A stretch of DNA of 64,000 nt, from NCBI RefSeq assembly GCF_027497175.1, contig NZ_CP114901.1:6014001-6078000 (forward strand), given 5' to 3'. Position 1 is the first letter of the stretch. Each line of letters begins with the position of its first letter. The stretch is from Verrucosispora sp. WMMD573. Its GTDB lineage: Bacteria > Actinomycetota > Actinomycetes > Mycobacteriales > Micromonosporaceae. Shown one piece after another: positions 1 to 64,000 of the stretch. A program made the position numbers and the translations under genes. The notes under the pieces were generated by a model that was not told the DNA's origin, did not search any database, and was given only the letters and a program-made list of their open reading frames with translations.

Positions 1-754
1 GACCGGCGCCGCGCAGCACGTCCTTGACCTCCGCCACGGTCAGCTCCCCGAAGTGGAACACACTGGCGGCCAGCACCGCGTCGGCGCCGGCACCGATCGC
101 CGGAGGAAAATGGGCCGCCGCACCGGCGCCCCCACTCGCCACCACCGGCACGTCGACGACCCGGCGCACCGCGCCGATGAGCTCCAGATCAAACCCGGCC
201 TTCGTGCCGTCGGCGTCCATCGAGTTGAGCAGGATCTCACCCGCGCCCAGCTCGGCGCCGCGCCGCGCCCATTCCACGGCGTCCAGCCCGGTGCCGCGCC
301 GCCCGCCGTGCGTGGTCACCTCGAAGCCACTGGCAGTGGTGCCCGCCGGTGCCCGCCGCACGTCGAGGGAGAGCACCAGCACCTGCCGACCGAACCGCTC
401 CGCGATCTCCGCGAGCAACTCCGGGCGGGCGATCGCCGCCGTGTTCACCCCGATCTTGTCGGCACCCGCGCGCAGCAGGGTGTCCACGTCCGCCACCGTC
501 CGCACCCCGCCGCCGACGGTCAGCGGGATGAAAACCGACTCCGCCGTACGCCGGACCACGTCGAGCATCGTGCCCCGGTCACTCGACGACGCGGTGACGT
601 CGAGGAAGGTCAACTCGTCGGCGCCCGCCCGGTCGTACGCGGCGGCCAGCTCCACGGGATCGCCCGCGTCCCGCAGGTCGACGAAGTTGACGCCCTTGAC
701 CACCCGTCCCGCGTCCACGTCGAGACAGGGGATCACCCGCACCGCCACCGTCAT
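1..754 (-). CDS. hisF: Imidazole glycerol phosphate synthase cyclase subunit HisF (partial, 3' end cut by window)
   Basis: HisF is the cyclase half of IGP synthase: it uses ammonia delivered by HisH to turn PRFAR into imidazole glycerol phosphate and AICAR. Translating the reverse strand from ATG at 754 gives [21 protein letters not shown], with the catalytic Asp in the CLDVD motif, followed by the TIM-barrel signatures [23 protein letters not shown] (second catalytic Asp) and LTVGGGVR. About 251 codons are visible against a usual length near 255, so only the last few residues are missing. It is the last his gene in the window. There is no Shine-Dalgarno sequence, but a TAGGCT box lies 6 nt ahead of the ATG, so it is probably read from its own leaderless transcript as well as from the upstream operon. 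Confidence 0.95.
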
Positions 755-766
755 GCGACGAGCCTA
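755..766 (-). promoter_or_regulatory. Putative leaderless -10 box of hisF
   Basis: On the minus strand TAGGCT (761-766) is followed by 6 nt and then the hisF ATG. TANNNT placed 6-7 nt before a start codon is the known arrangement for leaderless actinobacterial transcripts. I see no clear -35 element. The absence of a ribosome binding site supports the reading. Confidence 0.55.
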
Positions 767-821
767 TCGCCGCCCGCACGACGGTCGCCGGCCCGACCGC
801 GTCGACGGGGTGCGCCGCCGG

Positions 822-1820
822 TCACAGCCGGACCAACATCTTGCCGAGGTTCTCCCCCCGCAGCAGGCCGAGGAAGGCCGCCGGGGCGTTCTCCAGCCCG
901 TCGACGATCGTCTCGTCGTAGAACAGGGTGCCCTCGCGCAGCCAGCCGGAGACCTCCCGGACGAACTCATCCCGCAGGTGCCCGTGGTCGCTGACCAGGA
1001 AACCGCGCAGGGTCAGCCGCTTGCCGATGACCTGCGCCAGGTTGCGCGGCGCGGCCGGCGCCTCGGTGTCGTTGTAGTGCGCGATCATGCCGCAGATCGC
1101 CGCCCGGCCGTGCAGGTTCATCGACGCGATCGCCGCCTCCAGATGCTCGCCGCCGACGTTGTCGAAGTAGACGTCGACGCCGTCCGGGGCGGCGGCCCGC
1201 AGCAGGTCGCGTACCGGGCCGTCGTGGTAGTCGAAGGCCGCGTCGAAGCCGAGCGCCCGCAGTCGCTCGACCTTGGCCGCCGATCCGGCGCTGCCCACCA
1301 CCCGGCCCGCGCCGCGGAGCCGGGCGATCTGGCCGACCATGCTGCCGACCGCGCCGGCCGCCCCGGAGACGAAGACCGTCTCGCCCGGACGCATCGCGGC
1401 CACCTCCAGCAGCCCGGCGTACGCGGTCAGCCCGGTCATCCCGAGCACACCGAGGTACGCGGTCACCGGCGCGAGATCCGGGTCGACCTTCCGGGCGGCC
1501 TTCGCCTCGACCAGCGCGTAGTCCCGCCAACCGAGACCGTGCAGCACGGTGTCGCCCGGGGCGAACCCGTCGGCCTCGCCACTTACCACCTCGCCGACCG
1601 CCCCACCGTCCAGCGGCGCGTCCAGGGCGAACGGTGGCACGTAGGACCGCACGTCGTTCATCCGCCCGCGCATGTACGGGTCCACCGACATGTACCGGTT
1701 GCGGACCAGCAGCTGCCCCGGGCCGGGCGGGGGCACCTCGGCGGAGACGAGCCGGAAGTTGTCCTCGGTGGGCCAGCCCTGCGGGCGCGAGGCCAGCTGG
1801 ATCTCACGGTTGGTGGGCAC
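822..1820 (-). CDS. NADP-dependent zinc-free MDR oxidoreductase (CurA / prostaglandin reductase-like)
   Basis: A 332-residue medium-chain dehydrogenase/reductase of the zinc-independent alkenal/curcumin reductase type, which reduces alpha,beta-unsaturated carbonyls with NADPH. The N-terminus (PTNREIQLASRPQGWPTEDNF) and VRNRYMSVDPYMRGRM are typical of the family. The Rossmann segment ETVFVSGAAGAVGSMVGQIARL near residues 144-165 carries the AxxGxxG motif, and FDNVGGEHLEAAI follows. The GTG start at 1820 has a good GGAAAGGA ribosome binding site. It sits 67-69 bp from both priA and hisF, so it appears to be an insertion into the his operon. A role in histidine synthesis is not expected; the substrate is unknown. 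Confidence 0.85.
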   Translation of the reverse strand: MPTNREIQLASRPQGWPTEDNFRLVSAEVPPPGPGQLLVRNRYMSVDPYMRGRMNDVRSYVPPFALDAPLDGGAVGEVVSGEADGFAPGDTVLHGLGWRDYALVEAKAARKVDPDLAPVTAYLGVLGMTGLTAYAGLLEVAAMRPGETVFVSGAAGAVGSMVGQIARLRGAGRVVGSAGSAAKVERLRALGFDAAFDYHDGPVRDLLRAAAPDGVDVYFDNVGGEHLEAAIASMNLHGRAAICGMIAHYNDTEAPAAPRNLAQVIGKRLTLRGFLVSDHGHLRDEFVREVSGWLREGTLFYDETIVDGLENAPAAFLGLLRGENLGKMLVRL

Positions 1821-1889
1821 GGGAGCGTCCTTTCCACTGCCGTCGGGGCGATGGCAACGGCGAGGCCGGGGCGGAACCCCGGCCGGGGG

Positions 1890-2615
1890 TCACGGGTTGG
1901 CCAGGACCGCCAGGGCCTGCGCCACGGTGAATGCCTCCGCGTACAGCGCCTTGCCGGCGATGACCCCCTCCACGCCCACCGACTCCAGAGTGGCCAGCGC
2001 CCGCAGGTCGTCCAGGGTGGAGACGCCGCCGGAGGCGATCACCGGGGCGGTGGTACGGGCACACACCTCGCGCAGCAGGTCCAGGTTCGGCCCGCGCATG
2101 GTGCCGTCCTTGGTGATGTCGGTGACCACATACCGGGAAGCGCCGGCCTTGTCGAGCCGCTCCAGCACCTCGTACAGGTCGCCGCCGTCGCGGGTCCAGC
2201 CCCGGGCCGCCAGGGTCCGCCCACGCACGTCCAGCCCGATCGCGACCCGGTCGCCGTACTCCGCGCAGACCCGGTCGCACCACTGCGGATCCTCCAGCGC
2301 GGCGGTGCCGATGTTCACCCGCTCGGCACCGGTGGCCAGCGCGGCACGTAGCGAGGCGTCGTCCCGGATGCCGCCGGACAGCTCGACCCGTACGTCGAGA
2401 CGGCGGACCACCTCGGCGAGCAAGCCGGCGTTGCTGCCCCGGCCGAACGCGGCATCGAGATCGACCAGGTGGATCCACTCGGCACCGTCGCGCTGCCACG
2501 CCAGCGCGGCCTCCAACGGGTCGCCGTAGGTGGTCTCGCTGCCCGCGGCGCCCTGCACGAGCCGAACGGCCTGGCCGTCGGCGACGTCCACGGCAGGCAA
2601 CAGGGTGAGGCTCAT
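1890..2615 (-). CDS. priA: Bifunctional phosphoribosyl isomerase PriA (HisA/TrpF)
   Basis: A 241-residue (beta-alpha)8 isomerase. In actinobacteria PriA replaces HisA and also does the TrpF step of tryptophan synthesis, acting on both ProFAR and PRA. Visible family motifs are [18 protein letters not shown] (catalytic acid Asp10), [41 protein letters not shown] (second catalytic Asp) and [13 protein letters not shown]. The dual role is inferred from the lineage and the lack of a separate hisA here. It follows a small membrane-protein gene by 22 bp. The ATG at 2615 has a GAGGGA ribosome binding site. Confidence 0.93.
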
Positions 2616-2637
2616 GTGTCGTGTCCCTCTCGGATGG

Positions 2638-2958
2638 TCAACGGCGGTCCAGGGCGATCACCACGATCACCGGCAGGACGAGCAGCAGTAGCAGGATCAG
2701 CCCGACCCGCAGCGCCAGATCGGGCACGAACACCCAGATGAGGGTGATCGCGGCCAGGGTGAGCGCCACGATCGCGGCCCGCTCGCCCTGGGAGTATCTC
2801 GGCAACCTGCCGGTGCGGCCACGACGCACCGTCGGCACCACCCGGCGGACCAGCGCCCGACGGCGGGCCCGACGGGCGGTGGCCCGCTCGCGCAACACCC
2901 GTTGCCGGGCCGCCTCCGCCTCGCGGGCCGCCCGGCGCTGGGCCCGTTCCCTGCTCAC
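2638..2958 (-). CDS. Small two-helix membrane protein in the his operon, function unknown
   Basis: A 106-residue protein I cannot assign to a named family. Residues 1-55 are very rich in Arg and Ala and look like a basic cytoplasmic segment. Two hydrophobic segments follow, about 62-80 ([18 protein letters not shown]) and 84-102 ([20 protein letters not shown]). It lies between hisH (30 bp) and priA (22 bp) in the same orientation and so should be co-transcribed with histidine genes. Membrane proteins of this kind occur at this place in other actinobacterial his operons, but no role is established that I know of. Confidence 0.75.
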
Positions 2959-2988
2959 GGTGCCTCCCCGCAGGTGTGCCCCACCGGC

Positions 2989-3648
2989 TCAACCACCGGC
3001 GGGCACGGTGGCCAGCCAGTTGCGCAGCAACGCGGCACCGGTGTCGGCGGACTTCTCGGGGTGGAACTGGGCGGCCGACAGCGCGCCGCGTTCCACCGCC
3101 GCGACGAAGTCACAGTCGTGGTGGGCCGTGGTCACCCGGGCCCCGGACGCCGTCAACGCGGCGGGATCGCCCACCGCGTACGAGTGGACGAAGTAGTACC
3201 GGCTGTCGGCGGGCAGCCCGGCGAAGAGCACCGAACCGACCGGTGCCTGCACGGTGTTCCAGCCCATGTGCGGCAGCCGGGCGGCGGCGAGCCGGGTGAC
3301 CGAGCCCGGCAGCAGGCCCAGTCCCTTGGTCACCACTCCGTGCTCGTCACCGGACTCGAAGAGGATCTGCATGCCGACACAGATGCCCAGCACCGGACGA
3401 CCGGCGGCGACCCGCCCGGCGATCACCGGCCCGGCGCCGATCGCCTCGATGCCGGCCACACAGGCGGCGAAGGCGCCCACTCCGGGAACCACCAGACCGT
3501 CGGCGTCGGCCGCGGCGGCGAGATCACCGCTGACCAGCACGTCGGCGCCGGCCGCGGCCAGCGCCCGCTCGGCGGAGCGCAGGTTACCCGAGCCGTAGTC
3601 GAGCACCACGATCCGACGTCGCCCGCCCGGGGCGAACCCGCCGGTCAT
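2989..3648 (-). CDS. hisH: Imidazole glycerol phosphate synthase glutamine amidotransferase subunit HisH
   Basis: A 219-residue class I glutamine amidotransferase that supplies ammonia to HisF. It begins IVVLDYGSGNLRSAERAL, has the nucleophile in GICVGMQILFESGDEHG (the oxyanion strand reads V where many relatives have L) and ends with the His-Glu pair of QFHPEKSADTGAALL. Its ATG overlaps the stop of the upstream 60-residue ORF by 4 bp, indicating translational coupling. Length is typical. Confidence 0.95.
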   Translation of the reverse strand: MTGGFAPGGRRRIVVLDYGSGNLRSAERALAAAGADVLVSGDLAAAADADGLVVPGVGAFAACVAGIEAIGAGPVIAGRVAAGRPVLGICVGMQILFESGDEHGVVTKGLGLLPGSVTRLAAARLPHMGWNTVQAPVGSVLFAGLPADSRYYFVHSYAVGDPAALTASGARVTTAHHDCDFVAAVERGALSAAQFHPEKSADTGAALLRNWLATVPAGG

Positions 3649-3827
3649 GATCCCTCCCCCGGCAGCAGCCAGAGCACCCCCGCGGCGGTGGCCAGCACGG
3701 CCAGCAGCGCGGTGACCACCACCGCGCCGCGGGGCGCACCCTGCCGATGCAGGGACAACGCCCCGCCGACCAGCACGCCGGCCAGGATCAGCAGCAATGT
3801 GGGCAGGATGCCGCTCACCGGCGACAC
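3645..3827 (-). CDS. 60-residue two-helix membrane protein between hisB and hisH
   Basis: A tiny ORF with two hydrophobic segments (residues 6-22 and 33-54: GILPTLLLILAGVLVGGAL and AVVVTALLAVLATAAGVLWLL) separated by a short basic loop. It is 25 bp downstream of hisB and overlaps hisH by 4 bp (ATGA), which argues that it is translated. I do not recognise a named family. Being wedged in an otherwise compact histidine operon suggests co-expression rather than an obvious enzymatic role. Confidence 0.65.
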   Translation of the reverse strand: MSPVSGILPTLLLILAGVLVGGALSLHRQGAPRGAVVVTALLAVLATAAGVLWLLPGEGS

Positions 3828-3852
3828 CCCCGTCGCGGCGTACCCGGGCCCG

Positions 3853-4464
3853 TCACAACGCCCCCTTGGTGCTGGGAATCGCCCCGCCCGCCGTCGGGTC
3901 CACCGCGGTGGCCTTCCGCAGCGCCCGGGACACCGCCTTGAACTGCGCCTCGACCACGTGGTGGGCGTCCGGGTGCCCGCCGGGCCGGGCCGCCCGCAAC
4001 ACGTCCACGTGCAGCGTGATCCGGGCCGCCTGGCCGAACGACTCCCAGATGTGCCGGGTCATGCTGGTCGGATACACCGGGCCGATGTACGGCGCCAGGG
4101 GCGGCTCGTCGTGCACCACGTACGGCCGGCCGGAGAGGTCGACGGCGGCCCGGACCAGCACCTCGTCCATCGGCACGGTGGCCGAACCGTACCGGCGGAT
4201 GCCCGCCTTGTCGCCCAGCGCCTGGTCGAAGGCGGCGCCGAGGGCCAGCGCGGTGTCCTCCATCGTGTGATGCGCGTCGATCTCCAGGTCGCCCACGGTA
4301 CGGACGGTCAGGTCGAAGCCGCCGTGCCGGGCGATCTGGTGCAGCATGTGGTCGTAGAAACCGACCCCGGTGCTGATCTCGGCCACTCCGGTCCCGTCGA
4401 GGTCGACCTCGACCAGGACCTTGGTCTCCTTGGTGATCCGCTCCACCCGGGCGGTCCGGCTCAT
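3853..4464 (-). CDS. hisB: Imidazoleglycerol-phosphate dehydratase
   Basis: A 203-residue manganese-dependent dehydratase converting IGP to imidazole acetol phosphate. The two metal-binding repeats are visible: [20 protein letters not shown] with [18 protein letters not shown], and later [27 protein letters not shown]. It is the monofunctional form, without the histidinol-phosphatase domain found in enterobacteria. The ATG overlaps the hisC stop by 4 bp. Confidence 0.97.
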
Positions 4465-5582
4465 GATCTGCCTTTCGTCGGTAGCGGCTGCGGGGCGATG
4501 GATCCCTCGCGCTGAATACTGTCCACGGCGGCGAGGAAGGCGTCGGTCTCGGCCCGGGTGCCGGCGGTGACCCGCAGCCAGCCGGGCAGGCCGACGTCCC
4601 GCACCAACACGCCGTGCGCCACCAGCGCCCGCCAGGCCACCGACTGGTCGCCGCCCACCTCGTACAACACGAAATTGGCGTCGCTGTCGGCGACCCGCAG
4701 GCCACGGCGGCGCAGTTCGCCGACCATGCGGTCACGCTGCTCGGCGATCTCGGCGACCGTGCCGAGCAGCGTGTCGCAGTGGGCCAGCGCGGCCCGGGCG
4801 GCGGCCTGGGTGAGCGCGGAGAGGTGGTACGGCAGCCGGACCAGCTGCACCGCCGCCACCACCGCCGGATCGGCGGCAAGATAGCCCAGCCGGCCACCGG
4901 CGAACCCGAACGCCTTGCTCATCGTCCGGGTGACCACCAGCCGTGGCTGCCCGGGCAGCATCGTCAGGGCGCTGACCGTGCCCGGCCGGGCGAACTCCGC
5001 GTACGCCTCGTCGACCACCACCATCCCCGGAGCGACGTCGAGGACCGCGCCGATCACCGCCGGGTCGAGCGCGGTGCCGGTGGGATTGTTCGGCGAGCAG
5101 AGGAAGATCACGTCCGGCCGGTGCTCGCGGACCTGCGCGACCGCCTCGTCGACGGTCAGCACGAAGTCGGCCCCCCGACGGGCCGGCACCCACCGGGTGC
5201 CCGTGCCGAGCGCCAGCAGCGGATGCATCGAGTACGCCGGGGTGAAGCCGAGCGCGCTGCGTCCCGGCCCCGCGAACGCCTGGAGCAGTTGCTGCTGGAC
5301 CTCGTTGGAACCGTTGGCCGCCCACACGCCGTCGCCGGTGAGCCCGTGGCCGAGGTACCCGGCCAGGTCGGCCCGCAACGCCCGCGCGTCCCGATCGGGG
5401 TAGCGGTTGAGGTCGCGTAGTTCCGCAGCGAGAGCCTTGCCGATCGCCTCGGCCACCGCCTCCGGCAGCGGGTGGGAGTTCTCGTTGGTGTTCAGCCGCA
5501 CCGGCGCGTCGAGCTGCGGCGCGCCGTACGGCGACAGCCCCCGCAGATCGTCCCGGATCGGCAGGTCGGCCAACCCGGTCAT
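4461..5582 (-). CDS. hisC: Histidinol-phosphate aminotransferase
   Basis: A 373-residue class II-type fold I PLP aminotransferase that transfers an amino group from glutamate to imidazole acetol phosphate. Landmarks are [11 protein letters not shown] near the N-terminus, the substrate/PLP loop [28 protein letters not shown] and the Schiff-base lysine in [15 protein letters not shown] (Lys223). The frame stays open far upstream, but the ATG at 5582 overlaps the hisD stop by 4 bp and matches the expected N-terminus [15 protein letters not shown], so I use it. Confidence 0.96.
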
Positions 5583-6937
5583 GTGGTCGCCCCGGTCGGC
5601 GTCTGGGAAGCCGGGTCCCGGTGAGCACCGGGGAACCGGGCGGCGACCGCCTCGCCGTGCGCCGGCAGGTCCTCCACGTTCGCCAGGGTCACCACGTGGC
5701 CGGCGACCTCCCGCAGCGCCTGCTCGGTGTACTCCACCACGTGCACGCCGCGCAGGAACGACTGCACCGACAGCCCGGACGAGTGCCGGGCGCATCCCCC
5801 GGTGGGCAGCACGTGGTTGGAGCCGGCGCAGTAGTCGCCCAGCGACACCGGCGAGTACGCGCCCACGAAGACCGCCCCGGCATTGCGTACCCGCATCGCC
5901 CACTGCCGGGCGTCGGCGGTCTGGATCTCCAGGTGCTCCGCCGCGTACGCGTCGACCACCCGCAGGCCCGCCGTCAGGTCGTCGACAAGCACCACGCCGC
6001 TCTGCTCGCCGCCCAGCGCGGCGCCGACCCGCTCGGCGTGCTTGGTGGCCGGCACCAGTCGGGCCAGCTCCCGGTCCACCGCATCGGCCAGGGCTACCGA
6101 CGGGGTGACCAGCACACTGGCCGCGAGGGGGTCGTGCTCGGCCTGACTGATCAGGTCGGCGGCGACGTGCACCGGGTCGGCGGTGTCGTCGGCCAGGATC
6201 GCGATCTCGGTCGGGCCGGCCTCCGCGTCGATGCCGACCACCCCGCGCAACAGCCGCTTCGCGGCGGTGACCCAGATGTTCCCCGGGCCGGTGATCATGT
6301 CCACCGGAGCGCAGTGCGCACTGCCGGCGGCGTCGACGGCACAGCCGTACGCCAGCATCGCCACGGCCTGGGCGCCGCCGACGGCGTACACCTCGTCGAC
6401 GCCGAGCAGCGCGCAGGCAGCGAGCACCCGCGGATCGGGCAGGCCGCCGTTGTCCTTCTGCGGCGGGCTGGCCACCACCAGCGACCGGACGCCGGCCGCC
6501 TGGGCGGGCACCACGTTCATCACCACGGTCGACGGGTACATCGCCAGCCCACCGGGGACGTAGAGACCGACCCGGTCGACTGGGATCCACCGCTCGGTGA
6601 CCGTGCCGCCGGGCACGACCTGGGTGGTGTGGTCGACCCGTCGCTGGTCGGCGTGCACCCGCCGGGCCCGGGTGATCGACTCCAGCAGCGCCGCTCGAAC
6701 CTGGCCGTCGAGCGTGCCCTCCGCAGCCGCGATGGCCTCCGCCGGCACCCGCAGCACTTCGGGGGCGATCCCGTCGAACCGCTCGCTGGCCTCGCGGACC
6801 GCCGGATATCCATGCTCACGCACCGCCGCGACGATCGGGCGGATGCGCTCGACCGCCACCGAGACGTCGAGCTGGGCACGAGGCAGCAGGTGGCGCGGGT
6901 CACGCGCGCCACCGCGCAGGTCGATCCGGTTCAACAC
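5579..6937 (-). CDS. hisD: Histidinol dehydrogenase
   Basis: A 452-residue zinc enzyme catalysing the last two NAD-dependent oxidations to L-histidine. Recognisable stretches are [57 protein letters not shown] with the zinc-site AEHDP, AAEHLEI and [15 protein letters not shown]. It is the first gene of the his operon. The GTG at 6937 has no ribosome binding site but lies 7 nt after a TAGACT box, so the mRNA is probably leaderless. Confidence 0.96.
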
Positions 6938-6950
6938 GCCTGCGAGTCTA
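6938..6950 (-). promoter_or_regulatory. Putative leaderless his operon promoter (-10 box)
   Basis: TAGACT on the minus strand (6945-6950) is followed by exactly 7 nt and the hisD GTG. This fits the TANNNT-N7 arrangement of leaderless actinobacterial genes. No convincing -35 hexamer is visible. I see no leader peptide with a His run, so classical His attenuation is unlikely here. Confidence 0.55.
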
Positions 6951-7031
6951 GGCGGCCGTCCGCCGGGCCGACCGACGCCGCCCGCTGTCCGGGACGGTGA
7001 GCCGGGACACGCCGCCGCCCGCCGATCGGGC

Positions 7032-7044
7032 TACGCTTGATCAC
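7032..7044 (+). promoter_or_regulatory. Putative leaderless -10 box for the LON-domain gene
   Basis: TACGCT (7032-7037) followed by 7 nt and GTG at 7045. It is divergent from the hisD promoter, with about 80 bp between the two boxes. It supports choosing GTG 7045 as the start. Confidence 0.55.
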
Positions 7045-7746
7045 GTGACCGCACGGCTGCCGGTGTTCCCGCTCGCCACGGTGCTCTTCCCGGGGCTGGT
7101 GCTGCCGCTGCACATCTTCGAGGAGCGTTACCGCGCGCTGGTCCGACACCTCGTCGCGCTGCCCGAGGGCGCACCGCGCGAGTTCGGGGTGGTGGCCATC
7201 CGCAGTGGCTGGGAGGTCGCCTCCGGCGCCGGTCAGGACCGTTCCGGCGTCGGCGAGGTCACCCTGCACGAGGTGGGCTGCACCGCCGAGCTGCGGCAGG
7301 TCACCGAGTTGGAGGACGGGGGCTTCGACATCGTCACCGTTGGGCGGCGTCGCTTCCGGATGGGCGACGTCGACCGGAACTCCGCGCCGTACCTGACCGC
7401 CGAGGTGCAGTGGTTGCCCGAGCCGGATGGCCCGGACGAAACCGCCGACCTGCTGGCGGCCCGGGTGATCGCCGTCTTCCGGCAGTACCTGGGCTTGATC
7501 CGGGCCGAGGCCGGTCAGCTCACCGAGCAACTGCCCGAGGATCCGACGGTGCTGTCCCACCTGGTCGCCGCGACCGCGGCGTTGACGCTGACCGACCGCC
7601 AGCGACTACTCGCCATCGACGGCACGGCGGCCCGGCTGCGCGCCGAACTGAACCTGCTCAACCGCGAGGCGGCGCTGCTTCGCCAGGTGCGGGCGGTTCC
7701 GGTACCGCTGGCGGAGCTGGCCTCGCCTCCGCCGGCCCCGAACTGA
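7045..7746 (+). CDS. LON peptidase substrate-binding (LON N-terminal) domain protein
   Basis: A 233-residue protein made only of the LON substrate-binding domain without ATPase or protease parts. It begins TARLPVFPLATVLFPGLVLPLHIFEERYRALV, which is the hallmark of the family, and continues with a predicted beta-rich domain (FGVVAIRSGWE, FDIVTVGRRRFRM) and an alpha-helical tail. The frame opens at 6997, but the leaderless GTG at 7045 gives the canonical N-terminus. Such stand-alone proteins are common in actinobacteria and their role is not established; substrate or adaptor binding is the usual guess. Its 3' end overlaps the convergent DUF2567 gene by 89 bp. Confidence 0.85.
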   Translation: MTARLPVFPLATVLFPGLVLPLHIFEERYRALVRHLVALPEGAPREFGVVAIRSGWEVASGAGQDRSGVGEVTLHEVGCTAELRQVTELEDGGFDIVTVGRRRFRMGDVDRNSAPYLTAEVQWLPEPDGPDETADLLAARVIAVFRQYLGLIRAEAGQLTEQLPEDPTVLSHLVAATAALTLTDRQRLLAIDGTAARLRAELNLLNREAALLRQVRAVPVPLAELASPPPAPN

Positions 7747-8647
7747 CCTCGTCCGCCCGCTGCGAACCGGCCCCTCCCGTCGGTCCGCTACCGGCCACTC
7801 CCGCCGGCCCCGCTGGCAGCGGCGGAGGCGCGGCGAGCCAGGCCGCGTCCGACTCCGGCTCGGGTCGCAGCGACGGCCATCGCGACCAGCCGGCGAACAG
7901 GGTGTACGTCACCGCGGCGGCGAACGCCGGCAGCAGCAGGTTGCCGTAGGGCACCGGCAGCACCCCGAGGAACAGCTCGATCCCGCCGGCCCGCAGGTCG
8001 GCCGGTTTGCTGAAGCGCGTGCCGTCCGGGGCGCTGTCCAGCAGCCGCTGGTAGCTGGCCAGGCCGACCCGACGCCCCACCTGCCAGGCGACCAACCCGG
8101 CGGCGAGCCCACCGGCCGCCGCGACCACCAGCCCGACCGGTCCCCGGTGGCGACGCAGCAGGAACCACACGGCGAGCGCGGTGAGCACCCCGAACGCCAG
8201 CCCGAGCAGGCTGAACCACCCGTCTGCGGCGATCGGCTGTTCCGGCTGCGCCTGGCCGTAGACCGCGCCGTCGCCGCTCTTGACAACCGGCGTGGCCGGC
8301 GCGACCGCCGCCCAGAGCCACCCCAGCGGCGCCCCCAGCAGGCCCAGGACCAGCACCGTCGCCGCACCGACCGCCACCACGCGGCCAAGCCCGACCGGCC
8401 GCCCCACGGTCGGCTCGGCGGCCTCGGCGGACGACACGGCAGCCCCCGCCGCCCCGTCGCCTGGCGACTCGGCACCCTCGGCGGCCGGCCCGGTGGCCGT
8501 CGTCGGCCTGGTGTCCGACTCGGTGGGCGGCCCGGCGGCGTCCGTCACCGGCTGGCTGGTCGATCTGGTCGTCGGCTCGGTCGGCGACGGCGGGAAGGCA
8601 GCCGGCGGCCGTGCGGGCGGCTCGGCGGCGGGGGTGGTCGGGCTCAC
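7658..8647 (-). CDS. DUF2567-type four-helix membrane protein
   Basis: A 329-residue protein with a long Pro/Thr/Ala-rich N-terminal tail (1-85), then four hydrophobic segments: about 88-118 (GRVVAVGAATVLVLGLLGAPLGWLWAAV), 145-162, 171-190 and 232-250. The phrase PEQPIAADGWFSLLGLAFGVLTA between helices 1 and 2 is what I recognise from DUF2567 proteins. The C-terminus is again Pro/Ala-rich. Function is unknown. Its last 89 bp lie inside the convergent LON-domain gene, so one of the two C-terminal tails is poorly constrained. Confidence 0.7.
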   Translation of the reverse strand: MSPTTPAAEPPARPPAAFPPSPTEPTTRSTSQPVTDAAGPPTESDTRPTTATGPAAEGAESPGDGAAGAAVSSAEAAEPTVGRPVGLGRVVAVGAATVLVLGLLGAPLGWLWAAVAPATPVVKSGDGAVYGQAQPEQPIAADGWFSLLGLAFGVLTALAVWFLLRRHRGPVGLVVAAAGGLAAGLVAWQVGRRVGLASYQRLLDSAPDGTRFSKPADLRAGGIELFLGVLPVPYGNLLLPAFAAAVTYTLFAGWSRWPSLRPEPESDAAWLAAPPPLPAGPAGVAGSGPTGGAGSQRADEVSSGPAEARPAPPAVPEPPAPGEAAPPRG

Positions 8648-8701
8648 CCGATGATCCTCGCAGCTACCGTCGTCGGTCGTACACCGTGTCGCGACAGCAG
8701 C

Positions 8702-10120
8702 TCACCGTGAGCTGCCGAACGGCTCCAGCATCGCCGAGGCGGCCCGCAGCCAGGCATGTCGGGTCTCGCCCTGGAGTTGGTGGTACTCGATCGACGAGCC
8801 CGTCTCCAGCGCCGGATCATACGGCACCACGGTGACCGCCCGGGTCCGGGTGGCGAAGTGCTTCTCCAGGTCGCCCTGCAACGGCAACCGGCCCGGGGTG
8901 GGACAGGAGATCAGCGTGACGGCGTTGTCGGCCAGCTGGCCCATCCCCTCCTCGTGCAGCAGGTCGAGCATCCAGTCTGCGCTGAATGCGGCATCCTCAC
9001 GGGGCACCGTGGTGACCACCAGCTGGTCGGCGGCCTGCATGACCGTGCGCCAGTTCGGGCTCTCCACGTTGTTGCCGGTGTCCACACAGATCACGTCGTG
9101 GGTGCGACGCAACAGTTCCAGCACCCGCTTGACGGTGAACTGGTCCAGCCGTTGGGCGAACCGGGGGCTCTCCTCGCCGGCGAGCACGTCGTACGACCCG
9201 TCGGAGGCGTGTCGCAGGTAGTCGTCCAGGATCTCCAACAGCTCGGCACCCTCCCGGATCTCGATCTGCACGAGATCGGCGACCAGGTGCCGGATCGTAC
9301 GGGCATGGCGGGCGCTGCCGGCGCGCAGCCCGAGGGTGCCGCGTAGCTCGTTGTCGTCCCAGGCCAACACGCCACGGCCGCGTACGCTGCCGACGGTCGC
9401 CGCGGCCAGCACGGTGGCCGTGGTCTTGTGCACCCCGCCCTTCGGATTGGCGAAGGCGATCACGCGGGGGGTGCCCAGGTCGCGCCGGAGCACGGCGGCG
9501 GCCCGGTCGAGGTCGCTGCCGGCGCTCTGCGCACGCCACTCGATGCGCCCCGGGCGGCCGGCCACGGTGGCCGGTGGCGGCACGGCCGGCGGCGGTGCCG
9601 GCGGTGCTGGCGCCGCCGGCGGCGGTGCCACGGCCGGCGGCGCCAGCACCGCCGGAGGCGGCTGGTAGCCGCCGTTGTCCAGCAGGGCGTACCGGGACTC
9701 CACCGGCGGCGGCGCGGCGTGCCGGTAGCCGTTGTCCAGCAGGTTGTACCGGGACTCCATCGGCTCCGGCCGGCGCGGCTCCGGCACCGCCGGGTACGGC
9801 GGCTGCGCCGGCTGTCCCCGGTAGGGCTGGGCCGGATGCGTCGGGTCGACCCGGTAGGCAGGTTCGGCGCGGTAGGCCGGCTCCTCGCCGTACGACCGGT
9901 CCGCCGGCTGACCGACGGCCGGCACCCGCCCCGCGTAGCCGGTGCCGGGCCCCCGCCGCGGCAACTGCTCAGGCGACGGTGCCGGCGGTGGCTCCTCGGC
10001 CCGCCGCTCGGCGGCGGTCGGCTCTGCGCTGCGTCCGCCGAGGCGGGCTCGGTCGAGCAGCGCCCGCCACCGCGGTGCGGGTTCGGCGGGCCGTCCCCAA
10101 CCGGTCTCGCTGCCCTCCAC
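8702..10120 (-). CDS. MinD/ParA-like ATPase with proline-rich N-terminal region
   Basis: A 472-residue protein. Residues 1-200 are low-complexity Pro/Ala/Tyr/Arg-rich and include two copies of an SRYxLLDNG motif (residues 123-131 and 142-150). Residues 220-470 form a SIMIBI ATPase with the deviant Walker A KGGVHKTT (227-234), then AWDDNELRGTLGLRAG and ICVDTGNNVESPNW in the Walker B region. Similar Pro-rich MinD-type ATPases are associated with polar localisation and type VII secretion in mycobacteria (EspI-like), but no ESX gene is in this window. The frame continues to a TTG at 10219 overlapping the upstream stop; I prefer GTG 10120 because it has a strong GGGGAGG site 6 nt upstream. Confidence 0.8.
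   Translation of the reverse strand: MEGSETGWGRPAEPAPRWRALLDRARLGGRSAEPTAAERRAEEPPPAPSPEQLPRRGPGTGYAGRVPAVGQPADRSYGEEPAYRAEPAYRVDPTHPAQPYRGQPAQPPYPAVPEPRRPEPMESRYNLLDNGYRHAAPPPVESRYALLDNGGYQPPPAVLAPPAVAPPPAAPAPPAPPPAVPPPATVAGRPGRIEWRAQSAGSDLDRAAAVLRRDLGTPRVIAFANPKGGVHKTTATVLAAATVGSVRGRGVLAWDDNELRGTLGLRAGSARHARTIRHLVADLVQIEIREGAELLEILDDYLRHASDGSYDVLAGEESPRFAQRLDQFTVKRVLELLRRTHDVICVDTGNNVESPNWRTVMQAADQLVVTTVPREDAAFSADWMLDLLHEEGMGQLADNAVTLISCPTPGRLPLQGDLEKHFATRTRAVTVVPYDPALETGSSIEYHQLQGETRHAWLRAASAMLEPFGSSR
9671..9754 (-). repeat. Two SRYxLLDNG peptide repeats in the MinD-like ATPase
   Basis: The coding sequence for SRYNLLDNG and SRYALLDNG lies 19 codons apart in an otherwise Pro/Ala-rich linker. 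Such conserved aromatic-acidic islands in disordered linkers often act as docking motifs; that is inference. Confidence 0.6.
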
Positions 10121-10215
10121 GGATCGCCTCCCCAGCGCTTCGGTCTCCGTCTGACAGGCTACGAACGAAAGCCTACTGAGGCCACACCGGGCGGCACCCG
10201 ATGTGTCGACAGCCG

Positions 10216-11250
10216 TCAAGGTGTCGGCTCTGGATCATTCTCGTCCACGGTGTCTGCCGAGGTCGAAGGCGTCCATGTGGTAGCCGAAGGTGCGGGCGGT
10301 GGCGGCGACGGAGACGGTGACGGATCCGTCACCTCCGGCGGTGTCAGCGGGCGGTCCGCCACAGTCGGCTCCGGCGCGGCTGGGCTGTCGGTGACGGCAG
10401 CGGTGGCATCGGCGGCGGTGGCGCTCACTGTCGGCTCCGGCGCGGACGTCCGATCGATCGGCGGCCGGACGATGTCCCGCTGCTCGGGCAGCGGCGGGGT
10501 GAAGACGGTCCGCTCCAACCGCCGGACCTCCGGAGCGGGATCCACCACTCGCACCCCGGACCGGGCCGCGACGCCGCGTAGCTTCGCCGGTTCGGCGCGT
10601 ACCACCAGGGCGTAGAGGCAGGCGCACTCGGCCCGGAACGCGGCCGCCTCCGCCGCCGCGACCTGAGCGCCGCTGAGGTACAGGCCACGCAGCTCGCGTT
10701 CCTCCGGCCCGCCGCCGCCCAACGCGGTGGCCCGGGCCCGGTAGTCGGCGGCCTCGCGCTCCTTGCGCTCGGCAAGCTTGATCATTCCGGCCGTCACGTC
10801 CTCCGGCACCCGCTGGGCGGGGATACGGACGATCTCGGTCTGCCGCTGCGGCAGCGGCACCCGTCCGAACACCACCGCGACCCCCACGTCACCGACCACC
10901 GCGGCGAGCCGGGCCGGGGTGAGGTACTCGGTGAGCGAGACCAGGGCGTACGTGCCGTCGCCGAGCGAGCCGGCCAACGCGGCCAGGTCTGCCGCCGCGG
11001 TCGCCTCGTAACGCGGGATGGAGTCGCCCTCGACCACGCCCACCCTGGTCACCTCGCCGACCGTGCGGTCCGGCAGGGGCGGACCACCCGTGGCGAGCAC
11101 GGCCGTGGCCAGCACCGCCGTGCACGACAGCATCGCCACCCAGCCGAGCAGCGGAGTGCGGCTCGGGCCGTGGCCGAGCCGAGTCACGGTGGCCGCGAGG
11201 CGGGGCAGCAGTCGCTGGTCCAACTGCCGCAGCAGATCGCCGGCGCGCAC
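10216..11250 (-). CDS. Single-pass membrane protein paired with the MinD-like ATPase, function unknown
   Basis: A 344-residue protein. A basic N-terminus (1-35) precedes one strong transmembrane segment (about 36-56, GWVAMLSCTAVLATAVLATGG), after which the chain should be extracytoplasmic. Residues 70-150 look like a folded alpha/beta domain (YALVSLTEYLTPARLAAVVGDVGVAVVFGRVPLP), followed by an Arg/Glu-rich helix with AERKEREAADYRARA, two Cys in AECACLYALV, and a Pro/Thr/Ser-rich tail (270-344). The GTG start has a GAGGGG ribosome binding site. It is directly upstream of the ATPase gene and probably co-transcribed. I do not recognise a named domain. Confidence 0.75.
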   Translation of the reverse strand: MRAGDLLRQLDQRLLPRLAATVTRLGHGPSRTPLLGWVAMLSCTAVLATAVLATGGPPLPDRTVGEVTRVGVVEGDSIPRYEATAAADLAALAGSLGDGTYALVSLTEYLTPARLAAVVGDVGVAVVFGRVPLPQRQTEIVRIPAQRVPEDVTAGMIKLAERKEREAADYRARATALGGGGPEERELRGLYLSGAQVAAAEAAAFRAECACLYALVVRAEPAKLRGVAARSGVRVVDPAPEVRRLERTVFTPPLPEQRDIVRPPIDRTSAPEPTVSATAADATAAVTDSPAAPEPTVADRPLTPPEVTDPSPSPSPPPPAPSATTWTPSTSADTVDENDPEPTP

Positions 11251-11291
11251 GGGCGGTCCCCTCGTCGGTCGGTCGGAACGGGTGGGACGCG

Positions 11292-12236
11292 TCAGTCGCG
11301 GAGGATCTCCAACGCGCGCCCCAGATCGTCAGGGTAGTCGCTGACGAAGCGGACCTCGTCCCCCGTACGGGGGTGCTCGAAGCTCAACTCTCTGGCGTGC
11401 AACCACTGCCGGTCCAGTCCGAGCCGGGCGGCGAGTGTCGGATCGGCTCCGTACGTGAGGTCACCCACGCACGGATGCCGCAGCGTCGAGAAGTGCACCC
11501 GGATCTGATGCGTACGGCCGGTTTCCAGCCGCACGTCGACCAGGCTCGCGGACGGAAAGGCCTCGATGGTGTCGTAGTGGGTGATGCTCGGTTTACCGCC
11601 GGAGACCACCGCCCAGCGGTAGTCGTGGTGCGGATGCCTGTCGATCGGGGCGTCGATGGTGCCGCGCAACGGGTCCAGGTGTCCCTGCACCACCGCGTGG
11701 TAGCGCTTCTCCACCTCCCGATACTTGAAGGCCCGCTTCAACACGCTGTACGCCTGCTCGCTCTTGGCCACCACCATGACGCCGGTGGTGCCGACGTCGA
11801 GGCGGTGCACGACGCCCTGACGCTCGGCGGCACCGCTGGTGGCGATCGTGTGCCCGATCGCGGCGAGCCCGCCGATCACGGTCGGGCCGGTCCACCCGGG
11901 ACTGGGATGCGCGGCCACGCCGACCGGCTTGTCCACCACGACGATGTCGTCGTCGGCGTACACCACGCGCAGGCCGGGCACCGCCTGGGGCACCACCACG
12001 GGCGCCGTGGCGGGCGCGGGCAGCGTCACCTCCAGCCAGGACCCCGCCCGCACCTTGTGCGAGTTGGCTCGTACCGCACCGTCCACCAGCGCTTCCCCGG
12101 CGTCGACGAGCGCGGCGGCGGCGGTCCGGGACAGGCCGAACAGCCGGGCGACGGCCTGGTCCAGTCGCATCCCGTCGAGTCCGTCGGGCACCGGCAGGCT
12201 CCGCTGGTCGCCGCCGGCGGCGAAGGTGGCCGTCAC
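11292..12236 (-). CDS. rluD: RluD-family 23S rRNA pseudouridine synthase
   Basis: A 314-residue enzyme with an N-terminal S4 RNA-binding domain (residues 20-75) and a pseudouridine synthase domain. The catalytic motif is [19 protein letters not shown] (Asp147), and [13 protein letters not shown] and [20 protein letters not shown] are also typical. Members modify helix 69 or nearby positions of 23S rRNA; the exact site is not read from sequence. It overlaps lspA by 4 bp (GTGA), as in many bacteria. Confidence 0.92.
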
Positions 12237-12913
12237 GCCCGCTCCCGCCGTCCGCCGTCGGTGTCGCCCTGGTCGCCGGCCCCGGCGGGCTGCCGGTCGG
12301 CGGTGCCGTCCCCGGCCGGTGGGTCCTCCCGGTCGGTGTCACTGCGCCGCTCGTCGGACAGCGCCCGGGTACCGTCGCGCTGGCGTCCGGTGAACTCCAG
12401 CCCGACGGCGAGCAGCACACCGCAGACCAGGGCGCTGTCGGCGACATTGAAGATCGGGAAGACCCGACCGTACGGGTCGAAGACGCTGAACATGTCGACC
12501 ACGTGCCCGACGAACCAGCCCGGCGCCCGGAAGATCCGGTCGAGCAGATTGCCGACGACGCCACCGACCACCAGGCCCAGCGCGACCGCCCACGGCACCG
12601 AGCGCAACGTCCGCGCCATCCAGGCGATCCAGCCCAGCACCCCGATGGCGATGATCGGAAAGATGAAGGTGTAGTCCTTGCCCAGGCTCCACGCGGCCCC
12701 GCTGTTGCGGGTCAGCGACAGGTAGAGAGCCCCGCCCAGCAGTCGCACCGGCTCGCGATCGCTGAGTTCCTGGAGGGACAGGTGCTTGGTCAACAGATCG
12801 ACGGCCAACGCGAAGACCGCAAGCGAGAGGAGGACCGTGACGGCTCGGCGCCGCGATCTCGTGGCGGTGCCCGACCCGGTGGTGCCGGATCCAGCGGGCG
12901 GTGCTGCGCTCAT
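12233..12913 (-). CDS. lspA: Lipoprotein signal peptidase (signal peptidase II)
   Basis: An aspartic membrane protease that removes signal peptides from diacylglyceryl-modified prolipoproteins. Four transmembrane helices are visible (about 22-42, 80-100, 108-126, 154-176). The conserved blocks are [31 protein letters not shown] (catalytic Asp140) and [11 protein letters not shown] (catalytic Asp159). The 50-residue C-terminus is a charged, disordered extension longer than usual. The ATG is preceded by GGGGAGCAG. Confidence 0.95.
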
Positions 12914-12980
12914 CTGCTCCCCATCGACTATCGCGGCGGCACTGTCGCACCGCTGCGCACTCAGGCCGGGGAGCGTGCCG

Positions 12981-13400
12981 TCAGCGCCGCTCCTCCAGCT
13001 GCTTGCAGGTCACGCAGAGAGTGGCCGACGGGAACGCAGCCAGCCGCTCCACCGGGATGGGGTTGCCGCATCGTTCGCACCAGCCGTAGCCACCCTCATC
13101 GAGACGCTCCAGGGCGCGCTCGACCTGCGTGATCCGTTCCAGGATGCTGTTGGCGAGGGAGATCTCCTGCTCCCGCTCGAACGTCTTGGTGCCGGTGTCG
13201 GCCTGGTCGTCCCCGGCCGAGTCGGTGAGGCGGTCGCGCTGCAGCTCGGTGATCTCGCTCAGCGTCTGATCGTACTCGGCTCGCAGTTCGTCGTGCCGGG
13301 CCGCCAACGCGGCTCGGATCTTCTCGGTCTCCGCGGCGCTGCGGGTGGACTTCGCCGCAGGCTTGCGGCCTGCGGTCCTGGTGTCGGCTGGCTTGGCCAT
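12981..13400 (-). CDS. DksA/TraR-type C4 zinc finger protein
   Basis: A 139-residue protein with a Lys/Ala-rich N-terminus, a long coiled coil (about 25-100, KIRAALAARHDELRAEYDQTLSEITELQRDRL) and a C-terminal zinc finger, YGWCERCGNPIPVERLAAFPSATLCVTCKQ, with a Cys-x2-Cys-x17-Cys-x2-Cys pattern. DksA relatives insert the coiled coil into the RNA polymerase secondary channel. This protein is of the actinobacterial type, whose role in transcription is less clear. The frame is open to 13604, but ATG 13400 has a GAGGGAG ribosome binding site. Confidence 0.88.
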   Translation of the reverse strand: MAKPADTRTAGRKPAAKSTRSAAETEKIRAALAARHDELRAEYDQTLSEITELQRDRLTDSAGDDQADTGTKTFEREQEISLANSILERITQVERALERLDEGGYGWCERCGNPIPVERLAAFPSATLCVTCKQLEERR

Positions 13401-13630
13401 CGTCGCTCCCTCGGCCACGGAGCCGCGGGTGTACCCGCGACGCCTCGACAGGGGCCGCCGCATCGGCCGCCCCAGGTACAAAACGGGCGCGCGGCCACGG
13501 GGCCGCGCACTCCGGAGGTTGGCAAGGATACGGAACGTAAAGGCGTCCGACAACGTGCCGCACCGAGACGCCCGTTCCACCCCGTTACTGCCATTTCGGG
13601 GCAAAGGGAACGCTAGCAGATGCCCGACAC

Positions 13631-13945
13631 TCAGCCGGCCGGTTCCACCCCGTCCCGCAACCGACCCAGCCGGCCGATCAGATCCGGCCCGGACGGCGTG
13701 ACCAGGAAGAGCTTGTCCCTACTCGCCGCGCCGGTGCGCAGCGACACGGTGGCCGGCCGAACCCCGAGCGCAGCGGCCAGCGCACGACGGGCGGCCTCGG
13801 TGGCCCGGCCGTCAGCCGCCGGCGGATGTACCGCGATGACGAGAGCGGGCCCGTGCGGACCGTCGAACCGGCCACCCACGCGGGCCCGGGAGGCGCCCGG
13901 TTTCACCCGTACGGCGACGACAAGCGTCTCGTCCAACGGGGCCAC
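13631..13945 (-). CDS. DUF167 (YggU) family protein
   Basis: A 104-residue protein with the whole DUF167 domain: VVAVRVKPGASRARVGGRF, LVIAVHPPAADGRATEAARRALAAALGV and VSLRTGAASRDKLFLV. The fold is known from structures but the function is not. It follows the Ada-like membrane protein gene by 1 bp and is probably co-transcribed with the division genes. Confidence 0.85.
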   Translation of the reverse strand: MAPLDETLVVAVRVKPGASRARVGGRFDGPHGPALVIAVHPPAADGRATEAARRALAAALGVRPATVSLRTGAASRDKLFLVTPSGPDLIGRLGRLRDGVEPAG

Positions 13946-13946
13946 G

Positions 13947-14519
13947 TCAGCGGCGCTCGGTCTCCGCCAGCAAGACGGTGTCCGGCGTGCAGTGGGCGCA
14001 GGGGGTGAAGCCGAGCTCGACCGCCTCGGCGACGGGCAGCGGTTCGTGCTCCCGGCCGACCAGGTGCGGGCACTCGCCGAGGTGGTAACGCGGCCGGCCG
14101 TCGACGACCCGCACCTCGTCCGCGAGGCGGACCACCCGGGCGGCCTGCTCCGCCGTGGTCTCCTCGGCGGCGGGCTCGTCGTCGTACCCCTCGGCGACGG
14201 TCGGCCGCTCGCGCGGCTCGGTCACCGGCGAGCCGGGTGGTTGCCGCCACCCGGCGTCGCCGATGTCCACGGTTGCCGAGGTCTGCTGGGTCGGAATGCC
14301 CGACCCACGCCCGTCGCCGTCGCGAGGGCTGGATCCTGCCGCAGCGCCGCTGGGAGCCGAGGCCCGGCCAGCCGCCTGGCGGGCACCCGCGACCAGTGCC
14401 ACGGCGGCCAGCAGGCTGGCCCCGATCGAGACGACCAGCAGTGGGCTGGAGCCACCGGCCAGGCCGAAGACCAGCAGCACCACAGCGACGAGGATGAGCC
14501 CGAGACTGATGACTATCAT
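13947..14519 (-). CDS. Two-helix membrane protein with an Ada-like metal-binding motif
   Basis: A 190-residue protein. Two transmembrane helices occupy residues 3-21 and 27-46, followed by a disordered linker (48-125). The C-terminus has RPRYHLGECPHLVGREHEPLPVAEAVELGFTPCAHC: His146, Cys150, Cys174 and Cys177 give an H-x3-C...C-x2-C set like the metal-binding module of Ada and of small nuclease-associated domains (YHxxxC ... EAxxxGxxPCxxC). That would place a metal site at the inner face of the membrane. It sits just downstream of wag31. The metal-site call is from motif only; the function is unknown. Confidence 0.7.
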   Translation of the reverse strand: MIVISLGLILVAVVLLVFGLAGGSSPLLVVSIGASLLAAVALVAGARQAAGRASAPSGAAAGSSPRDGDGRGSGIPTQQTSATVDIGDAGWRQPPGSPVTEPRERPTVAEGYDDEPAAEETTAEQAARVVRLADEVRVVDGRPRYHLGECPHLVGREHEPLPVAEAVELGFTPCAHCTPDTVLLAETERR

Positions 14520-14593
14520 GGCTCACCCTCGCCGTGTCGTACCGATGAGGCTGGGCGGGTGATCGCCGCGCTGGCGGCAGTCACCGACCCGGT

Positions 14594-15397
14594 TCAGCGA
14601 CCGGCCTCAAGCGCGCCGGAGCGGCCCCCGCCGTAGGAACCGGCGAGACCCGCCGCAGCGAGTCCGTTGCCGGCGGCCCGGGCACCCTCGCCGCGGGTCA
14701 TCTCGGCCTCCAGGCCCTGACCGCGGCCGTCGAGGTCGCGCAGCTGGCTCTCCAGGTACGCCTTGAGCCGGGTGCGGTACTCCCGCTCGAACTGCTTGAG
14801 CTCCTCGATGTGCTTCTGCAACGCGGTGCGCTTGGCGTCCAGGCCGCCCATGGCCTCCTGGTGCCGCTGCCGAGCGTCGCGCTCCAGCGCGTCCGCCTTG
14901 GCCCGGGCCTCGCGGGTGACCTCCTCGGCCTTGGAACGGGCCTCGGAGAGCAGCTGGTCGGCCTCGCGGCGAGCGTCGGAGACGTGGTCGTCGGCGGTGC
15001 GCTGGGCCATCATGAGCACCCGCAGCGCCTGCTGCTCGCCGTCGGGGCCGGCCGCGGCGCCGCCGACACCGACGGAGCGGACCTGCTCCAGCTCGGCCTG
15101 CATGGCGCGGGCGGCCTGCTCGGCGGCGGCCTTGTCGCGCTGGACCCGGTCGAGCTGGGCCTTGACGTCGTTCAGCTCGGCCGCCAGGCGGGCGTCGCCG
15201 CCGGGGCCGGCCGGGGCACCGCCCCGCCCACCGCGCTCCACCTGGGCGCGCAGTTCGTTGTTCTCCTCGATCAGACGGGCGAGTTCGCGCTCGACCTCGT
15301 CCAGGAAGGCGTCGACCTCCTCCTCGTCGTAGCCCCGCTTGCCGATCGGCGGCTTCTTGAAGGCGACGTTGTGTACGTCGGCCGGGGTCAGCGGCAT
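14594..15397 (-). CDS. wag31: DivIVA family polar growth protein Wag31
   Basis: A 267-residue coiled-coil protein that binds curved membrane at the cell pole and directs tip growth in actinobacteria. It begins [52 protein letters not shown], the DivIVA N-terminal domain, followed by a Gly-rich linker (70-85) and a long Ala/Arg/Glu coiled coil (90-230). The C-terminus is Gly/Ala-rich. The frame begins at 15442, but ATG 15397 gives the canonical N-terminus and has GAGGAG upstream. Confidence 0.95.
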
Positions 15398-15441
15398 CGA
15401 AACTCCTCGGGTCAGTTGCGGCCGCGATAGCGCGTCGGTCA

Positions 15442-15747
15442 TCAGGCGGTCCTGATGATCGCCGGCTCTAACACAAACCTCATCAGCACGAACAGGATAA
15501 CCAGGAGCACAAGGGAGGCCAGGTCGATGCTCACGGTACCAATTCGCAGCGGAGGGATCACACGCCTCAACGCCCGGAGCGGGGGATCAGTGACGCTCCA
15601 CACGGATTCCAGTCCGGCTGACGCTCCCCGACCGGGCTGCCAGCGTCGGCCGTACTGCAACACCGCGCTGAGTACGAAACGGGCCAGAAGAACGATCAGA
15701 AAGACATACGTGGTCAGGTAGAGGACCTGCAACAAGATCGACAACAC
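15442..15747 (-). CDS. YggT family membrane protein
   Basis: A 101-residue protein with two transmembrane segments, about 4-26 ([23 protein letters not shown]) and 77-97 ([18 protein letters not shown]), and the family block [29 protein letters not shown]. YggT proteins lie between sepF and wag31 in most actinobacteria and are thought to help envelope assembly or osmotic resistance. I use GTG 15747, preceded by GAGGGA; a TTG at 15780 overlapping the sepF stop is the alternative. Confidence 0.88.
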
Positions 15748-15776
15748 GGTAGGCGACGTCCCTCGGGTCGGGCGGG

Positions 15777-16472
15777 TCAACTCAGGCTGAAGAACCCGCC
15801 CTCAGCGATCTTGGCCTTGTCCTCCGCGGTGACCTGGACATTGGCCGGTGAGAGCAGGAACACCCGGTTGGTCACGCGCTCGATCGTACCGCGCAGCCCG
15901 AAGGCCAGCCCGGCGGCGAAGTCCACCAGACGGCGGGCATCCGCCTCGTCCATTTCGGTGAGGTTGATGATCACCGGCACCCCGTCGCGGAAGTGCTCGC
16001 CGATCGTCCGCGCCTCGCGATAGGTGGTCGGGTGCAACGTGGTGATCTGGTAACGCTGCTCCTCCTCGGCCATCAGCGGGCGCTCACGCGGCTGCACCTG
16101 TGGTGCCAGGGCGAGATTGTCCCGGGTGTGGTAGGTCAGCGCGCCGGACGGCTCGCCGGTCGACCGGGTGATCGACCGGACACTGGACCGCTCGGCCCGC
16201 TCGGCCCGCTCCGGGCGCTCGGACTCCAGCCGCTCGGCCTCGCCCAGCCGACCCTGTCGCTCGCTCAGCCGCCCACGGTCACCCAACCGTGGACGCGGCG
16301 CCGGCGGCTCCTCCGGCTCCTCCTCCTCGTCGGCGAACTCCTCGGCGTACCGGCTCTGCCGGTAGCGCGACTCCCGGTAGCCACCCTTGTCGTAGCCACC
16401 GTCGTCGTAGGCCCGCTCGTCGTCCTCTTCGACCAGTCCGAGCCAGACCCCCGCCTTGCGCAGTGCACCCAT
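15777..16472 (-). CDS. sepF: Cell division protein SepF
   Basis: A 231-residue FtsZ membrane anchor. The N-terminus [24 protein letters not shown] carries the amphipathic membrane-binding helix. The middle (45-140) is charged and disordered. The C-terminal SepF domain is intact: [58 protein letters not shown], followed by [10 protein letters not shown]. Actinobacteria lack FtsA, so SepF is the expected tether. The frame continues to 16754, but ATG 16472 gives the conserved start. Confidence 0.95.
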
Positions 16473-16665
16473 CCCCGCGCCCTTCCCGTCCGCCGTGCGG
16501 CACACGCCCCCGCCGTGTCGCCTGTCGCGAGTGGACCATTCCTGCCCACCGGACTGGAACGGCAATCCCCCGACGCGCAATTCGCGTTGCACGTCACGCC
16601 CCCCGTCGCCGGGAAGGCCGTTCCCACAAACAACACTGATGTAATTTGCTTCCCTCGCGGCCAGG

Positions 16666-17415
16666 CTACCGCAGCGTGGGACGCATTCCGAGCAACGCGC
16701 TGCCGACGCGGACATGTGTCGCGCCGTGACCGATCGCCGCCTCCAGGTCGCCACTCATGCCGGCGGAAAGCTCGGTGGCCTGCGGATGGTCCGCCCGCAC
16801 CAGCGCCGCGACGGTAGCCAGCCGGGCGAAGGCGCGCGCCGGCTCCCAGCCCAGCGGTGCCACCGCCATCAGGCCAGCCAGCCGCAGCCCACGGGCGGTG
16901 GCGACCGCCTCGGTGACGGCCCCGAGGCCCACGTCCGGATCGGCCGAGTCCGGCACGGCACCGCCCCGCGCCGCATCACCGTCGATGCTGACCTGCACCA
17001 GCACGTCCAACGGCCGGTCCCGGTCGATGGTGGTGACGCCGGCGTCCAACGCGGACGCCAAGCGGACGCTGTCGACGGACTGGACCACGTCCGCGTACCG
17101 CAGCACCGACTTGACCTTGTTGCGTTGCAACCGGCCGACGAAATGCCAGCGCGGAGCGACCCCGGCGGCGGCGACCTGCGCCGCCTTGGTCGCCGCCTCC
17201 TGGTCGCGGTTCTCCCCCACGTCGGTCACGCCGAGACCGACAAGTGTCACCACATCGGACGCCGGGTAGGTCTTGGTGATCGCGATCATGGTCACTTCCG
17301 CCCGGTCCCGGCCTGCGGCCGCGCAGGCGTCGGCGATGCGGGAGCGTACGCGGGCGAGCCCGGCGGCGATCTCCGCGCGCCGGTCGGCTCTCACCGGGGC
17401 TTGACTGTCGGTCAT
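16666..17415 (-). CDS. YggS family PLP homeostasis protein
   Basis: A 249-residue single-domain fold III PLP protein. The PLP lysine is in [14 protein letters not shown], and [28 protein letters not shown] and [28 protein letters not shown] are all family signatures. Members buffer pyridoxal phosphate and affect amino acid pools; no enzymatic reaction is established. It starts 9 bp downstream of ftsZ. In many actinobacteria pgeF/ylmD lies in between, and it is absent here. Confidence 0.92.
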
Positions 17416-17424
17416 CGGCGGTGT

Positions 17425-18540
17425 TCAGGACCCGTTCTTCAGGAAGTCGGGCACATCCACGTCGTCGAAGAGCACCCGGCGCGGCGACTGCGGCGCGGTC
17501 GGCGTGGCCGGCGACGGCAGAATCGGAGTGCTCGGCTGGGCCGGCTGGTTCTGATTGGTCTTGCGGGCCGGCTCGGCCGCCTTGTACGCCGGGGTGCCAC
17601 CGTCGAAGCCCGCCGCGATCACGGTGACCCGCACCTCGTCGCCGAGCGCGTCGTCGATGACCGCGCCGAAGATGATGTTCGCGTCCGGGTGCGCCGCGTC
17701 GGTGACCAGTTGGGCCGCGTCGTTGATCTCGAACAGGCCGAGGTCGGAACCACCGGCGATGGAGAGCAGCACGCCACGGGCACCGTCCATGCTCTGCTCC
17801 AGCAGCGGGCTGGAGATGGCGGCCTCGGCGGCCTCCACCGCGCGGTTCTCGCCTCGGGCGCTACCGATGCCCATCAGCGCGCTGCCCGCGCCGCTCATCA
17901 CGCTCTTGACATCGGCGAAGTCCAGGTTGATCAGACCCGGCGTGGTGATCAGATCGGTGATGCCCTGCACACCGGAGAGCAGCACCTGGTCGGCCGTCCG
18001 GAACGCGTCCATCATGCTGATGTTGCGGTCACCGAGCGCCAGCAGCCGGTCGTTGGGAATGACGATCAGGGTGTCGCACTGGTTACGCAGCTCGTCGATG
18101 CCGGCCTCGGCCTGCACCTGGCGGCGCTTGCCCTCGAAGGAGAACGGGCGGGTGACCACACCGATGGTCAGCGCGCCGAGCTTGCGGGCGATGTTCGCCA
18201 CCACGGGCGCCCCGCCGGTCCCGGTGCCGCCACCCTCACCGCAGGTCACGAAGACCATGTCGGCCCCCTTGAGGACCTCCTCGATCTCGTCGCGGTGGTC
18301 CTCGGCGGCGTTCTTGCCGACGTCCGGGTTGGCGCCGGCGCCCAGCCCCCGGGTCAGCTCGCGGCCGACATCGAGCTTGACGTCGGCGTCGCTCATCAGC
18401 AACGCCTGCGCGTCGGTGTTGATCGCGATGAACTCGACGCCCTTGAGCCCAACCTCGATCATCCGGTTGACGGCGTTGACGCCGCCACCCCCGATGCCGA
18501 CGACCTTGATGACCGCCAGGTAGTTGTGCGGAGGTGTCAT
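17425..18540 (-). CDS. ftsZ: Cell division GTPase FtsZ
   Basis: A 371-residue tubulin homologue that forms the Z ring. GTP-binding motifs are [13 protein letters not shown] (16-28) and the tubulin signature [12 protein letters not shown] (101-112). The T7 loop region reads [16 protein letters not shown] disordered Pro/Thr/Gln linker (about 315-355) leads to the C-terminal peptide [13 protein letters not shown], which binds SepF and other partners. It has its own upstream region of 240 bp with a palindromic promoter. Confidence 0.98.
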
Positions 18541-18645
18541 CTCCGGTCCTTTCCTTCGAGATCGGCTACTCCACCGACCGGGCTTCGGCCTGGCCGGACC
18601 GACGGTCGACGCAGCTCCACCACCGAGGTCGAGAGGTAAACCCTG

Positions 18646-18676
18646 ACCCTCTACTAGAGGGTTAGAGTTATGTCAA
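18646..18676 (-). promoter_or_regulatory. ftsZ promoter with perfect 7-bp palindrome over the -10 region
   Basis: On the minus strand TTGACA (18671-18676) is followed by a 17-nt spacer and TAGAGG (18648-18653). The -10 region lies inside a perfect inverted repeat, ACCCTCT-ACT-AGAGGGT (18646-18662). The -35 is a full consensus match, rare in this GC-rich window. The palindrome looks like a binding site for a dimeric regulator, or a hairpin at the start of the ftsZ mRNA. Confidence 0.7.
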
Positions 18677-18780
18677 CCACTGATCCTCTTCGGGGCAACG
18701 TAAGCGCAGCCGAGCGATGAGCCAAGGACCTCTCCGGCGTGTCGCCGGTGTAGCGAGACGGCTCACCACTGATCGGTCGC

Positions 18781-19596
18781 TCACCGGAAGGTGACCACAT
18801 CCGGCGCGCTCACGTCGATCCGGGCCGCGTCCTGGTCGAGCAGCGCGGTGGCCACCCGCGCCTTGTCCGCGCCCCGGGTCGCGTCGCCCCAGAACACCGT
18901 ACGGTCGTCAGGCAACCTCAGACTGATCCGGGCCAACCCCTCGACACGGATCTCCACCAGTTGGTCGAGCAGCTCCGGGGTGAGCGCACCGAGCACCTCC
19001 AGACCGGCCCGGGTGTCCGGGTCGTCCGGACCGGGCGTGGCCAGCCGCACCAGCGGCAGGCCGTCCGGGCGCTGCGGCACCGTCCGGAACACCACCCCGG
19101 CGGCGTCCACCACCGCGTACTGTTCCCCGCGCGGCACCACCGCCACGCCCGTCCGCTCGGTCAGCCGTACCACCAACGCGTCCGGCCAGTCCCGGGTGAC
19201 GGTGACCCGCTCCACCGGCGGCAGGGCGCCGATCCGGTCGGCCAGCGCGGCCAGGTCCACCCGGGCCAACGGCGCACCGTCCGGCACGCCCGCCGCGTCC
19301 CGCACCTGCACCGCCGTCACCAGATCGGCGCCCTCCACCCGCACCTCGCGTACGCCGAACAGGCCGGTGCCCAGCAGCGTCCACGCCACCAGCCCGGCCA
19401 CCGCGAGCACACCGCCGGCCACCGCCCAGGGCAACGCCGCACGCATCCGGCGACGCCGGGCCCGGGCCATGAACCGCCGGGTCGAGGCGGGTACCGCGTC
19501 GCTGCCGGCGCGTACCAACTGCCAGCGGCGCACGGGGCGACGCCCCGCGCCGCCGTCCACACCGGTGCCGCGCCCCCGGGCCGGACCGGGACTCAT
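18781..19596 (-). CDS. ftsQ: Cell division protein FtsQ
   Basis: A 271-residue bitopic divisome protein. The cytoplasmic N-terminus is Arg-rich (1-50). One transmembrane segment follows (about 54-75, WAVAGGVLAVAGLVAWTLLGTG), then the POTRA domain (FGVREVRVEGADLVTAVQVRDAAGV) and the FtsQ beta domain (VERVTVTRDWPDALVVRLTERTGVAVV). FtsQ links FtsL and FtsI to the divisome. It overlaps murC by 4 bp. Confidence 0.93.
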   Translation of the reverse strand: MSPGPARGRGTGVDGGAGRRPVRRWQLVRAGSDAVPASTRRFMARARRRRMRAALPWAVAGGVLAVAGLVAWTLLGTGLFGVREVRVEGADLVTAVQVRDAAGVPDGAPLARVDLAALADRIGALPPVERVTVTRDWPDALVVRLTERTGVAVVPRGEQYAVVDAAGVVFRTVPQRPDGLPLVRLATPGPDDPDTRAGLEVLGALTPELLDQLVEIRVEGLARISLRLPDDRTVFWGDATRGADKARVATALLDQDAARIDVSAPDVVTFR

Positions 19597-21143
19597 TCCG
19601 CGACGGGTGCCGCGCCGTCCACGCCGACCGCCCCGGGCACACTGCCCCCGATGCTCGTCGACCCCCCGGCCACCCCACCGGCGACGGTGCCGGTCAGCGC
19701 CGACGCACCGGCGGTACGTGCCGCCAACGCGGCCAGCAGCTCGTCACCCATGAGCGAGATCGGCGGCGCTCCCATCGTCACCACCACGTCGCCCGGCCGG
19801 GCCCGGCGGGCCACCTCGGCCGGTGCCGCCTCCCACGTGTCGACGAAGATCTTCCGCTCCGCCGGCAGCGACACCGCCTCGACCAGCGCCGTCGAGCCCT
19901 CCCCGGGGCCACGCTGCTCGCCCGGCCCGAAGACCTCCAACAGCACCAGTTCGTCGGCGATCGCCAGCGCCTCGGCGATCTCCGCCTGCAACTCCCGGGT
20001 GCGGTAGAGCCGGTAGGGCTGGAAGACGACGATCAGACGACCGTCGCCGGCCACCTCGCGCAACGTCCGCAGCGCCAGCGTCATCGAGGTCGGATGGTAG
20101 GCGTACTCGTCGTAGACCAGCACCCCGTCGACGACGCCCTTGCGCTCGAAGCGGCGGCGCACCCCCGGAAAAGCAGCGAGCGCGGCCTCCGCCGCCGGCA
20201 GCGGCAACTCCAGCAGGTACGCGGCCAGCACCGCCGAGGCGCTGTTGAGCCCCATGTGCCGGCCCGGCACCGGCAGCCGGAACTCGCCCAGCGAGCGACC
20301 GTCGATGTGGGCGAGGTAGCGCACTCCCCGCGCCGAGGAAGCCATGTCGGTCAGTCGCAGGTCGGCGTCCTCGGCCTCCCCGTAGGTGTACACCCGACGC
20401 CCCTCGGCGCGCAGCGTCGCCGCCAGCCGGCGGCCACCCGCATCGTCGGCGCAGGTGATGACGAAGCCGTCCGGGTCGGTGAGTCGGGCGAACTCGGCGA
20501 AGGTGGCCTCCAGGTTGGCCAGGTCGCCGTAGGTGTTCAGGTGGTCGGCCTCGATGTTCGTGACGATCGAGACGAACGGGCGGTAGATGAGGAAGGAGCG
20601 GTCGCTCTCGTCGGCCTCCACCACGAAGTACTCACCGGTGCCGTGGTGCGCCCCCGAACCGACCTCGGAGATCTCCCCACCGATCACGAAGGACGGATCG
20701 GCCCCGGCCTGTTGCAGCACCATCGTGACCATCGAGGTGGTGGTGGTCTTGCCGTGGGTTCCGGCGACGGCCACCGTACGACGACCGGTCATCGCGGCCG
20801 CGAGGGCCTCCGAACGGTGCAGCACCCGTAGCCCGCGGCGGCGCGCCTCGACCATCTCCAGATGGTCGGCGGGAATCGCCGAGGAGTACACGACCGTGTC
20901 GACCCGGTCGAGGTTGGCAGTCTCGTGCGTCATGTGGATCGTCCCCCCGAGCGCCCGCAGGCCGGCCAGCGACGGCCACTCACGCAGCTCGCTGCCGGAG
21001 ACCGGCAGACCCCGGGTCAAAAAGAGCCGGGCCAGCCCGCTCATGCCGACGCCACCCACCCCGATCAGGTGGATGTGGCCGAGATCCTCGGCGGTCAGCG
21101 TGCCCGCCGGGCTGAACGTGGTCAGCTCGCTCCTCGCGCTCAC
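19593..21143 (-). CDS. murC: UDP-N-acetylmuramate-L-alanine ligase MurC
   Basis: A 516-residue Mur ligase adding L-Ala to UDP-MurNAc. The N-terminal Rossmann domain begins HIHLIGVGGVGMSGLARLFL, the ATP loop is VAVAGTHGKTTTTSMVTMVLQQ, and NIEADHLNTYG and VYDEYAYHPTSM follow. The C-terminal 45 residues form an Ala/Gly/Thr-rich tail longer than usual. The GTG start overlaps the murG stop by 4 bp. Confidence 0.95.
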   Translation of the reverse strand: MSARSELTTFSPAGTLTAEDLGHIHLIGVGGVGMSGLARLFLTRGLPVSGSELREWPSLAGLRALGGTIHMTHETANLDRVDTVVYSSAIPADHLEMVEARRRGLRVLHRSEALAAAMTGRRTVAVAGTHGKTTTTSMVTMVLQQAGADPSFVIGGEISEVGSGAHHGTGEYFVVEADESDRSFLIYRPFVSIVTNIEADHLNTYGDLANLEATFAEFARLTDPDGFVITCADDAGGRRLAATLRAEGRRVYTYGEAEDADLRLTDMASSARGVRYLAHIDGRSLGEFRLPVPGRHMGLNSASAVLAAYLLELPLPAAEAALAAFPGVRRRFERKGVVDGVLVYDEYAYHPTSMTLALRTLREVAGDGRLIVVFQPYRLYRTRELQAEIAEALAIADELVLLEVFGPGEQRGPGEGSTALVEAVSLPAERKIFVDTWEAAPAEVARRARPGDVVVTMGAPPISLMGDELLAALAARTAGASALTGTVAGGVAGGSTSIGGSVPGAVGVDGAAPVAE

Positions 21144-22245
21144 CGAGTCACCGCCTCGTAGACGAAGTTGAGCAGCGCCTCGTCGCCGTCGCGCCGGCCG
21201 TAGGCCGCCGCGGCGGTACCCATCGCGTGCAGTCGCTGCGGGTCGCGGATCAGCGGGATGACCGTGCGTTCCAGCCAGTCCGGCGTCACCTCGGCGTCGT
21301 CGACGAGCAGACCGCCACCGGCCTCGACCACCGGCAGCGCGTTGCGCTTCTGCTCCTGGTTGCTGTGCGGGTAGGGCACGTAGATGGTCGGCAGCCCGAT
21401 CGCGGCGACCTCGGCGCAGGTCATCGCCCCGCCCCGGCCGAGCATCAGGTCCGCCGCCGCGTACCCGGCGTCCATGTCGGAAAGGTACGGCAGCGTCACG
21501 TACGGCACCGGCAGGTCGGTCGGGACCGACACCTGCTCGTTGCGGGCACCGATCACGTGCAGCACCTGGACGCCGTTGCGGGCCAACTCCTTCGCCGCCC
21601 CGGAGACCGCGAGGTTGATCGACCGGGCGCCCTGCGAGCCGCCGGCGACGAAGAGCACCGGCAGGTCGGGACGGAGCCCGAAGTGTGCCCGCGCGGCATT
21701 ACGCATCGCCGCCCGGTCCAGCCCGGCGATGCTACGCCGCAACGGCACGCCGACCACCCGGGCGTCGCGCAGCGACTCCGCCTGCGCCGGCTGGTGCGGG
21801 AAGCCGACGGCGACGTGCTTGGTGAACTTCATGCCCAACCGGTTGGCAACCCCCGGGGGCACGTTCACCTCGTGGATCACGATGGGCAGCTCCCGCCGCC
21901 AGGCGGCCAGATAGGCCGGCACCGAGACGTACCCACCGAAGCCGACCACCACGTCGGCGCGTACCTCGTCGATGACCTTGCCCGCCGCGCGGGCCGCGGT
22001 CCACATCCGCCCCGGGGTACGGACCAGATTCATATTTATCGAGCGGGGCAGCTGGTAGGCCGGGATGTTCCGCAGGTCGTACCCGGCCGGCGGGATCAGC
22101 TCGTTCTCCAGGCCCTTCGGTGTGCCGAGACAGGTTATCCGGACGCCGGGGTCGTGCCGGCGCAGGCAGTCGGCGAAGGCGAGCAACGGGTAGATGTGCC
22201 CCCCGGTGCCACCTCCTGCGAGCACCACCGAACGCAGCGGACCCA

Positions 22246-22246
<1 letters not shown>
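21140..22246 (-). CDS. murG: Lipid II-forming GlcNAc transferase MurG
   Basis: A 368-residue GT28 glycosyltransferase at the inner face of the membrane that adds GlcNAc to lipid I. The first glycine loop is SVVLAGGGTGGHIYPLLAFAD. Also visible are VVGFGGYVSVPAYLAAW, PIVIHEVNVPPGVANRLG, VAGGSQGARSINLAV and LMLGRGGAMTCAEVAAIGLPTIYVPYPHSNQEQKRNA. I prefer ATG 22246, which shares one base with the ftsW stop (TGATG) and has GAGGAG upstream. Confidence 0.95.
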
Positions 22247-24060
<1,814 letters not shown>

Positions 24061-24073
24061 TTGCCCCCAAGGG

Positions 24074-24134
24074 GTTGATCATGAAGTTGTTGCCACGCCA
24101 CGCCGGAAAGGGCGGCAACAACTTCATGATCAAC
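24074..24134. repeat. Perfect 21-bp inverted repeat between mraY and ftsW
   Basis: GTTGATCATGAAGTTGTTGCC at 24074-24094 is exactly complementary in reverse to 24114-24134, with a 19-nt loop. The arms are much more AT-rich than the surroundings. There is no U-tract, so it is not a typical intrinsic terminator. It occupies the place where murD usually lies. Confidence 0.85.
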
Positions 24135-24175
24135 GTGACTGTGCCGTCCGAAGGGGCGGCCCGAAGGGGGGTGGG

Positions 24176-25309
24176 TCAGCCCATGTTGGCGAGGAAGTCG
24201 CTGTAGAAGAGGCCGAGGGCGATGGCCACGCCGATGCCGGCGATGATCCAGAAGCGGACCACGATGTTGACCTCGCTCCAGCCGGCCAACTCGAAGTGGT
24301 GCTGCAACGGCGACATCCGGAACACCCGCTTGCCGGTGGTCTTGAAGGAGATGATCTGGATCACCACCGACATCGTAATGATCACGAACAGGCCACCGAT
24401 GATCAGCAGGAGCAGGATCGTACGGGTCGACATCGCCATCCCGGCGATCAGGCCACCGAGGCCGAGCGCTCCGGTGTCGCCCATGAAGATCCGGGCCGGC
24501 GAGGTGTTCCACCACAGGAAGCCGACGCAGGCACCGGCCGCCGCCCCGGCGATCAGCGCGATCTCCAGCGGGTCCCGGACCGTGTAGCAGTAGTTGTCCG
24601 GGTTCGCGGTGTACGCCGGGTCGGCGCACCAGTGCCGGTACTGCCAGAAGGCGATCACCGCGTACGCGCCGAGCACCATCACCGAAGCGCCCGTGGCCAG
24701 CCCGTCGAGGCCGTCGGTGAGGTTGACGCCGTTGGTCGCCGCCATCACCACGAAGATGAAGATGATCACCGCGCCGATCTTGGTGACGTCCAGCGCCGGG
24801 ATGTCCCGGATGAAGCTGAGCGTGGTGCTGCCGACCGTCTCGGTGTTGGTCACCGCGCCGGTGGCGTCGGTCATGGTGGACGGGAACCAGAGCGCGACGA
24901 CCCCGAACACCGCGCCGACCAGGATCTGCCCGAGCAGCTTTCCCCGCGCGCTCAGGCCACCGCTGTGCCGCTTGCGCACCTTCAGGAAGTCGTCGATGAA
25001 GCCGACCGCGCCGCAGAAGACCATCAGCCCGAGCAGCACCAGCGCCGTGATGGTCGGCTCGACCTGGGCGATCTGCGCGTCGGGCAGCGTGGTCAGGGCG
25101 AGGTGGCCGGCCACGTACGCGATGACCGTGGCCAGGATGAACACCACGCCGCCCATCGTCGGCGTGCCCTTCTTGCCCTGGTGCATCTGCGGGCCCTCGG
25201 CCCGGATGGGCTGGCCGGCCTTGAGCCGGGTGAAAACCCGGATCGCGATCGGGGTGCAGAACAGCGAGACGAGGAAGGCCACCCCGATGGCCACGATGAC
25301 CGCCCTCAC
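24176..25309 (-). CDS. mraY: Phospho-N-acetylmuramoyl-pentapeptide transferase MraY
   Basis: A 377-residue integral membrane enzyme that makes lipid I from UDP-MurNAc-pentapeptide and undecaprenyl phosphate. About ten helices are visible. Signatures are [20 protein letters not shown], the Asp-rich [41 protein letters not shown] and [21 protein letters not shown]. The frame extends to 25390, but GTG 25309 overlaps the murF stop by 4 bp and gives the expected N-terminus. Confidence 0.96.
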
Positions 25310-26733
25310 GCGGCGCCACCCCCGGCCGACGCCGACGTACCCGTACCGCCTCCGGCGGCCTCGACGCGCAGCGCGTCGGCCACCTCCCACGTCCGGTACC
25401 GGGAGCCCTTCACCAGGACGACGTCGCCCGGCCGTAGCTCGCTGCGCAGCACCTCGACGGCCGCCGCCTGATCGGTGAGCAGCACCGACTCTCCTCCCCA
25501 GTCACCTACCGATGTCGCCCCGTGATGGATCGGCGCCGCCGCCTCGCCGACCACGAGCAACCGGTCCACACCCAGCTCGGCCGCGAGTCGGCCCACCTCG
25601 GCATGTCCCTGCGCCTCGAACTCGCCCAGCTCGGCCATGTAGCCGAGCACCGCGACGGTACGCCGCCCCGCGCCGATGCCGCCCAGCGCCCGCAGCGCCA
25701 CCGCCATCGACGCCGGGTTGGCGTTGTACGAGTCGTCGATCACGGTTATCCCGTCGGTGCGCTCGAAGACATCCATCCGACGGGTGGAAACCAGCCCGAG
25801 CGCGCCCAGCGCGGTGGCCAGCTCGGCCAGCGGCATCCCCAGTTCCCGCGCCACGGCCGCCGCGGCCAGGCTGTTCCAGACCTGGTGCCGGCCGGTGAGT
25901 CCGAGTCGTACCGGCGCACTGCCCTCCGGCGTGACCAGGGTGTACGCGGGTCGTCCCCGCTCGTCCAGCCTCACGTCCACGGCCCGCACATCGGCGTTCG
26001 CCGACTCGCCGTAGCGGATCACCCGGGCCACCGTCCGGGCGGCCATGGCATCGACCAGCGGATCGTCGGCGTTCAACACCGCCAGACCGTCGGCCGGCAG
26101 CGCCTCGACCAGCTCGCCCTTGGCCAGGGCGATGTTCTCCTGCGACCCGAACTCGCCGATGTGCGACACCCCGACGTTGAGCACCACGGAGATGCGCGGC
26201 GGCGCGACCTCGCAGAGATACCGCACGTGGCCGATGCCCCGGGCGCCCTTCTCCATCACCAGATACCTGGTGGTCGGTCCGGCCTGCAACGCCGTGTACG
26301 GGTGGCCCAGCTCGTTGTTGAACGACCCGGGCGGCGCCACCGTCTCCCCGAGCCGCGCGGTCAGCTGGGCGATCAGGTCCTTGGTGGTGGTCTTGCCGGA
26401 GGAGCCGGTCAACCCGATCACGGTGAGCCCGGGCAGCCGGTCCACCACCACACGGGCCAGCCGGCCCATCGCGGCCAACGGGTCGGCGACGACGATCATC
26501 GGCACCCCGGGCACCTCGCGGGTACCCATGACCACCACCGCGCCGGACGCCACCGCCGCGGCGGCGAAGTCGTGGCCGTCCACCTTCTCCCCGTCGAAGG
26601 CGACGAAGAGCCCACCGGGGGTGACCTTGCGGGAGTCGAACTCCACGCTGCCGGTGACCTGCGCGGTGAGATCGGCGGCCACCAGCCGACCGTCGACCGC
26701 CGAGGCCACCTCGGCCAGGCTGAGCGTGATCAC
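25306..26733 (-). CDS. murF: UDP-MurNAc-tripeptide-D-Ala-D-Ala ligase MurF
   Basis: A 475-residue Mur ligase that adds D-Ala-D-Ala. N-terminal [18 protein letters not shown] loop [35 protein letters not shown] and [20 protein letters not shown] are diagnostic. It overlaps both murE (4 bp) and mraY (4 bp). The last 20 residues are a Gly/Ala/Ser tail. Confidence 0.95.
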
Positions 26734-28310
26734 TGGCCCTCCAGATCCCCGAAGCGGCCCCGCAGCGCGTCGGCAAGCTCGGTCCGGTCGTCGAACGGGT
26801 ACACCTCGCCGGCGATCTCCTGGCCCCGCTCGTGCCCCTTGCCGAGCAGGGCGACCACGTCGCCCGGCGTCGCCAGCCGCACCGCCTCGTCGATCGCCGC
26901 CCGGCGGCCACCGACCTCGATCACCTTGGCCGACGCGTCGGCCCGGCGCGTACCGCCGAGCACCTCGGCGCGGATCGCCGCCGGATCCTCGGTGCGGGGG
27001 TTGTCGTCGGTCACCACCACCACGTCGGCGCCGGCCGCGGCGGCGGCGCCCATCGCCGGCCGCTTGGCCCGGTCCCGGTCACCACCGGCCCCGATGACGC
27101 AGATCAGCCGGCCGGTGCTGAGTTCCCGCAGCGCGGCCAGCGCGGCCACCACGGCGTCGGTCTTGTGCGCGTAGTCGACCACCCCGCGCACCCTGCCGGC
27201 CACGCCCACCGACTCCAGCCGCCCGGGTACGCCGCCGCACGCGGCCACACCCTCGGCGGCGGTAACCGGGTCGACCCCGGCGGCCACCAGGCTGGCGATG
27301 GCCAGCAGGGCGTTGGACACGTTGTGCCGGCCGGGCAGCGCCACCCGGGCGAGCAGGGTCAGCCCGTCCGGGCCGTGCGCGGTGAACCGCTGCGCGTACC
27401 CCTCACCGGTCTGCTCGTCGGCCCACCAGGTGGCGGCCTGGTCCCCGAGCGCGGAGAAGCTGACCGTGCCCGGCTTGAACAGCGCCTTCAGCGCCGGGTC
27501 GTCGTGGTTGAGCACCTCGACCGCGCACCGGCCGTCGAACAGCCGGGCCTTGGCGGCGAAGTAGTCCTCGGCGTCGGCGTGGAAGTCCAGGTGGTCGGAG
27601 CCGAAGTTGGTCCAGCCGCCGACGGTGAACCGCACCCCACCGACCCGGCCCATCGCCAGGGCGTGGCTGGAGACCTCCATGACCACCGCGGTCACGCCAC
27701 GCTCGACGGCGGCGGCCAGCATGGCGTGCAGGTCGGTGGCCTCGGGCGTGGTCCGCACGCTGTCGATCACCAGATCGCCGAGGCGGGTCTCCACGGTGCC
27801 GATCAGGCCGGTGGTGTGGCCGGCCGCGCGCAGCCCCGACTCGACCAGGTACGCGGTGGAGGTCTTGCCGGCGGTGCCGGTCACCCCGATCACGGTCAGT
27901 GCTGCCGTCGGATCGCCGTACACGGCCGAGGCGAGCGTGCCGAGCACCGCGCGGGGGTCGGCCACGACCAGGGTCGGCAACCCGCTGTCGGCGGCTCGCT
28001 CGGCACCGGCCGGATCGGTGAGCATCGCGACCGCGCCGGCGCTCGCCGCCTCGGCGGCGAACTCCGCTCCGTGCCGTCGGGCGCCGGGCAGGGCCGCGTA
28101 CAGATCGCCGGGGCGGACCTCGCCGCTGGCGTGGGTCACCCCGGTCACCACCGGGTCGGCACTTGTCGGGGACGCCACGGCGAGCCGGGCGGCCAGGTCA
28201 CCGAGCCGGATCCCGGTCACGGAACGGGGACGAGGATTGCCGCGCACGGCGTCAGACCCTACCCGGTCGCTCGGTCCGGGCCGCACGGCGCGCCTGAATC
28301 TCCGTCTCAT
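26730..28310 (-). CDS. murE: UDP-MurNAc-L-Ala-D-Glu-diaminopimelate ligase MurE
   Basis: A Mur ligase adding the third residue of the stem peptide. The ATP loop is VIGVTGTAGKTSTAYLVESGL; SSHALAMGRV and TNFGSDHLDFH follow, and the DNPR motif (TDDNPRTEDP) marks specificity for meso-diaminopimelate. The ATG at 28310 has no good ribosome binding site. A GTG at 28247 (codon 22), 8 nt after TAGGGT, is a credible alternative start and could give an internal leaderless transcript. Confidence 0.93.
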   Translation of the reverse strand: MRRRFRRAVRPGPSDRVGSDAVRGNPRPRSVTGIRLGDLAARLAVASPTSADPVVTGVTHASGEVRPGDLYAALPGARRHGAEFAAEAASAGAVAMLTDPAGAERAADSGLPTLVVADPRAVLGTLASAVYGDPTAALTVIGVTGTAGKTSTAYLVESGLRAAGHTTGLIGTVETRLGDLVIDSVRTTPEATDLHAMLAAAVERGVTAVVMEVSSHALAMGRVGGVRFTVGGWTNFGSDHLDFHADAEDYFAAKARLFDGRCAVEVLNHDDPALKALFKPGTVSFSALGDQAATWWADEQTGEGYAQRFTAHGPDGLTLLARVALPGRHNVSNALLAIASLVAAGVDPVTAAEGVAACGGVPGRLESVGVAGRVRGVVDYAHKTDAVVAALAALRELSTGRLICVIGAGGDRDRAKRPAMGAAAAAGADVVVVTDDNPRTEDPAAIRAEVLGGTRRADASAKVIEVGGRRAAIDEAVRLATPGDVVALLGKGHERGQEIAGEVYPFDDRTELADALRGRFGDLEGQ

Positions 28311-28332
28311 GGAGTCGAACCGCAGGTAGCGG

Positions 28333-30552
28333 CTACGGGAAAACGCTGAACGTCGGCGCCGGTTCGGTCGACGGCGGTACCCGGAAGTGGCGCAGGGTGA
28401 AGGTCATCATGTCCCGGAAGGCCGGTGCCGAGATCTGGCCACCACCGCCGCTCGGGCTGTGCACGAAAACCGCGATCACGTAGCGCGGATTCTCCGCCGG
28501 TGCCATCCCGATGAACGAGGCGACCTCGCCGGGCTGCTTCTTGCCGCCGACCAGCCGCCAGCCGGTGCCGGTCTTGCCGGCGACCCGGTAGCCCGGGACC
28601 GCGGCGGCCAGGCCGGTGGCGTCGTCGACCGTGGTGACCGCTTCCATGATCGTACGCAGCGCGACGGCGTTGTCCGGGCTGAGCACCTGTCGGGTCTCCG
28701 GCGCCGGCGCGGGGGTCCGTTTCCCGTTCGGCGCGATCGTCTCCTTGAGCAGGTGCGGCTGGATGTAGGTGCCGTCGTTGGCGATCGCGGCGTAGGCGGC
28801 GGCCATCTGCAACGGCGTGGCGTCCACGCTGTGCCCGATCGGCACCGACCCGTGCGACGACCCGCTCCACTCCTCTACCGGCAGCAGCCGCCCGCTCGCC
28901 TCACCGGGCATCCCGACCTCGGTCGGCTTGCCCAGACCGAAGCGCCGCTGGTAGTCGAGCAGCCGTTCCGGGCCGAGCTTGTCGGCGATCTGAATGGTGC
29001 CGACGTTCGAGGAGTACGCCATCATGCCGGCCACGCTCATCCGCCGCCCGTTCGCCTGGTGGGTGTCGCGGAACCAGGTGTCGCCCTTGCGGATGGCGTT
29101 GGCCACCGGGAACGAGGTGTCCCGGGTGATGACGCCTTCCTGTAGCGCGGCACCGAACGTGATCGGCTTGTGCACCGAGCCCGGGTCGACGATGAAGCTG
29201 GTGGCCGCGTCCTCCCGGTCGGTCGGCTCGCTCGGGAAGGGCCTCGCCGCGTTGTAGGTGGGGTGGCTGGCCTGCGCCAGCACCTCGCCGGTACGCGCGT
29301 CCAGCACCACGGCGGCACCGGTGCTGCCCTGCACCTGCTGCATCTGCTCGCTGAGGATGCGCTGCACCATGTACTGCAGGTCGCGGTCGATGGTGAGCAC
29401 CACCGAACTGCCCGGCTTGGCCTTCGTGGTGCTGCTGTAGCCGCCGGGGATGGGAGCGGCCAGGTCGCCGAGGCCGATCTCGAAGACCCGCTGCCCGTCC
29501 TCGCCGTGCAGCAGGTCGTCGAAGCGCGCCTCCAGGCCCTCCAGGCCGACCATGTCCGGGCTGGTGAAACCGATCAGGTTGGCGGCGAGATCCCCGCCGG
29601 GCACCTCGCGCCGCTCGTCGCGGTGGGTGGCGATGCCGGACAGCTTGAGCGCCATGATCTCCTTGGCACGGTCGATGTCCACGCCCCGGGCCAGGTACTC
29701 GAACTGTGAATCGACGCCGCTGATCCGCTTGCGGGGCTTCATCTTCTCGGCCAGCTCGGAGGCCGGGATGCCCAGCAGCGGGGAGAGCGCCGCCGCGGTC
29801 GCCGTGATGTCCTCGATCCGGGTCGGGTCGGCGTAGACGTACCGGGCCTCGACGCTGTGCGCCAGGGCGGCCTCGCCGGAGCGGTCGTAGATGGCGCCCC
29901 GCGGCGCGGGCAGCGGCACGGTGGTGATGCGGTCGGCGAGCCCGCCGTCGGCGTACGCCGGGGTGTCGACCGCCTGGAGCACGACCAGCCGCACCCCGAC
30001 GGCGACGAAGAGGGCCAGGGTCAACGCCGTACCCAGTCGCAGCCGGCGCCCCGGGTCGGCCAGCCGGGGCGGTCGGGGCCGCTTGCGTGCCGGCCGGCGC
30101 GGCGGCGTGCCGTCCCCGCGACGCGGTTGCGTGCCAGCCACCCGTCGCCGGGAGGCGGTGACCCGAGGTTCGTCGCGCGGGGTGCGGTCGGTGACGGTAC
30201 GGGTCACCGTGGCGCGAGCGACGCCACCGTCCCGGCGGGCCGCGCCGCCCGCCCGGCCGGCCGCCCGACCGGCGGTTCCTCGGCCGCCGTCGAGGACCTG
30301 GAGGGCCGGCCGGAACGGGTCCTGCGACCGGTTGCTGCGCGGAGTGCGCCGCTGCTCCGCGCGTCCGGTGCCGGAGGACGCAGCGCCTTCCCGGATGGAG
30401 CGGCCCCGGGGGGTGTAGGCGCGGGCATCGGAGATGCCGCCGATACCCGGCTCCGCCGGGTGGGGCGGCACGCCCCGCTGCCCGGCGCCACGCGACGAAC
30501 CGCGCCGGGAGCCTTCGGCGTCCCGGCGCGGTTCCTCCGACCTCGGTGGCAC
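28333..30552 (-). CDS. ftsI: Septal peptidoglycan transpeptidase FtsI (class B PBP)
   Basis: A 739-residue class B penicillin-binding protein. The cytoplasmic N-terminus (1-170) is long, Arg/Pro/Gly-rich and disordered. One transmembrane helix lies at about 172-192. The PBP dimerisation region starts near APRGAIYDRSG. The transpeptidase has the three expected motifs: SVHK (Ser459), SSN (514-516) and KTG (660-662). The catalytic tetrad reads S-V-H-K, with the two middle residues less common than T-x. The gene follows ftsL by 3 bp. Confidence 0.94.
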   Translation of the reverse strand: MPPRSEEPRRDAEGSRRGSSRGAGQRGVPPHPAEPGIGGISDARAYTPRGRSIREGAASSGTGRAEQRRTPRSNRSQDPFRPALQVLDGGRGTAGRAAGRAGGAARRDGGVARATVTRTVTDRTPRDEPRVTASRRRVAGTQPRRGDGTPPRRPARKRPRPPRLADPGRRLRLGTALTLALFVAVGVRLVVLQAVDTPAYADGGLADRITTVPLPAPRGAIYDRSGEAALAHSVEARYVYADPTRIEDITATAAALSPLLGIPASELAEKMKPRKRISGVDSQFEYLARGVDIDRAKEIMALKLSGIATHRDERREVPGGDLAANLIGFTSPDMVGLEGLEARFDDLLHGEDGQRVFEIGLGDLAAPIPGGYSSTTKAKPGSSVVLTIDRDLQYMVQRILSEQMQQVQGSTGAAVVLDARTGEVLAQASHPTYNAARPFPSEPTDREDAATSFIVDPGSVHKPITFGAALQEGVITRDTSFPVANAIRKGDTWFRDTHQANGRRMSVAGMMAYSSNVGTIQIADKLGPERLLDYQRRFGLGKPTEVGMPGEASGRLLPVEEWSGSSHGSVPIGHSVDATPLQMAAAYAAIANDGTYIQPHLLKETIAPNGKRTPAPAPETRQVLSPDNAVALRTIMEAVTTVDDATGLAAAVPGYRVAGKTGTGWRLVGGKKQPGEVASFIGMAPAENPRYVIAVFVHSPSGGGGQISAPAFRDMMTFTLRHFRVPPSTEPAPTFSVFP

Positions 30553-30555
30553 GGC

Positions 30556-31152
30556 CTACCCCTGCCCGCCCTGCTGGCTGGCGATGGAGAGCTGCCCGCC
30601 GGCCGGCTGCGGCACTCCGATCACCTTGCCGTCCGGCAGCCGGATGTACGCCAGGTCGTCCGACTCGACCAGGCCCAGCTTGCGGGCCTGGGCGGCGAGG
30701 TTGCCCGGCGACTCGGACTCGGCGATCTGCTTCTTCAGCTGCTGCTGCTCCACGTCGAGCTTGGCCTGCTGCTGCTGCAACTCGTCCAGCCGGAAGGCGT
30801 TCTCGTTGATCTTCGTGTTGACCGCCAGGATGCCCAGCACCCCGCCGACGACCAGCACCACCACCAGCGCCGCGAACGGCGCCCGCGGCACCCGCACCGG
30901 CGGCGGCGGGGCGACCCGCAGCCGCGGCGGCTCCGGCCGCTCGGCCGCGACGGCGACCCGCTCCACCGGACGCAGCGCGGCGCTGCCCTGGGTCGGGAAC
31001 TCGCGCGCCCCCCGGGCGCGAGTCTCCGCCGACCGGTCCGCCCGCCGGGCACCGTCGCCCACCCCCCGGGTCCGCTCCGCCGCGATCCGGCCCCCCGACC
31101 GCGGTGCGCGCTGCCCGGCGCCGGCAATGTCCCGACGCTTGTCTACGTTCAT
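30556..31152 (-). CDS. ftsL: Cell division protein FtsL
   Basis: A 198-residue bitopic protein. The cytoplasmic region (1-95) is Arg/Ala-rich, the transmembrane helix is about 97-118 ([19 protein letters not shown]), and a leucine-zipper-like coiled coil follows ([31 protein letters not shown]). The gene lies exactly where ftsL should be, between rsmH and ftsI. The frame is open to 32211 in the rsmH region, but ATG 31152 overlaps the rsmH stop by 4 bp. Confidence 0.88.
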
Positions 31153-32339
31153 GTCCCCTCCCCCTCTTCGTCCGTGGTGTCCCCCGGCGCCCGCCGCGGA
31201 TCCGGACCGGATCCCGTGGCCGACCCCGTCCCCGGTTGGTGCATCGCCTTGACCCGGCGGCGGTACCGTTCGCGGTCGGTACGCCCCCGTTGCCGTGCCT
31301 GCGGGTCGATCCGCTCCGCGGCCCGCAGGCGCACCGAAGCGGCCCGCGGGTTCGCGGTGACCTCCGCCTCCCCGGGCAGTTCCGCGCCCCGGCTGAGCAG
31401 CCGGAACGTCGGTTCTGACCCGGGCAGTTCGACCGGGAGGTCGATCGGGCCCGTGCTGCGGATCCGATCGGCGAGCGCCTGCTTGGTGAGCCTGTCCTCC
31501 AGCGAGTGGTAGGACAGGACCACCAGGCGACCGCCGACGGCCAGCCGGTCCAGAGCGGCCGGCAGCGCTGTCTCCAGCACTGCCAGTTCTCTGTTTACCT
31601 CGATCCGTAAAGCCTGAAACGTTCTCTTTGCCGGGTGCCCCCCGGTTCGTCGGGCTGGTGCCGGAATCGACTCCCGGACCAGCTCGGCCAGCCGCGCCGA
31701 CGAGGTGATCCGGCCGCGTTCCCGCTCCCGGATGATCGCCGAGGCGATCCGCCCGGCGAACTTCTCCTCGCCGTACACCCGCAGCACCCGGGCCAGCTCC
31801 GGGTGCGAGTAGGTGTTGACCACCTCCTCGGCGGTCACCCCCCGGGTCTGGTCCATCCGCATGTCCAACGGCGCGTCCTGCGCGTACGCGAACCCGCGGT
31901 CGGGCGCGTCGAGCTGCAACGAGGAGACACCGAGATCGAACAGGATCCCGTCCACGGACGGATATCCCAGCCGGTCGAGCACCTCGGGCAGTTCGTCGTA
32001 GACGGCGTGCTCCAGATGGACGCGGTCGGCGAACCGGGCCAGCCGAACCCTGGCGTGGGCCAGCGCCTCGGTGTCCCGGTCCAGGCCCACCAGCACCGTC
32101 TCCGGATGGGCCTGCAACACCGCCTCGGCGTGGCCGGCAAGGCCCAGCGTCGCGTCGACGTGCACGGTGCGCCCGCCCCGGCCCAGCGCGGGGGCCAGCA
32201 GCTCGAGACACCGCTCGAGCAGCACCGGCACGTGCGTGCCGCGTAGCTCCCCCATGTCGACCCCCACTGGTTGAACCGGTTGTGTATCCGCGCCCTGCTC
32301 GTCGGACGACGCCGTGCCGTCGTACCGCCAGATCCCCAT
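31149..32339 (-). CDS. rsmH: 16S rRNA (cytosine-1402-N4)-methyltransferase RsmH
   Basis: A SAM-dependent enzyme that methylates C1402 in the ribosomal P site. [36 protein letters not shown] (SAM site), [31 protein letters not shown] and [16 protein letters not shown] are diagnostic. The start is uncertain: ATG 32339 has GGAGAG 5 nt upstream, ATG 32258 gives a start close to the conserved domain, and the frame stays open to GTG 32462. The C-terminal 30 residues are a charged tail. Confidence 0.92.
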
Positions 32340-32465
32340 CCGCTCTCCGCCCGCCCGTCGGGCCGCAGGCCCGGAGGGTCGGATCGTGCGCCTGGCACCG
32401 GGGAAGGGATGCCAGGAACTCGAAAGCGGCTGGAGATCTCGCAGTACGTCGGGCGTCGCCACGCC

Positions 32466-32897
32466 CTACAGACCGCCGGGCAGCACCCCTTCCTCGATGT
32501 CGGCGAAGTCGTCTTCGCTCTCGGCGAGGTAGGTCTCCCAGGCGACCTTGTCCCAGATCTCCACCCGGGTGCTCGCACCGATGACCACCAGGTCCCGGTC
32601 GAGCCCCCCATATGTACGAAGGTGCGCCGGGATGGTCACCCGGCCCTGCTTGTCCGGCACCTCGTCGTGCGCGCTGGCGAAGAACACACGGCTGTAGGCC
32701 CGGGCCGCCTTGTGCGTCATCGGCTGCGCACGCAACTGCTCCGCGATCCGCTGGAACTCCGGCGTCGGGAAGACGTAGAGGCAGCGCTCCTGCCCTTTGG
32801 TGATCACGACACCCCCCGCCAGCTCATCCCGGAACTTCGCCGGAAGGATCAACCGGCCTTTGTCGTCCAGGCGCGGAGTGTGGGTGCCGAGAAACAT
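32466..32897 (-). CDS. mraZ: Transcriptional regulator MraZ
   Basis: A 143-residue protein with two AbrB-like MraZ domains: [26 protein letters not shown] at the N-terminus and [27 protein letters not shown] from about residue 70. Each carries the DxKGR / DxQGR core. MraZ forms a ring and represses the dcw operon by binding phased repeats upstream of its own gene. Those repeats are visible at 32983-33009. The frame opens at 33125; ATG 32897 has GAGGGGG upstream. Confidence 0.96.
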
Positions 32898-32982
32898 CGG
32901 CCCAACCCCCTCGCCCTTTGAGCGGCGTTCGCGCGCCGCCGACCCCCCGGGCCGGTGGGCCCCTCCCGGCCCCACCAATGCG

Positions 32983-33014
32983 CCCCACTCTACTCCACTT
33001 CCCTCCACTCGCAA
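32983..33014 (-). promoter_or_regulatory. mraZ promoter with three 10-bp-phased MraZ boxes
   Basis: On the minus strand AGTGGAG, AGTGGAG and AGTGGGG recur with an exact 10-bp period (plus-strand 33003-33009, 32993-32999, 32983-32989). A plausible promoter, TTGCGA (33009-33014), 16-nt spacer and TAGAGT (32987-32992), embraces them, so MraZ bound here would block RNA polymerase. MraZ is known to bind short phased direct repeats containing GTGG or TGGG. Confidence 0.75.
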
Positions 33015-33070
33015 CCAGATTCGACCGTGTGGCGCGCCGCGCGTCGCCACAAATGCGCACGTCAGGATGG

Positions 33071-33090
33071 GTGGAGCGGAGTGGAGGGCC
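33071..33090 (+). promoter_or_regulatory. Two further GTGGAG boxes facing murT-gatD
   Basis: gtggagcgga followed directly by gtggagggcc: two plus-strand boxes with the same 10-bp phase as the mraZ operator but in opposite orientation. They lie about 136 bp before the murT -10 box. Two boxes could be a weaker MraZ site controlling the divergent murT-gatD operon; this is inference. Confidence 0.4.
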
Positions 33091-33225
33091 CGGACGGCCC
33101 GCCAGGGCGGTCCGCTTTCCGACATAGATCGACTCCGTACGGCCGAGGGTCATCCGACCGGCCGCCGGCAGAGCCGAGCCGAACGGATCGCCGTCGGTGC
33201 CGATCTCGGGGGTCCGCTGGTCCGG

Positions 33226-33238
33226 TAACCTCGCTCGG
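33226..33238 (+). promoter_or_regulatory. Putative leaderless -10 box of murT
   Basis: TAACCT (33226-33231), then 7 nt, then GTG at 33239. No ribosome binding site precedes the GTG. It supports GTG 33239 as the start of murT. Confidence 0.55.
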
Positions 33239-34501
33239 GTGACGGACGCGAAGATGCCCCTGCGGGCGAAGGTGGCCAGCTCCGTGTCACGGACCGCCGC
33301 GGCGTTGTCCCGGGCGGCGGGCCGGGGCGACGGCTCGGTGATCGGTGGTTGGCTCGGCCTGAAGATCGACCCGGAACTGCTCGCCCACCTCTCCGCCGGC
33401 CGGGCCATCGCGCTGGTATCCGGCACCAACGGCAAGACCACCACCACCCGGCTCGCGGCGGCGGCCGTCGGCGTACTCGGTCGGGTCGCCACCAACTCGT
33501 TCGGCGCCAACATGCCCACCGGGCACACCTCCGCGCTGGCCAAGGCCGGCAGCACCCCGTACGCGGTGCTGGAGGTCGACGAGCACTACCTCGCCCAGGT
33601 GATCGAGGCGACCGACCCGCACGTGGTGGCGTTGCTCAACCTCTCCCGTGACCAGCTGGACCGGGCCAAGGAGGTCGCCATGATGGCGCAGCTCTGGCGC
33701 TCGGCGCTGGCCCGGCACCCGGACATCCGCGTGGTCGCCAACGCCGACGACCCGATGGTGGTCTGGGCCGCCACCCCGCCGGCCTCCCACGACCAGCGGA
33801 TCACCCCGCCGCACGTCACCTGGTTCTCCGCCGGGCAGCGTTGGCACGACGACTCCTGGGTCTGCCCCGAGTGCGGCTCCACCATCCAGCGCTCCGGCGA
33901 GCAGTGGTGGTGCACCGGCTGCCCGCTACGCCGCCCGGAGCCGCAGTGGACCGTGGACGACGAGGGCGTCGTCGACCCGACCGGCGCCTGGTACAAGGTC
34001 AAACTTCAGCTACCCGGCAAGGTCAACGTCGGCAACGCGGCCACCGCCCTCGCGGTCGCCGCCGAATTCGGCGTACGCCCCTTCGACGCGGTGCCCCGCC
34101 TCGGCGACGTGACCTCGGTGGCCGGACGCTACGCCCAGGTCGTCCGGGAGGGTCGCACCGTGCGACTGCTGCTGGCCAAGAACCCGGCCAGCTGGCTGGA
34201 GGCGTTCGACATGGCGGACGAGGCGCCGACGCTGCTGTCCATCAACGCCCGCGACCCCGACGGGTTGGACACCTCGTGGCTCTTCGACGTCGACTTCGCT
34301 CCGCTGCGCGGACGCCTGGTGCTCATCACCGGCGACCGGGCGTACGACCTGGCCGTGCGGTTGGAGATCAACGACGTGCCCTTCCAGTACGTACGCACCT
34401 TCGACGAGGCCGTCCGGGCGGTACCGCCGGGTCGGCTGGAGGTCATCGCGAACTACACCGCGTTCCAGGACATCCGAGCGGAGTTGGACCGTGTCAACTG
34501 A
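33239..34501 (+). CDS. murT: Lipid II isoglutaminyl synthase subunit MurT
   Basis: A 420-residue Mur-ligase-like protein that, with GatD, amidates the D-Glu of lipid II to D-isoglutamine. The ATP loop is ALVSGTNGKTTTTRLAAAAVG; then ANMPTGHTSAL, VLEVDEHYL and LLNLSRDQLDRAKEV. A Cys4 zinc ribbon (WVCPECGSTIQRSGEQWW and CTGC) is inserted in the central domain, a known mark of MurT. The C-terminal DUF1727 domain follows. It is divergent from mraZ and overlaps gatD by 11 bp. ATG 33254 is the alternative start. Confidence 0.95.
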   Translation: MTDAKMPLRAKVASSVSRTAAALSRAAGRGDGSVIGGWLGLKIDPELLAHLSAGRAIALVSGTNGKTTTTRLAAAAVGVLGRVATNSFGANMPTGHTSALAKAGSTPYAVLEVDEHYLAQVIEATDPHVVALLNLSRDQLDRAKEVAMMAQLWRSALARHPDIRVVANADDPMVVWAATPPASHDQRITPPHVTWFSAGQRWHDDSWVCPECGSTIQRSGEQWWCTGCPLRRPEPQWTVDDEGVVDPTGAWYKVKLQLPGKVNVGNAATALAVAAEFGVRPFDAVPRLGDVTSVAGRYAQVVREGRTVRLLLAKNPASWLEAFDMADEAPTLLSINARDPDGLDTSWLFDVDFAPLRGRLVLITGDRAYDLAVRLEINDVPFQYVRTFDEAVRAVPPGRLEVIANYTAFQDIRAELDRVN

Positions 34502-35210
34502 GACCCTGCGCATCGTCTGGATCTACCCGGACCTGCTGTCGACCTACGGTGACCGGGGCAACGCCCTGATCCTGGCCCGCCGGGCCCAGCAGCGCGGGTT
34601 CCCGGTCGAGGTGCTGGAGGTCCGCTCCGACCAGCGGTTGCCCACCACGGCCGACATCTACCTCATCGGCGGCGGCGAGGACGGCCCGCAGGCGCTCGGC
34701 GCGCAACGACTGCTCGCCGACGGCGGCCTGCACCGGGCGGTGGCCCAGGGCTCGGTGGTTTTCGGCGTCTGCGCCGGCTACCAGTTGCTGGGCACCTCGT
34801 TCTTCGCCAAGGGCACCCAGTACCAGGGCCTGGAACTGCTCGACCTCTCCTCGGACCGGGGCCCCAGCCGGGCCGTCGGCGAGTTGGCCGGCGACATCGA
34901 CGCCCGCCTCGGCCTGCCGCCGCTGACCGGGTTCGAGAACCACGGCGGTCGCACCCACCTCGGCGCCGAGGTCTCCCCGCTGGCCCGGGTCACCGCCGGG
35001 GTCGGCAACGACGGTGCCACCGAGGGTGCCTGGCGGGGCAAGCTGCTCGGCACGTACTCGCACGGCCCGGCGCTGGCCCGCAACCCGGCCCTGGCCGACC
35101 TGCTGCTGCGCTGGGCGACCGGGGCGCAGCACCTGCCGCCGCTCGACGACACCTGGGCCGACCGGCTGCGCGCCGAACGCCGGACCGCGGTGGCCACCGC
35201 CCGGGCATGA
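34491..35210 (+). CDS. gatD: Lipid II isoglutaminyl synthase glutaminase subunit GatD
   Basis: A 239-residue class I glutaminase that feeds ammonia to MurT. RIVWIYPDLLSTYGDRGNALIL is the typical start; the nucleophile is Cys94 in VVFGVCAGYQLLG and the catalytic His is in LGTYSHGPALARNP. FENHGGRTHLG is also conserved. There is no Glu of the usual triad after that His, as is normal for GatD. It overlaps murT (11 bp) and the next gene (4 bp). Confidence 0.95.
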   Translation: MSTETLRIVWIYPDLLSTYGDRGNALILARRAQQRGFPVEVLEVRSDQRLPTTADIYLIGGGEDGPQALGAQRLLADGGLHRAVAQGSVVFGVCAGYQLLGTSFFAKGTQYQGLELLDLSSDRGPSRAVGELAGDIDARLGLPPLTGFENHGGRTHLGAEVSPLARVTAGVGNDGATEGAWRGKLLGTYSHGPALARNPALADLLLRWATGAQHLPPLDDTWADRLRAERRTAVATARA

Positions 35211-36070
35211 TCCGCAAGCTGCGGAGACGACTCCTGGGGGCAAGCCGGTCAGGCGACCCCACAGCCGGCCCTCCGCAGCCCGACACCGTGCTGCCCGACA
35301 CCGTCCGGTCCGGTGCCGGCCCGGCGGGCACCGGCGCGGCCACCCCGGCCGACAGCGCGCGGTACGGCAGCACGGCGGTCAACACACCGGCCGCTCGGCG
35401 CCGTCTGCTGGCCGCGACGCCGTCGGTCACCCGGTTCGTGTTGCTGCTGCTTCTGCTCGCCGCCTTCGGGGTGACACTGCTGCTGGTGCCGCACCCCGAA
35501 CCGTCCGCACTGCCGGACCTGGCCGACCGGATGGGTCGGCTCGCTCCGGTGGCCGGTGTGCTCGGTGGGGCGCTGCTGCTGGTGGCGCTGGTCCCCCGTA
35601 CCTTCATCACGCTCGCCGCAGGGGCGATCTTCGGTGCCCTGGAAGGTGCCGCGTACGCGCTCGGCGCCGCCCTGCTGGCGGCGGCGATCGGCTTCACCGT
35701 GGGTCGGGTGCTGGGCCGGGACTTTGTCGCCGAACGAATCCGGGGGCGGCTGGCCCGCCTCGACCGCTGGTTCACCCGGCAGAGCGTCCTCGGCGTGGTC
35801 ACCGTACGGCTGCTGCCGATCTCCGGTTTCGGTCTGGTCAGCTACGGCTACGGCACCACCGGCGCCCGGGTGGTGCCGTTCCTCGTCGGCAGCGTGATCG
35901 CCTCCGCGCCGACCGCGTTCGGCTACGCGGCGGTCGGCGCGGCCGTGACCAGCCCCAGCGGTGTCAACTGGCTCGCCGCTGCCCCGGCCTCACTCGGCTT
36001 CATCGCCAGCGCCGTACTGCTCGCCCGCTGGTGGCGCGCCGAGCGCCACCAGCGCCGCCCCCTCCACTGA
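35207..36070 (+). CDS. TVP38/TMEM64 (VTT/DedA-like) membrane protein
   Basis: A 287-residue membrane protein. The N-terminal 70 residues are disordered. Hydrophobic segments lie at about 74-96, 117-135, 140-165, 200-220, 228-250 and 260-278. The VTT core is recognisable: VPRTFITLAAGAIFGALEGAAYALGAALLAAAIGFTVGRVLG, then VTVRLLPISGFGLVSYGYGTTGARVVPFLVGS. Family members are proposed lipid scramblases; some bacterial DedA proteins recycle undecaprenyl phosphate. The 4-bp overlap with gatD makes a link to lipid II metabolism plausible. Confidence 0.85.
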   Translation: MIRKLRRRLLGASRSGDPTAGPPQPDTVLPDTVRSGAGPAGTGAATPADSARYGSTAVNTPAARRRLLAATPSVTRFVLLLLLLAAFGVTLLLVPHPEPSALPDLADRMGRLAPVAGVLGGALLLVALVPRTFITLAAGAIFGALEGAAYALGAALLAAAIGFTVGRVLGRDFVAERIRGRLARLDRWFTRQSVLGVVTVRLLPISGFGLVSYGYGTTGARVVPFLVGSVIASAPTAFGYAAVGAAVTSPSGVNWLAAAPASLGFIASAVLLARWWRAERHQRRPLH

Positions 36071-36303
36071 CCGCCCGCCACGCCCCACCCCCCACTCCCC
36101 ACTCCCCACTCCCCACCCTCACCCGCTCCCCGCCCCCACCCCCACCCCGTCACCACCCGCTCCCCGTCACCACCCGCTCCCCGTCGACCCCGCAACTTCG
36201 GGGAAACTGCTGGGTCCGACGCGGTCGAGGCAGCACCTTCCCCGAAGTTGCGCACACCGGCACGGGGCACGCGGGCACGCGGGCACTGGGCACGCGGGAC
36301 GGC
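36071..36303. other. Gene-free region: low-complexity C-rich repeats and an inverted repeat
   Basis: The 490 bp between the TVP38 gene and the response regulator have no credible gene. The first 120 bp on the plus strand are almost free of A: CCCCACT recurs with a 7-bp period near 36090-36118, and cgctccccgtcaccacc is repeated near 36123-36182. The ORFs in this stretch are translations of repeats. Confidence 0.7.
36191..36252. repeat. Perfect 15-bp inverted repeat, stem-loop
   Basis: CGCAACTTCGGGGAA (36191-36205) pairs exactly with 36238-36252, with a 32-nt middle that can pair further (CTGCTG with CAGCA). It lies 120 bp past the TVP38 stop and could terminate transcription from both sides. 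No U-tract is present. Confidence 0.8.
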
Positions 36304-36474
36304 GCACGCCGGCACGGGGCACGCCGGCACGGGGCACGCCGGCACGGGGCACGCCGGCACGGGGCACGCCGGCACGAGGGCACGCCGGCACGAGGGCACG
36401 CCGGCACGAGGGCACGCCGGCACGAGGGCACGCCGGCACGAGGGCACGCCGGCACGAGGGCACGCCGGCACGGG
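36304..36474. repeat. Tandem array: 4 x 15 bp, 6 x 16 bp, 1 x 15 bp
   Basis: gcacgccggcacggg is repeated at 36304, 36319, 36334 and 36349. The unit then changes to 16 bp, gcacgccggcacgagg, at 36364, 36380, 36396, 36412, 36428 and 36444, and returns to 15 bp at 36460. Diverged copies flank the array (36253-36303). Every unit contains GCCGGC. The mixed unit length breaks any reading frame, so this is a non-coding minisatellite. Confidence 0.9.
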
Positions 36475-36561
36475 GCATGCGGGCGTGCCTGTGGGTGGAG
36501 GCGAGGGCGATGGGTAGCTGGGTGGGCAGCCAGCCGGGTGGCGGGGAGGTGATGGTGGGGG

Positions 36562-37215
36562 TCAGCGGGGTGGGGTGACCAGGCCGGCTTCGTATGCGGC
36601 GATGACCAGGTGCACCCGGTCGCGGGCGCCAAGCTTGCTGAACAGTCTTGCCACGTGTGCCTTGGCGGTGGCCGCACTGATCACCAACTCGGCGGCGATC
36701 TCGGCGTTGGAAAGGCCCCGGCCCACGAGGGTGAGCACCTCGCGCTCCCGATCGGTCACCCCGGTCAGCGACCGTGGCGTCGCAGCCACCGGCCGGCGGC
36801 TGAACTCGGCGATCAGTCGCCGGGTGACGCCTGGTGCGATGAGCGCGTCCCCGGCCGCTACCACCCGGATCGCGCCGAGGATGTCCTCCAGAGCCATGTC
36901 CTTGACGAGAAAGCCGCTCGCGCCGGCCCGCAGCGCGGCGTGCACGTGCTCGTCGTCGTCGAACGTGGTGAGCACGAGCACCCGGGCGGGACCGCCGGAG
37001 TCGGTGATCGTCCGCGTCGCCTGGATGCCGTCGGTACCCGGCATCCGCAGATCCATCAGCACCACGTCAGGCAGCACCTCACGAGTCAGTCGCACCGCCT
37101 CGGCGCCGGTGCCGGCCTCGCCGACCACTGCCATGTCTGGTACGTCGGCGATCAGCACGCGCAGCCCGGCCCGCACCAGCGGCTGGTCGTCGACGAGCAA
37201 AACCCGGATGGTCAC
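36562..37215 (-). CDS. NarL/LuxR-family response regulator without a neighbouring kinase
   Basis: A 217-residue two-domain response regulator. The receiver starts TIRVLLVDDQPLVRAGLRVL and has its phosphoacceptor in VVLMDLRMPGTDG (Asp55), then VLVLTTFDDDEHVHAALRAGASGFLVKDM. The LuxR helix-turn-helix is LTDREREVLTLVGRGLSNAEIAAELVISAATAKAHVARLFSKL in the family style. I take GTG 37215; the frame is open to 37281. The histidine kinase that normally sits directly upstream is missing and replaced by low-complexity sequence. Confidence 0.92.
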   Translation of the reverse strand: MTIRVLLVDDQPLVRAGLRVLIADVPDMAVVGEAGTGAEAVRLTREVLPDVVLMDLRMPGTDGIQATRTITDSGGPARVLVLTTFDDDEHVHAALRAGASGFLVKDMALEDILGAIRVVAAGDALIAPGVTRRLIAEFSRRPVAATPRSLTGVTDREREVLTLVGRGLSNAEIAAELVISAATAKAHVARLFSKLGARDRVHLVIAAYEAGLVTPPR

Positions 37216-37550
37216 CGCTTCATCGTCTCGCCAAGACGACCGCCAGCCCCGCCGGCACCGTCCGGACGACCACCGTCGCAACTGCCGCCGACCCCGCCCA
37301 CACCATCCGGACGACCACCGTCGCAGCTGGCACCGCCCGGACCGCCGCCGACCCGCCTGGCATCGACCGCACGGCCACCGACCGAACCCGCACCACCCGA
37401 ACGACCACCGACCCGACCGGCATCGACCGGATCGGCATCGACCGGATCGGCACCAGCCCGACCGGCACCAGCCTGAGCGGCACCAGCCTGAGCGGCATCG
37501 ACCGAGATGGCGTCGACCTCATGATCAACGCGACGGGTGGGGGGTGGGGG
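37216..37550. other. Low-complexity region upstream of the response regulator
   Basis: About 330 bp of short imperfect repeats (variants of cggcatcgaccgg, cggcaccagcctgag and gacgaccaccgtcgca). One minus-strand ORF of 102 codons (37220-37528) is open through it, but its product is a run of Val/Arg/Pro/Met with no domain-like pattern, so I do not call it a gene. It could be the eroded remains of a kinase gene, but nothing recognisable survives. Confidence 0.5.
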
Positions 37551-40376
37551 TTATTGGACGATGGAGACCATGCGGGTGGGGATGACGATGACCTTGCGGG
37601 GTTCCTTGCCGGCCAGCACGCCGGCCACGGCGTCCAGGGCCGCCTGGCGGACGACGTCCTCGGCGGCGTCGGCGGGGACCTCGACGCGGGCCCGGACCTT
37701 GCCGTTGACCTGCACCGGGTAGGTGACCGTCTCGGCGACCAGCAGGGCCGGGTCGGCGACCGGGAAGTCCGCGTACGTCAGCGAGGTGGAGTGGCCCAGC
37801 CGCTGCCACAGCTCCTCGGCGACGTGCGGGGCGAACGGCGCGACCATCAGCACCAGTGGCTCGGCCACCTCGCGCGGGGTACCCGACAGACGGGTCACCC
37901 CGTTGGTCAGCTCGATCAGCTTGGCGATCGCGGTGTTGAACCGGATCTGCTCCATGTCGCCCCGGACACCGTCGATGACCTTGTGCAGCAGCCGCCGGGT
38001 CTGCTCGTCGGCCGGGTCGTCGGTGACCCGGGACTCGCCGGTCCGCTCGTCGACGATGGCCCGCCAGACCCGTTGCAGGAACCGGTACGAGCCGACCACC
38101 GCCCGGGTCTCCCACGGGCGCGACACCTCCAGCGGTCCCATCGACATCTCGTACACCCGGAACGTGTCCGCGCCATAGGCGGCACACATCTCGTCCGGGG
38201 TTACCACGTTCTTCAGGGACTTGCCCATCTTGCCGTACTCGCGGTTGACCTGGACGTCACCCAGGAAGAAGCCGCCGTCGCGCTCGGCGACCTCCTCCGC
38301 CGGCACGTACGCGCCCCGGGCGTCGGTGTACGCGTACGCCTGGATGTAGCCCTGGTTGAACAGCTTGCGGAACGGCTCGAACGACGACACGTGGCCCAGG
38401 TCGTACAGCACCTTGTGCCAGAACCGGGCGTACAGCAGGTGCAGCACGGCGTGTTCGGCACCGCCCACGTACAGGTCGACCCCGCCGCAGTCACCCTCGC
38501 CACGCGGGCCCATCCAGTACCGCTCGTTGTCCGCGTCGACGAACCGGTCGCCGTTGGTCGGGTCCAGGTAGCGCAGCTCGTACCAGCAGGAGCCGGCCCA
38601 CTGCGGCATCACGTTGGTCTCCCGGGTGTAGCGCTTCGGGCCGTCGCCCAGGTCCAGCTCGACCTCGACCCAGTCCCGGCGGCGCGACAGCGGCGTCTCC
38701 GGGTCGCTGGCCGCGTCCTCCGGGTCGAAGGTGCGCGGGGAGAAGTCCTCCACCTCGGGCAGCTCGACCGGCAGCATCTCCTCCGGCAGGGCGATGGCGG
38801 CACCGTCGGCGTCGTACACGATCGGGAACGGCTCGCCCCAGTAGCGCTGCCGGCTGAACAGCCAGTCCCGCAGCCGGTAGGTCACCGCGCCCTGGCCGTT
38901 GCCGGTCTCCTCCAGCCAGCCGATGATCCGGGCCTTGGCATCGGCCACACCCAGGCCGTCCAGGTCCAGGCCGCGCTCGGGCGCGGCGCTGTTGATCGCC
39001 GGCCCCTCCCCCGTGTACGCCTTGCCGTCGAAGCCCTCCGGTGGCTGCACGGTACGCACGATCGGCAGCTCGAAGACCTCGGCGAACTCCCAGTCCCGCT
39101 CGTCCTGGGCGGGCACCGCCATGATCGCGCCGGTGCCGTAGCCGGCCAGCACGTAGTCGGCGATGAAGATCGGAATCTGCCCACCGGTGACCGGGTTGGT
39201 GGCGTACGCGCCGGTGAAGACGCCGGTCTTCTCCTTCGTCTCGGCCTGCCGCTCCACGTCGGTCTTGGCCGCCGCCGCCTTGCGGTACGCCTCGACGGCC
39301 TCCCGCGGGCTGCCGTGCCCACCGGTCCACGCGTCCCGGGTGTCCTCCGGCCAGGCCGCCGGCACCAGCGTGTCGACCAGCTCGTGCTCCGGGGCCAGCA
39401 CCATGTAGGTGGCGCCGAAGACGGTGTCGGGCCGGGTCGTGAACACCCGGATCGGGGCGACCGGGGTCGGGAAGTCGATGTGCGCGCCCTGCGACCGGCC
39501 GATCCAGTTGCGCTGCATCAGCTTGATCGGCTCGGGCCAGTCCAGCTTGTCCAGGTCGTCCAGCAGCCGGTCACCGTACGCGGTGATCCGCATCATCCAC
39601 TGCTTCAGGTTGCGCTTGAAGACCGGGAAGTTGCCCCGCTCGGAGCGGCCGTCGGCGGTGACCTCCTCGTTGGCCAGCACCGTGCCCAGCCCGGGGCACC
39701 AGTTCACCGGCGCCTGCGACACGTACGCCAGGCGGTGGTCGTCGATGACGGCGCGGCGCTCGGCGGCCGACAGCTCGGCCCACGGCCGGCCGTCCGGGGT
39801 GCGCCGCCCGCCCCCGGCGAACTCGGCGATCAGCTCACTGATCGGCCGGGCCCGGCCGGCCTCGTGGTCGTACCAGGAGTTGAAGATCTGCAGGAAGATC
39901 CACTGGGTCCAGCGGTAGAAGTCGGTGTCGATGGTGGCCACCGAACGCCGCCGGTCGTGGGCCAGCCCCAGCCGGCGCAGCTGCGCCCGGTAGCGGTCGA
40001 TGTTCGCCTCGGTGGTGGTCCGGGGGTGGGTGCCGGTCTGCACCGCGTACTGCTCGGCGGGCAGGCCGAACGCGTCGAAGCCCATCGCGTGCAGCACGTT
40101 GCGGCCGGCCATCCGCTGGTACCGGGCGAAGCAGTCGGTGCCGATGTAACCCAGCGGGTGTCCGACGTGCAGCCCGGCCCCGGACGGGTACGGGAACATG
40201 TCCAGCACGTACAGCTTCTCCGCACCGGACCGCGGGTGAGCCGGATCGGCCAGCGGACCGGACGGGTTCGGCGCGTGGAAGGCCCCCTCCCGCTCCCACC
40301 GGTCCTGCCAGCGGCGTTCGATCTCGTCGGCCAGCGCTGCGGTGTACCGGAACGGTGGGACGTCTGCCTCGGTCAT
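37551..40376 (-). CDS. leuS: Leucyl-tRNA synthetase
   Basis: A 941-residue class Ia synthetase charging tRNA-Leu. The HIGH-type motif is in [19 protein letters not shown] and the KMSKS-type motif is [11 protein letters not shown]. The editing domain is present ([21 protein letters not shown]). The anticodon-binding and C-terminal domains end at [11 protein letters not shown]. The frame opens at 40484; ATG 40376 has GGAGAAGG upstream. A 180-nt leader with a Leu-rich peptide and a terminator lies ahead. Confidence 0.97.
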
Positions 40377-40470
40377 GGCCTTCTCCTCGCGTCGCTCGGC
40401 GGAGTCTGTCGGAGTGCTGGCTGGTCTCGGGTCTGCCACGCCGGCCCGTCGCGGGCCGGCAGCGGGCACG

Positions 40471-40495
40471 AAAAAGCCCCTCACGCAGGAGGGGC
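40471..40495 (-). terminator. Intrinsic terminator (attenuator) in the leuS leader
   Basis: On the minus strand GCCCCTC (40489-40495), a 6-nt loop, GAGGGGC (40476-40482) and then five T (40471-40475). It is the only clear U-tract terminator I saw in the window, and it lies about 95 nt upstream of leuS, inside the leader rather than behind a gene. Confidence 0.85.
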
Positions 40496-40497
40496 CG

Positions 40498-40530
40498 CCG
40501 TGCTGTCACGCGTTCAGCGCATCAGCACGG
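40498..40530 (-). promoter_or_regulatory. Putative antiterminator stem of the leuS leader
   Basis: CCGTGCTG (40523-40530) pairs with CAGCACGG (40498-40505). The stem can be extended by pairing the preceding GGGC with GCCC across a small bulge, which would take up the 5' arm of the terminator. The 5' arm overlaps the leader-peptide stop codon, so a ribosome finishing the peptide would block it. Confidence 0.65.
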
Positions 40531-40560
40531 CCCGGTAAGAAGCAGGAAGACTCCGGCCAT
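40522..40560 (-). CDS. leuS leader peptide MAGVFLLLTGPC
   Basis: A 12-codon ORF, ATG at 40558-40560 and TGA at 40522-40524. It contains three consecutive Leu codons (CTG CTT CTT), two of them the rare CTT in this GC-rich genome. It has no ribosome binding site but starts 7 nt after a TACACT box, so it is probably translated from the very 5' end of the mRNA. Stalling at the Leu codons when Leu-tRNA is scarce would favour the antiterminator stem that follows. Confidence 0.8.
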   Translation of the reverse strand: MAGVFLLLTGPC

Positions 40561-40573
40561 GACCGGCAGTGTA
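40561..40573 (-). promoter_or_regulatory. leuS promoter -10 box (leaderless for the leader peptide)
   Basis: TACACT on the minus strand (40568-40573), 7 nt before the leader-peptide ATG. I do not see a good -35 hexamer. Confidence 0.6.
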
Positions 40574-40914
40574 CCGCGTGCGGTGTGTCGCCGCCGCCCA
40601 CCACCCCTGCGCCAGGAGCTGGTCGACGCCGCGCGCCGCGGCCTGGCGGCGCGGATCACCTCGTCCGGTCCCCGGGTCCGGGCAGCCGGACCCGGGCCCG
40701 CTTACCCGGCAGAACCGACGACATGCGCTGCGTAAATGACAAATCACTGCGTAAGCGCTCAAACACCTGCGGCGGTCGGCGTTGACGACAAACATGGTTA
40801 GCCTGAGAGGCCAGTGAGATTGCCGCGGCACATGAGGCTCACACGTCGCGAACGAAACGGCGGGGCCAGGTGCTCTTTTAGAGAGCTGCCGTGACGGCGA
40901 CGAGGAGGAGGCCC
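40574..40914. other. Intergenic region between leuS and moxR promoters
   Basis: No gene is seen. It contains a perfect 11-bp hairpin, CCCGGGTCCGG-GCAG-CCGGACCCGGG (40671-40696), and a short AT-richer island (40721-40800) with two direct repeats CTGCGTAA at 40728-40735 and 40747-40754, 19 bp apart. TTAGCCT at 40798-40804 could be a -10 for moxR, but the nearest TTGACG (40782-40787) is too close for a normal spacer. Confidence 0.5.
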
Positions 40915-41967
<1,053 letters not shown>

Positions 41968-41968
41968 C

Positions 41969-43267
41969 GTGCGTGACGGGCTGCGCGGGCTGACCACCCG
42001 CGGCCGCTCCTTCCTGGCCGCGGCGGTGGCGGCGGCCATCTCCGCCGGCATCCTCGGCGAGAAGGACCTGCTGCGGGTGGCGGTGCTGCTGGCCGTCCTG
42101 CCGTTGCTCGCCGCGCTCTACGTCGGTCGCAGCCGCTACAAGCTCGCCTGCCACCGGTCGCTGGAGCCGCACCGGGTACCGGTCGGCGCGACCGCCCGGG
42201 TGGTGCTGCGCCTGCAGAACATGTCCCGGCTGCCCACCGGCACCCTGCTGCTGGAGGACCGGCTTCCGTACGCCCTCGGCAGCCGTCCCCGGGTGGTGCT
42301 GGAACGTCTCGGCGCGCACCAGGCCAGCTCCGTGGCGTACACGGTGCGCGCCGACGTGCGGGGCCGGTACGAGGTGGGGCCGCTGGTGGTCCGGATGACC
42401 GACCCCTTCGGCCTCTGCGAACTCAGCCGCGCCTTCCCCGGTACCGACCGGCTCACCGTCGTGCCGCAGGTGGTCCCACTGCCGGCGGTGCGGCTGCCCG
42501 GCGAGTACGCCGGCAGCGGCGAGAGCAGGGCCCGCTCGGTGGCGGTGCACGGCGAGGACGATGCAGCCACCCGGGAGTACCGGCGCGGCGACGACCTGCG
42601 CCGGGTGCACTGGAAGTCGACCGCGCGCACCGGCGAGCTGATGGTGCGCCGGGAGGAGCAGCCCTGGGAGAGCCGGGCGACGGTGCTGCTGGACACCCGC
42701 GCGTACGGGCATCAGGGCGACGGTCCGACGGCGAGCTTCGAGTGGGCGGTCTCAGCCGCCGCGAGCATCGCGGTGCATCTGCGGCAGGCCGGGTACAAAC
42801 TGCGCCTGGTCACCGGCTCGGGCGCGGACGTCGATGCCACCGAGGGTGCCGGCGACGGCCTGCTGCTCGACCAGCTCGCGGAGGTCCGGCTCGACCAGCG
42901 GGTCGAGATCACCACTCTGGTGCAGCACGTACGGCAACGCGCCGACGGCGGGTTGATCATCGGGCTGTTCGGGTCGCTGAGCACCGCCGAGGCGGAGCTG
43001 TTGGCCGGGCTGCGGGCCAACGGCGCCACCTGTGTCTGCTTCCTGTTGGACAGCTCCGCCTGGCTGAACCTGCCGACGCCCGCGCGGGCCGAGGCCGACC
43101 AGGCGCACGACGCCGCGGCGCTGGCGCTGCTGCAGTCCGGTTGGCGGGTGATCGGCGTCGATCACGGCGGCCGGCTGCCGGCGCTCTGGCCGCAGGCGGG
43201 GCGGGGCTCGCAGGGATTCGCGCTGCGCGCGGCGATGGCCGAGACCGTGGCCGGTGGCGTGCGATGA
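41969..43267 (+). CDS. DUF58 domain protein, MoxR partner
   Basis: A 432-residue protein with two N-terminal membrane helices (about 12-28 and 33-50), an immunoglobulin-like middle and the DUF58 signature DAATREYRRGDDLRRVHWKSTARTGELMVRREEQ. The C-terminal part has a von Willebrand A-like fold in this family. It begins 1 bp after the moxR stop and is followed after 16 bp by the transglutaminase. Function is unknown beyond the conserved three-gene module. Confidence 0.88.
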   Translation: MRDGLRGLTTRGRSFLAAAVAAAISAGILGEKDLLRVAVLLAVLPLLAALYVGRSRYKLACHRSLEPHRVPVGATARVVLRLQNMSRLPTGTLLLEDRLPYALGSRPRVVLERLGAHQASSVAYTVRADVRGRYEVGPLVVRMTDPFGLCELSRAFPGTDRLTVVPQVVPLPAVRLPGEYAGSGESRARSVAVHGEDDAATREYRRGDDLRRVHWKSTARTGELMVRREEQPWESRATVLLDTRAYGHQGDGPTASFEWAVSAAASIAVHLRQAGYKLRLVTGSGADVDATEGAGDGLLLDQLAEVRLDQRVEITTLVQHVRQRADGGLIIGLFGSLSTAEAELLAGLRANGATCVCFLLDSSAWLNLPTPARAEADQAHDAAALALLQSGWRVIGVDHGGRLPALWPQAGRGSQGFALRAAMAETVAGGVR

Positions 43268-43283
43268 ACGGAAGGTCCCCCTC

Positions 43284-45755
43284 ATGATCGCCCATCGGAA
43301 CCTGGGCCTGGTGGCCGCCGGCGCGACGCTGCTCGCGGCGGCACCACTGTCGGCCATCTTCGAACGTTGGACGTGGTTGGTCCAGGCGGTCATCGCGGTG
43401 GCCGCGGTGGCGGCCGCGGCGTCGCTGGCCCGGCTCGGCCGGACCCCGCTGTGGGTGCAGATCCTGGCCATGGTCGGCGGTCTCACCCTCGCTCTTACCT
43501 GGCTGTTCCCCAGCGGCTCCGAGCTGCTGGCGGTGCTGCCCACCCCGGCCACCTTCGGACACTTCGCCGAGTTGCTCGGCAACTCGGTCGAAGACATGCG
43601 CTCCCACGGCGTGAAGGTTCCGGACACCGACCCGCTGCTGTTCATCACCGTGCTCGGCATCGGCGCGGTGGCGGTGCTGGTGGACGTGCTCTGCGTCGGG
43701 CTGCGCCGCCCTGCCCTGGCCGGGCTGCCGATGCTGGCCATCTACTCGGTGCCGGTGGCGGTCTATGTGGACAGCGTCCCGCCGGTGCCGTTCGCGATCG
43801 GCGCCGCCGGTTTCCTGTGGCTGCTGGTCACCGACAACGTGGACCGGGTCCGTCGGTTCGGTCGGCGGTTCACCGGCGACGGCCGCGACGTGGATGTCTG
43901 GGAGTCGTCGCCGTTGGCCGCCGCCGGCCGGCGGCTGGCGGTGGTGGGTCTCGCACTGGCCGTACTGGTGCCGTTGGCCGTGCCGGGAATGACCGCCGGG
44001 TTGATGACCACGCTCAACTCCGGCCCCGGCTCCGGCATCGGTCCCGGGTTCGGTGGCTCCCCCGGCCGGGTCGATCTCTTCGCCGCGCTCAGCGGGCAGC
44101 TCAACCAGTCCCAGGTGACCGATCTGGTGACGGTCACCACCACCGAGGAGGAGCCGTTCTATCTGCGCTTCGGGGTCGCCGACGACCTGCGTACCGACGG
44201 CTTCCGGGTGCGCGGCCCCAACGGTAGGCGAGTCACCGGCGACCTACCCGATCCCTCGGGGCGGTCGGCTCCGGGCATCCAACGCACCCGGCAACGGGCC
44301 ACCGTGCGGGTGAGCCGCGAGCTGAACATGCCACTGCTGCCGGTCTACGCCGAACCGGTCAACTTCGCCGAGCTGGGCAACAACTGGTTCTACGACCCGA
44401 ACCTGCAGGTCGTCTTCTCCAACCGGGAGAACTCGCGGGGCAAGGAGTACTCCTTCGACTACGTCCGCTCGTCGTACAGTCCGCAGGCGCTGCGGCGGGC
44501 TCAGCCGCTGCCGGCGGACCTGCCGCTGCGCCGGCAGCAGACCGTGACGCCGGACGTGCCGGAGGTCCGTGCCCTGGTGGAGGATCTGATCCGGGGGGCA
44601 CGCACCGAGTACGACAAGGTGCGAGCCATCTACAACTACTTTTCCGAGGACAACGGCTTCAGCTACCGGCTCAGCACCGAGCAGGGCAGCAGCGGCCAGG
44701 CGATTCTCGACTTCCTGGAGACCAAGGTCGGCTACTGCCAGCAGTACGCCGCGGCGCTGGCCTGGATGGTCCGCGACGCGGGGATCCCGGCTCGGGTCGC
44801 GTTCGGGTTCACCAACGGCAGCCGCCGCAGCGACGACACCCTCACGCTTACCAACCGCAATCTGCACGCCTGGACCGAGGTCTACTTCGACCAGATCGGC
44901 TGGGTGCCCTTTGACGCCACCCCGGCCTACGGCGTGCCGGGCTCCACCCGCTCGGCCTGGGCGCCGGACGTGGACGCCCCGGAGGAGAGCACGCCGCAGG
45001 GCGGCGCCGCGGACACACCCGACGAGACGGATCCGTCCGCCGAGGCGGAGCAGGGACCGAACCAGTTCGAGGAGGGCGAGGACCCGGGTGCGGCGCTCGG
45101 CTCCGACGCGCCCGCCGAGCAGGCGCCCGTCTGGCCGTGGCTGGTCGCGGCCAGCGTCCTGACGCTGCTGGTGCTGCTCGCTGTGCCCGCACTGCGCCGA
45201 CTCGCACTGCGCCGCCGTCGGGGCAGACCGGCACCGGCGGTGCGGACGGTCGACGCGCCGGACGCGGCCCCGTCCGCGACCGGGCAACCGGTCGTGCTGG
45301 TCGCCACCGATCCGGACCGGGCGCGGGCCGACGCGCACGCCGCCTGGGACGAGCTGATCGACACGCTCGTCGACTACCGGGTCGGGGTGGATCGGACCGA
45401 AACCCCCCGTGCCACGGCGGAGCGGGTGGCCCGGGAGCGCCTGGCCGCGCAGACCGACGCCGGCTCGGCGGTACGTCTGCTCGGACGTGCCGAGGAGCGG
45501 GCCCGTTACGCCCGGGACCCGTTGACCGGTGAACCGCTGCCGGCGGCCCTGCGGACGGTGCGCGGTGCGCTGGCCGGGCAGGCCGACCGGCGGACCCGCC
45601 TGGTGGCGACCGTGTTGCCGCCGTCGGTATTGTCCCGCTGGCGCACCGCCCTCGCGGACAACTCGTCACGACTGGTCGACTCGGCCGGGCAGGTGCGCCG
45701 CAGGCTGCTGCGGTTCAGCCCACGCCGGCTGATCGCCAGCCGCGCGGGTCGCTGA
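43284..45755 (+). CDS. TgpA-like membrane transglutaminase (DUF3488-transglutaminase-DUF4129)
   Basis: An 823-residue membrane protein. Residues 1-245 hold six or so transmembrane helices (DUF3488). The large external part contains the transglutaminase core: Cys in FLETKVGYCQQYAAALAWMVRDAGIPAR, His in RNLHAWTEVYFDQIGWVPFDATP, with Asp following. An acidic disordered linker (about 555-615) and a second membrane anchor (about 620-640) lead to a DUF4129-type cytoplasmic tail. In Pseudomonas TgpA is essential for envelope integrity; the actinobacterial substrate is unknown. ATG 43284 is chosen over the overlapping GTG 43254. Confidence 0.88.
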   Translation: MIAHRNLGLVAAGATLLAAAPLSAIFERWTWLVQAVIAVAAVAAAASLARLGRTPLWVQILAMVGGLTLALTWLFPSGSELLAVLPTPATFGHFAELLGNSVEDMRSHGVKVPDTDPLLFITVLGIGAVAVLVDVLCVGLRRPALAGLPMLAIYSVPVAVYVDSVPPVPFAIGAAGFLWLLVTDNVDRVRRFGRRFTGDGRDVDVWESSPLAAAGRRLAVVGLALAVLVPLAVPGMTAGLMTTLNSGPGSGIGPGFGGSPGRVDLFAALSGQLNQSQVTDLVTVTTTEEEPFYLRFGVADDLRTDGFRVRGPNGRRVTGDLPDPSGRSAPGIQRTRQRATVRVSRELNMPLLPVYAEPVNFAELGNNWFYDPNLQVVFSNRENSRGKEYSFDYVRSSYSPQALRRAQPLPADLPLRRQQTVTPDVPEVRALVEDLIRGARTEYDKVRAIYNYFSEDNGFSYRLSTEQGSSGQAILDFLETKVGYCQQYAAALAWMVRDAGIPARVAFGFTNGSRRSDDTLTLTNRNLHAWTEVYFDQIGWVPFDATPAYGVPGSTRSAWAPDVDAPEESTPQGGAADTPDETDPSAEAEQGPNQFEEGEDPGAALGSDAPAEQAPVWPWLVAASVLTLLVLLAVPALRRLALRRRRGRPAPAVRTVDAPDAAPSATGQPVVLVATDPDRARADAHAAWDELIDTLVDYRVGVDRTETPRATAERVARERLAAQTDAGSAVRLLGRAEERARYARDPLTGEPLPAALRTVRGALAGQADRRTRLVATVLPPSVLSRWRTALADNSSRLVDSAGQVRRRLLRFSPRRLIASRAGR

Positions 45756-45760
45756 TTCCC

Positions 45761-45793
45761 GTTGCCGGCGGCACCACCCGGGTCGCCGGCAAC
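45761..45793 (+). terminator. Hairpin after the transglutaminase gene
   Basis: GTTGCCGGCG (45761-45770) pairs with CGCCGGCAAC (45784-45793), 13-nt loop, 5 bp past the stop codon. It has a strong GC stem without a U-tract, as is usual in actinobacteria. Confidence 0.65.
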
Positions 45794-45898
45794 GGCCCAC
45801 CAGCGCCCACCGGCAACCGGCTGGCGGCCGTGAGCGAGGGGCGCCGACAGGCGGGCAACACGAAGACCCGCACGGCGCCCTGGGCGCTCGCGCCTATT

Positions 45899-45923
45899 CA
45901 CCCCGGGCGGTCGGCCCGGGGTG
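45899..45923 (-). terminator. Hairpin after the DUF3040 gene
   Basis: CACCCCGGGC-GGTCG-GCCCGGGGTG: a perfect 10-bp stem with a 5-nt loop, 30 bp past the DUF3040 stop. It may serve both convergent genes. Confidence 0.65.
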
Positions 45924-45953
45924 ACGTGCCTCCTCGTCAGTGGCGCAACGGGG

Positions 45954-46349
45954 TCAGCGGTGCCCCTCCGGGCGCTGCCGCCACCGGTCCTCCATCCGGT
46001 CGAGGAAACCCGACCTCCGGCCGGCACGGCCTCGGGACCGGCGACGACTCGCCGTGCCCCCGACGACGTGCAGGTCGGGTGACTGCGCGCGACGGTGCGA
46101 CTGCACCGCGAACGCGGCCGAGGCCAACATGACAACGAATCCCGCCACTGCCAACGGCGGAGTCTTGATCACCGCGCCATAGACCAGCAACGCCAGGCCA
46201 GCGATGATCAGGCCGGCAGCGACGAGCAGGCGACGCCGCGCGTGGAAGCGCGGATCGCTGGCGCGCACGGCCGAGGCGAACTTGGGGTCCTCGGCAAGCG
46301 ACCGCTCGATCTGCTCGAACAGCCGCTGCTCGTGCTCCGAGAGCGGCAC
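45954..46349 (-). CDS. DUF3040 two-helix membrane protein
   Basis: A 131-residue protein. It opens PLSEHEQRLFEQIERSLAEDPKFASAVR, the DUF3040 signature, and has two adjacent hydrophobic segments (about 42-60 and 65-84). The C-terminus is Arg-rich. The family is conserved in actinobacteria near division and envelope genes; no function is established. GTG 46349 has GGGGAGGAG upstream. Confidence 0.85.
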   Translation of the reverse strand: MPLSEHEQRLFEQIERSLAEDPKFASAVRASDPRFHARRRLLVAAGLIIAGLALLVYGAVIKTPPLAVAGFVVMLASAAFAVQSHRRAQSPDLHVVGGTASRRRSRGRAGRRSGFLDRMEDRWRQRPEGHR

Positions 46350-46372
46350 GGCACTCCTCCCCGGTCACGTTG

Positions 46373-46392
46373 GTCGGTCCGGTCGGACCGAC
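46373..46392 (-). terminator. Hairpin between dinB and the DUF3040 gene
   Basis: GTCGGTCC-GGTC-GGACCGAC, an 8-bp perfect stem between the dinB stop and the DUF3040 start, both read leftwards. A TAGACT box (46426-46431) sits before it and may be a DUF3040 promoter, in which case the hairpin would be in its 5' leader. Confidence 0.45.
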
Positions 46393-46464
46393 AGACCGTG
46401 GCAGCCAACCGGCTGCTTACCCGCAAGTCTACGAGGGCCCTCGCGCGTCGGAAAGCGGGACGAC

Positions 46465-47724
46465 CTACGGCCGGGTCGGATTTTCATTTCGTCGGGGATC
46501 GCGCCCGCTGAGAAGACTGGCCGGTCCTATGACGGACCGCCCGAAACGGGCAGCCGCCGCGTCGGCGGCGGCCTCCGCCTCCCGCCAGCCCCGCTCCGGC
46601 TGCCCGAGGGCGAGCTGCTGCGGTGTCTGGTCCGCCGCCGTCAGCCCCTCCGCCCGGACGCCGAGCAGCCGGATCCGCTCACCCGGGTCCAACGCGGTGT
46701 AGAGCGCCCACGACGTGTCGAACATCTCCCGAGCCACATCGGTGGGCACGGTCAGGGTGCGGGCCCGGCTCACCGTGCGGAAATCGGCGGTGCGCACCTT
46801 CAGCGAAACCGTCCGCCCCACCTGCCCGCTGGCTCGCAATCGGGCACCGACCTTCTCGGCCAGGGCCAGCAGCGTACGACGGATCTCGGTCGGATCGTCG
46901 ACGTCCACGTCGAAGGTGACCTCCGCGCCGATCGACTTCTCCGCCTGCTCCGGGCTGACCCGGCGCGGGTCGCGGCCCCAGGACAGCTCGTGCAGGTGCG
47001 CGGCGCCCGCCTCGCCGAGCGCGGTCCGCAGCATGCCCAACGGAGCCTGCGCCAGGTCACCGACGGTGCGCAGACCGAGCCGCAGCAGTGCCTGCTCGGA
47101 GCGCTCCCCCACCCCCCACAGCGCGGCGACCGGTAGTGGGTGGAGGAACTCGAGCACCCGGTCGGCCGGCACCACGAGCAGACCGTCGGGCTTCGCCCGG
47201 GTCGAGCCGAGCTTGGCCACGAACTTGCTCGGTGCCACCCCCACCGAGCAGGTCAGCCCCTGCTCCTCGGCGACCCGCTCCCGAATGCGTTGGGCGATCG
47301 TCGCCGGCCGACCGAACAGTCGCCGGGCACCGGCGACGTCGAGGAACGCCTCGTCCAGCGAGAGCGGCTCGACCAGCGGCGTGACGTCGCGGAAGATCTG
47401 CATGACCGCCCGCGAGGCCGCCGAGTAACGGGCGAAGTCGGGGGCGAGGAAAACCGCGTGCGGGCAGAGCGCCCGGGCCCGCATCGTGGGCATGGCGCTG
47501 CGAACGCCGTACCGCCGGGCCTCGTAGCTGGCCGAACTGACCACGCCGCGCGGACCGATCCCGCCGACCACGACGGCCCGGCCGCGCAGCTCGGGGCGGT
47601 GCCGGACCTCCACCGATGCGTAGAAGGCGTCCATGTCGACGTGCAGGATCGGGCACCCGGCGTCGTCGGCGCCGGGCCCGAACCGGGGATCACCGCCCCG
47701 GGGTAGCGACTGGCTGCGGCCCAC
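46465..47724 (-). CDS. dinB: DNA polymerase IV (Y-family)
   Basis: A 419-residue translesion polymerase. The catalytic residues are in HVDMDAFYASVEVRHR (Asp30) and LSLDEAFLDVAGARRLF (Asp124, Glu125). SSASYEARRYGVRSAMP, GVAPSKFVAKLGSTRAKPDGL and the helix-hairpin-helix LWGVGERSEQALLRLGLRTVGDLA are also present. A C-terminal QQLALG may be the beta-clamp contact. No LexA box is seen upstream; the GTG start is 6 nt after TAACCT, so it is probably leaderless. Confidence 0.95.
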   Translation of the reverse strand: MGRSQSLPRGGDPRFGPGADDAGCPILHVDMDAFYASVEVRHRPELRGRAVVVGGIGPRGVVSSASYEARRYGVRSAMPTMRARALCPHAVFLAPDFARYSAASRAVMQIFRDVTPLVEPLSLDEAFLDVAGARRLFGRPATIAQRIRERVAEEQGLTCSVGVAPSKFVAKLGSTRAKPDGLLVVPADRVLEFLHPLPVAALWGVGERSEQALLRLGLRTVGDLAQAPLGMLRTALGEAGAAHLHELSWGRDPRRVSPEQAEKSIGAEVTFDVDVDDPTEIRRTLLALAEKVGARLRASGQVGRTVSLKVRTADFRTVSRARTLTVPTDVAREMFDTSWALYTALDPGERIRLLGVRAEGLTAADQTPQQLALGQPERGWREAEAAADAAAARFGRSVIGPASLLSGRDPRRNENPTRP

Positions 47725-47736
47725 CCGCGCAGGTTA
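47725..47736 (-). promoter_or_regulatory. Putative leaderless -10 box of dinB
   Basis: TAACCT on the minus strand (47731-47736), 6 nt before GTG 47724. No ribosome binding site is present. Confidence 0.5.
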
Positions 47737-47762
47737 GCCCGCGGCTGTGACATTCCGGCCGG

Positions 47763-48935
47763 TCAGCCCCGCACCACCAGCAGCGGGATGGTCATCTCGG
47801 CTGCCGTGTCCGCGCCATGGAAGGCCACCAACCGGGACACCATCGGCGGCTCCGACCGACTGGCCAACACGGCGTACGTGTCGTTGCAGACCACCACCAC
47901 GTCGCCGATCCGGCCCAGGTGGGCGGTGGCCACCGACCCGAACCGGCCGCTGGCCACCGCCTCCTCGCGGGTCAGCACCCGGGCGGCGGTGCCGAGCACG
48001 GCCGACCAGGCCGCCACCACGTCGGCGGTGGCCCCCAGGGCGACGTGCAGGTAGCGCACCCGTGGCTCGCCCGCCACCACCCGTACCCCGTCGGTCAACC
48101 GGGGGTCGGTGTCCAGGTCGAACCGGTCTCCGGCGGGGATGTCGAGCTGCCCGTGATCGGCGGTGACCAGCAGCGCGGCGTCGGGCGGCAACCCGTCCAC
48201 CAGCCGGGCCAGCAATCCGTCCAACTCGGTCACCGCCACCCGCCACGGCAACGAGTCGACGCCGCTGAGGTGACCGTGGCGGTCGACGTCCGGGTGGTAG
48301 GCGGAGACGAGAGTCGGACCGGGTCCGGCGGTCAGCGCCGCCAGCGTGGTGGCGGCCACCGCGTCGACCCCGGCCGCGCCCCGGTAGTCACCGCCCCGGT
48401 TCGCGGCCAGGGTCAGGCCGGTGCCGCCGAACTCCGGCCGGCTGACCACGGTCACCGCCACACCCGCCGCCCGCGCCCGTTCCAACTGGGTGGGGACCGG
48501 CTGCCAGCGCAGCGGGTCGGGATCGCCGTCCCGCCACTCGATGTGGTTGAGGACCCGTTCGGTGCCCGGAACGCACACGGTGAAGCCGAGCACCCCGTGC
48601 GCACCGGGCGCCACGCCGGTGCCCAGGGTGACCAGGCTGGTCGGGGTGGTGGAGGGAAAACCGGAGGTGAGCGGTCGACCGGACGCGGCGGTCAGCCCGG
48701 TCAGGGTCGGCGCGTACGGTGCCGCGGTCGGGATCTGGTACCAGCCGAGGCCGTCGACCAGCAGCACCGCGATCCGACGCACCCCCGACAGTTCGGCGGC
48801 GAGGCCGAGCGGGTCCGTGGCGCCGGGGACACCGAGCACGGCCAGCGCGCTGGGCAGCACGTCGGCGAGGCTCCCACCGCCGTATCCCGGCTCGACGACC
48901 TCCAGCGGCCGGGCCCGGCCGATCAGGCCCGTCAT
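47763..48935 (-). CDS. Alkaline phosphatase superfamily protein (nucleotide pyrophosphatase/phosphodiesterase type)
   Basis: A 390-residue metal-dependent hydrolase. Metal ligands and the nucleophile are recognisable: IAVLLVDGLGWYQIP (first Asp), SGFPSTTPTSLVTLGTG (Thr nucleophile), VSAYHPDVDRHGHLSG (Asp, His) and LLVTADHGQLDIPAG (Asp-His). There is no signal peptide, so it should be cytoplasmic. The substrate cannot be read from sequence. It overlaps the upstream methyltransferase gene by 4 bp. Confidence 0.88.
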   Translation of the reverse strand: MTGLIGRARPLEVVEPGYGGGSLADVLPSALAVLGVPGATDPLGLAAELSGVRRIAVLLVDGLGWYQIPTAAPYAPTLTGLTAASGRPLTSGFPSTTPTSLVTLGTGVAPGAHGVLGFTVCVPGTERVLNHIEWRDGDPDPLRWQPVPTQLERARAAGVAVTVVSRPEFGGTGLTLAANRGGDYRGAAGVDAVAATTLAALTAGPGPTLVSAYHPDVDRHGHLSGVDSLPWRVAVTELDGLLARLVDGLPPDAALLVTADHGQLDIPAGDRFDLDTDPRLTDGVRVVAGEPRVRYLHVALGATADVVAAWSAVLGTAARVLTREEAVASGRFGSVATAHLGRIGDVVVVCNDTYAVLASRSEPPMVSRLVAFHGADTAAEMTIPLLVVRG

Positions 48936-49678
48936 GCCGGGCGGCGGGCGAACAGGTGCAGCTGGGCCGCGACATCCCGCCAGGGCGGTTGCGCGGCCAG
49001 CGTCCGCTCCAGCTCGACCAGGGCAGCGGCCTGGCCGTCCGCCACCGCCGCGGGCAGCAGGTCGGCCAGGACGCGTACGCCGTGGATCTCCTCGACGGTG
49101 AGCCCGGCGGCGGTCAGCAGCGCGGCGGCGCTCTCGACGTCGAAGCGGCGGCGCAGGGTGTCCCGGGCGCCGGCGGCGCCGGTCGGGTCGGCGGCCAGGG
49201 TCGCGGCCACGTCGAGGTGCCCGTTCATCGCCCGGCCGAGCACCGCGGCGGCCCGCCCGGCGACCAGCACGCTCGCCGCACCGCCCGGTCGCAGCACGTC
49301 GGCCAGCGCGGACATCACAGGTGCCGGGTCGTCGACGACCTCCAGCACGGCGTGGCAGAGCACCAGGTCGACGCTGGCCGGCTCGATCAGGCCGGCCAAC
49401 GCGTCAGCGTCACCCTGCACCGCGCGCACCCGCCCGGCGACCCCGGCCTCCGCAGCGCGGCGGCTGAGCGCGGCGAGCGCGTCGGGACTGGCGTCGACCA
49501 CGGTCACCCGGTGCCCGGCCCGGGCCAGCGGCACCGCGAAGCCGCCGGTGCCACCCCCCACGTCCAGCACGGTCAGCTCGGCGGCCGGCCGGCGGTCCAG
49601 CTCGGCGCGCAGCACCGACCAGACCACGGCGGTACGGGGGGTGAGCGGCGGCCCGGCCGGGCCTGAGGTCTGTTCCAC
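48932..49678 (-). CDS. Class I SAM-dependent methyltransferase
   Basis: A 248-residue methyltransferase. SAM-binding motif I is TVLDVGGGTGGFAVPLARAGHRVTVVDASPDAL, followed by VQGDADAL and VDLVLCHAVLEVVDDPAPVMSALADVLRPGG. It resembles SmtA/UbiE-type enzymes; the substrate is unknown. GTG 49678 lies 7 nt after TAGGCT. It is the first gene of a two-gene operon with the phosphodiesterase. Confidence 0.88.
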   Translation of the reverse strand: MEQTSGPAGPPLTPRTAVVWSVLRAELDRRPAAELTVLDVGGGTGGFAVPLARAGHRVTVVDASPDALAALSRRAAEAGVAGRVRAVQGDADALAGLIEPASVDLVLCHAVLEVVDDPAPVMSALADVLRPGGAASVLVAGRAAAVLGRAMNGHLDVAATLAADPTGAAGARDTLRRRFDVESAAALLTAAGLTVEEIHGVRVLADLLPAAVADGQAAALVELERTLAAQPPWRDVAAQLHLFARRPA

Positions 49679-49691
49679 CCGGTCGAGCCTA
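49679..49691 (-). promoter_or_regulatory. Putative leaderless -10 box of the methyltransferase gene
   Basis: TAGGCT on the minus strand (49686-49691), 7 nt before GTG 49678. Confidence 0.55.
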
Positions 49692-49731
49692 GTCAGCCGG
49701 GACCAGATCGCCAGGGGGCACCTCCGCGCTG

Positions 49732-52700
49732 TCAACGGAAGTCGCGGGAGGCGGGACGGACCGGCGCCTCGACCGGGTCCAGCCGGTCGGCGACCAGGTT
49801 GACCACCCCCTCGTGCCGCTGTAGCCGGCCCCGCACCACCAACGCCGTGCTGGTGCGGGCCACCCGTCGATGCCGCTGCCACAGGCCCGGCGAGCAGGTG
49901 ACGTTGAGCATGCCGGTCTCGTCCTCCAGGTTGAGGAAGGTGACCCCGCCGGCGGTCGCCGGCCGCTGCCGGTGGGTGACGATCCCGCCGACCCGGATCC
50001 GCCGGCCCGGCTCCACCCGGCCCAACCTGTCGATCGGCACCGCGCCCACGGCGTCCAGCTGGGGCCGGATGAACCGGGCCGGATGGTTCTCCGGCGACAA
50101 CCCGGTGGCCCAGACGTCGGCGACCAGCCGGTCCACCTCCTCCATCCCGGGCAGCACGGGCGCCGCCGTACCGGTCACCGTGCCGGGCAGCCGACCGGGC
50201 CGCTCCTGGGCCGCCGCGCCGGCCGCCCAGAGCGCCTGCCGCCGGGTCAGGCCGAAACAGGCGAAGGCGTCCGCGGTGGCCAACGCCTCCAACTGCGCGG
50301 CGGTCAGACCCACCCGCCGGGCCAGATCCGGCATGTCGCGGTACGGGCCGTCCGCCGCCCGCTCGGCCTCGATCCGCTCGGCCACCCCGTCGCCGAGGGT
50401 ACGCACACCGGACAGCCCGAGCCGGACCGCCGGACCGCCCAGCCCCCAGGCGTGCGGCGGTTCCCCCGCTCGGCTGCCCCAGCGGGTGTCCGGGGTGGAT
50501 TCCAGCACCGGCTTCGCGTCGCTGGCGTTGACGTCCGGTCGGCGTACCTCCACGCCGTGCCGGCGGGCGTCGTCGACCAGGGTCTGCGGCGAGTAGAAGC
50601 CCATCGGCTGGGCGCTCAGCAGCGCGGCCAGGAACGGACCGGGGTGGTAGCGCTTCAGCCAGGAGCTGGCGTAGACCAGGTAGGCGAAGCTCATCGCGTG
50701 GCTCTCCGGGAAGCCGTAGCTGGCGAACGCGGTGAGTTTGCGGTAGACGTCGTCGGCCAACTCGCCGGTGATGCCGCGCTCCGCCATGCCCCGGTAGAGC
50801 CGGTCGGCGATCTGCTCCATCCGCTGCACCGACCGTTTGGCGCCCATCGCCCGGCGCAGCTGGTCGGCCTCGGCCGCGTCGAAGCCGGCCAGGTCGATGG
50901 CGAGCTGCATCAGCTGCTCCTGGAACAGCGGCACGCCGAGGGTCTTCTCCAGCGCGTTGCGCATCAGCGGGTGCGCGAAGGTCACCGGCTCCTGACCGTT
51001 CTTGCGCCGGATGTACGGGTGCACCGAGCCGCCCTGGATCGGCCCGGGCCGGATCAGCGCCACCTCGACCACCAGGTCGTAGAACTCGCGGGGCCGCAGG
51101 CGGGGCAGGGTGGCCATCTGGGCCCGGCTCTCCACCTGGAACACCCCGACCGAGTCGGCCCGGCAGAGCATGTCGTAGACCTCGGGGTCGTCAAGCGTCA
51201 TGTCGCCGAGATCCAGGCTCATCCCGATCATGTCGTAGCCGTAGTGCAACGCCGACAGCATGCCGAGGCCGAGCAGGTCGAACTTGACCAGACCGACGGC
51301 GGCGCAGTCGTCCTTGTCCCACTGGAGCACGCTGCGGCCGGGCATCCGCCCCCACTCCACCGGGCAGACCTCGATCACCGGCCGGTCGCAGATCACCATG
51401 CCGCCGGAGTGGATGCCCAGGTGCCGGGGGAACGTCTGGAGCTCGTTGGCGTACGCGACCACCTGCTCCGGGATCTCCGGCACGTCCACCGTGGCCACGT
51501 CGCCCCAGCGGTCGATCTGCTTGCTCCACGCGTCCTGCTGGCCGGGTGGGAAGCCGAACGCCTTGGCCACGTCCCGCACCGCCGAGCGGGGCCGGTAGGA
51601 GATCACGTTGGCCACCTGGGCGGTGTGCTCCCGGCCGTAGCGGGCGTAGACGTGCTGGATGACCTCCTCCCGGCGGTCGGACTCGATGTCCACGTCGATG
51701 TCGGGCGGCCCGTCGCGCTCGGGAGCCAGGAACCGTTCGAACAGCAGCCGGTGCCGGACCGCGTCCACGTTGGTGATCCGCAGCGCGTAGCAGACCGCCG
51801 AGTTCGCCGCCGAACCCCGGCCCTGGCAGTAGATGTCCGCCCGCCGGCAGAAGTCGACGATGTCGTACACCACCAGGAAGTAGCCGGGGAAGCCCAGCTC
51901 CTCGATCATGTTCAGCTCGTGGTCGAGTTGCGCGTACGCCTGCGGGTGCGCCTCGCGCGGGCCGTAGCGTTCCCGGGCGCCCTGCTCGGTGAGGTGGCGT
52001 AGCCAGCTCATCTCGGTGTGCCCCGGCGGCACCGGGTACGCCGGCAGCTGCGGCGCGACGAGCTGGAGGTCGAAGGCCAGCTCGGCGCCGAACTCGGCGG
52101 CCCGGGCCACCGCGCCCGGGTACGCGGCGAACCGGGCCGCCATCTCGGCGCCGTCGCGCAGATGGGCGGTGCCCGCCGCGGGCAGCCAGCCGTCGATCTC
52201 GTCCAGGCTGCGCCGGGCCCGGACGGCCGCCAGGGTGGTGGCCAGTCGACGCCGCCCCGGGGTCGCATAGTGCACGTTGTTCGTGGCCACCGTGGGCAGG
52301 CCGGCGGCAGCCGCCAGCTCGGCCAGGGCGTCGTTGCGGTCGCCGTCGATCGGATGCCCGTGGTCGGTCAGTTCCACCGCCACCGTCTCCGCGCCGAACA
52401 GCGCGGTGAGCTGGTCCAGTTCGCGGGCCGCCGCGTCGACTCCCTCGGTGAGCAGGGCGGCCGGCACGTGCCCCTTGCGGCAGCCGGTGAGCACCAGCAC
52501 GTGGTCGCGCAGGTCGGCGGCGATCTCCTCCAGCTCGCCGTAGACCGGGCGGCCCTTCTCACCGCCGCGTAGCTGGGCACGGGCGATGGTCGCGGCCAGC
52601 CGGGCGTACCCCTCGTGGCCGTGGGCCAGCAGCAGCAGGTGGTTGCCGTGCGGGTCGGGTACGCCGTTCTGCGGACCGGGCAGGCCGAGGGACAGTTCCG

Positions 52701-53244
52701 CTCCGAAGATCGTTGGCAGGCCCAGCGCGCGGGCCGCCTCGGCGAACCGCACCACACCGTAGAAACCGTCGTGGTCGGTGACGGCGAGCGCGGTGAGCCC
52801 CAACCGGACGGCCTCCTCGGCCAGCTCCTCCGGGTGGCTGGCACCGTCGAGGAAGCTGAAGTTGGTGTGCGCGTGCAGTTCGGCGTACGGCGGCACGCCG
52901 GCGGGCCGGGTCAGCTGCGGCGGTCGGTAGTGCTCCCGCCGTCGGCTCCAGGCCGGCGAGTCGCCCCCGTCGGCGTCGACCGCCAGCGGATCCACCACAT
53001 GCAGATGCCGCCCCGCACCGCCGCCGCCCTTTCCGCCCCCGCTGCCCTTTCCGTCCCCGCTTCCCTTTCCGCCCCTGCTGCCCTTTCCGTCCCCGCTACC
53101 CTTCCCGCCTCCGCTACCCTTTCCGTCCCCGCTGCCCTCTCCGTCCCCGCTACCCTTCCCGCCCCCGCTGCCCGGCCGCCCGGAGAGCACCCGCTCCAAC
53201 TCCGACCACGGCAACCGAGGATTGTGGAAACTCACCGCCCCCAC
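49732..53244 (-). CDS. dnaE2: Error-prone DNA polymerase DnaE2
   Basis: A 1170-residue C-family polymerase used for damage-induced mutagenesis with ImuA' and ImuB. The PHP domain starts YAELHAHTNFSFLDGASHPEELAEEAVRLGL, the polymerase Asp triad is in GPPDIDVDIESDRREEV, and QGRGSAANSAVCYALRIT, FERFLAPERD and the C-terminal OB fold (IRVGGIVTHRQRPATAGGVTFLNLEDETG) are intact. Between the conserved start HNPRLPWSELERVLSGR and SPAWSRRR there is an inserted eight-fold GSGxGK repeat (residues 25-72). A hairpin separates it from imuB. Confidence 0.95.
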   Translation of the reverse strand: MGAVSFHNPRLPWSELERVLSGRPGSGGGKGSGDGEGSGDGKGSGGGKGSGDGKGSRGGKGSGDGKGSGGGKGGGGAGRHLHVVDPLAVDADGGDSPAWSRRREHYRPPQLTRPAGVPPYAELHAHTNFSFLDGASHPEELAEEAVRLGLTALAVTDHDGFYGVVRFAEAARALGLPTIFGAELSLGLPGPQNGVPDPHGNHLLLLAHGHEGYARLAATIARAQLRGGEKGRPVYGELEEIAADLRDHVLVLTGCRKGHVPAALLTEGVDAAARELDQLTALFGAETVAVELTDHGHPIDGDRNDALAELAAAAGLPTVATNNVHYATPGRRRLATTLAAVRARRSLDEIDGWLPAAGTAHLRDGAEMAARFAAYPGAVARAAEFGAELAFDLQLVAPQLPAYPVPPGHTEMSWLRHLTEQGARERYGPREAHPQAYAQLDHELNMIEELGFPGYFLVVYDIVDFCRRADIYCQGRGSAANSAVCYALRITNVDAVRHRLLFERFLAPERDGPPDIDVDIESDRREEVIQHVYARYGREHTAQVANVISYRPRSAVRDVAKAFGFPPGQQDAWSKQIDRWGDVATVDVPEIPEQVVAYANELQTFPRHLGIHSGGMVICDRPVIEVCPVEWGRMPGRSVLQWDKDDCAAVGLVKFDLLGLGMLSALHYGYDMIGMSLDLGDMTLDDPEVYDMLCRADSVGVFQVESRAQMATLPRLRPREFYDLVVEVALIRPGPIQGGSVHPYIRRKNGQEPVTFAHPLMRNALEKTLGVPLFQEQLMQLAIDLAGFDAAEADQLRRAMGAKRSVQRMEQIADRLYRGMAERGITGELADDVYRKLTAFASYGFPESHAMSFAYLVYASSWLKRYHPGPFLAALLSAQPMGFYSPQTLVDDARRHGVEVRRPDVNASDAKPVLESTPDTRWGSRAGEPPHAWGLGGPAVRLGLSGVRTLGDGVAERIEAERAADGPYRDMPDLARRVGLTAAQLEALATADAFACFGLTRRQALWAAGAAAQERPGRLPGTVTGTAAPVLPGMEEVDRLVADVWATGLSPENHPARFIRPQLDAVGAVPIDRLGRVEPGRRIRVGGIVTHRQRPATAGGVTFLNLEDETGMLNVTCSPGLWQRHRRVARTSTALVVRGRLQRHEGVVNLVADRLDPVEAPVRPASRDFR
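53029..53172 (-). repeat. GSGDGK hexapeptide minisatellite in dnaE2
   Basis: Eight 18-bp units encode GSG(G/D)G(K/E) or a close variant, residues 25-72 of DnaE2. Adjacent units differ by only a few bases. The insert is Lys/Gly/Ser-rich and should be a flexible basic linker in front of the PHP domain. Confidence 0.85.
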
Positions 53245-53304
53245 CCCGCCATCGCGCAGAACGCCACACCCCGTGCCCTCAACCGACCCGGACGCCCCGG
53301 ATGG

Positions 53305-53350
53305 ATCTTGGTACGAAACGACCCCCTGGAGGGCTGTTTCGTACCAAGAT
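53305..53350. repeat. Perfect 15-bp inverted repeat between imuB and dnaE2
   Basis: ATCTTGGTACGAAAC (53305-53319) pairs exactly with GTTTCGTACCAAGAT (53336-53350); the 16-nt middle has a further CCC/GGG pairing. It begins 6 bp after the imuB stop, within the mutasome operon. It may reduce read-through into dnaE2, or protect the upstream mRNA end. Confidence 0.85.
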
Positions 53351-53355
53351 TCACG

Positions 53356-55290
53356 TCAGTCATAGATCGCCTCCAGCAGCCACTGGCCGGACTCGACGGC
53401 GAGCAGCAGGGCGCTGCCGTCGGCGAGGCGGACCTGGAACCGGGCTCGGCGGCGAGCCTCGGCCGGTGCCCACCACCGCTCGTCGACCGGCCACGGACCG
53501 GCCCAACCGACGATCTCGGCCGACGCGACCGTCTCACCACGAAAGGCGGTGACCGAAGCGGTGGTGGCCGCAGCGGTGGTGGCCGCAGCGGTGGTGGCCG
53601 CAGCGGTGGTGGCAGGGGCGGAACCCGGGGTGGGAGCGGGGCTGGTGGCCTGCGGTGGCAGCGTGCCGATGCTCAACCGGGCCGGTGGCGCGCTGACCGC
53701 CAGCCGGGCGCTCACCACCACCGGCGCGCCGGTGGCGTCGAGCACGCTCGCGGCAAGCGGGACGGGCAGCACCACGGCCGGTGAGGGCGGCGGCAGTCGC
53801 CCCGGCCAGGACGGTACGGCCGGCCCGGCGCTCGCCCGCAGCCCACCGGAACGGGCCGCCCCGCCGCCGGAGGCCACCGGCCCACCATCGGTGCCAGCCG
53901 ACGCACCGGAGCCAGCCGACGCACCGGAGCCAGCCGACGCACCGGAGGCGGCCGACGCACCGGAGGCGGCCGACGCACCGGAGGCGGCCGACGCACCGGA
54001 GGCGGCGGATCTGACGTCCGACCCGGGCCAGGAGTGCGCAACGGGTTCGGGTAGCGGCGGCGGACCGGGGCGGGTGGGCCGGCGCTCGTCGCCCCAGGGC
54101 ACCAGCCGGGTCTGGTCGGCTGGGGACCGCCCACCACCGAGCACCGCGGTGACCACCGCTTCGGGACCGAGCAGGCCCTGCACCCGGCTCAGCGCACGGT
54201 GCGCCCGCTCGCGTTCCGCGCCGGTCTCCCCCCACAGCCCCGGTTGCAGGCCGGCCTGGGCCAGCACCCCGTCCGGCAGCAGCCGCAGCCGGACGATCCC
54301 GGCGGTGGGACGGGCCGGCCGGTCACCGCCGCGACGCGAACCGGAGAGCCAACCGTCCAGTTGCCAGCGGACCCGGTCGGCGATCGCCGCCGCGGTCAGC
54401 AGCCCGTCGTGCCGCCAGACCCGGTGCAGTTCCTGGCCGTGCGCGGTGACCGCCTCGATGCCGAGGCGGGTGCAGGCCAGTCCGTGGCCGGCGAGTCGTT
54501 CGTGCAGTTGCTCGGCCAGTGTCCGGGCCGCGAACGCCGCCACGTCGATCCGGTCGATCGGCTCGTCCAGGTCGGCGGTGACCGTCAGGTCGACCGGCGG
54601 GCGCCGCACCGCGAGTGGACGGTCGTCCCGTCCGGCGGCGAGCCGATGGGCCAGCGCCCCGTCGAACCCGAACCGGGCCAGCACGTCACCGGCGGGCAGC
54701 GCGGCGAAGTCGCCGAGCGTACGCACGCCCAGCCGGCGCAGCAGGTCGGCCAGGGCGGAGCGGCCGAGCGCCTCGACGGGCTGACCGGCCAGGAACTCCG
54801 GTGTCCCGCCGGGCGGCACGATCCGCCCCTCGCGGGCGGCCAGCCCGGCGGCGAAGACCCCGGCGGCGACACCGATCTGGCTCTCCACCGCGCAGCTGAG
54901 GGCGACATGTTCGACGATCCGCTCGGCAGCCGCCTCCTCACCACCCAGATAGCGGCTCGGCCCCCGGGCGGCCAGCGCGCACGCCCCCGGGCGGATCACC
55001 TCGACCCCGACCGCCACCTCCTCGACCGCGGCCACCACCGGCTCGAACGCCCGCGCGTCCCGCCCCGGATCGTGGTCGACGACGGTGAGCCCGGAGCAGC
55101 GCCCCTGCGCCTCCCGCCGACGCAGTCCTCGGCGTACCCCCTCGGCGCGGGCCCGCTCGGAACAGGCGATCACCCGATTGGCGTGCAGCACCGCGACCGG
55201 CCCGGTGGCGGGCACTCCGTCGACGATCTCGGCGGCGAGTACCGGCCAGTCCGGGCACCACAGCAGCAGTGTCCGGACCGGTTCATCCAC
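53356..55290 (-). CDS. imuB: Mutasome adaptor ImuB (Y-family polymerase-like, catalytically inactive)
   Basis: A 644-residue Y-family relative that links ImuA' and DnaE2 to the sliding clamp. The N-terminus is TLLLWCPDWPVLAAEI, without the DxDxF motif of active Y-family enzymes. The helix-hairpin-helix region is LADLLRRLGVRTLGDFAALPAGDVLARFG. A clamp-binding motif QPGLWG is at residues 349-354, like the QLPLWG of mycobacterial ImuB. The C-terminal third contains two low-complexity repeat blocks and ends with FQVRLADGSALLLAVESGQWLLEAIYD. GTG 55290 overlaps the imuA' stop. Confidence 0.93.
   Translation of the reverse strand: MDEPVRTLLLWCPDWPVLAAEIVDGVPATGPVAVLHANRVIACSERARAEGVRRGLRRREAQGRCSGLTVVDHDPGRDARAFEPVVAAVEEVAVGVEVIRPGACALAARGPSRYLGGEEAAAERIVEHVALSCAVESQIGVAAGVFAAGLAAREGRIVPPGGTPEFLAGQPVEALGRSALADLLRRLGVRTLGDFAALPAGDVLARFGFDGALAHRLAAGRDDRPLAVRRPPVDLTVTADLDEPIDRIDVAAFAARTLAEQLHERLAGHGLACTRLGIEAVTAHGQELHRVWRHDGLLTAAAIADRVRWQLDGWLSGSRRGGDRPARPTAGIVRLRLLPDGVLAQAGLQPGLWGETGAERERAHRALSRVQGLLGPEAVVTAVLGGGRSPADQTRLVPWGDERRPTRPGPPPLPEPVAHSWPGSDVRSAASGASAASGASAASGASAASGASAGSGASAGSGASAGTDGGPVASGGGAARSGGLRASAGPAVPSWPGRLPPPSPAVVLPVPLAASVLDATGAPVVVSARLAVSAPPARLSIGTLPPQATSPAPTPGSAPATTAAATTAAATTAAATTASVTAFRGETVASAEIVGWAGPWPVDERWWAPAEARRRARFQVRLADGSALLLAVESGQWLLEAIYD
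53558..53617 (-). repeat. 15-bp TTAAA-coding minisatellite in imuB
   Basis: About four copies of gcagcggtggtggcc on the plus strand, encoding ATTAA repeats near the end of the ImuB linker. Confidence 0.8.
53890..54006 (-). repeat. 18-bp SGASAA-coding minisatellite in imuB
   Basis: Six to seven units related to gccgacgcaccggaggcg encode SGASAA, drifting to SGASAG, at residues 429-467 of ImuB, after the clamp-binding motif. Confidence 0.85.
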
Positions 55291-56008
55291 GGCCCGCCAC
55301 CACCCGCAGGCGGGTGGCACCCGACCGAGCGGTGGCGGCCGGGCCGGGGACGACCCGGGTCAGCTCGTCACCGGGCAGCCAGACCTTGACCTCCCGGGGT
55401 CGGGCGGCGGCGCCCCGCCCACGAGCCGAGATGGTCACCTCCCGGCGGCGCAACCGCCCCCGCCCCGCCCCGAGCCCCTGCCAGATCCCACGGACCACCT
55501 GGAGCGTCACGTCCGCGCCGTCCCACCGGCCGTACGGCACCAGCACGCTGCCACGTTGCCGGGCCCGCGCGGCCAACCGGTCGGCGACGGAGGCGGAGAC
55601 GGTGGACGGAACCGCGGTGACCACCACATCGACGCCGTCGATGAGCGCGGCGACGACGGTGGGCCACTCCGGACCGGGCTGTGGCACCAGGGCGAGCCGG
55701 TCCAGGACGATGCCGGCCTCGGCCGCCGCCCCGGCCCCGAAGGTGGGCATTCCGACCACGGCACACCAGGAGCCGGCGCGGGACGCCTCGGCGAGCAGCG
55801 CGAGCAACAACGAGGTGGTGCCGCTGGGTCGGGTCTGCCCGCCACCGACCGCGATGGTGCTGCCGCGCCGCAGCCCCCGGTTGGGCAGCAGCCCGGTCAA
55901 CTCGGGGCGCACGGGCAGCACCCGGTGCCCACCCGCCGGGTCGGGTGCGCTGGCCGGACGGACCAGCCCGGCCAGCGCGGCGGAACCGACCACCATGCGG
56001 CCCGCCAT
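55283..56008 (-). CDS. Mutasome accessory protein ImuA'
   Basis: A 241-residue RecA-fold-like protein. VLPVRPELTGLLPNRGLRRGSTIAVGGG and TSLLLALLAEASRAGSWCAVVGMPTFGAGAAAEAGIVLDRLALVPQPGPEW match the ImuA' pattern: a degenerate P-loop-like GGGQTRPSGTTS, and the catalytic residues of RecA are missing. In mycobacteria ImuA' is required with ImuB and DnaE2 for induced mutagenesis. It overlaps imuB by 8 bp and lies 131 bp after the HEPN gene. Confidence 0.88.
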   Translation of the reverse strand: MAGRMVVGSAALAGLVRPASAPDPAGGHRVLPVRPELTGLLPNRGLRRGSTIAVGGGQTRPSGTTSLLLALLAEASRAGSWCAVVGMPTFGAGAAAEAGIVLDRLALVPQPGPEWPTVVAALIDGVDVVVTAVPSTVSASVADRLAARARQRGSVLVPYGRWDGADVTLQVVRGIWQGLGAGRGRLRRREVTISARGRGAAARPREVKVWLPGDELTRVVPGPAATARSGATRLRVVAGRG

Positions 56009-56139
56009 CGGACCTCCCCCGTCATCGCCACGGACATCCGGCCCGTGGATGGTGCTGTCGTGGATCAGAAGAACGTGTGTGTGGCGGGGCGGCGTCCGGC
56101 CACCCTAGGGTCCCGCCAACGGTGGCCGGACGCCGCGGC

Positions 56140-56589
56140 TCAGGCGGCGAGACCGTCGATCGCCGGCTGGTGCGCCAGGCCGAGTGCCGCCTCCACCACG
56201 GTCACGAACTCCTCGGCGGCGCGGAGCAGGTCGTCGGCCTCCCGGGCGGTCACCACCCGGGGAATGCCGGCCTCGGCGGCGGCCCGTTTGCCGGCGCCGA
56301 GAGCGAAGTAACCGGCCCACTCGTCGAGCTCGGGGGCGACGCTGGCGAGCAGGACCCAGACGCTGGTGATCCGGTGGCGTCGGGTGGGTGCGGGACGGGC
56401 GCGGGCGGCGAGCATCGCCGCGGCGGCGCGCAGGGCCGCGAGATGGGCGGCGGCGTACCGGAGGCCGTCGGGGCCGGTCCGGGCCGCCTCGGCGAGCCCC
56501 TGCCGGGCCACCGCTAGCAACTGGACGGGAGTACGGTGCGGCAGCACGTTCGCGGGCACCGTCGGTGCCTGAGCCGGACTGGTCGGCAT
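56140..56589 (-). CDS. SAV_6107-type HEPN domain protein
   Basis: A 149-residue helical protein. RHRITSVWVLLASVAPELDEWAGYFALGAGKRAAAEAG and TAREADDLLRAAEEFVTVVEAAL are what I recognise from SAV_6107-family HEPN proteins. HEPN domains are often RNA-binding or RNases, but the R-x4-6-H motif of active HEPN nucleases is not visible, so catalysis is doubtful. It is the first gene below the two SOS boxes and the likely head of the imuA'-imuB-dnaE2 operon. ATG 56589 has GGAGGAG. Confidence 0.75.
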   Translation of the reverse strand: MPTSPAQAPTVPANVLPHRTPVQLLAVARQGLAEAARTGPDGLRYAAAHLAALRAAAAMLAARARPAPTRRHRITSVWVLLASVAPELDEWAGYFALGAGKRAAAEAGIPRVVTAREADDLLRAAEEFVTVVEAALGLAHQPAIDGLAA

Positions 56590-56895
56590 GGTCTCCTCCA
56601 GATGAGCCGGGGCGGGCAGGCGCGCGACGGAGCGGGGCCGTCGACGCGGCAGCTCGCGGCGGTTGGTGCGGAGGAAGACACACCAGGTGGGTGGCCGGCC
56701 GGGTGCGGAGCTTCCCCACACCACACCCGGCCGGCGTACCGGCGGGTCCGTCGTCCGCCGCCCGGGGGTCGTTGGGCGGCGGACGACGGCCTGCCTGACG
56801 GGCCCGGACTCGCGACTGCCCGGAGCCCAGGTGCGGTCCGCGGCACCGCACCTGTCGGAGGCCGGTGCCGCGAAACACCCGCCCCCGAGAGGGGT
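56590..56895 (-). promoter_or_regulatory. Structured leader of the mutasome operon with three perfect hairpins
   Basis: Reading from the SOS boxes toward the HEPN gene there are three perfect stems: 10 bp (56828-56837 with 56845-56854, 7-nt loop), 16 bp (56748-56763 with 56774-56789, 10-nt loop) and 12 bp (56694-56705 with 56724-56735, 18-nt loop). There is no U-tract. No credible gene lies in this 306-bp stretch. It could be a long 5' UTR, a small RNA, or a transcription barrier. Confidence 0.6.
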
Positions 56896-56911
56896 TGGAA
56901 CGAACGTTCGA
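56896..56911. promoter_or_regulatory. SOS (LexA) box 1
   Basis: TGGAAC-GAAC-GTTCGA. The mycobacterial LexA consensus is TCGAAC-N4-GTTCGA, so this matches 11 of 12 conserved positions. Confidence 0.8.
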
Positions 56912-56916
56912 GGCAA

Positions 56917-56932
56917 TCGAACACTCGTTCTA
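56917..56932. promoter_or_regulatory. SOS (LexA) box 2
   Basis: TCGAAC-ACTC-GTTCTA, also 11 of 12 matches. Its centre is 21 bp from box 1, two helical turns, so two LexA dimers could bind on the same face. Confidence 0.8.
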
Positions 56933-57221
56933 ACTGCTGCTGACAGTACACCCTCCCGCCGACAAAAACGCAACGTGTGACGTGCCGACAACGTCGCTCG
57001 GATCAGCAGCGTCCCGCGAGACGCCGCAACTCGCGGCCTTCACCGGCCCGGATACCGCCACATGCCACATCTGCACGCTGGCCTGACCGACCCGACCCGA
57101 CCCGACGCGACCGGCACCGGGACGCGGCAACCCGTGCCGCTCCTGGTGATCGCCGCGCGCCGACTTCCCGGGTGCCGTGGCCGGTGGCGCGAGCGGTCCG
57201 CGTACCGGGAAGAATGGCGAC

Positions 57222-57710
57222 ATGCAGTCACACTCGAACGTCCGAGCGGTGCAGGACGCGCTCGATGCCGCGAACGCCCGGAACGGCTCCGACGCGCCCG
57301 CCACGGTCCGCCTGCTGCCCGACGCCGTGCACACCGCCGCAGCCGCCGCCGAGGCGCTCGGCGTCGACGTCGGCGCCATCGCCAACTCGCTCGTCTTCGA
57401 CGCCGACGGGGCACCGCTGCTGGTGCTCACCTCCGGCGCGCACCGGGTGGACACCACCGGCCTGGCCACCCGGCTCGCCGTCACCCGGCTGCGCCGGGCC
57501 ACCCCGCAGTTCGTCAAGGAACACACCGGGCAGGTGATCGGCGGGGTCGCCCCGGTGGGCCACCCGCAGCCGCTGCGTACGCTTGTCGACACCGCCCTGG
57601 ACAAGTACGACGAGATCTGGGCCGCCGGTGGCGTACCGCAGGCGGTCTTCCCCACCACGTACGCCGAACTGCTCCGGGTCACCGGCGGGACCCCGACCGA
57701 CGTGGCGTGA
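57222..57710 (+). CDS. YbaK/EbsC-type aminoacyl-tRNA deacylase
   Basis: A 162-residue protein of the ProX/YbaK superfamily, which hydrolyses mischarged tRNA. LPDAVHTAAAAAEALGVDVGAIANSLVF, LVLTSGAHRVDT, FVKEHTGQVIGGVAPVGHP and YDEIWAAGGVPQAVF are the expected blocks; the Lys in FVKEHTG is the catalytic-site residue of YbaK relatives. The frame opens at 57177, but ATG 57222 gives the family N-terminus. It lies divergent from the SOS boxes; damage control of this gene is possible but untested. Confidence 0.88.
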   Translation: MQSHSNVRAVQDALDAANARNGSDAPATVRLLPDAVHTAAAAAEALGVDVGAIANSLVFDADGAPLLVLTSGAHRVDTTGLATRLAVTRLRRATPQFVKEHTGQVIGGVAPVGHPQPLRTLVDTALDKYDEIWAAGGVPQAVFPTTYAELLRVTGGTPTDVA

Positions 57711-57786
57711 ACGAGCGGAGCGAGCGAACCATCAGGCACAGCGCAGTGGTGCCTCGCGCCGGCGGCGAGCGCAGCGAGGTGGCGGC
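57711..57786. repeat. Gene-end repeat rich in GAGCGAGC
   Basis: Between ybaK and the CrtA-like gene lie gagcggagcgagcgaacc and gcggcgagcgcagcgaggtgg, two related 18-21-bp blocks separated by a short imperfect hairpin. This type of sequence is recurrent at gene ends in Micromonosporaceae (my recollection, not a search). Confidence 0.5.
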
Positions 57787-58530
57787 GTGAGGCACCCGGA
57801 GAGCGTCCCCGGCCTGGTCACCCTGCACGTGTGGCGGATCGCGCCGGCCGCCGTGGGCCGGGCGCTGACCCGGATGGCGGTCGACCCGCGCCGGCTGCGG
57901 GCCCTGCCCGGCGTCCGGTTCGGCAAGCTGCTCGGCACCGGGACCGGCACCGGCTTCGGGCCCGGCGACGCGGACCTGACCCGGTGGGCGGCGCTGACGG
58001 TCTGGGACTCCCCCGCAGCGGCGGCCCGGTTCGTCGACTCGCCGGTGGCGCGGGCCTGGTCCGGTCTCGCCCACGCGGGTGTCCGGCTCGACCTGCGACC
58101 GCTGACCAGCCGGGGTGAGTGGTCCGGCCGGCGGCCGTTCGGTGCGCCCGCCGGCGGCCGGGTCACCGGCCCGGTGCTGGCGCTGACCCGGGCGCGGCTA
58201 CGCCCGACCCGGGCACTCACCTTCTGGCGGGCGGTCCCGCCGGTGGCCGCGGCCCTGCACGCCGCACCGGGGCTGCTGGCCCGCTTCGGCGTCGGCGAGG
58301 CGCCCCTGGGCTGGCAGGGCACGGTGAGCGTGTGGCGTGATCCGGCGGATCTCGTGGCGTTCGCGTACCGTCACCCGCAGCACCGGGCCGCGATCACCCG
58401 GACGGAGACCCAGCGGTGGTACGCGGAGGAACTCTTCGCCCGATTCGAGGTGCGGGACGTGGTCGGCGACCGGACGGTACTGGGGTGGGCCACCGACGAC
58501 GGTGACCCGGCGAAGGGTGAACGGGCATGA
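57787..58530 (+). CDS. CrtA (spheroidene monooxygenase)-like protein
   Basis: A 247-residue protein related to CrtA, which oxygenates carotenoid ends. The pattern LHVWRIAPAAVGRALTRMAVDPRRLRALPGVRFGKLLGTGTGTGFGPGDADLTRWAALTVWDSPAAAARFV matches the N-terminal half of the family, and WQGTVSVWRDPADLVAFAYRHPQHRAAI the C-terminal half. The GTG at 57787 is chosen because it starts the homologous region. Its place before cruF supports a carotenoid substrate, but the exact reaction is not known. Confidence 0.72.
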   Translation: MRHPESVPGLVTLHVWRIAPAAVGRALTRMAVDPRRLRALPGVRFGKLLGTGTGTGFGPGDADLTRWAALTVWDSPAAAARFVDSPVARAWSGLAHAGVRLDLRPLTSRGEWSGRRPFGAPAGGRVTGPVLALTRARLRPTRALTFWRAVPPVAAALHAAPGLLARFGVGEAPLGWQGTVSVWRDPADLVAFAYRHPQHRAAITRTETQRWYAEELFARFEVRDVVGDRTVLGWATDDGDPAKGERA

Positions 58531-59120
58531 GGTTGGTGCGGTGGACGCCGGACGATCTCCTCCGGCGGCTGGACGACGTGGTGGCTGTCTACGGCGAGGC
58601 GATGGGTTACCGCGCCGACCTGCTGGAGGCCCGCCGCGGCTACATCGCCACCCACGTACGTCGGCCCGGCTTTCGCGCCGTGGCCAGCCTCACCAGCTCC
58701 GGTCAGCTGGCCGGTTTCGGGTACGGCTACGTCGGTGCCACCGGTCAGTGGTGGCACGACCAGGTCTGGCGGGCGCTGGACCAGCCCACCCGGCGACGCT
58801 GGCTGACCGACTGCTTCGAGGTGGTCGAGCTGCACGTGCGGCCACCGGCCCAGGGGCACGGGTTGGGCGCCGGGCAACTGCGCGCCCTGCTCACCATGGC
58901 CGAGAACGCCACCACCCTGCTGTCCACTCCGGAGGCCGACGAGCAGACCTCGCGCGCCTGGCGGCTGTACCGTCGGTTCGGTTTCCTCGACGTGTTGCGC
59001 GACTTCCGTTTCCCCGGTGACGAGCGTCCGTTCGGGGTGCTCGGCCGGGATCTGCCGCTGCCCGTGCCGGGATCGACACCACCGCCGTCGGTGCCGACCC
59101 CACCGCCCGCGCGGTCATGA
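58527..59120 (+). CDS. GNAT family N-acetyltransferase
   Basis: A 197-residue acetyltransferase. The acetyl-CoA loop is VVELHVRPPAQGHGLGAGQLRALL (about 110-133), followed by ARAWRLYRRFGFLDVLRDFRFPGDERPF in the usual place of the C-terminal strand. The C-terminal 20 residues are Pro-rich. It overlaps the CrtA-like gene and cruF by 4 bp each, so it is embedded in the carotenoid-type operon; the substrate is unknown. Confidence 0.85.
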   Translation: MRLVRWTPDDLLRRLDDVVAVYGEAMGYRADLLEARRGYIATHVRRPGFRAVASLTSSGQLAGFGYGYVGATGQWWHDQVWRALDQPTRRRWLTDCFEVVELHVRPPAQGHGLGAGQLRALLTMAENATTLLSTPEADEQTSRAWRLYRRFGFLDVLRDFRFPGDERPFGVLGRDLPLPVPGSTPPPSVPTPPPARS

Positions 59121-59956
59121 CCGCATCCTCACCGGCCCGCGGCTACGCCTGGACGTTGCTGGCCCTGCTGGTACTGGCGCAGATCTGCTACCCGCTGACC
59201 GGCGGGGTCACCCGGGCCCGACTGACCGTGGCCACCGTCGTGCTCGGCTACCTGCTCTCGGTCGGTCACGCCCTGGCCACCCGGGGGCCACGGGCGGCGG
59301 CGGCGCTGGTCGCGGTGGCCACCGGTGGTGGGTTCGCCATCGAAGCGCTCGGCGTGGCCACCGGCTTCCCGTTCGGCAGCTACGACTACTCCGGCCAGCT
59401 GGGCCCGAAACTGGCCGGAGTACCGTTGATCATCCCGCTGGCCTGGACCTGGATGGCCTGGCCCGCCTGGTTGGCGGCCACCCGGCTCACCGGCGCGTCG
59501 TCCGGTCGGTGGCGCTGGCCGGGCCGCATCGCGTTGGCCACGGTGGGGTTGGCCGCCTGGGACCTCTTCCTCGACCCGCAGATGGTGGCCGAGGGTCACT
59601 GGGTGTGGCGCGACGCCACGCCGGCCCTGCCCGGGCTGCCCGGCATTCCGGTCAGCAACTACCTGGGCTGGCTGCTGTTCGCGGTGCTGATGATGACCGC
59701 GCTGCGCCCGCTGGCCGGGCCCACCGTGGCCACCACCGGCACCGGCGACCAGCCGATGTACGCGCTCTACCTGTGGACGTACGGCTCCAGCGTGCTCGCC
59801 CACGCCGTCTTCCTCGGCCTGCCCGCCTCGGCGGTGTGGGGCGCGGTCGGCATGGCGGTGGTCGCCGTACCGCTGGCCGTCACCCTGCTGCGGGCCCGGC
59901 GGTCCCGCGACCGGGACACCGGTTCGCCACGCTCCCCGGTCGACGTGGCGGCATGA
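59117..59956 (+). CDS. cruF: Carotenoid 1',2'-hydratase CruF-like membrane protein
   Basis: A 279-residue integral membrane protein of the DUF422/CruF family with about seven hydrophobic segments. FAIEALGVATGFPFGSYDYSGQLGPKLAGVPLIIPLAWTWMAWPAWLAA and AWDLFLDPQMVAEGHWVW are diagnostic. CruF adds water to the psi end of acyclic carotenoids, giving a 1'-OH that is then glycosylated. It overlaps the glycosyltransferase gene by 4 bp. Confidence 0.85.
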   Translation: MTASSPARGYAWTLLALLVLAQICYPLTGGVTRARLTVATVVLGYLLSVGHALATRGPRAAAALVAVATGGGFAIEALGVATGFPFGSYDYSGQLGPKLAGVPLIIPLAWTWMAWPAWLAATRLTGASSGRWRWPGRIALATVGLAAWDLFLDPQMVAEGHWVWRDATPALPGLPGIPVSNYLGWLLFAVLMMTALRPLAGPTVATTGTGDQPMYALYLWTYGSSVLAHAVFLGLPASAVWGAVGMAVVAVPLAVTLLRARRSRDRDTGSPRSPVDVAA

Positions 59957-61080
59957 TCGCCGCGCTGGTCCTGCTCCTCGGTGTCACCGTGCTGACCGCG
60001 CACACCGTGGTCAACGCGGGCCGCTGGCTGCGCCGGCCGACCGACCGGGCGGTGGAGCTCAGCGAGCCGGTGGCGGTGCTGCTGCCGCTGCGCGACGAGG
60101 CCGACCGGGTCACCCCGTGCCTGCGTGCCCTGCTCGCCCTGCGGGGCGTGCCCGGGCTGCGCGTCGTGGTGCTCGACGACGGTTCGGTCGACGGCACCGC
60201 CGAGGTGGTCCGCGCGGTGGTCGCCGACGACCCCCGGGTCACCCTGCTCACCGGGGTGACCCCGCCGCCGGGCTGGCTGGGCAAGCCGCACGCCTGCTGG
60301 CAGTTGGCCACCCGCGTCGGGGACTCGGCCAGCGCGCTGGTCTTCGTCGACGCCGACGTGGTGCTCGAACCGTACGCCGTGGCGGCGGCCGTCACCGAAC
60401 TGCGCGCCGCCGGGGCGACGCTGCTGTCGCCGTACCCACGGATCGTGGTGCGGACGGTGGCCGACCGGCTGGTGCAGCCGCTGTTGCAGTGGCTGTGGCT
60501 GACCTTCCTGCCGCTGCGGGCGATGGAGCGTTCGCCGCGACCGTCGCTGGCCGCGGCCGGCGGACAGTTCCTGGTCGTCGACCGGGTCGGTTACCTGCGG
60601 GCCGGCGGGCACGCGGCGGTCGCCGACCAGGTGCTGGAGGACATCGAGCTGGGCCGGGCGGTGAAGCGGGCCGGCGGCCGGATCGCCCTCGCCGACGGCT
60701 CCCGGCTGGCCAGCTGCCGGATGTACGAGGACTGGCCGCAGCTGCGCGACGGCTACACCAAGTCGCTGTGGGCCTCGTTCGGGCACCCGAGCGCCGCGGC
60801 TGCGGTGCTGACCGTGCTGCTGGCGCTCTACACCGCACCACCGCTGGTGGCCGGCGCGGCGCTGCTCGCCGGTGCCCCGACGGTGGCCGGGGTCGCCGTC
60901 GGCGCGTACCTGGCGGGGGTGGCCGGGCGGGTGGTCAGCGCCCGGGCCACCGGCGGCCGGGCCTGGCCCGACGCGCTGGGCCACCCCGTGTCGGTCGCGG
61001 TCCTCGGTTGGCTGACCCTGCGGTCGTACCATCTGCGCAAGCGGCGACGCCTGTCCTGGCGTGGCCGTCCGGTCGGCTAG
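59953..61080 (+). CDS. Family 2 glycosyltransferase, probable carotenoid glycosyltransferase
   Basis: A 375-residue GT-A enzyme with an N-terminal helix (3-19) and C-terminal membrane helices (about 275-330). VAVLLPLRDEADRVTPCL, VVLDDGSVDGTAEVV, LVFVDADVVLEP (DxD) and DQVLEDIELGRAVKRAGG are the GT2 motifs. Enzymes of this type next to cruF (CruG/CruC-like) add a sugar to the 1'-hydroxyl. ATG 59953 overlaps the cruF stop. Confidence 0.85.
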   Translation: MIAALVLLLGVTVLTAHTVVNAGRWLRRPTDRAVELSEPVAVLLPLRDEADRVTPCLRALLALRGVPGLRVVVLDDGSVDGTAEVVRAVVADDPRVTLLTGVTPPPGWLGKPHACWQLATRVGDSASALVFVDADVVLEPYAVAAAVTELRAAGATLLSPYPRIVVRTVADRLVQPLLQWLWLTFLPLRAMERSPRPSLAAAGGQFLVVDRVGYLRAGGHAAVADQVLEDIELGRAVKRAGGRIALADGSRLASCRMYEDWPQLRDGYTKSLWASFGHPSAAAAVLTVLLALYTAPPLVAGAALLAGAPTVAGVAVGAYLAGVAGRVVSARATGGRAWPDALGHPVSVAVLGWLTLRSYHLRKRRRLSWRGRPVG

Positions 61081-61098
61081 GGCCTGGGAGGACGCGGC

Positions 61099-62586
61099 AT
61101 GGCGCGGATCGTGGTGGTCGGTGCCGGGGTGGGTGGGCTGGCCACCGCGGCCCGGCTGGCCGTCACCGGACACCAGGTGACCGTTCTGGAACGCGCCGAG
61201 GAGGTGGGCGGCAAGCTGGGGCGGCACCGCCGGGACACCCTTGAGGGCGCGTTCCACTTCGACACCGGCCCCAGCCTGTTGACTCTGCCCGAGGTCTTCC
61301 ACGAGCTGTTCGAGGCGACCGGGGCGAAGCTCGACGAGTACCTCGACCTGGTACCGCTGGACCCGATCGTGCGGCACGTCTTCCCCGGTGGCGGCCCGGT
61401 GCTCGACTCCTGCGCCGACCCGGCCGAGTTCGCCGCCCGGATCGGCGCGACCCTCGGCGACCGGGCCGCCGGCGACTGGCAGCGGTTGTGGCGGCGCGCC
61501 GCCCGGGTGTGGCACGCCTCGGAACGCGACATCCTGCGTCGCCGGGTCGACTCCCCCCGCGACCTGGCCCGGCTCGCCTGGCGGCTGCGCGACCTGGCCG
61601 CGATCCGACCCGGCCAGAGCCTGCGCGGGCTGGGCCGCAGCCTGATCTCCGACCCGCGACTGCGAATGCTGCTGGACCGGTACGCCACCTACACCGGCGC
61701 AGACCCGCGCCGGGCGCCCGCCGCGCTGGTCGCGGTCCCCTACGCCGAGCTGGCCTTCGGCGGCTGGTACCTGCGCGGCGGGCTGGGCACCCTCGCCGAC
61801 GCGCTGCTGTCGCGCTGTCTGGACCTGGGGGTGGTGGTGCGCACCGGCACCACGGTGACCCGGATCGACGCGGTGGGCGGCCGGGTGCACGGGGTACGCG
61901 TCGCCGACTCGACCACCCCGATCCCGGCCGACGTGGTGGTGGCCAATGTCGACGCGCTCAGCGTCTACCGTGACCTGCTGCCCGACGCGCGCCGGCTGGC
62001 CGGGCTCACCGACCGCAGCCTGGCCGGATTCGTGCTGCTGCTCGGCGTACGCGGCGACTCCGGTCTGGCCCACCACAACGTCTTCTTCCCGTCCGACTAC
62101 GACGCCGAGTTCGACGCGGTCTTCGGTGATCCGGGACGGGGGGTGCGGGCCCGCCCGGCCGCCGACCCGACGGTCTTCGTCACCGTGGCGAACGACCCGG
62201 CCGTCCGCCCGGCCGGGCACGAGGCATGGTTCGTGCTGGTCAACGCCGCCCGTCAGGGCACCGCCCCGGGAGCGATCGACTGGCGCCGGCCGGGGCTCGC
62301 CCAGGCGTACGCCGATCGGATCCTCGACGTGCTGGCCGAACGCGGCGTGGACGTACGCGACCGGCTGGTGTTCCGCGACGTGCGTACCCCGGCCGAGCTG
62401 GCCGCCGCCACCGGCGCGCCGGGCGGCACCATCTACGGCACGGCCGGTGGCCTGCTCCGGCCGGCCAACCGGGGACCGGCCCGGGGACTGTGGCTGGTCG
62501 GCGGCTCCAGCCATCCCGGCGGTGGTCTGCCGATGGTGACCCTGTCCGCGCAGATCGTCGCCGACGCGATCGGCCCGGCCTGGTAG
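61099..62586 (+). CDS. Phytoene desaturase-like FAD oxidoreductase (CrtI/CrtD family)
   Basis: A 495-residue flavoprotein. The FAD-binding motif is IVVVGAGVGGLATAARLAVTGHQVTVLERAEEVGGKLG (4-41), FHFDTGPSLLTLPEVF follows, and the C-terminal signature is GTAGGLLRPANRGPARGLWLVGGSSHPGGGLPMVTLSAQIVADAI. GGAGG precedes the ATG. The CruF context suggests a CrtD-type 3',4'-desaturase acting on a hydroxylated psi end, rather than the main CrtI; sequence alone does not decide. Confidence 0.82.
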   Translation: MARIVVVGAGVGGLATAARLAVTGHQVTVLERAEEVGGKLGRHRRDTLEGAFHFDTGPSLLTLPEVFHELFEATGAKLDEYLDLVPLDPIVRHVFPGGGPVLDSCADPAEFAARIGATLGDRAAGDWQRLWRRAARVWHASERDILRRRVDSPRDLARLAWRLRDLAAIRPGQSLRGLGRSLISDPRLRMLLDRYATYTGADPRRAPAALVAVPYAELAFGGWYLRGGLGTLADALLSRCLDLGVVVRTGTTVTRIDAVGGRVHGVRVADSTTPIPADVVVANVDALSVYRDLLPDARRLAGLTDRSLAGFVLLLGVRGDSGLAHHNVFFPSDYDAEFDAVFGDPGRGVRARPAADPTVFVTVANDPAVRPAGHEAWFVLVNAARQGTAPGAIDWRRPGLAQAYADRILDVLAERGVDVRDRLVFRDVRTPAELAAATGAPGGTIYGTAGGLLRPANRGPARGLWLVGGSSHPGGGLPMVTLSAQIVADAIGPAW

Positions 62587-62587
62587 C

Positions 62588-63277
62588 TCAGCCGGCGTCG
62601 ACAAGTGCCCGGCGCACCGCGGAGAGCAGCTGTCCCAGCCCGAAGGCGGCGAGCAGCACCCAGACCGCGGTCGCCATGGTGATGGTGCCTGCGGCCAGGT
62701 CCACCTCGATCAGTCCACTCAGGCCGGCCAGCAGCAGGCCCGCCACGGCCACACAGACCCGGGTGGGTCGCTCCCCCACGGTGACCGCGCCGATCTCCCG
62801 CATGCCGGCGGCGACTGCGCGGGCTCGGACGTACTCGTGCAGCCAGGAGAGCGCGCCACCTGCGGCGACCAGCGCCCCCGGCGCGCCGACCAGCCAGAAC
62901 GCCACCAGCCAGGCGGCCTCGCCGATCCGGTCGGCCAGCGAATCGTAGACGTAGCCGAGCCGGGTGGTGCGGCCGGTGGCCACGGCCACCGCACCGTCGA
63001 CGCTGTCGGCCACCGAGGCGAGCAGCACGAACAGCGCACCCAGGAACGGCCCGTCGCCCGAGCGGACCGCGAACAGCGGTACGCAGAGACAGAGCAGGAC
63101 CCCGACCACCGTGACCGCGGTCGGGCCGACCCGTAGCCGGCCCAGCAGGAACCCGATGTGATAGGAGAAGCGCAGCCAGCCACGTACCACCGGAGTGGCG
63201 GCCCGGGGATCGAACCCGCCGTGCAGCCGGGCCCACGCCGTGGCGTACTCGTTCCAGTTCAGCTGTCTGCCCACCAC
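62588..63277 (-). CDS. CDP-alcohol phosphatidyltransferase family protein with variant motif
   Basis: A 229-residue membrane protein with about six helices. The CDP-AP motif lies at 91-116: Asp91, Asp94-Gly95, Ala98, Gly108, Asp112 and Asp116 are all in register, but residue 99, normally Arg in the AR pair, is Val (DSVDGAVAV...). The alcohol acceptor is unknown. It ends 1 bp from the convergent CrtI-like gene. GTG 63277 is the first start; GTG 63274 is equally possible. Confidence 0.82.
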   Translation of the reverse strand: MVGRQLNWNEYATAWARLHGGFDPRAATPVVRGWLRFSYHIGFLLGRLRVGPTAVTVVGVLLCLCVPLFAVRSGDGPFLGALFVLLASVADSVDGAVAVATGRTTRLGYVYDSLADRIGEAAWLVAFWLVGAPGALVAAGGALSWLHEYVRARAVAAGMREIGAVTVGERPTRVCVAVAGLLLAGLSGLIEVDLAAGTITMATAVWVLLAAFGLGQLLSAVRRALVDAG

Positions 63278-63320
63278 GGTTCAACCGTCGCGACAGCGCC
63301 GAGGTGTCGCGCGCCGGGTG

Positions 63321-64000
63321 TCACGTCGCGGCGCCCACCCGCAGGTTCTGCCATATTTCCCGGGTCGCGGTCGACCGGTTGAAGGTGATGAAGTGTATTC
63401 CCGGGACCCCCTCGTCGAGCAGCCGGCGGCACATCTCGCTGGTCTGCTCGATGCCGAGCCGGCGGACCGCCTCCGGATCGTCGGCGACCCGCTCGAACCG
63501 CGCGGCCAGCGCGGGCGGGAAGGGCGCCCCGGACAGCTGCACGGAGCGCTCGATGGTGCCGATCCGGGTCACCGGCATCACCCCGGCCAGGATCGGGGTG
63601 TCGCAGCCGGCGGCGGCCACCCGGTCACGCAGCCGAAGATACTCGTCGGCGTCGAAGAACATCTGGGTGATCGCGAAATCCGCGCCGGCCCGGCACTTGC
63701 GCACGAAATACTCGGTGTCGGCGGCGACGTCCGGTGAGCGCGGATGCCGGTAGGGAAAGGCGGCGACACCGACGCTGAAGTCGCCGGAGCGACGGACCAG
63801 CCGGACGAGGTCCTCGGCGTAGTGCACGCCGTCGGGGTGCGGGATCCACTCGCCGGTGGGGTCGCCCGGCGGGTCGCCGCGTACCACCAGCACGTTGCGT
63901 ACCCCGACGCCGGCCAGCCGGCCGATCACGTGCCGCAACTCGGCGACGGAATGGTTGACCGCCGTCAGGTGGGCCATCGGCAGCAGGGTGGTCTCGGTGG
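63321..64000 (-). CDS. metF: Methylenetetrahydrofolate reductase MetF (partial, 5' end outside window)
   Basis: An FAD enzyme that reduces 5,10-methylene-THF to 5-methyl-THF for methionine synthesis. The visible part has [81 protein letters not shown] and [10 protein letters not shown], all diagnostic. The frame continues past 64000 (TETTLLP precedes), so about 70 N-terminal residues are missing. The met at 63977 is internal. Confidence 0.95.

Follow-up and report, generated by a model that had tools for sequence, protein, structure and literature searches.

How expression of leucyl-tRNA synthetase could be adjusted to leucine supply is the question raised by the DNA preceding leuS in Verrucosispora sp. 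WMMD573, where a short open reading frame (ORF) with a run of leucine codons is followed by two adjacent hairpins. The window is the whole 64,000-nucleotide stretch of contig NZ_CP114901.1 that was analyzed (positions 6,014,001 to 6,078,000), and the elements of the locus are collected in Table 1. Comparison with relatives made it probable that the leader controls leuS by ribosome-mediated transcription attenuation and is the ortholog of the leuL2 leader of Streptomyces.

Table 1. Elements of the leuS leader region, in window coordinates
Element	Position	Strand	Basis
-10 box TACACT	40573-40568	-	sequence reading
Leader ORF MAGVFLLLTGPC, putatively leaderless	40522..40560	-	conserved in family; homologous to S. 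lividans LeuL2
Control codons CTG CTT CTT	40537..40545	-	conserved in relatives
Leader stop TGA	40524-40522	-	2 of its bases inside arm A
Arm A, 5' arm of upstream hairpin, contains most of stop codon	40523..40531	-	covariation
Arm B of upstream hairpin	40497..40505	-	covariation
Intrinsic terminator and T run	40471..40496	-	RNA folding, family filter, covariation
leuS Shine-Dalgarno GAGGAG	40383..40388	-	sequence reading
leuS, leucine--tRNA ligase	37551..40376	-	TIGR00396, 887.7 bits (cut-off 548.4)

Reading of the minus strand bore out all of the elements and coordinates listed in an earlier note on this DNA. The leader ATG starts at 40560, with 7 nt between it and the TACACT box. The upstream hairpin (A:B) is an 8-bp stem of CCGTGCTG (40530-40523) with CAGCACGG (40505-40498), to which 40531/40497 add a ninth pair, and the terminator consists of an 8-bp stem (40496-40489 with 40482-40475) and T5 at 40475-40471. 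The RNA fold of 40471-40531 had an energy of -40.0 kcal/mol (z -6.6), which none of 200 shuffled sequences equaled. A second strong hairpin, GCCGGCCCG-CGA-CGGGCCGGC, was seen by eye on the minus strand between the terminator and leuS (40440-40460), as was a T/G step (T|G) 9-10 nt past the G run of the terminator. In many relatives RTGCCC follows the T run, and in the window it lies at 40464-40469. No Rfam family, the T-box model included, reached its gathering score in the window, and ARAGORN found no tRNA there. The single-contig 6.5-Mb genome contains one full-length LeuS match, and the highest LeuS identities among the matches listed, measured over the best aligned stretch, were 96.7% (Verrucosispora sioxanthis) and 94.6% (Micromonospora sp. 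HNM0581). On contig G000:C1, the same 1086-aa PF00133 synthetase frame occurred near both contig ends (L004/L005 and L341/L342); the ends of this assembly probably overlap.

LeuS was present in 118 of the 121 genomes of the family, and the upstream regions of 110 of these 118 were examined. An automatic filter, defined as an ORF with a Leu run of at least two plus a terminator, was passed by 107, and anchored reading found the element in 109, with the short Leu-run ORF directly 5' of leuS. Two of the three upstreams missed by the filter (L105 and L108) carry the element and the third (L086) does not; in L086, the sole family member without a Leu ORF, the terminator and a GTGCCC tail were still there. 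Alignment of these Micromonosporaceae regions showed conservation of the Leu run and of the paired stems (109/110), with compensatory changes. A covariance model, R1, was built from 67 family sequences and searched against 394 genomes of the class; at E <= 0.01 it matched 202 of them, spread over 85 of 137 genera. Family f2 contributed none of these matches, and at least 20 of its genomes were among the misses, which included 172 genomes beyond those listed. LeuS lay downstream in 39 of the 47 R1 loci examined outside the family, while two loci (L124 and L138) were at or near a contig edge and six preceded cimA (five) or ilvB (one). In the WMMD573 genome itself, the second R1 match was only at chance level (E 3.25), ruling out further copies of the leader.

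Named genomes were also scanned independently with a sequence pattern, which returned at least 120 loci, with LeuS downstream on the same strand in 115 of the 120 listed; the pattern had CTTA fixed, and the scan is therefore silent on conservation of CTTA. The matches listed included five loci without LeuS downstream, two of which (L210 and L284) encode the peptide and three of which (L211, L257 and L267, from a cyanobacterium and two Oscillospiraceae bins) look like chance matches, and also two loci (L182 and L254) with LeuS downstream in which no leader peptide was called. The taxa among the matches listed included Micromonosporaceae, Streptomyces, Jiangella, Glycomyces, Saccharothrix and Amycolatopsis, and further Geodermatophilaceae, Ornithinimicrobium, Microlunatus and Arthrobacter. 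The conserved ORF, stems, terminator and linkage to leuS support, at the level of sequence, the earlier note's proposal of a leucine-codon attenuator of leuS.

The earlier note had also proposed that ribosomes reach the leader ORF by loading at the 5' end of the mRNA, and the family alignment was consistent with such leaderless reading. A TAnnnT box preceded the start by 6 nt in 66, 7 nt in 40 and 10 nt in 3 of the 109 leaders (6 or 7 nt in 106/109), a spacing that is partly circular because the box helped to choose among in-frame starts. A Shine-Dalgarno-like motif was found within 15 nt before the leader start in 3 of 109, versus 89 of 109 for a slightly wider motif in the 30 nt before leuS. 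No conserved -35 element was found across the family leaders. Actinoplanes sp. SE50/110 belongs to the same family. In that strain, 1179 start sites, 14.03% of all CDS, were reported to represent leaderless transcripts (PMC7682106), and in S. lividans TK24 the homologous LeuL2 (MRAVRLLLSEPR), located before leuS, was reported to be transcribed leaderless (PMC8079986). Therefore, a leaderless sensor would be no surprise, and the earlier view of the leaderless sensing peptide as the unusual part of the locus had to be given up, such a peptide having already been published for Streptomyces leuS (PMC8079986). In family f2 (L381-L394), several of the leuS genes that lack the leader are perhaps leaderless themselves, with TATACCCT a few nucleotides before GTG.

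The leader ORF was 8-13 codons long in 106 of the 109 relatives, and its last Leu codon ended 5 nt before arm A in 102. The stop lay 7 nt inside A (A+7) in 85 leaders, at A-2 in 22 and elsewhere in 2. Because the stop position varied while the RNA geometry stayed, the peptide end shared by the leaders (PC or PR) reflects conservation of RNA, not of peptide. The Leu codon ending 5 nt before A was CTT in 107 of 108 (one of the 109 leaders has none there), and the codon preceding it was CTC in 59, CTT in 45 and CTG in 4, CTA being excluded as second anchored Leu codon by the pattern of the anchored reading. When the whole ORF was considered, the last Leu codon was CTT in 102 of 109 and CTC in 7, as some leaders have one more Leu; five family leaders carried a further Leu codon (CTC) after the CTT. 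Among class relatives, CTT was followed by A in 35 of 41 parsed Leu leaders, the other six of the 47 being non-Leu-type and unparsed. An A after the last CTT (40536 in the window) was seen in 95 of 108 family leaders, though the next residue varies, and likewise in the Ile leaders described below.

A ribosome extends about 12 nt past the first base of its A-site codon. A stall at the first Leu codon would leave arm A free, at the second nearly free and at the third partly covered, and a ribosome at either stop would cover the arm fully. These stall and stop footprints fit the formation of A:B upon stalling.

Hairpin A:B consisted of 7-10 contiguous base pairs in 108 of 109 family sequences. 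Covariation was measured in 67 of the 109, chosen by keeping the 93 that were no longer than 128 nt and whose stem reached 6 bp or more, and then removing near-duplicates (the weak-stem sequence L089 was left out); 8 pairs had changed on both sides, with 28 cells against 11.0 in shuffles (sd 2.2), and none of 500 shuffles scored as high. In 46 distinct sequences from the class, 10 pairs and 66 cells were found against 9.9 in shuffles, and the observed values again exceeded all 500 shuffles except in one measure, with 1 of 500, although this alignment was fitted to the model and is thus biased towards it. Both hairpins, A:B and the terminator, carried compensatory changes. Arm B ended just before the terminator stem, the distance between the hairpins being 0-3 nt in 152 of 154 sequences when gaps of 0-8 nt were searched; L098 and L099, whose A:B this restricted search missed, were dropped from the initial 156. 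A hairpin of at least 7 bp was equally close in 9 of 44 other terminators versus 96 of 96 leader-like ones (a class chosen by motif), so such proximity is by itself not uncommon in GC-rich DNA. The same hairpin touching the terminator was found at loci encoding MRAVRLLLSEPR, which R1 matched at about 1e-19 per genome.

By comparison, the ORF was shown to start at the likely transcript start, and CTY-CTT to end 5 nt before the conserved A:B hairpin that touches the terminator. With this layout, a 70S ribosome would load on the AUG at the 5' end. With Leu-tRNA(GAG) charged, the ribosome would reach the stop in or just before A and mask A, and the terminator would end most transcripts. With that tRNA uncharged, the ribosome would halt on the Leu codons, leaving A free so that A:B forms, and read-through into leuS would rise. 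Because A:B does not overlap the terminator, it would act by touching it: a helix abutting the terminator base could make it harder for the last pairs to close at the RNA exit channel. A:B may additionally pause RNA polymerase. We infer the sensitivity to stalling, the antitermination step and the direction of control, the last because, for the system to make sense, a shortage should raise leuS. As no conserved antiterminator sharing an arm with the terminator was found, the switching step is a proposal.

Pause hairpins are present in the his and trp leaders, and T|G at a fixed offset from the hairpin is the geometry of the consensus pause. A:B might likewise be mainly a pause hairpin that holds RNA polymerase for the leaderless ribosome, in which case the response would come through coupling with no antiterminator. 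A T|G step indeed lay at that offset, 10 nt past arm B, in 64% of the 154 sequences, and +1 was most often G (61%). However, the same bases form the terminator loop and may be kept for the stability of that hairpin, and the cimA relatives L150 and L152 were, by eye, without T|G at that offset. We regard a mainly pausing role as unlikely, though not negligible.

In a classical attenuator, A:B would reach into the terminator's 5' arm as a mutually exclusive antiterminator, as the earlier note had claimed for this locus. In the window alone, GGG before A could pair with the terminator CCC across a bulge (by eye), and the Streptomyces leuS element was described as classical, with antiterminator and terminator hairpins (PMC1262725). 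However, folding did not bear out mutual exclusion, as the minimum-energy fold of 40471-40531 holds both stems, nor did comparison support the extension: 88 of 109 sequences had no contiguous outward extension, 19 had 1 bp and 2 had 2 bp, the longest seen. GGG preceded the stem in 14 of 109 sequences. When the 3' half of the terminator was withheld as partner, the first three C of the terminator paired upstream in 3 of 109. When arms were masked in eight combinations, the only new consensus helix was one of 4 bp (-0.15 kcal/mol), seen with the terminator 5' arm and B both masked. Duplex searches for a conserved alternative partner of either terminator arm gave only scattered partners, the best recurring one pairing the terminator 3' arm with CTYCTTA of the Leu-codon region. 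We do not believe this pairing because, by eye, it is incomplete in the Streptomyces CTGCTTA leaders and in the cimA leaders, while the final TTA is kept there. The locus thus has the control-codon leader peptide and intrinsic terminator of trp/leu-type attenuators, but an antiterminator sharing a terminator arm was not conserved, and the classical arrangement is improbable here. The leader may work like an attenuator without being filed as a classical one.

CTC and CTT are read by tRNA-Leu(GAG) under standard decoding, and the WMMD573 genome has one tRNA-Leu gene for each of the anticodons GAG, CAG, TAG, CAA and TAA (all 52 tRNA matches were covered). In the window, leuS uses CTG for 67 of its 67 Leu codons, and the leuS genes of 30 relatives use CTG for 2019 of 2096, with 36 CTC and 4 CTT. 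Among the matches listed, CTG made up 1995 of 2086 Leu codons in Streptomyces (29 loci), 1802 of 1833 in Micromonosporaceae (28) and 1669 of 1827 in others (27), the count covering those 84 of the 120 listed loci with a LeuS match of at least 600 residues. The core CTY-CTT codons of the sensor and the CTG of leuS are opposite leucine codons. As leuS avoids CTC and CTT, it should still be translated during the inducing shortage.

This preference could also simply reflect the codon adaptation usual in highly expressed genes, and the Ala, Pro, Thr and Arg usage of leuS is indeed somewhat tighter than that of rpoB. However, the Leu shift between leuS and rpoB was by far the largest, and the control genes were not purged: CTG accounted for 520 of 993 Leu codons in rpoB (partial frames, 13 genomes), 30 of 52 and 29 of 49 in the two groEL genes of WMMD573, and 62/88, 48/75, 56/86 and 35/57 (61-70%) in its four other PF00133 synthetase genes, with CTC at about 19-42% in rpoB, groEL and these synthetases. 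Adaptation alone consequently has little to recommend it as an explanation. In 23 other window ORFs, putative genes chosen by base composition, CTG accounted for 620 of 973 and CTC for 242, and ORFs neighboring 78 leader-bearing loci averaged 62.5% CTG and 32.4% CTC plus CTT. Avoidance of CTC and CTT in all leucine-supply genes was ruled out, as leuA of WMMD573 has 34 CTG of 43 and its leuB-, cimA- and ilvD-like frames 53-69%; these were stop-to-stop frames, and NCBIfam named only leuA and the cimA-like frame (the latter on a 256-residue piece).

In 19 f2 genomes, whose leuS lacks the leader, CTG accounted for 1021 of 1501 Leu codons (G248, with a split match, was left out of the 20). The corresponding count was 199 of 216 in three genomes from the order of f2 in which the leader is present, a contrast that is confounded by phylogeny. 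The leuS genes of G151 and G226, also leader-lacking, were still 89% and 82% CTG, so the purge can occur in the absence of the leader. Little purge was seen at leader-bearing loci L188 (67% CTG), L253 (65%), L221 (74%) and the partial L198 (60%), and CTG reached at least 90% in 18 of the 27 loci from other taxa among the matches listed. Finally, that the Leu run and stems form a constitutive attenuator or small-RNA source without any leucine response is very improbable because the Leu codons, their spacing and the linkage to leuS are widely conserved and codon avoidance is far strongest for leucine, even though experiments cited in PMC1262725 saw no effect when candidate regulatory codons of the S. 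coelicolor ilvB leader were changed.

The same architecture was found before other genes. Five second R1 matches (L147, L149, L150, L152 and L153) carried Ile codons and preceded cimA, encoding citramalate synthase, which was identified by TIGR00977 at 609-620 bits in four and by a DTTLRDG motif in L150; all five ended in ATT followed by A. At the level of titles and abstracts, no published account of an Ile leader before cimA was found among the matches listed; the title of the one match on the topic concerns valine production in Methanothermobacter. At L151, a leader with the peptide MRQDLLVPQGRAD preceded ilvB (acetolactate synthase, 1102 bits), and ilvB leaders are known in actinobacteria (PMC1262725). 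The leader also preceded two types of LeuS (L145, L146, L148, L154, L158-L162 and L164), the second of which is only about 38-42% identical to the window LeuS and averaged 84% CTG over 10 loci. Genome G327 has both types, each with its own leader (L145 and L146); the leader has been either retained or reacquired upon replacement or duplication of leuS. Taken together, the leader would sense only tRNA-Leu(GAG), leuS would have been selectively emptied of the codons of that tRNA in most of the leader-bearing actinomycetes examined, the abutting hairpin and not an overlapping antiterminator would set read-through, and the architecture would have been redeployed with Ile codons before cimA. We offer this joint reading tentatively, as one that could nearly as readily hold as fail.

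Streptomyces leuS attenuators (PMC1262725) and the leaderless LeuL2 (PMC8079986) are already known; added here are the absence of an antiterminator overlapping the terminator, the division of Leu codons between sensor and leuS, and an Ile version upstream of cimA. For these three points, leuS codon avoidance included, no prior report was found among the matches listed in a search of titles and abstract openings that mainly covered journals other than subscription ones. The leuL2 leader of S. lividans TK24 was reported with likewise 12 codons, three of them Leu, a terminator and leuS downstream, and as leaderless, which is predicted for the leader in the window too (PMC8079986). It shares the RNA architecture of the window leader. 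The window peptide differs from LeuL2 outside the Leu run, and peptides identical to LeuL2 are encoded at some R1-matched loci; by sequence, the S. lividans leader and the window leader are the same element. The available text of the LeuL2 report analyzes neither covariation in an upstream hairpin nor leuS codon choice (PMC8079986). In 2005, leuS attenuators were predicted for S. coelicolor and S. avermitilis, also with a Leu leader ORF, a terminator and a second hairpin, and were called classical, with an antiterminator (PMC1262725); here, no conserved overlap between the hairpins was found. The leuA-specific LEU element described in the same survey is a pseudoknot in which the Leu run pairs with the gene's Shine-Dalgarno sequence (PMC1262725). 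The leaderless Cys short ORFs of mycobacteria, by title (Canestrari 2020), are leaderless amino-acid sensors too, but for cysteine, and the 2005 survey gives them no conserved terminator hairpin (PMC1262725).

R1 provides a covariance model for a widespread actinomycete leader for which no Rfam family reached its cut-off in the window, and the locus raises the question of whether a hairpin that merely touches a terminator can control termination. In theory, leader control codons are those most sensitive to supply in translation, and in the Salmonella leu leader CUA-to-CUG changes lowered sensitivity (PMC1183508). The leu leader of E. coli and Salmonella is likewise tuned to a sensitive Leu isoacceptor, but it uses CUA and precedes a biosynthetic operon (PMC1183508), whereas here CTY codons precede a synthetase gene that is itself nearly free of CTY. 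If true, the split of sensor and target-gene codons by isoacceptor would extend the theory of selective tRNA charging (PMC1183508).
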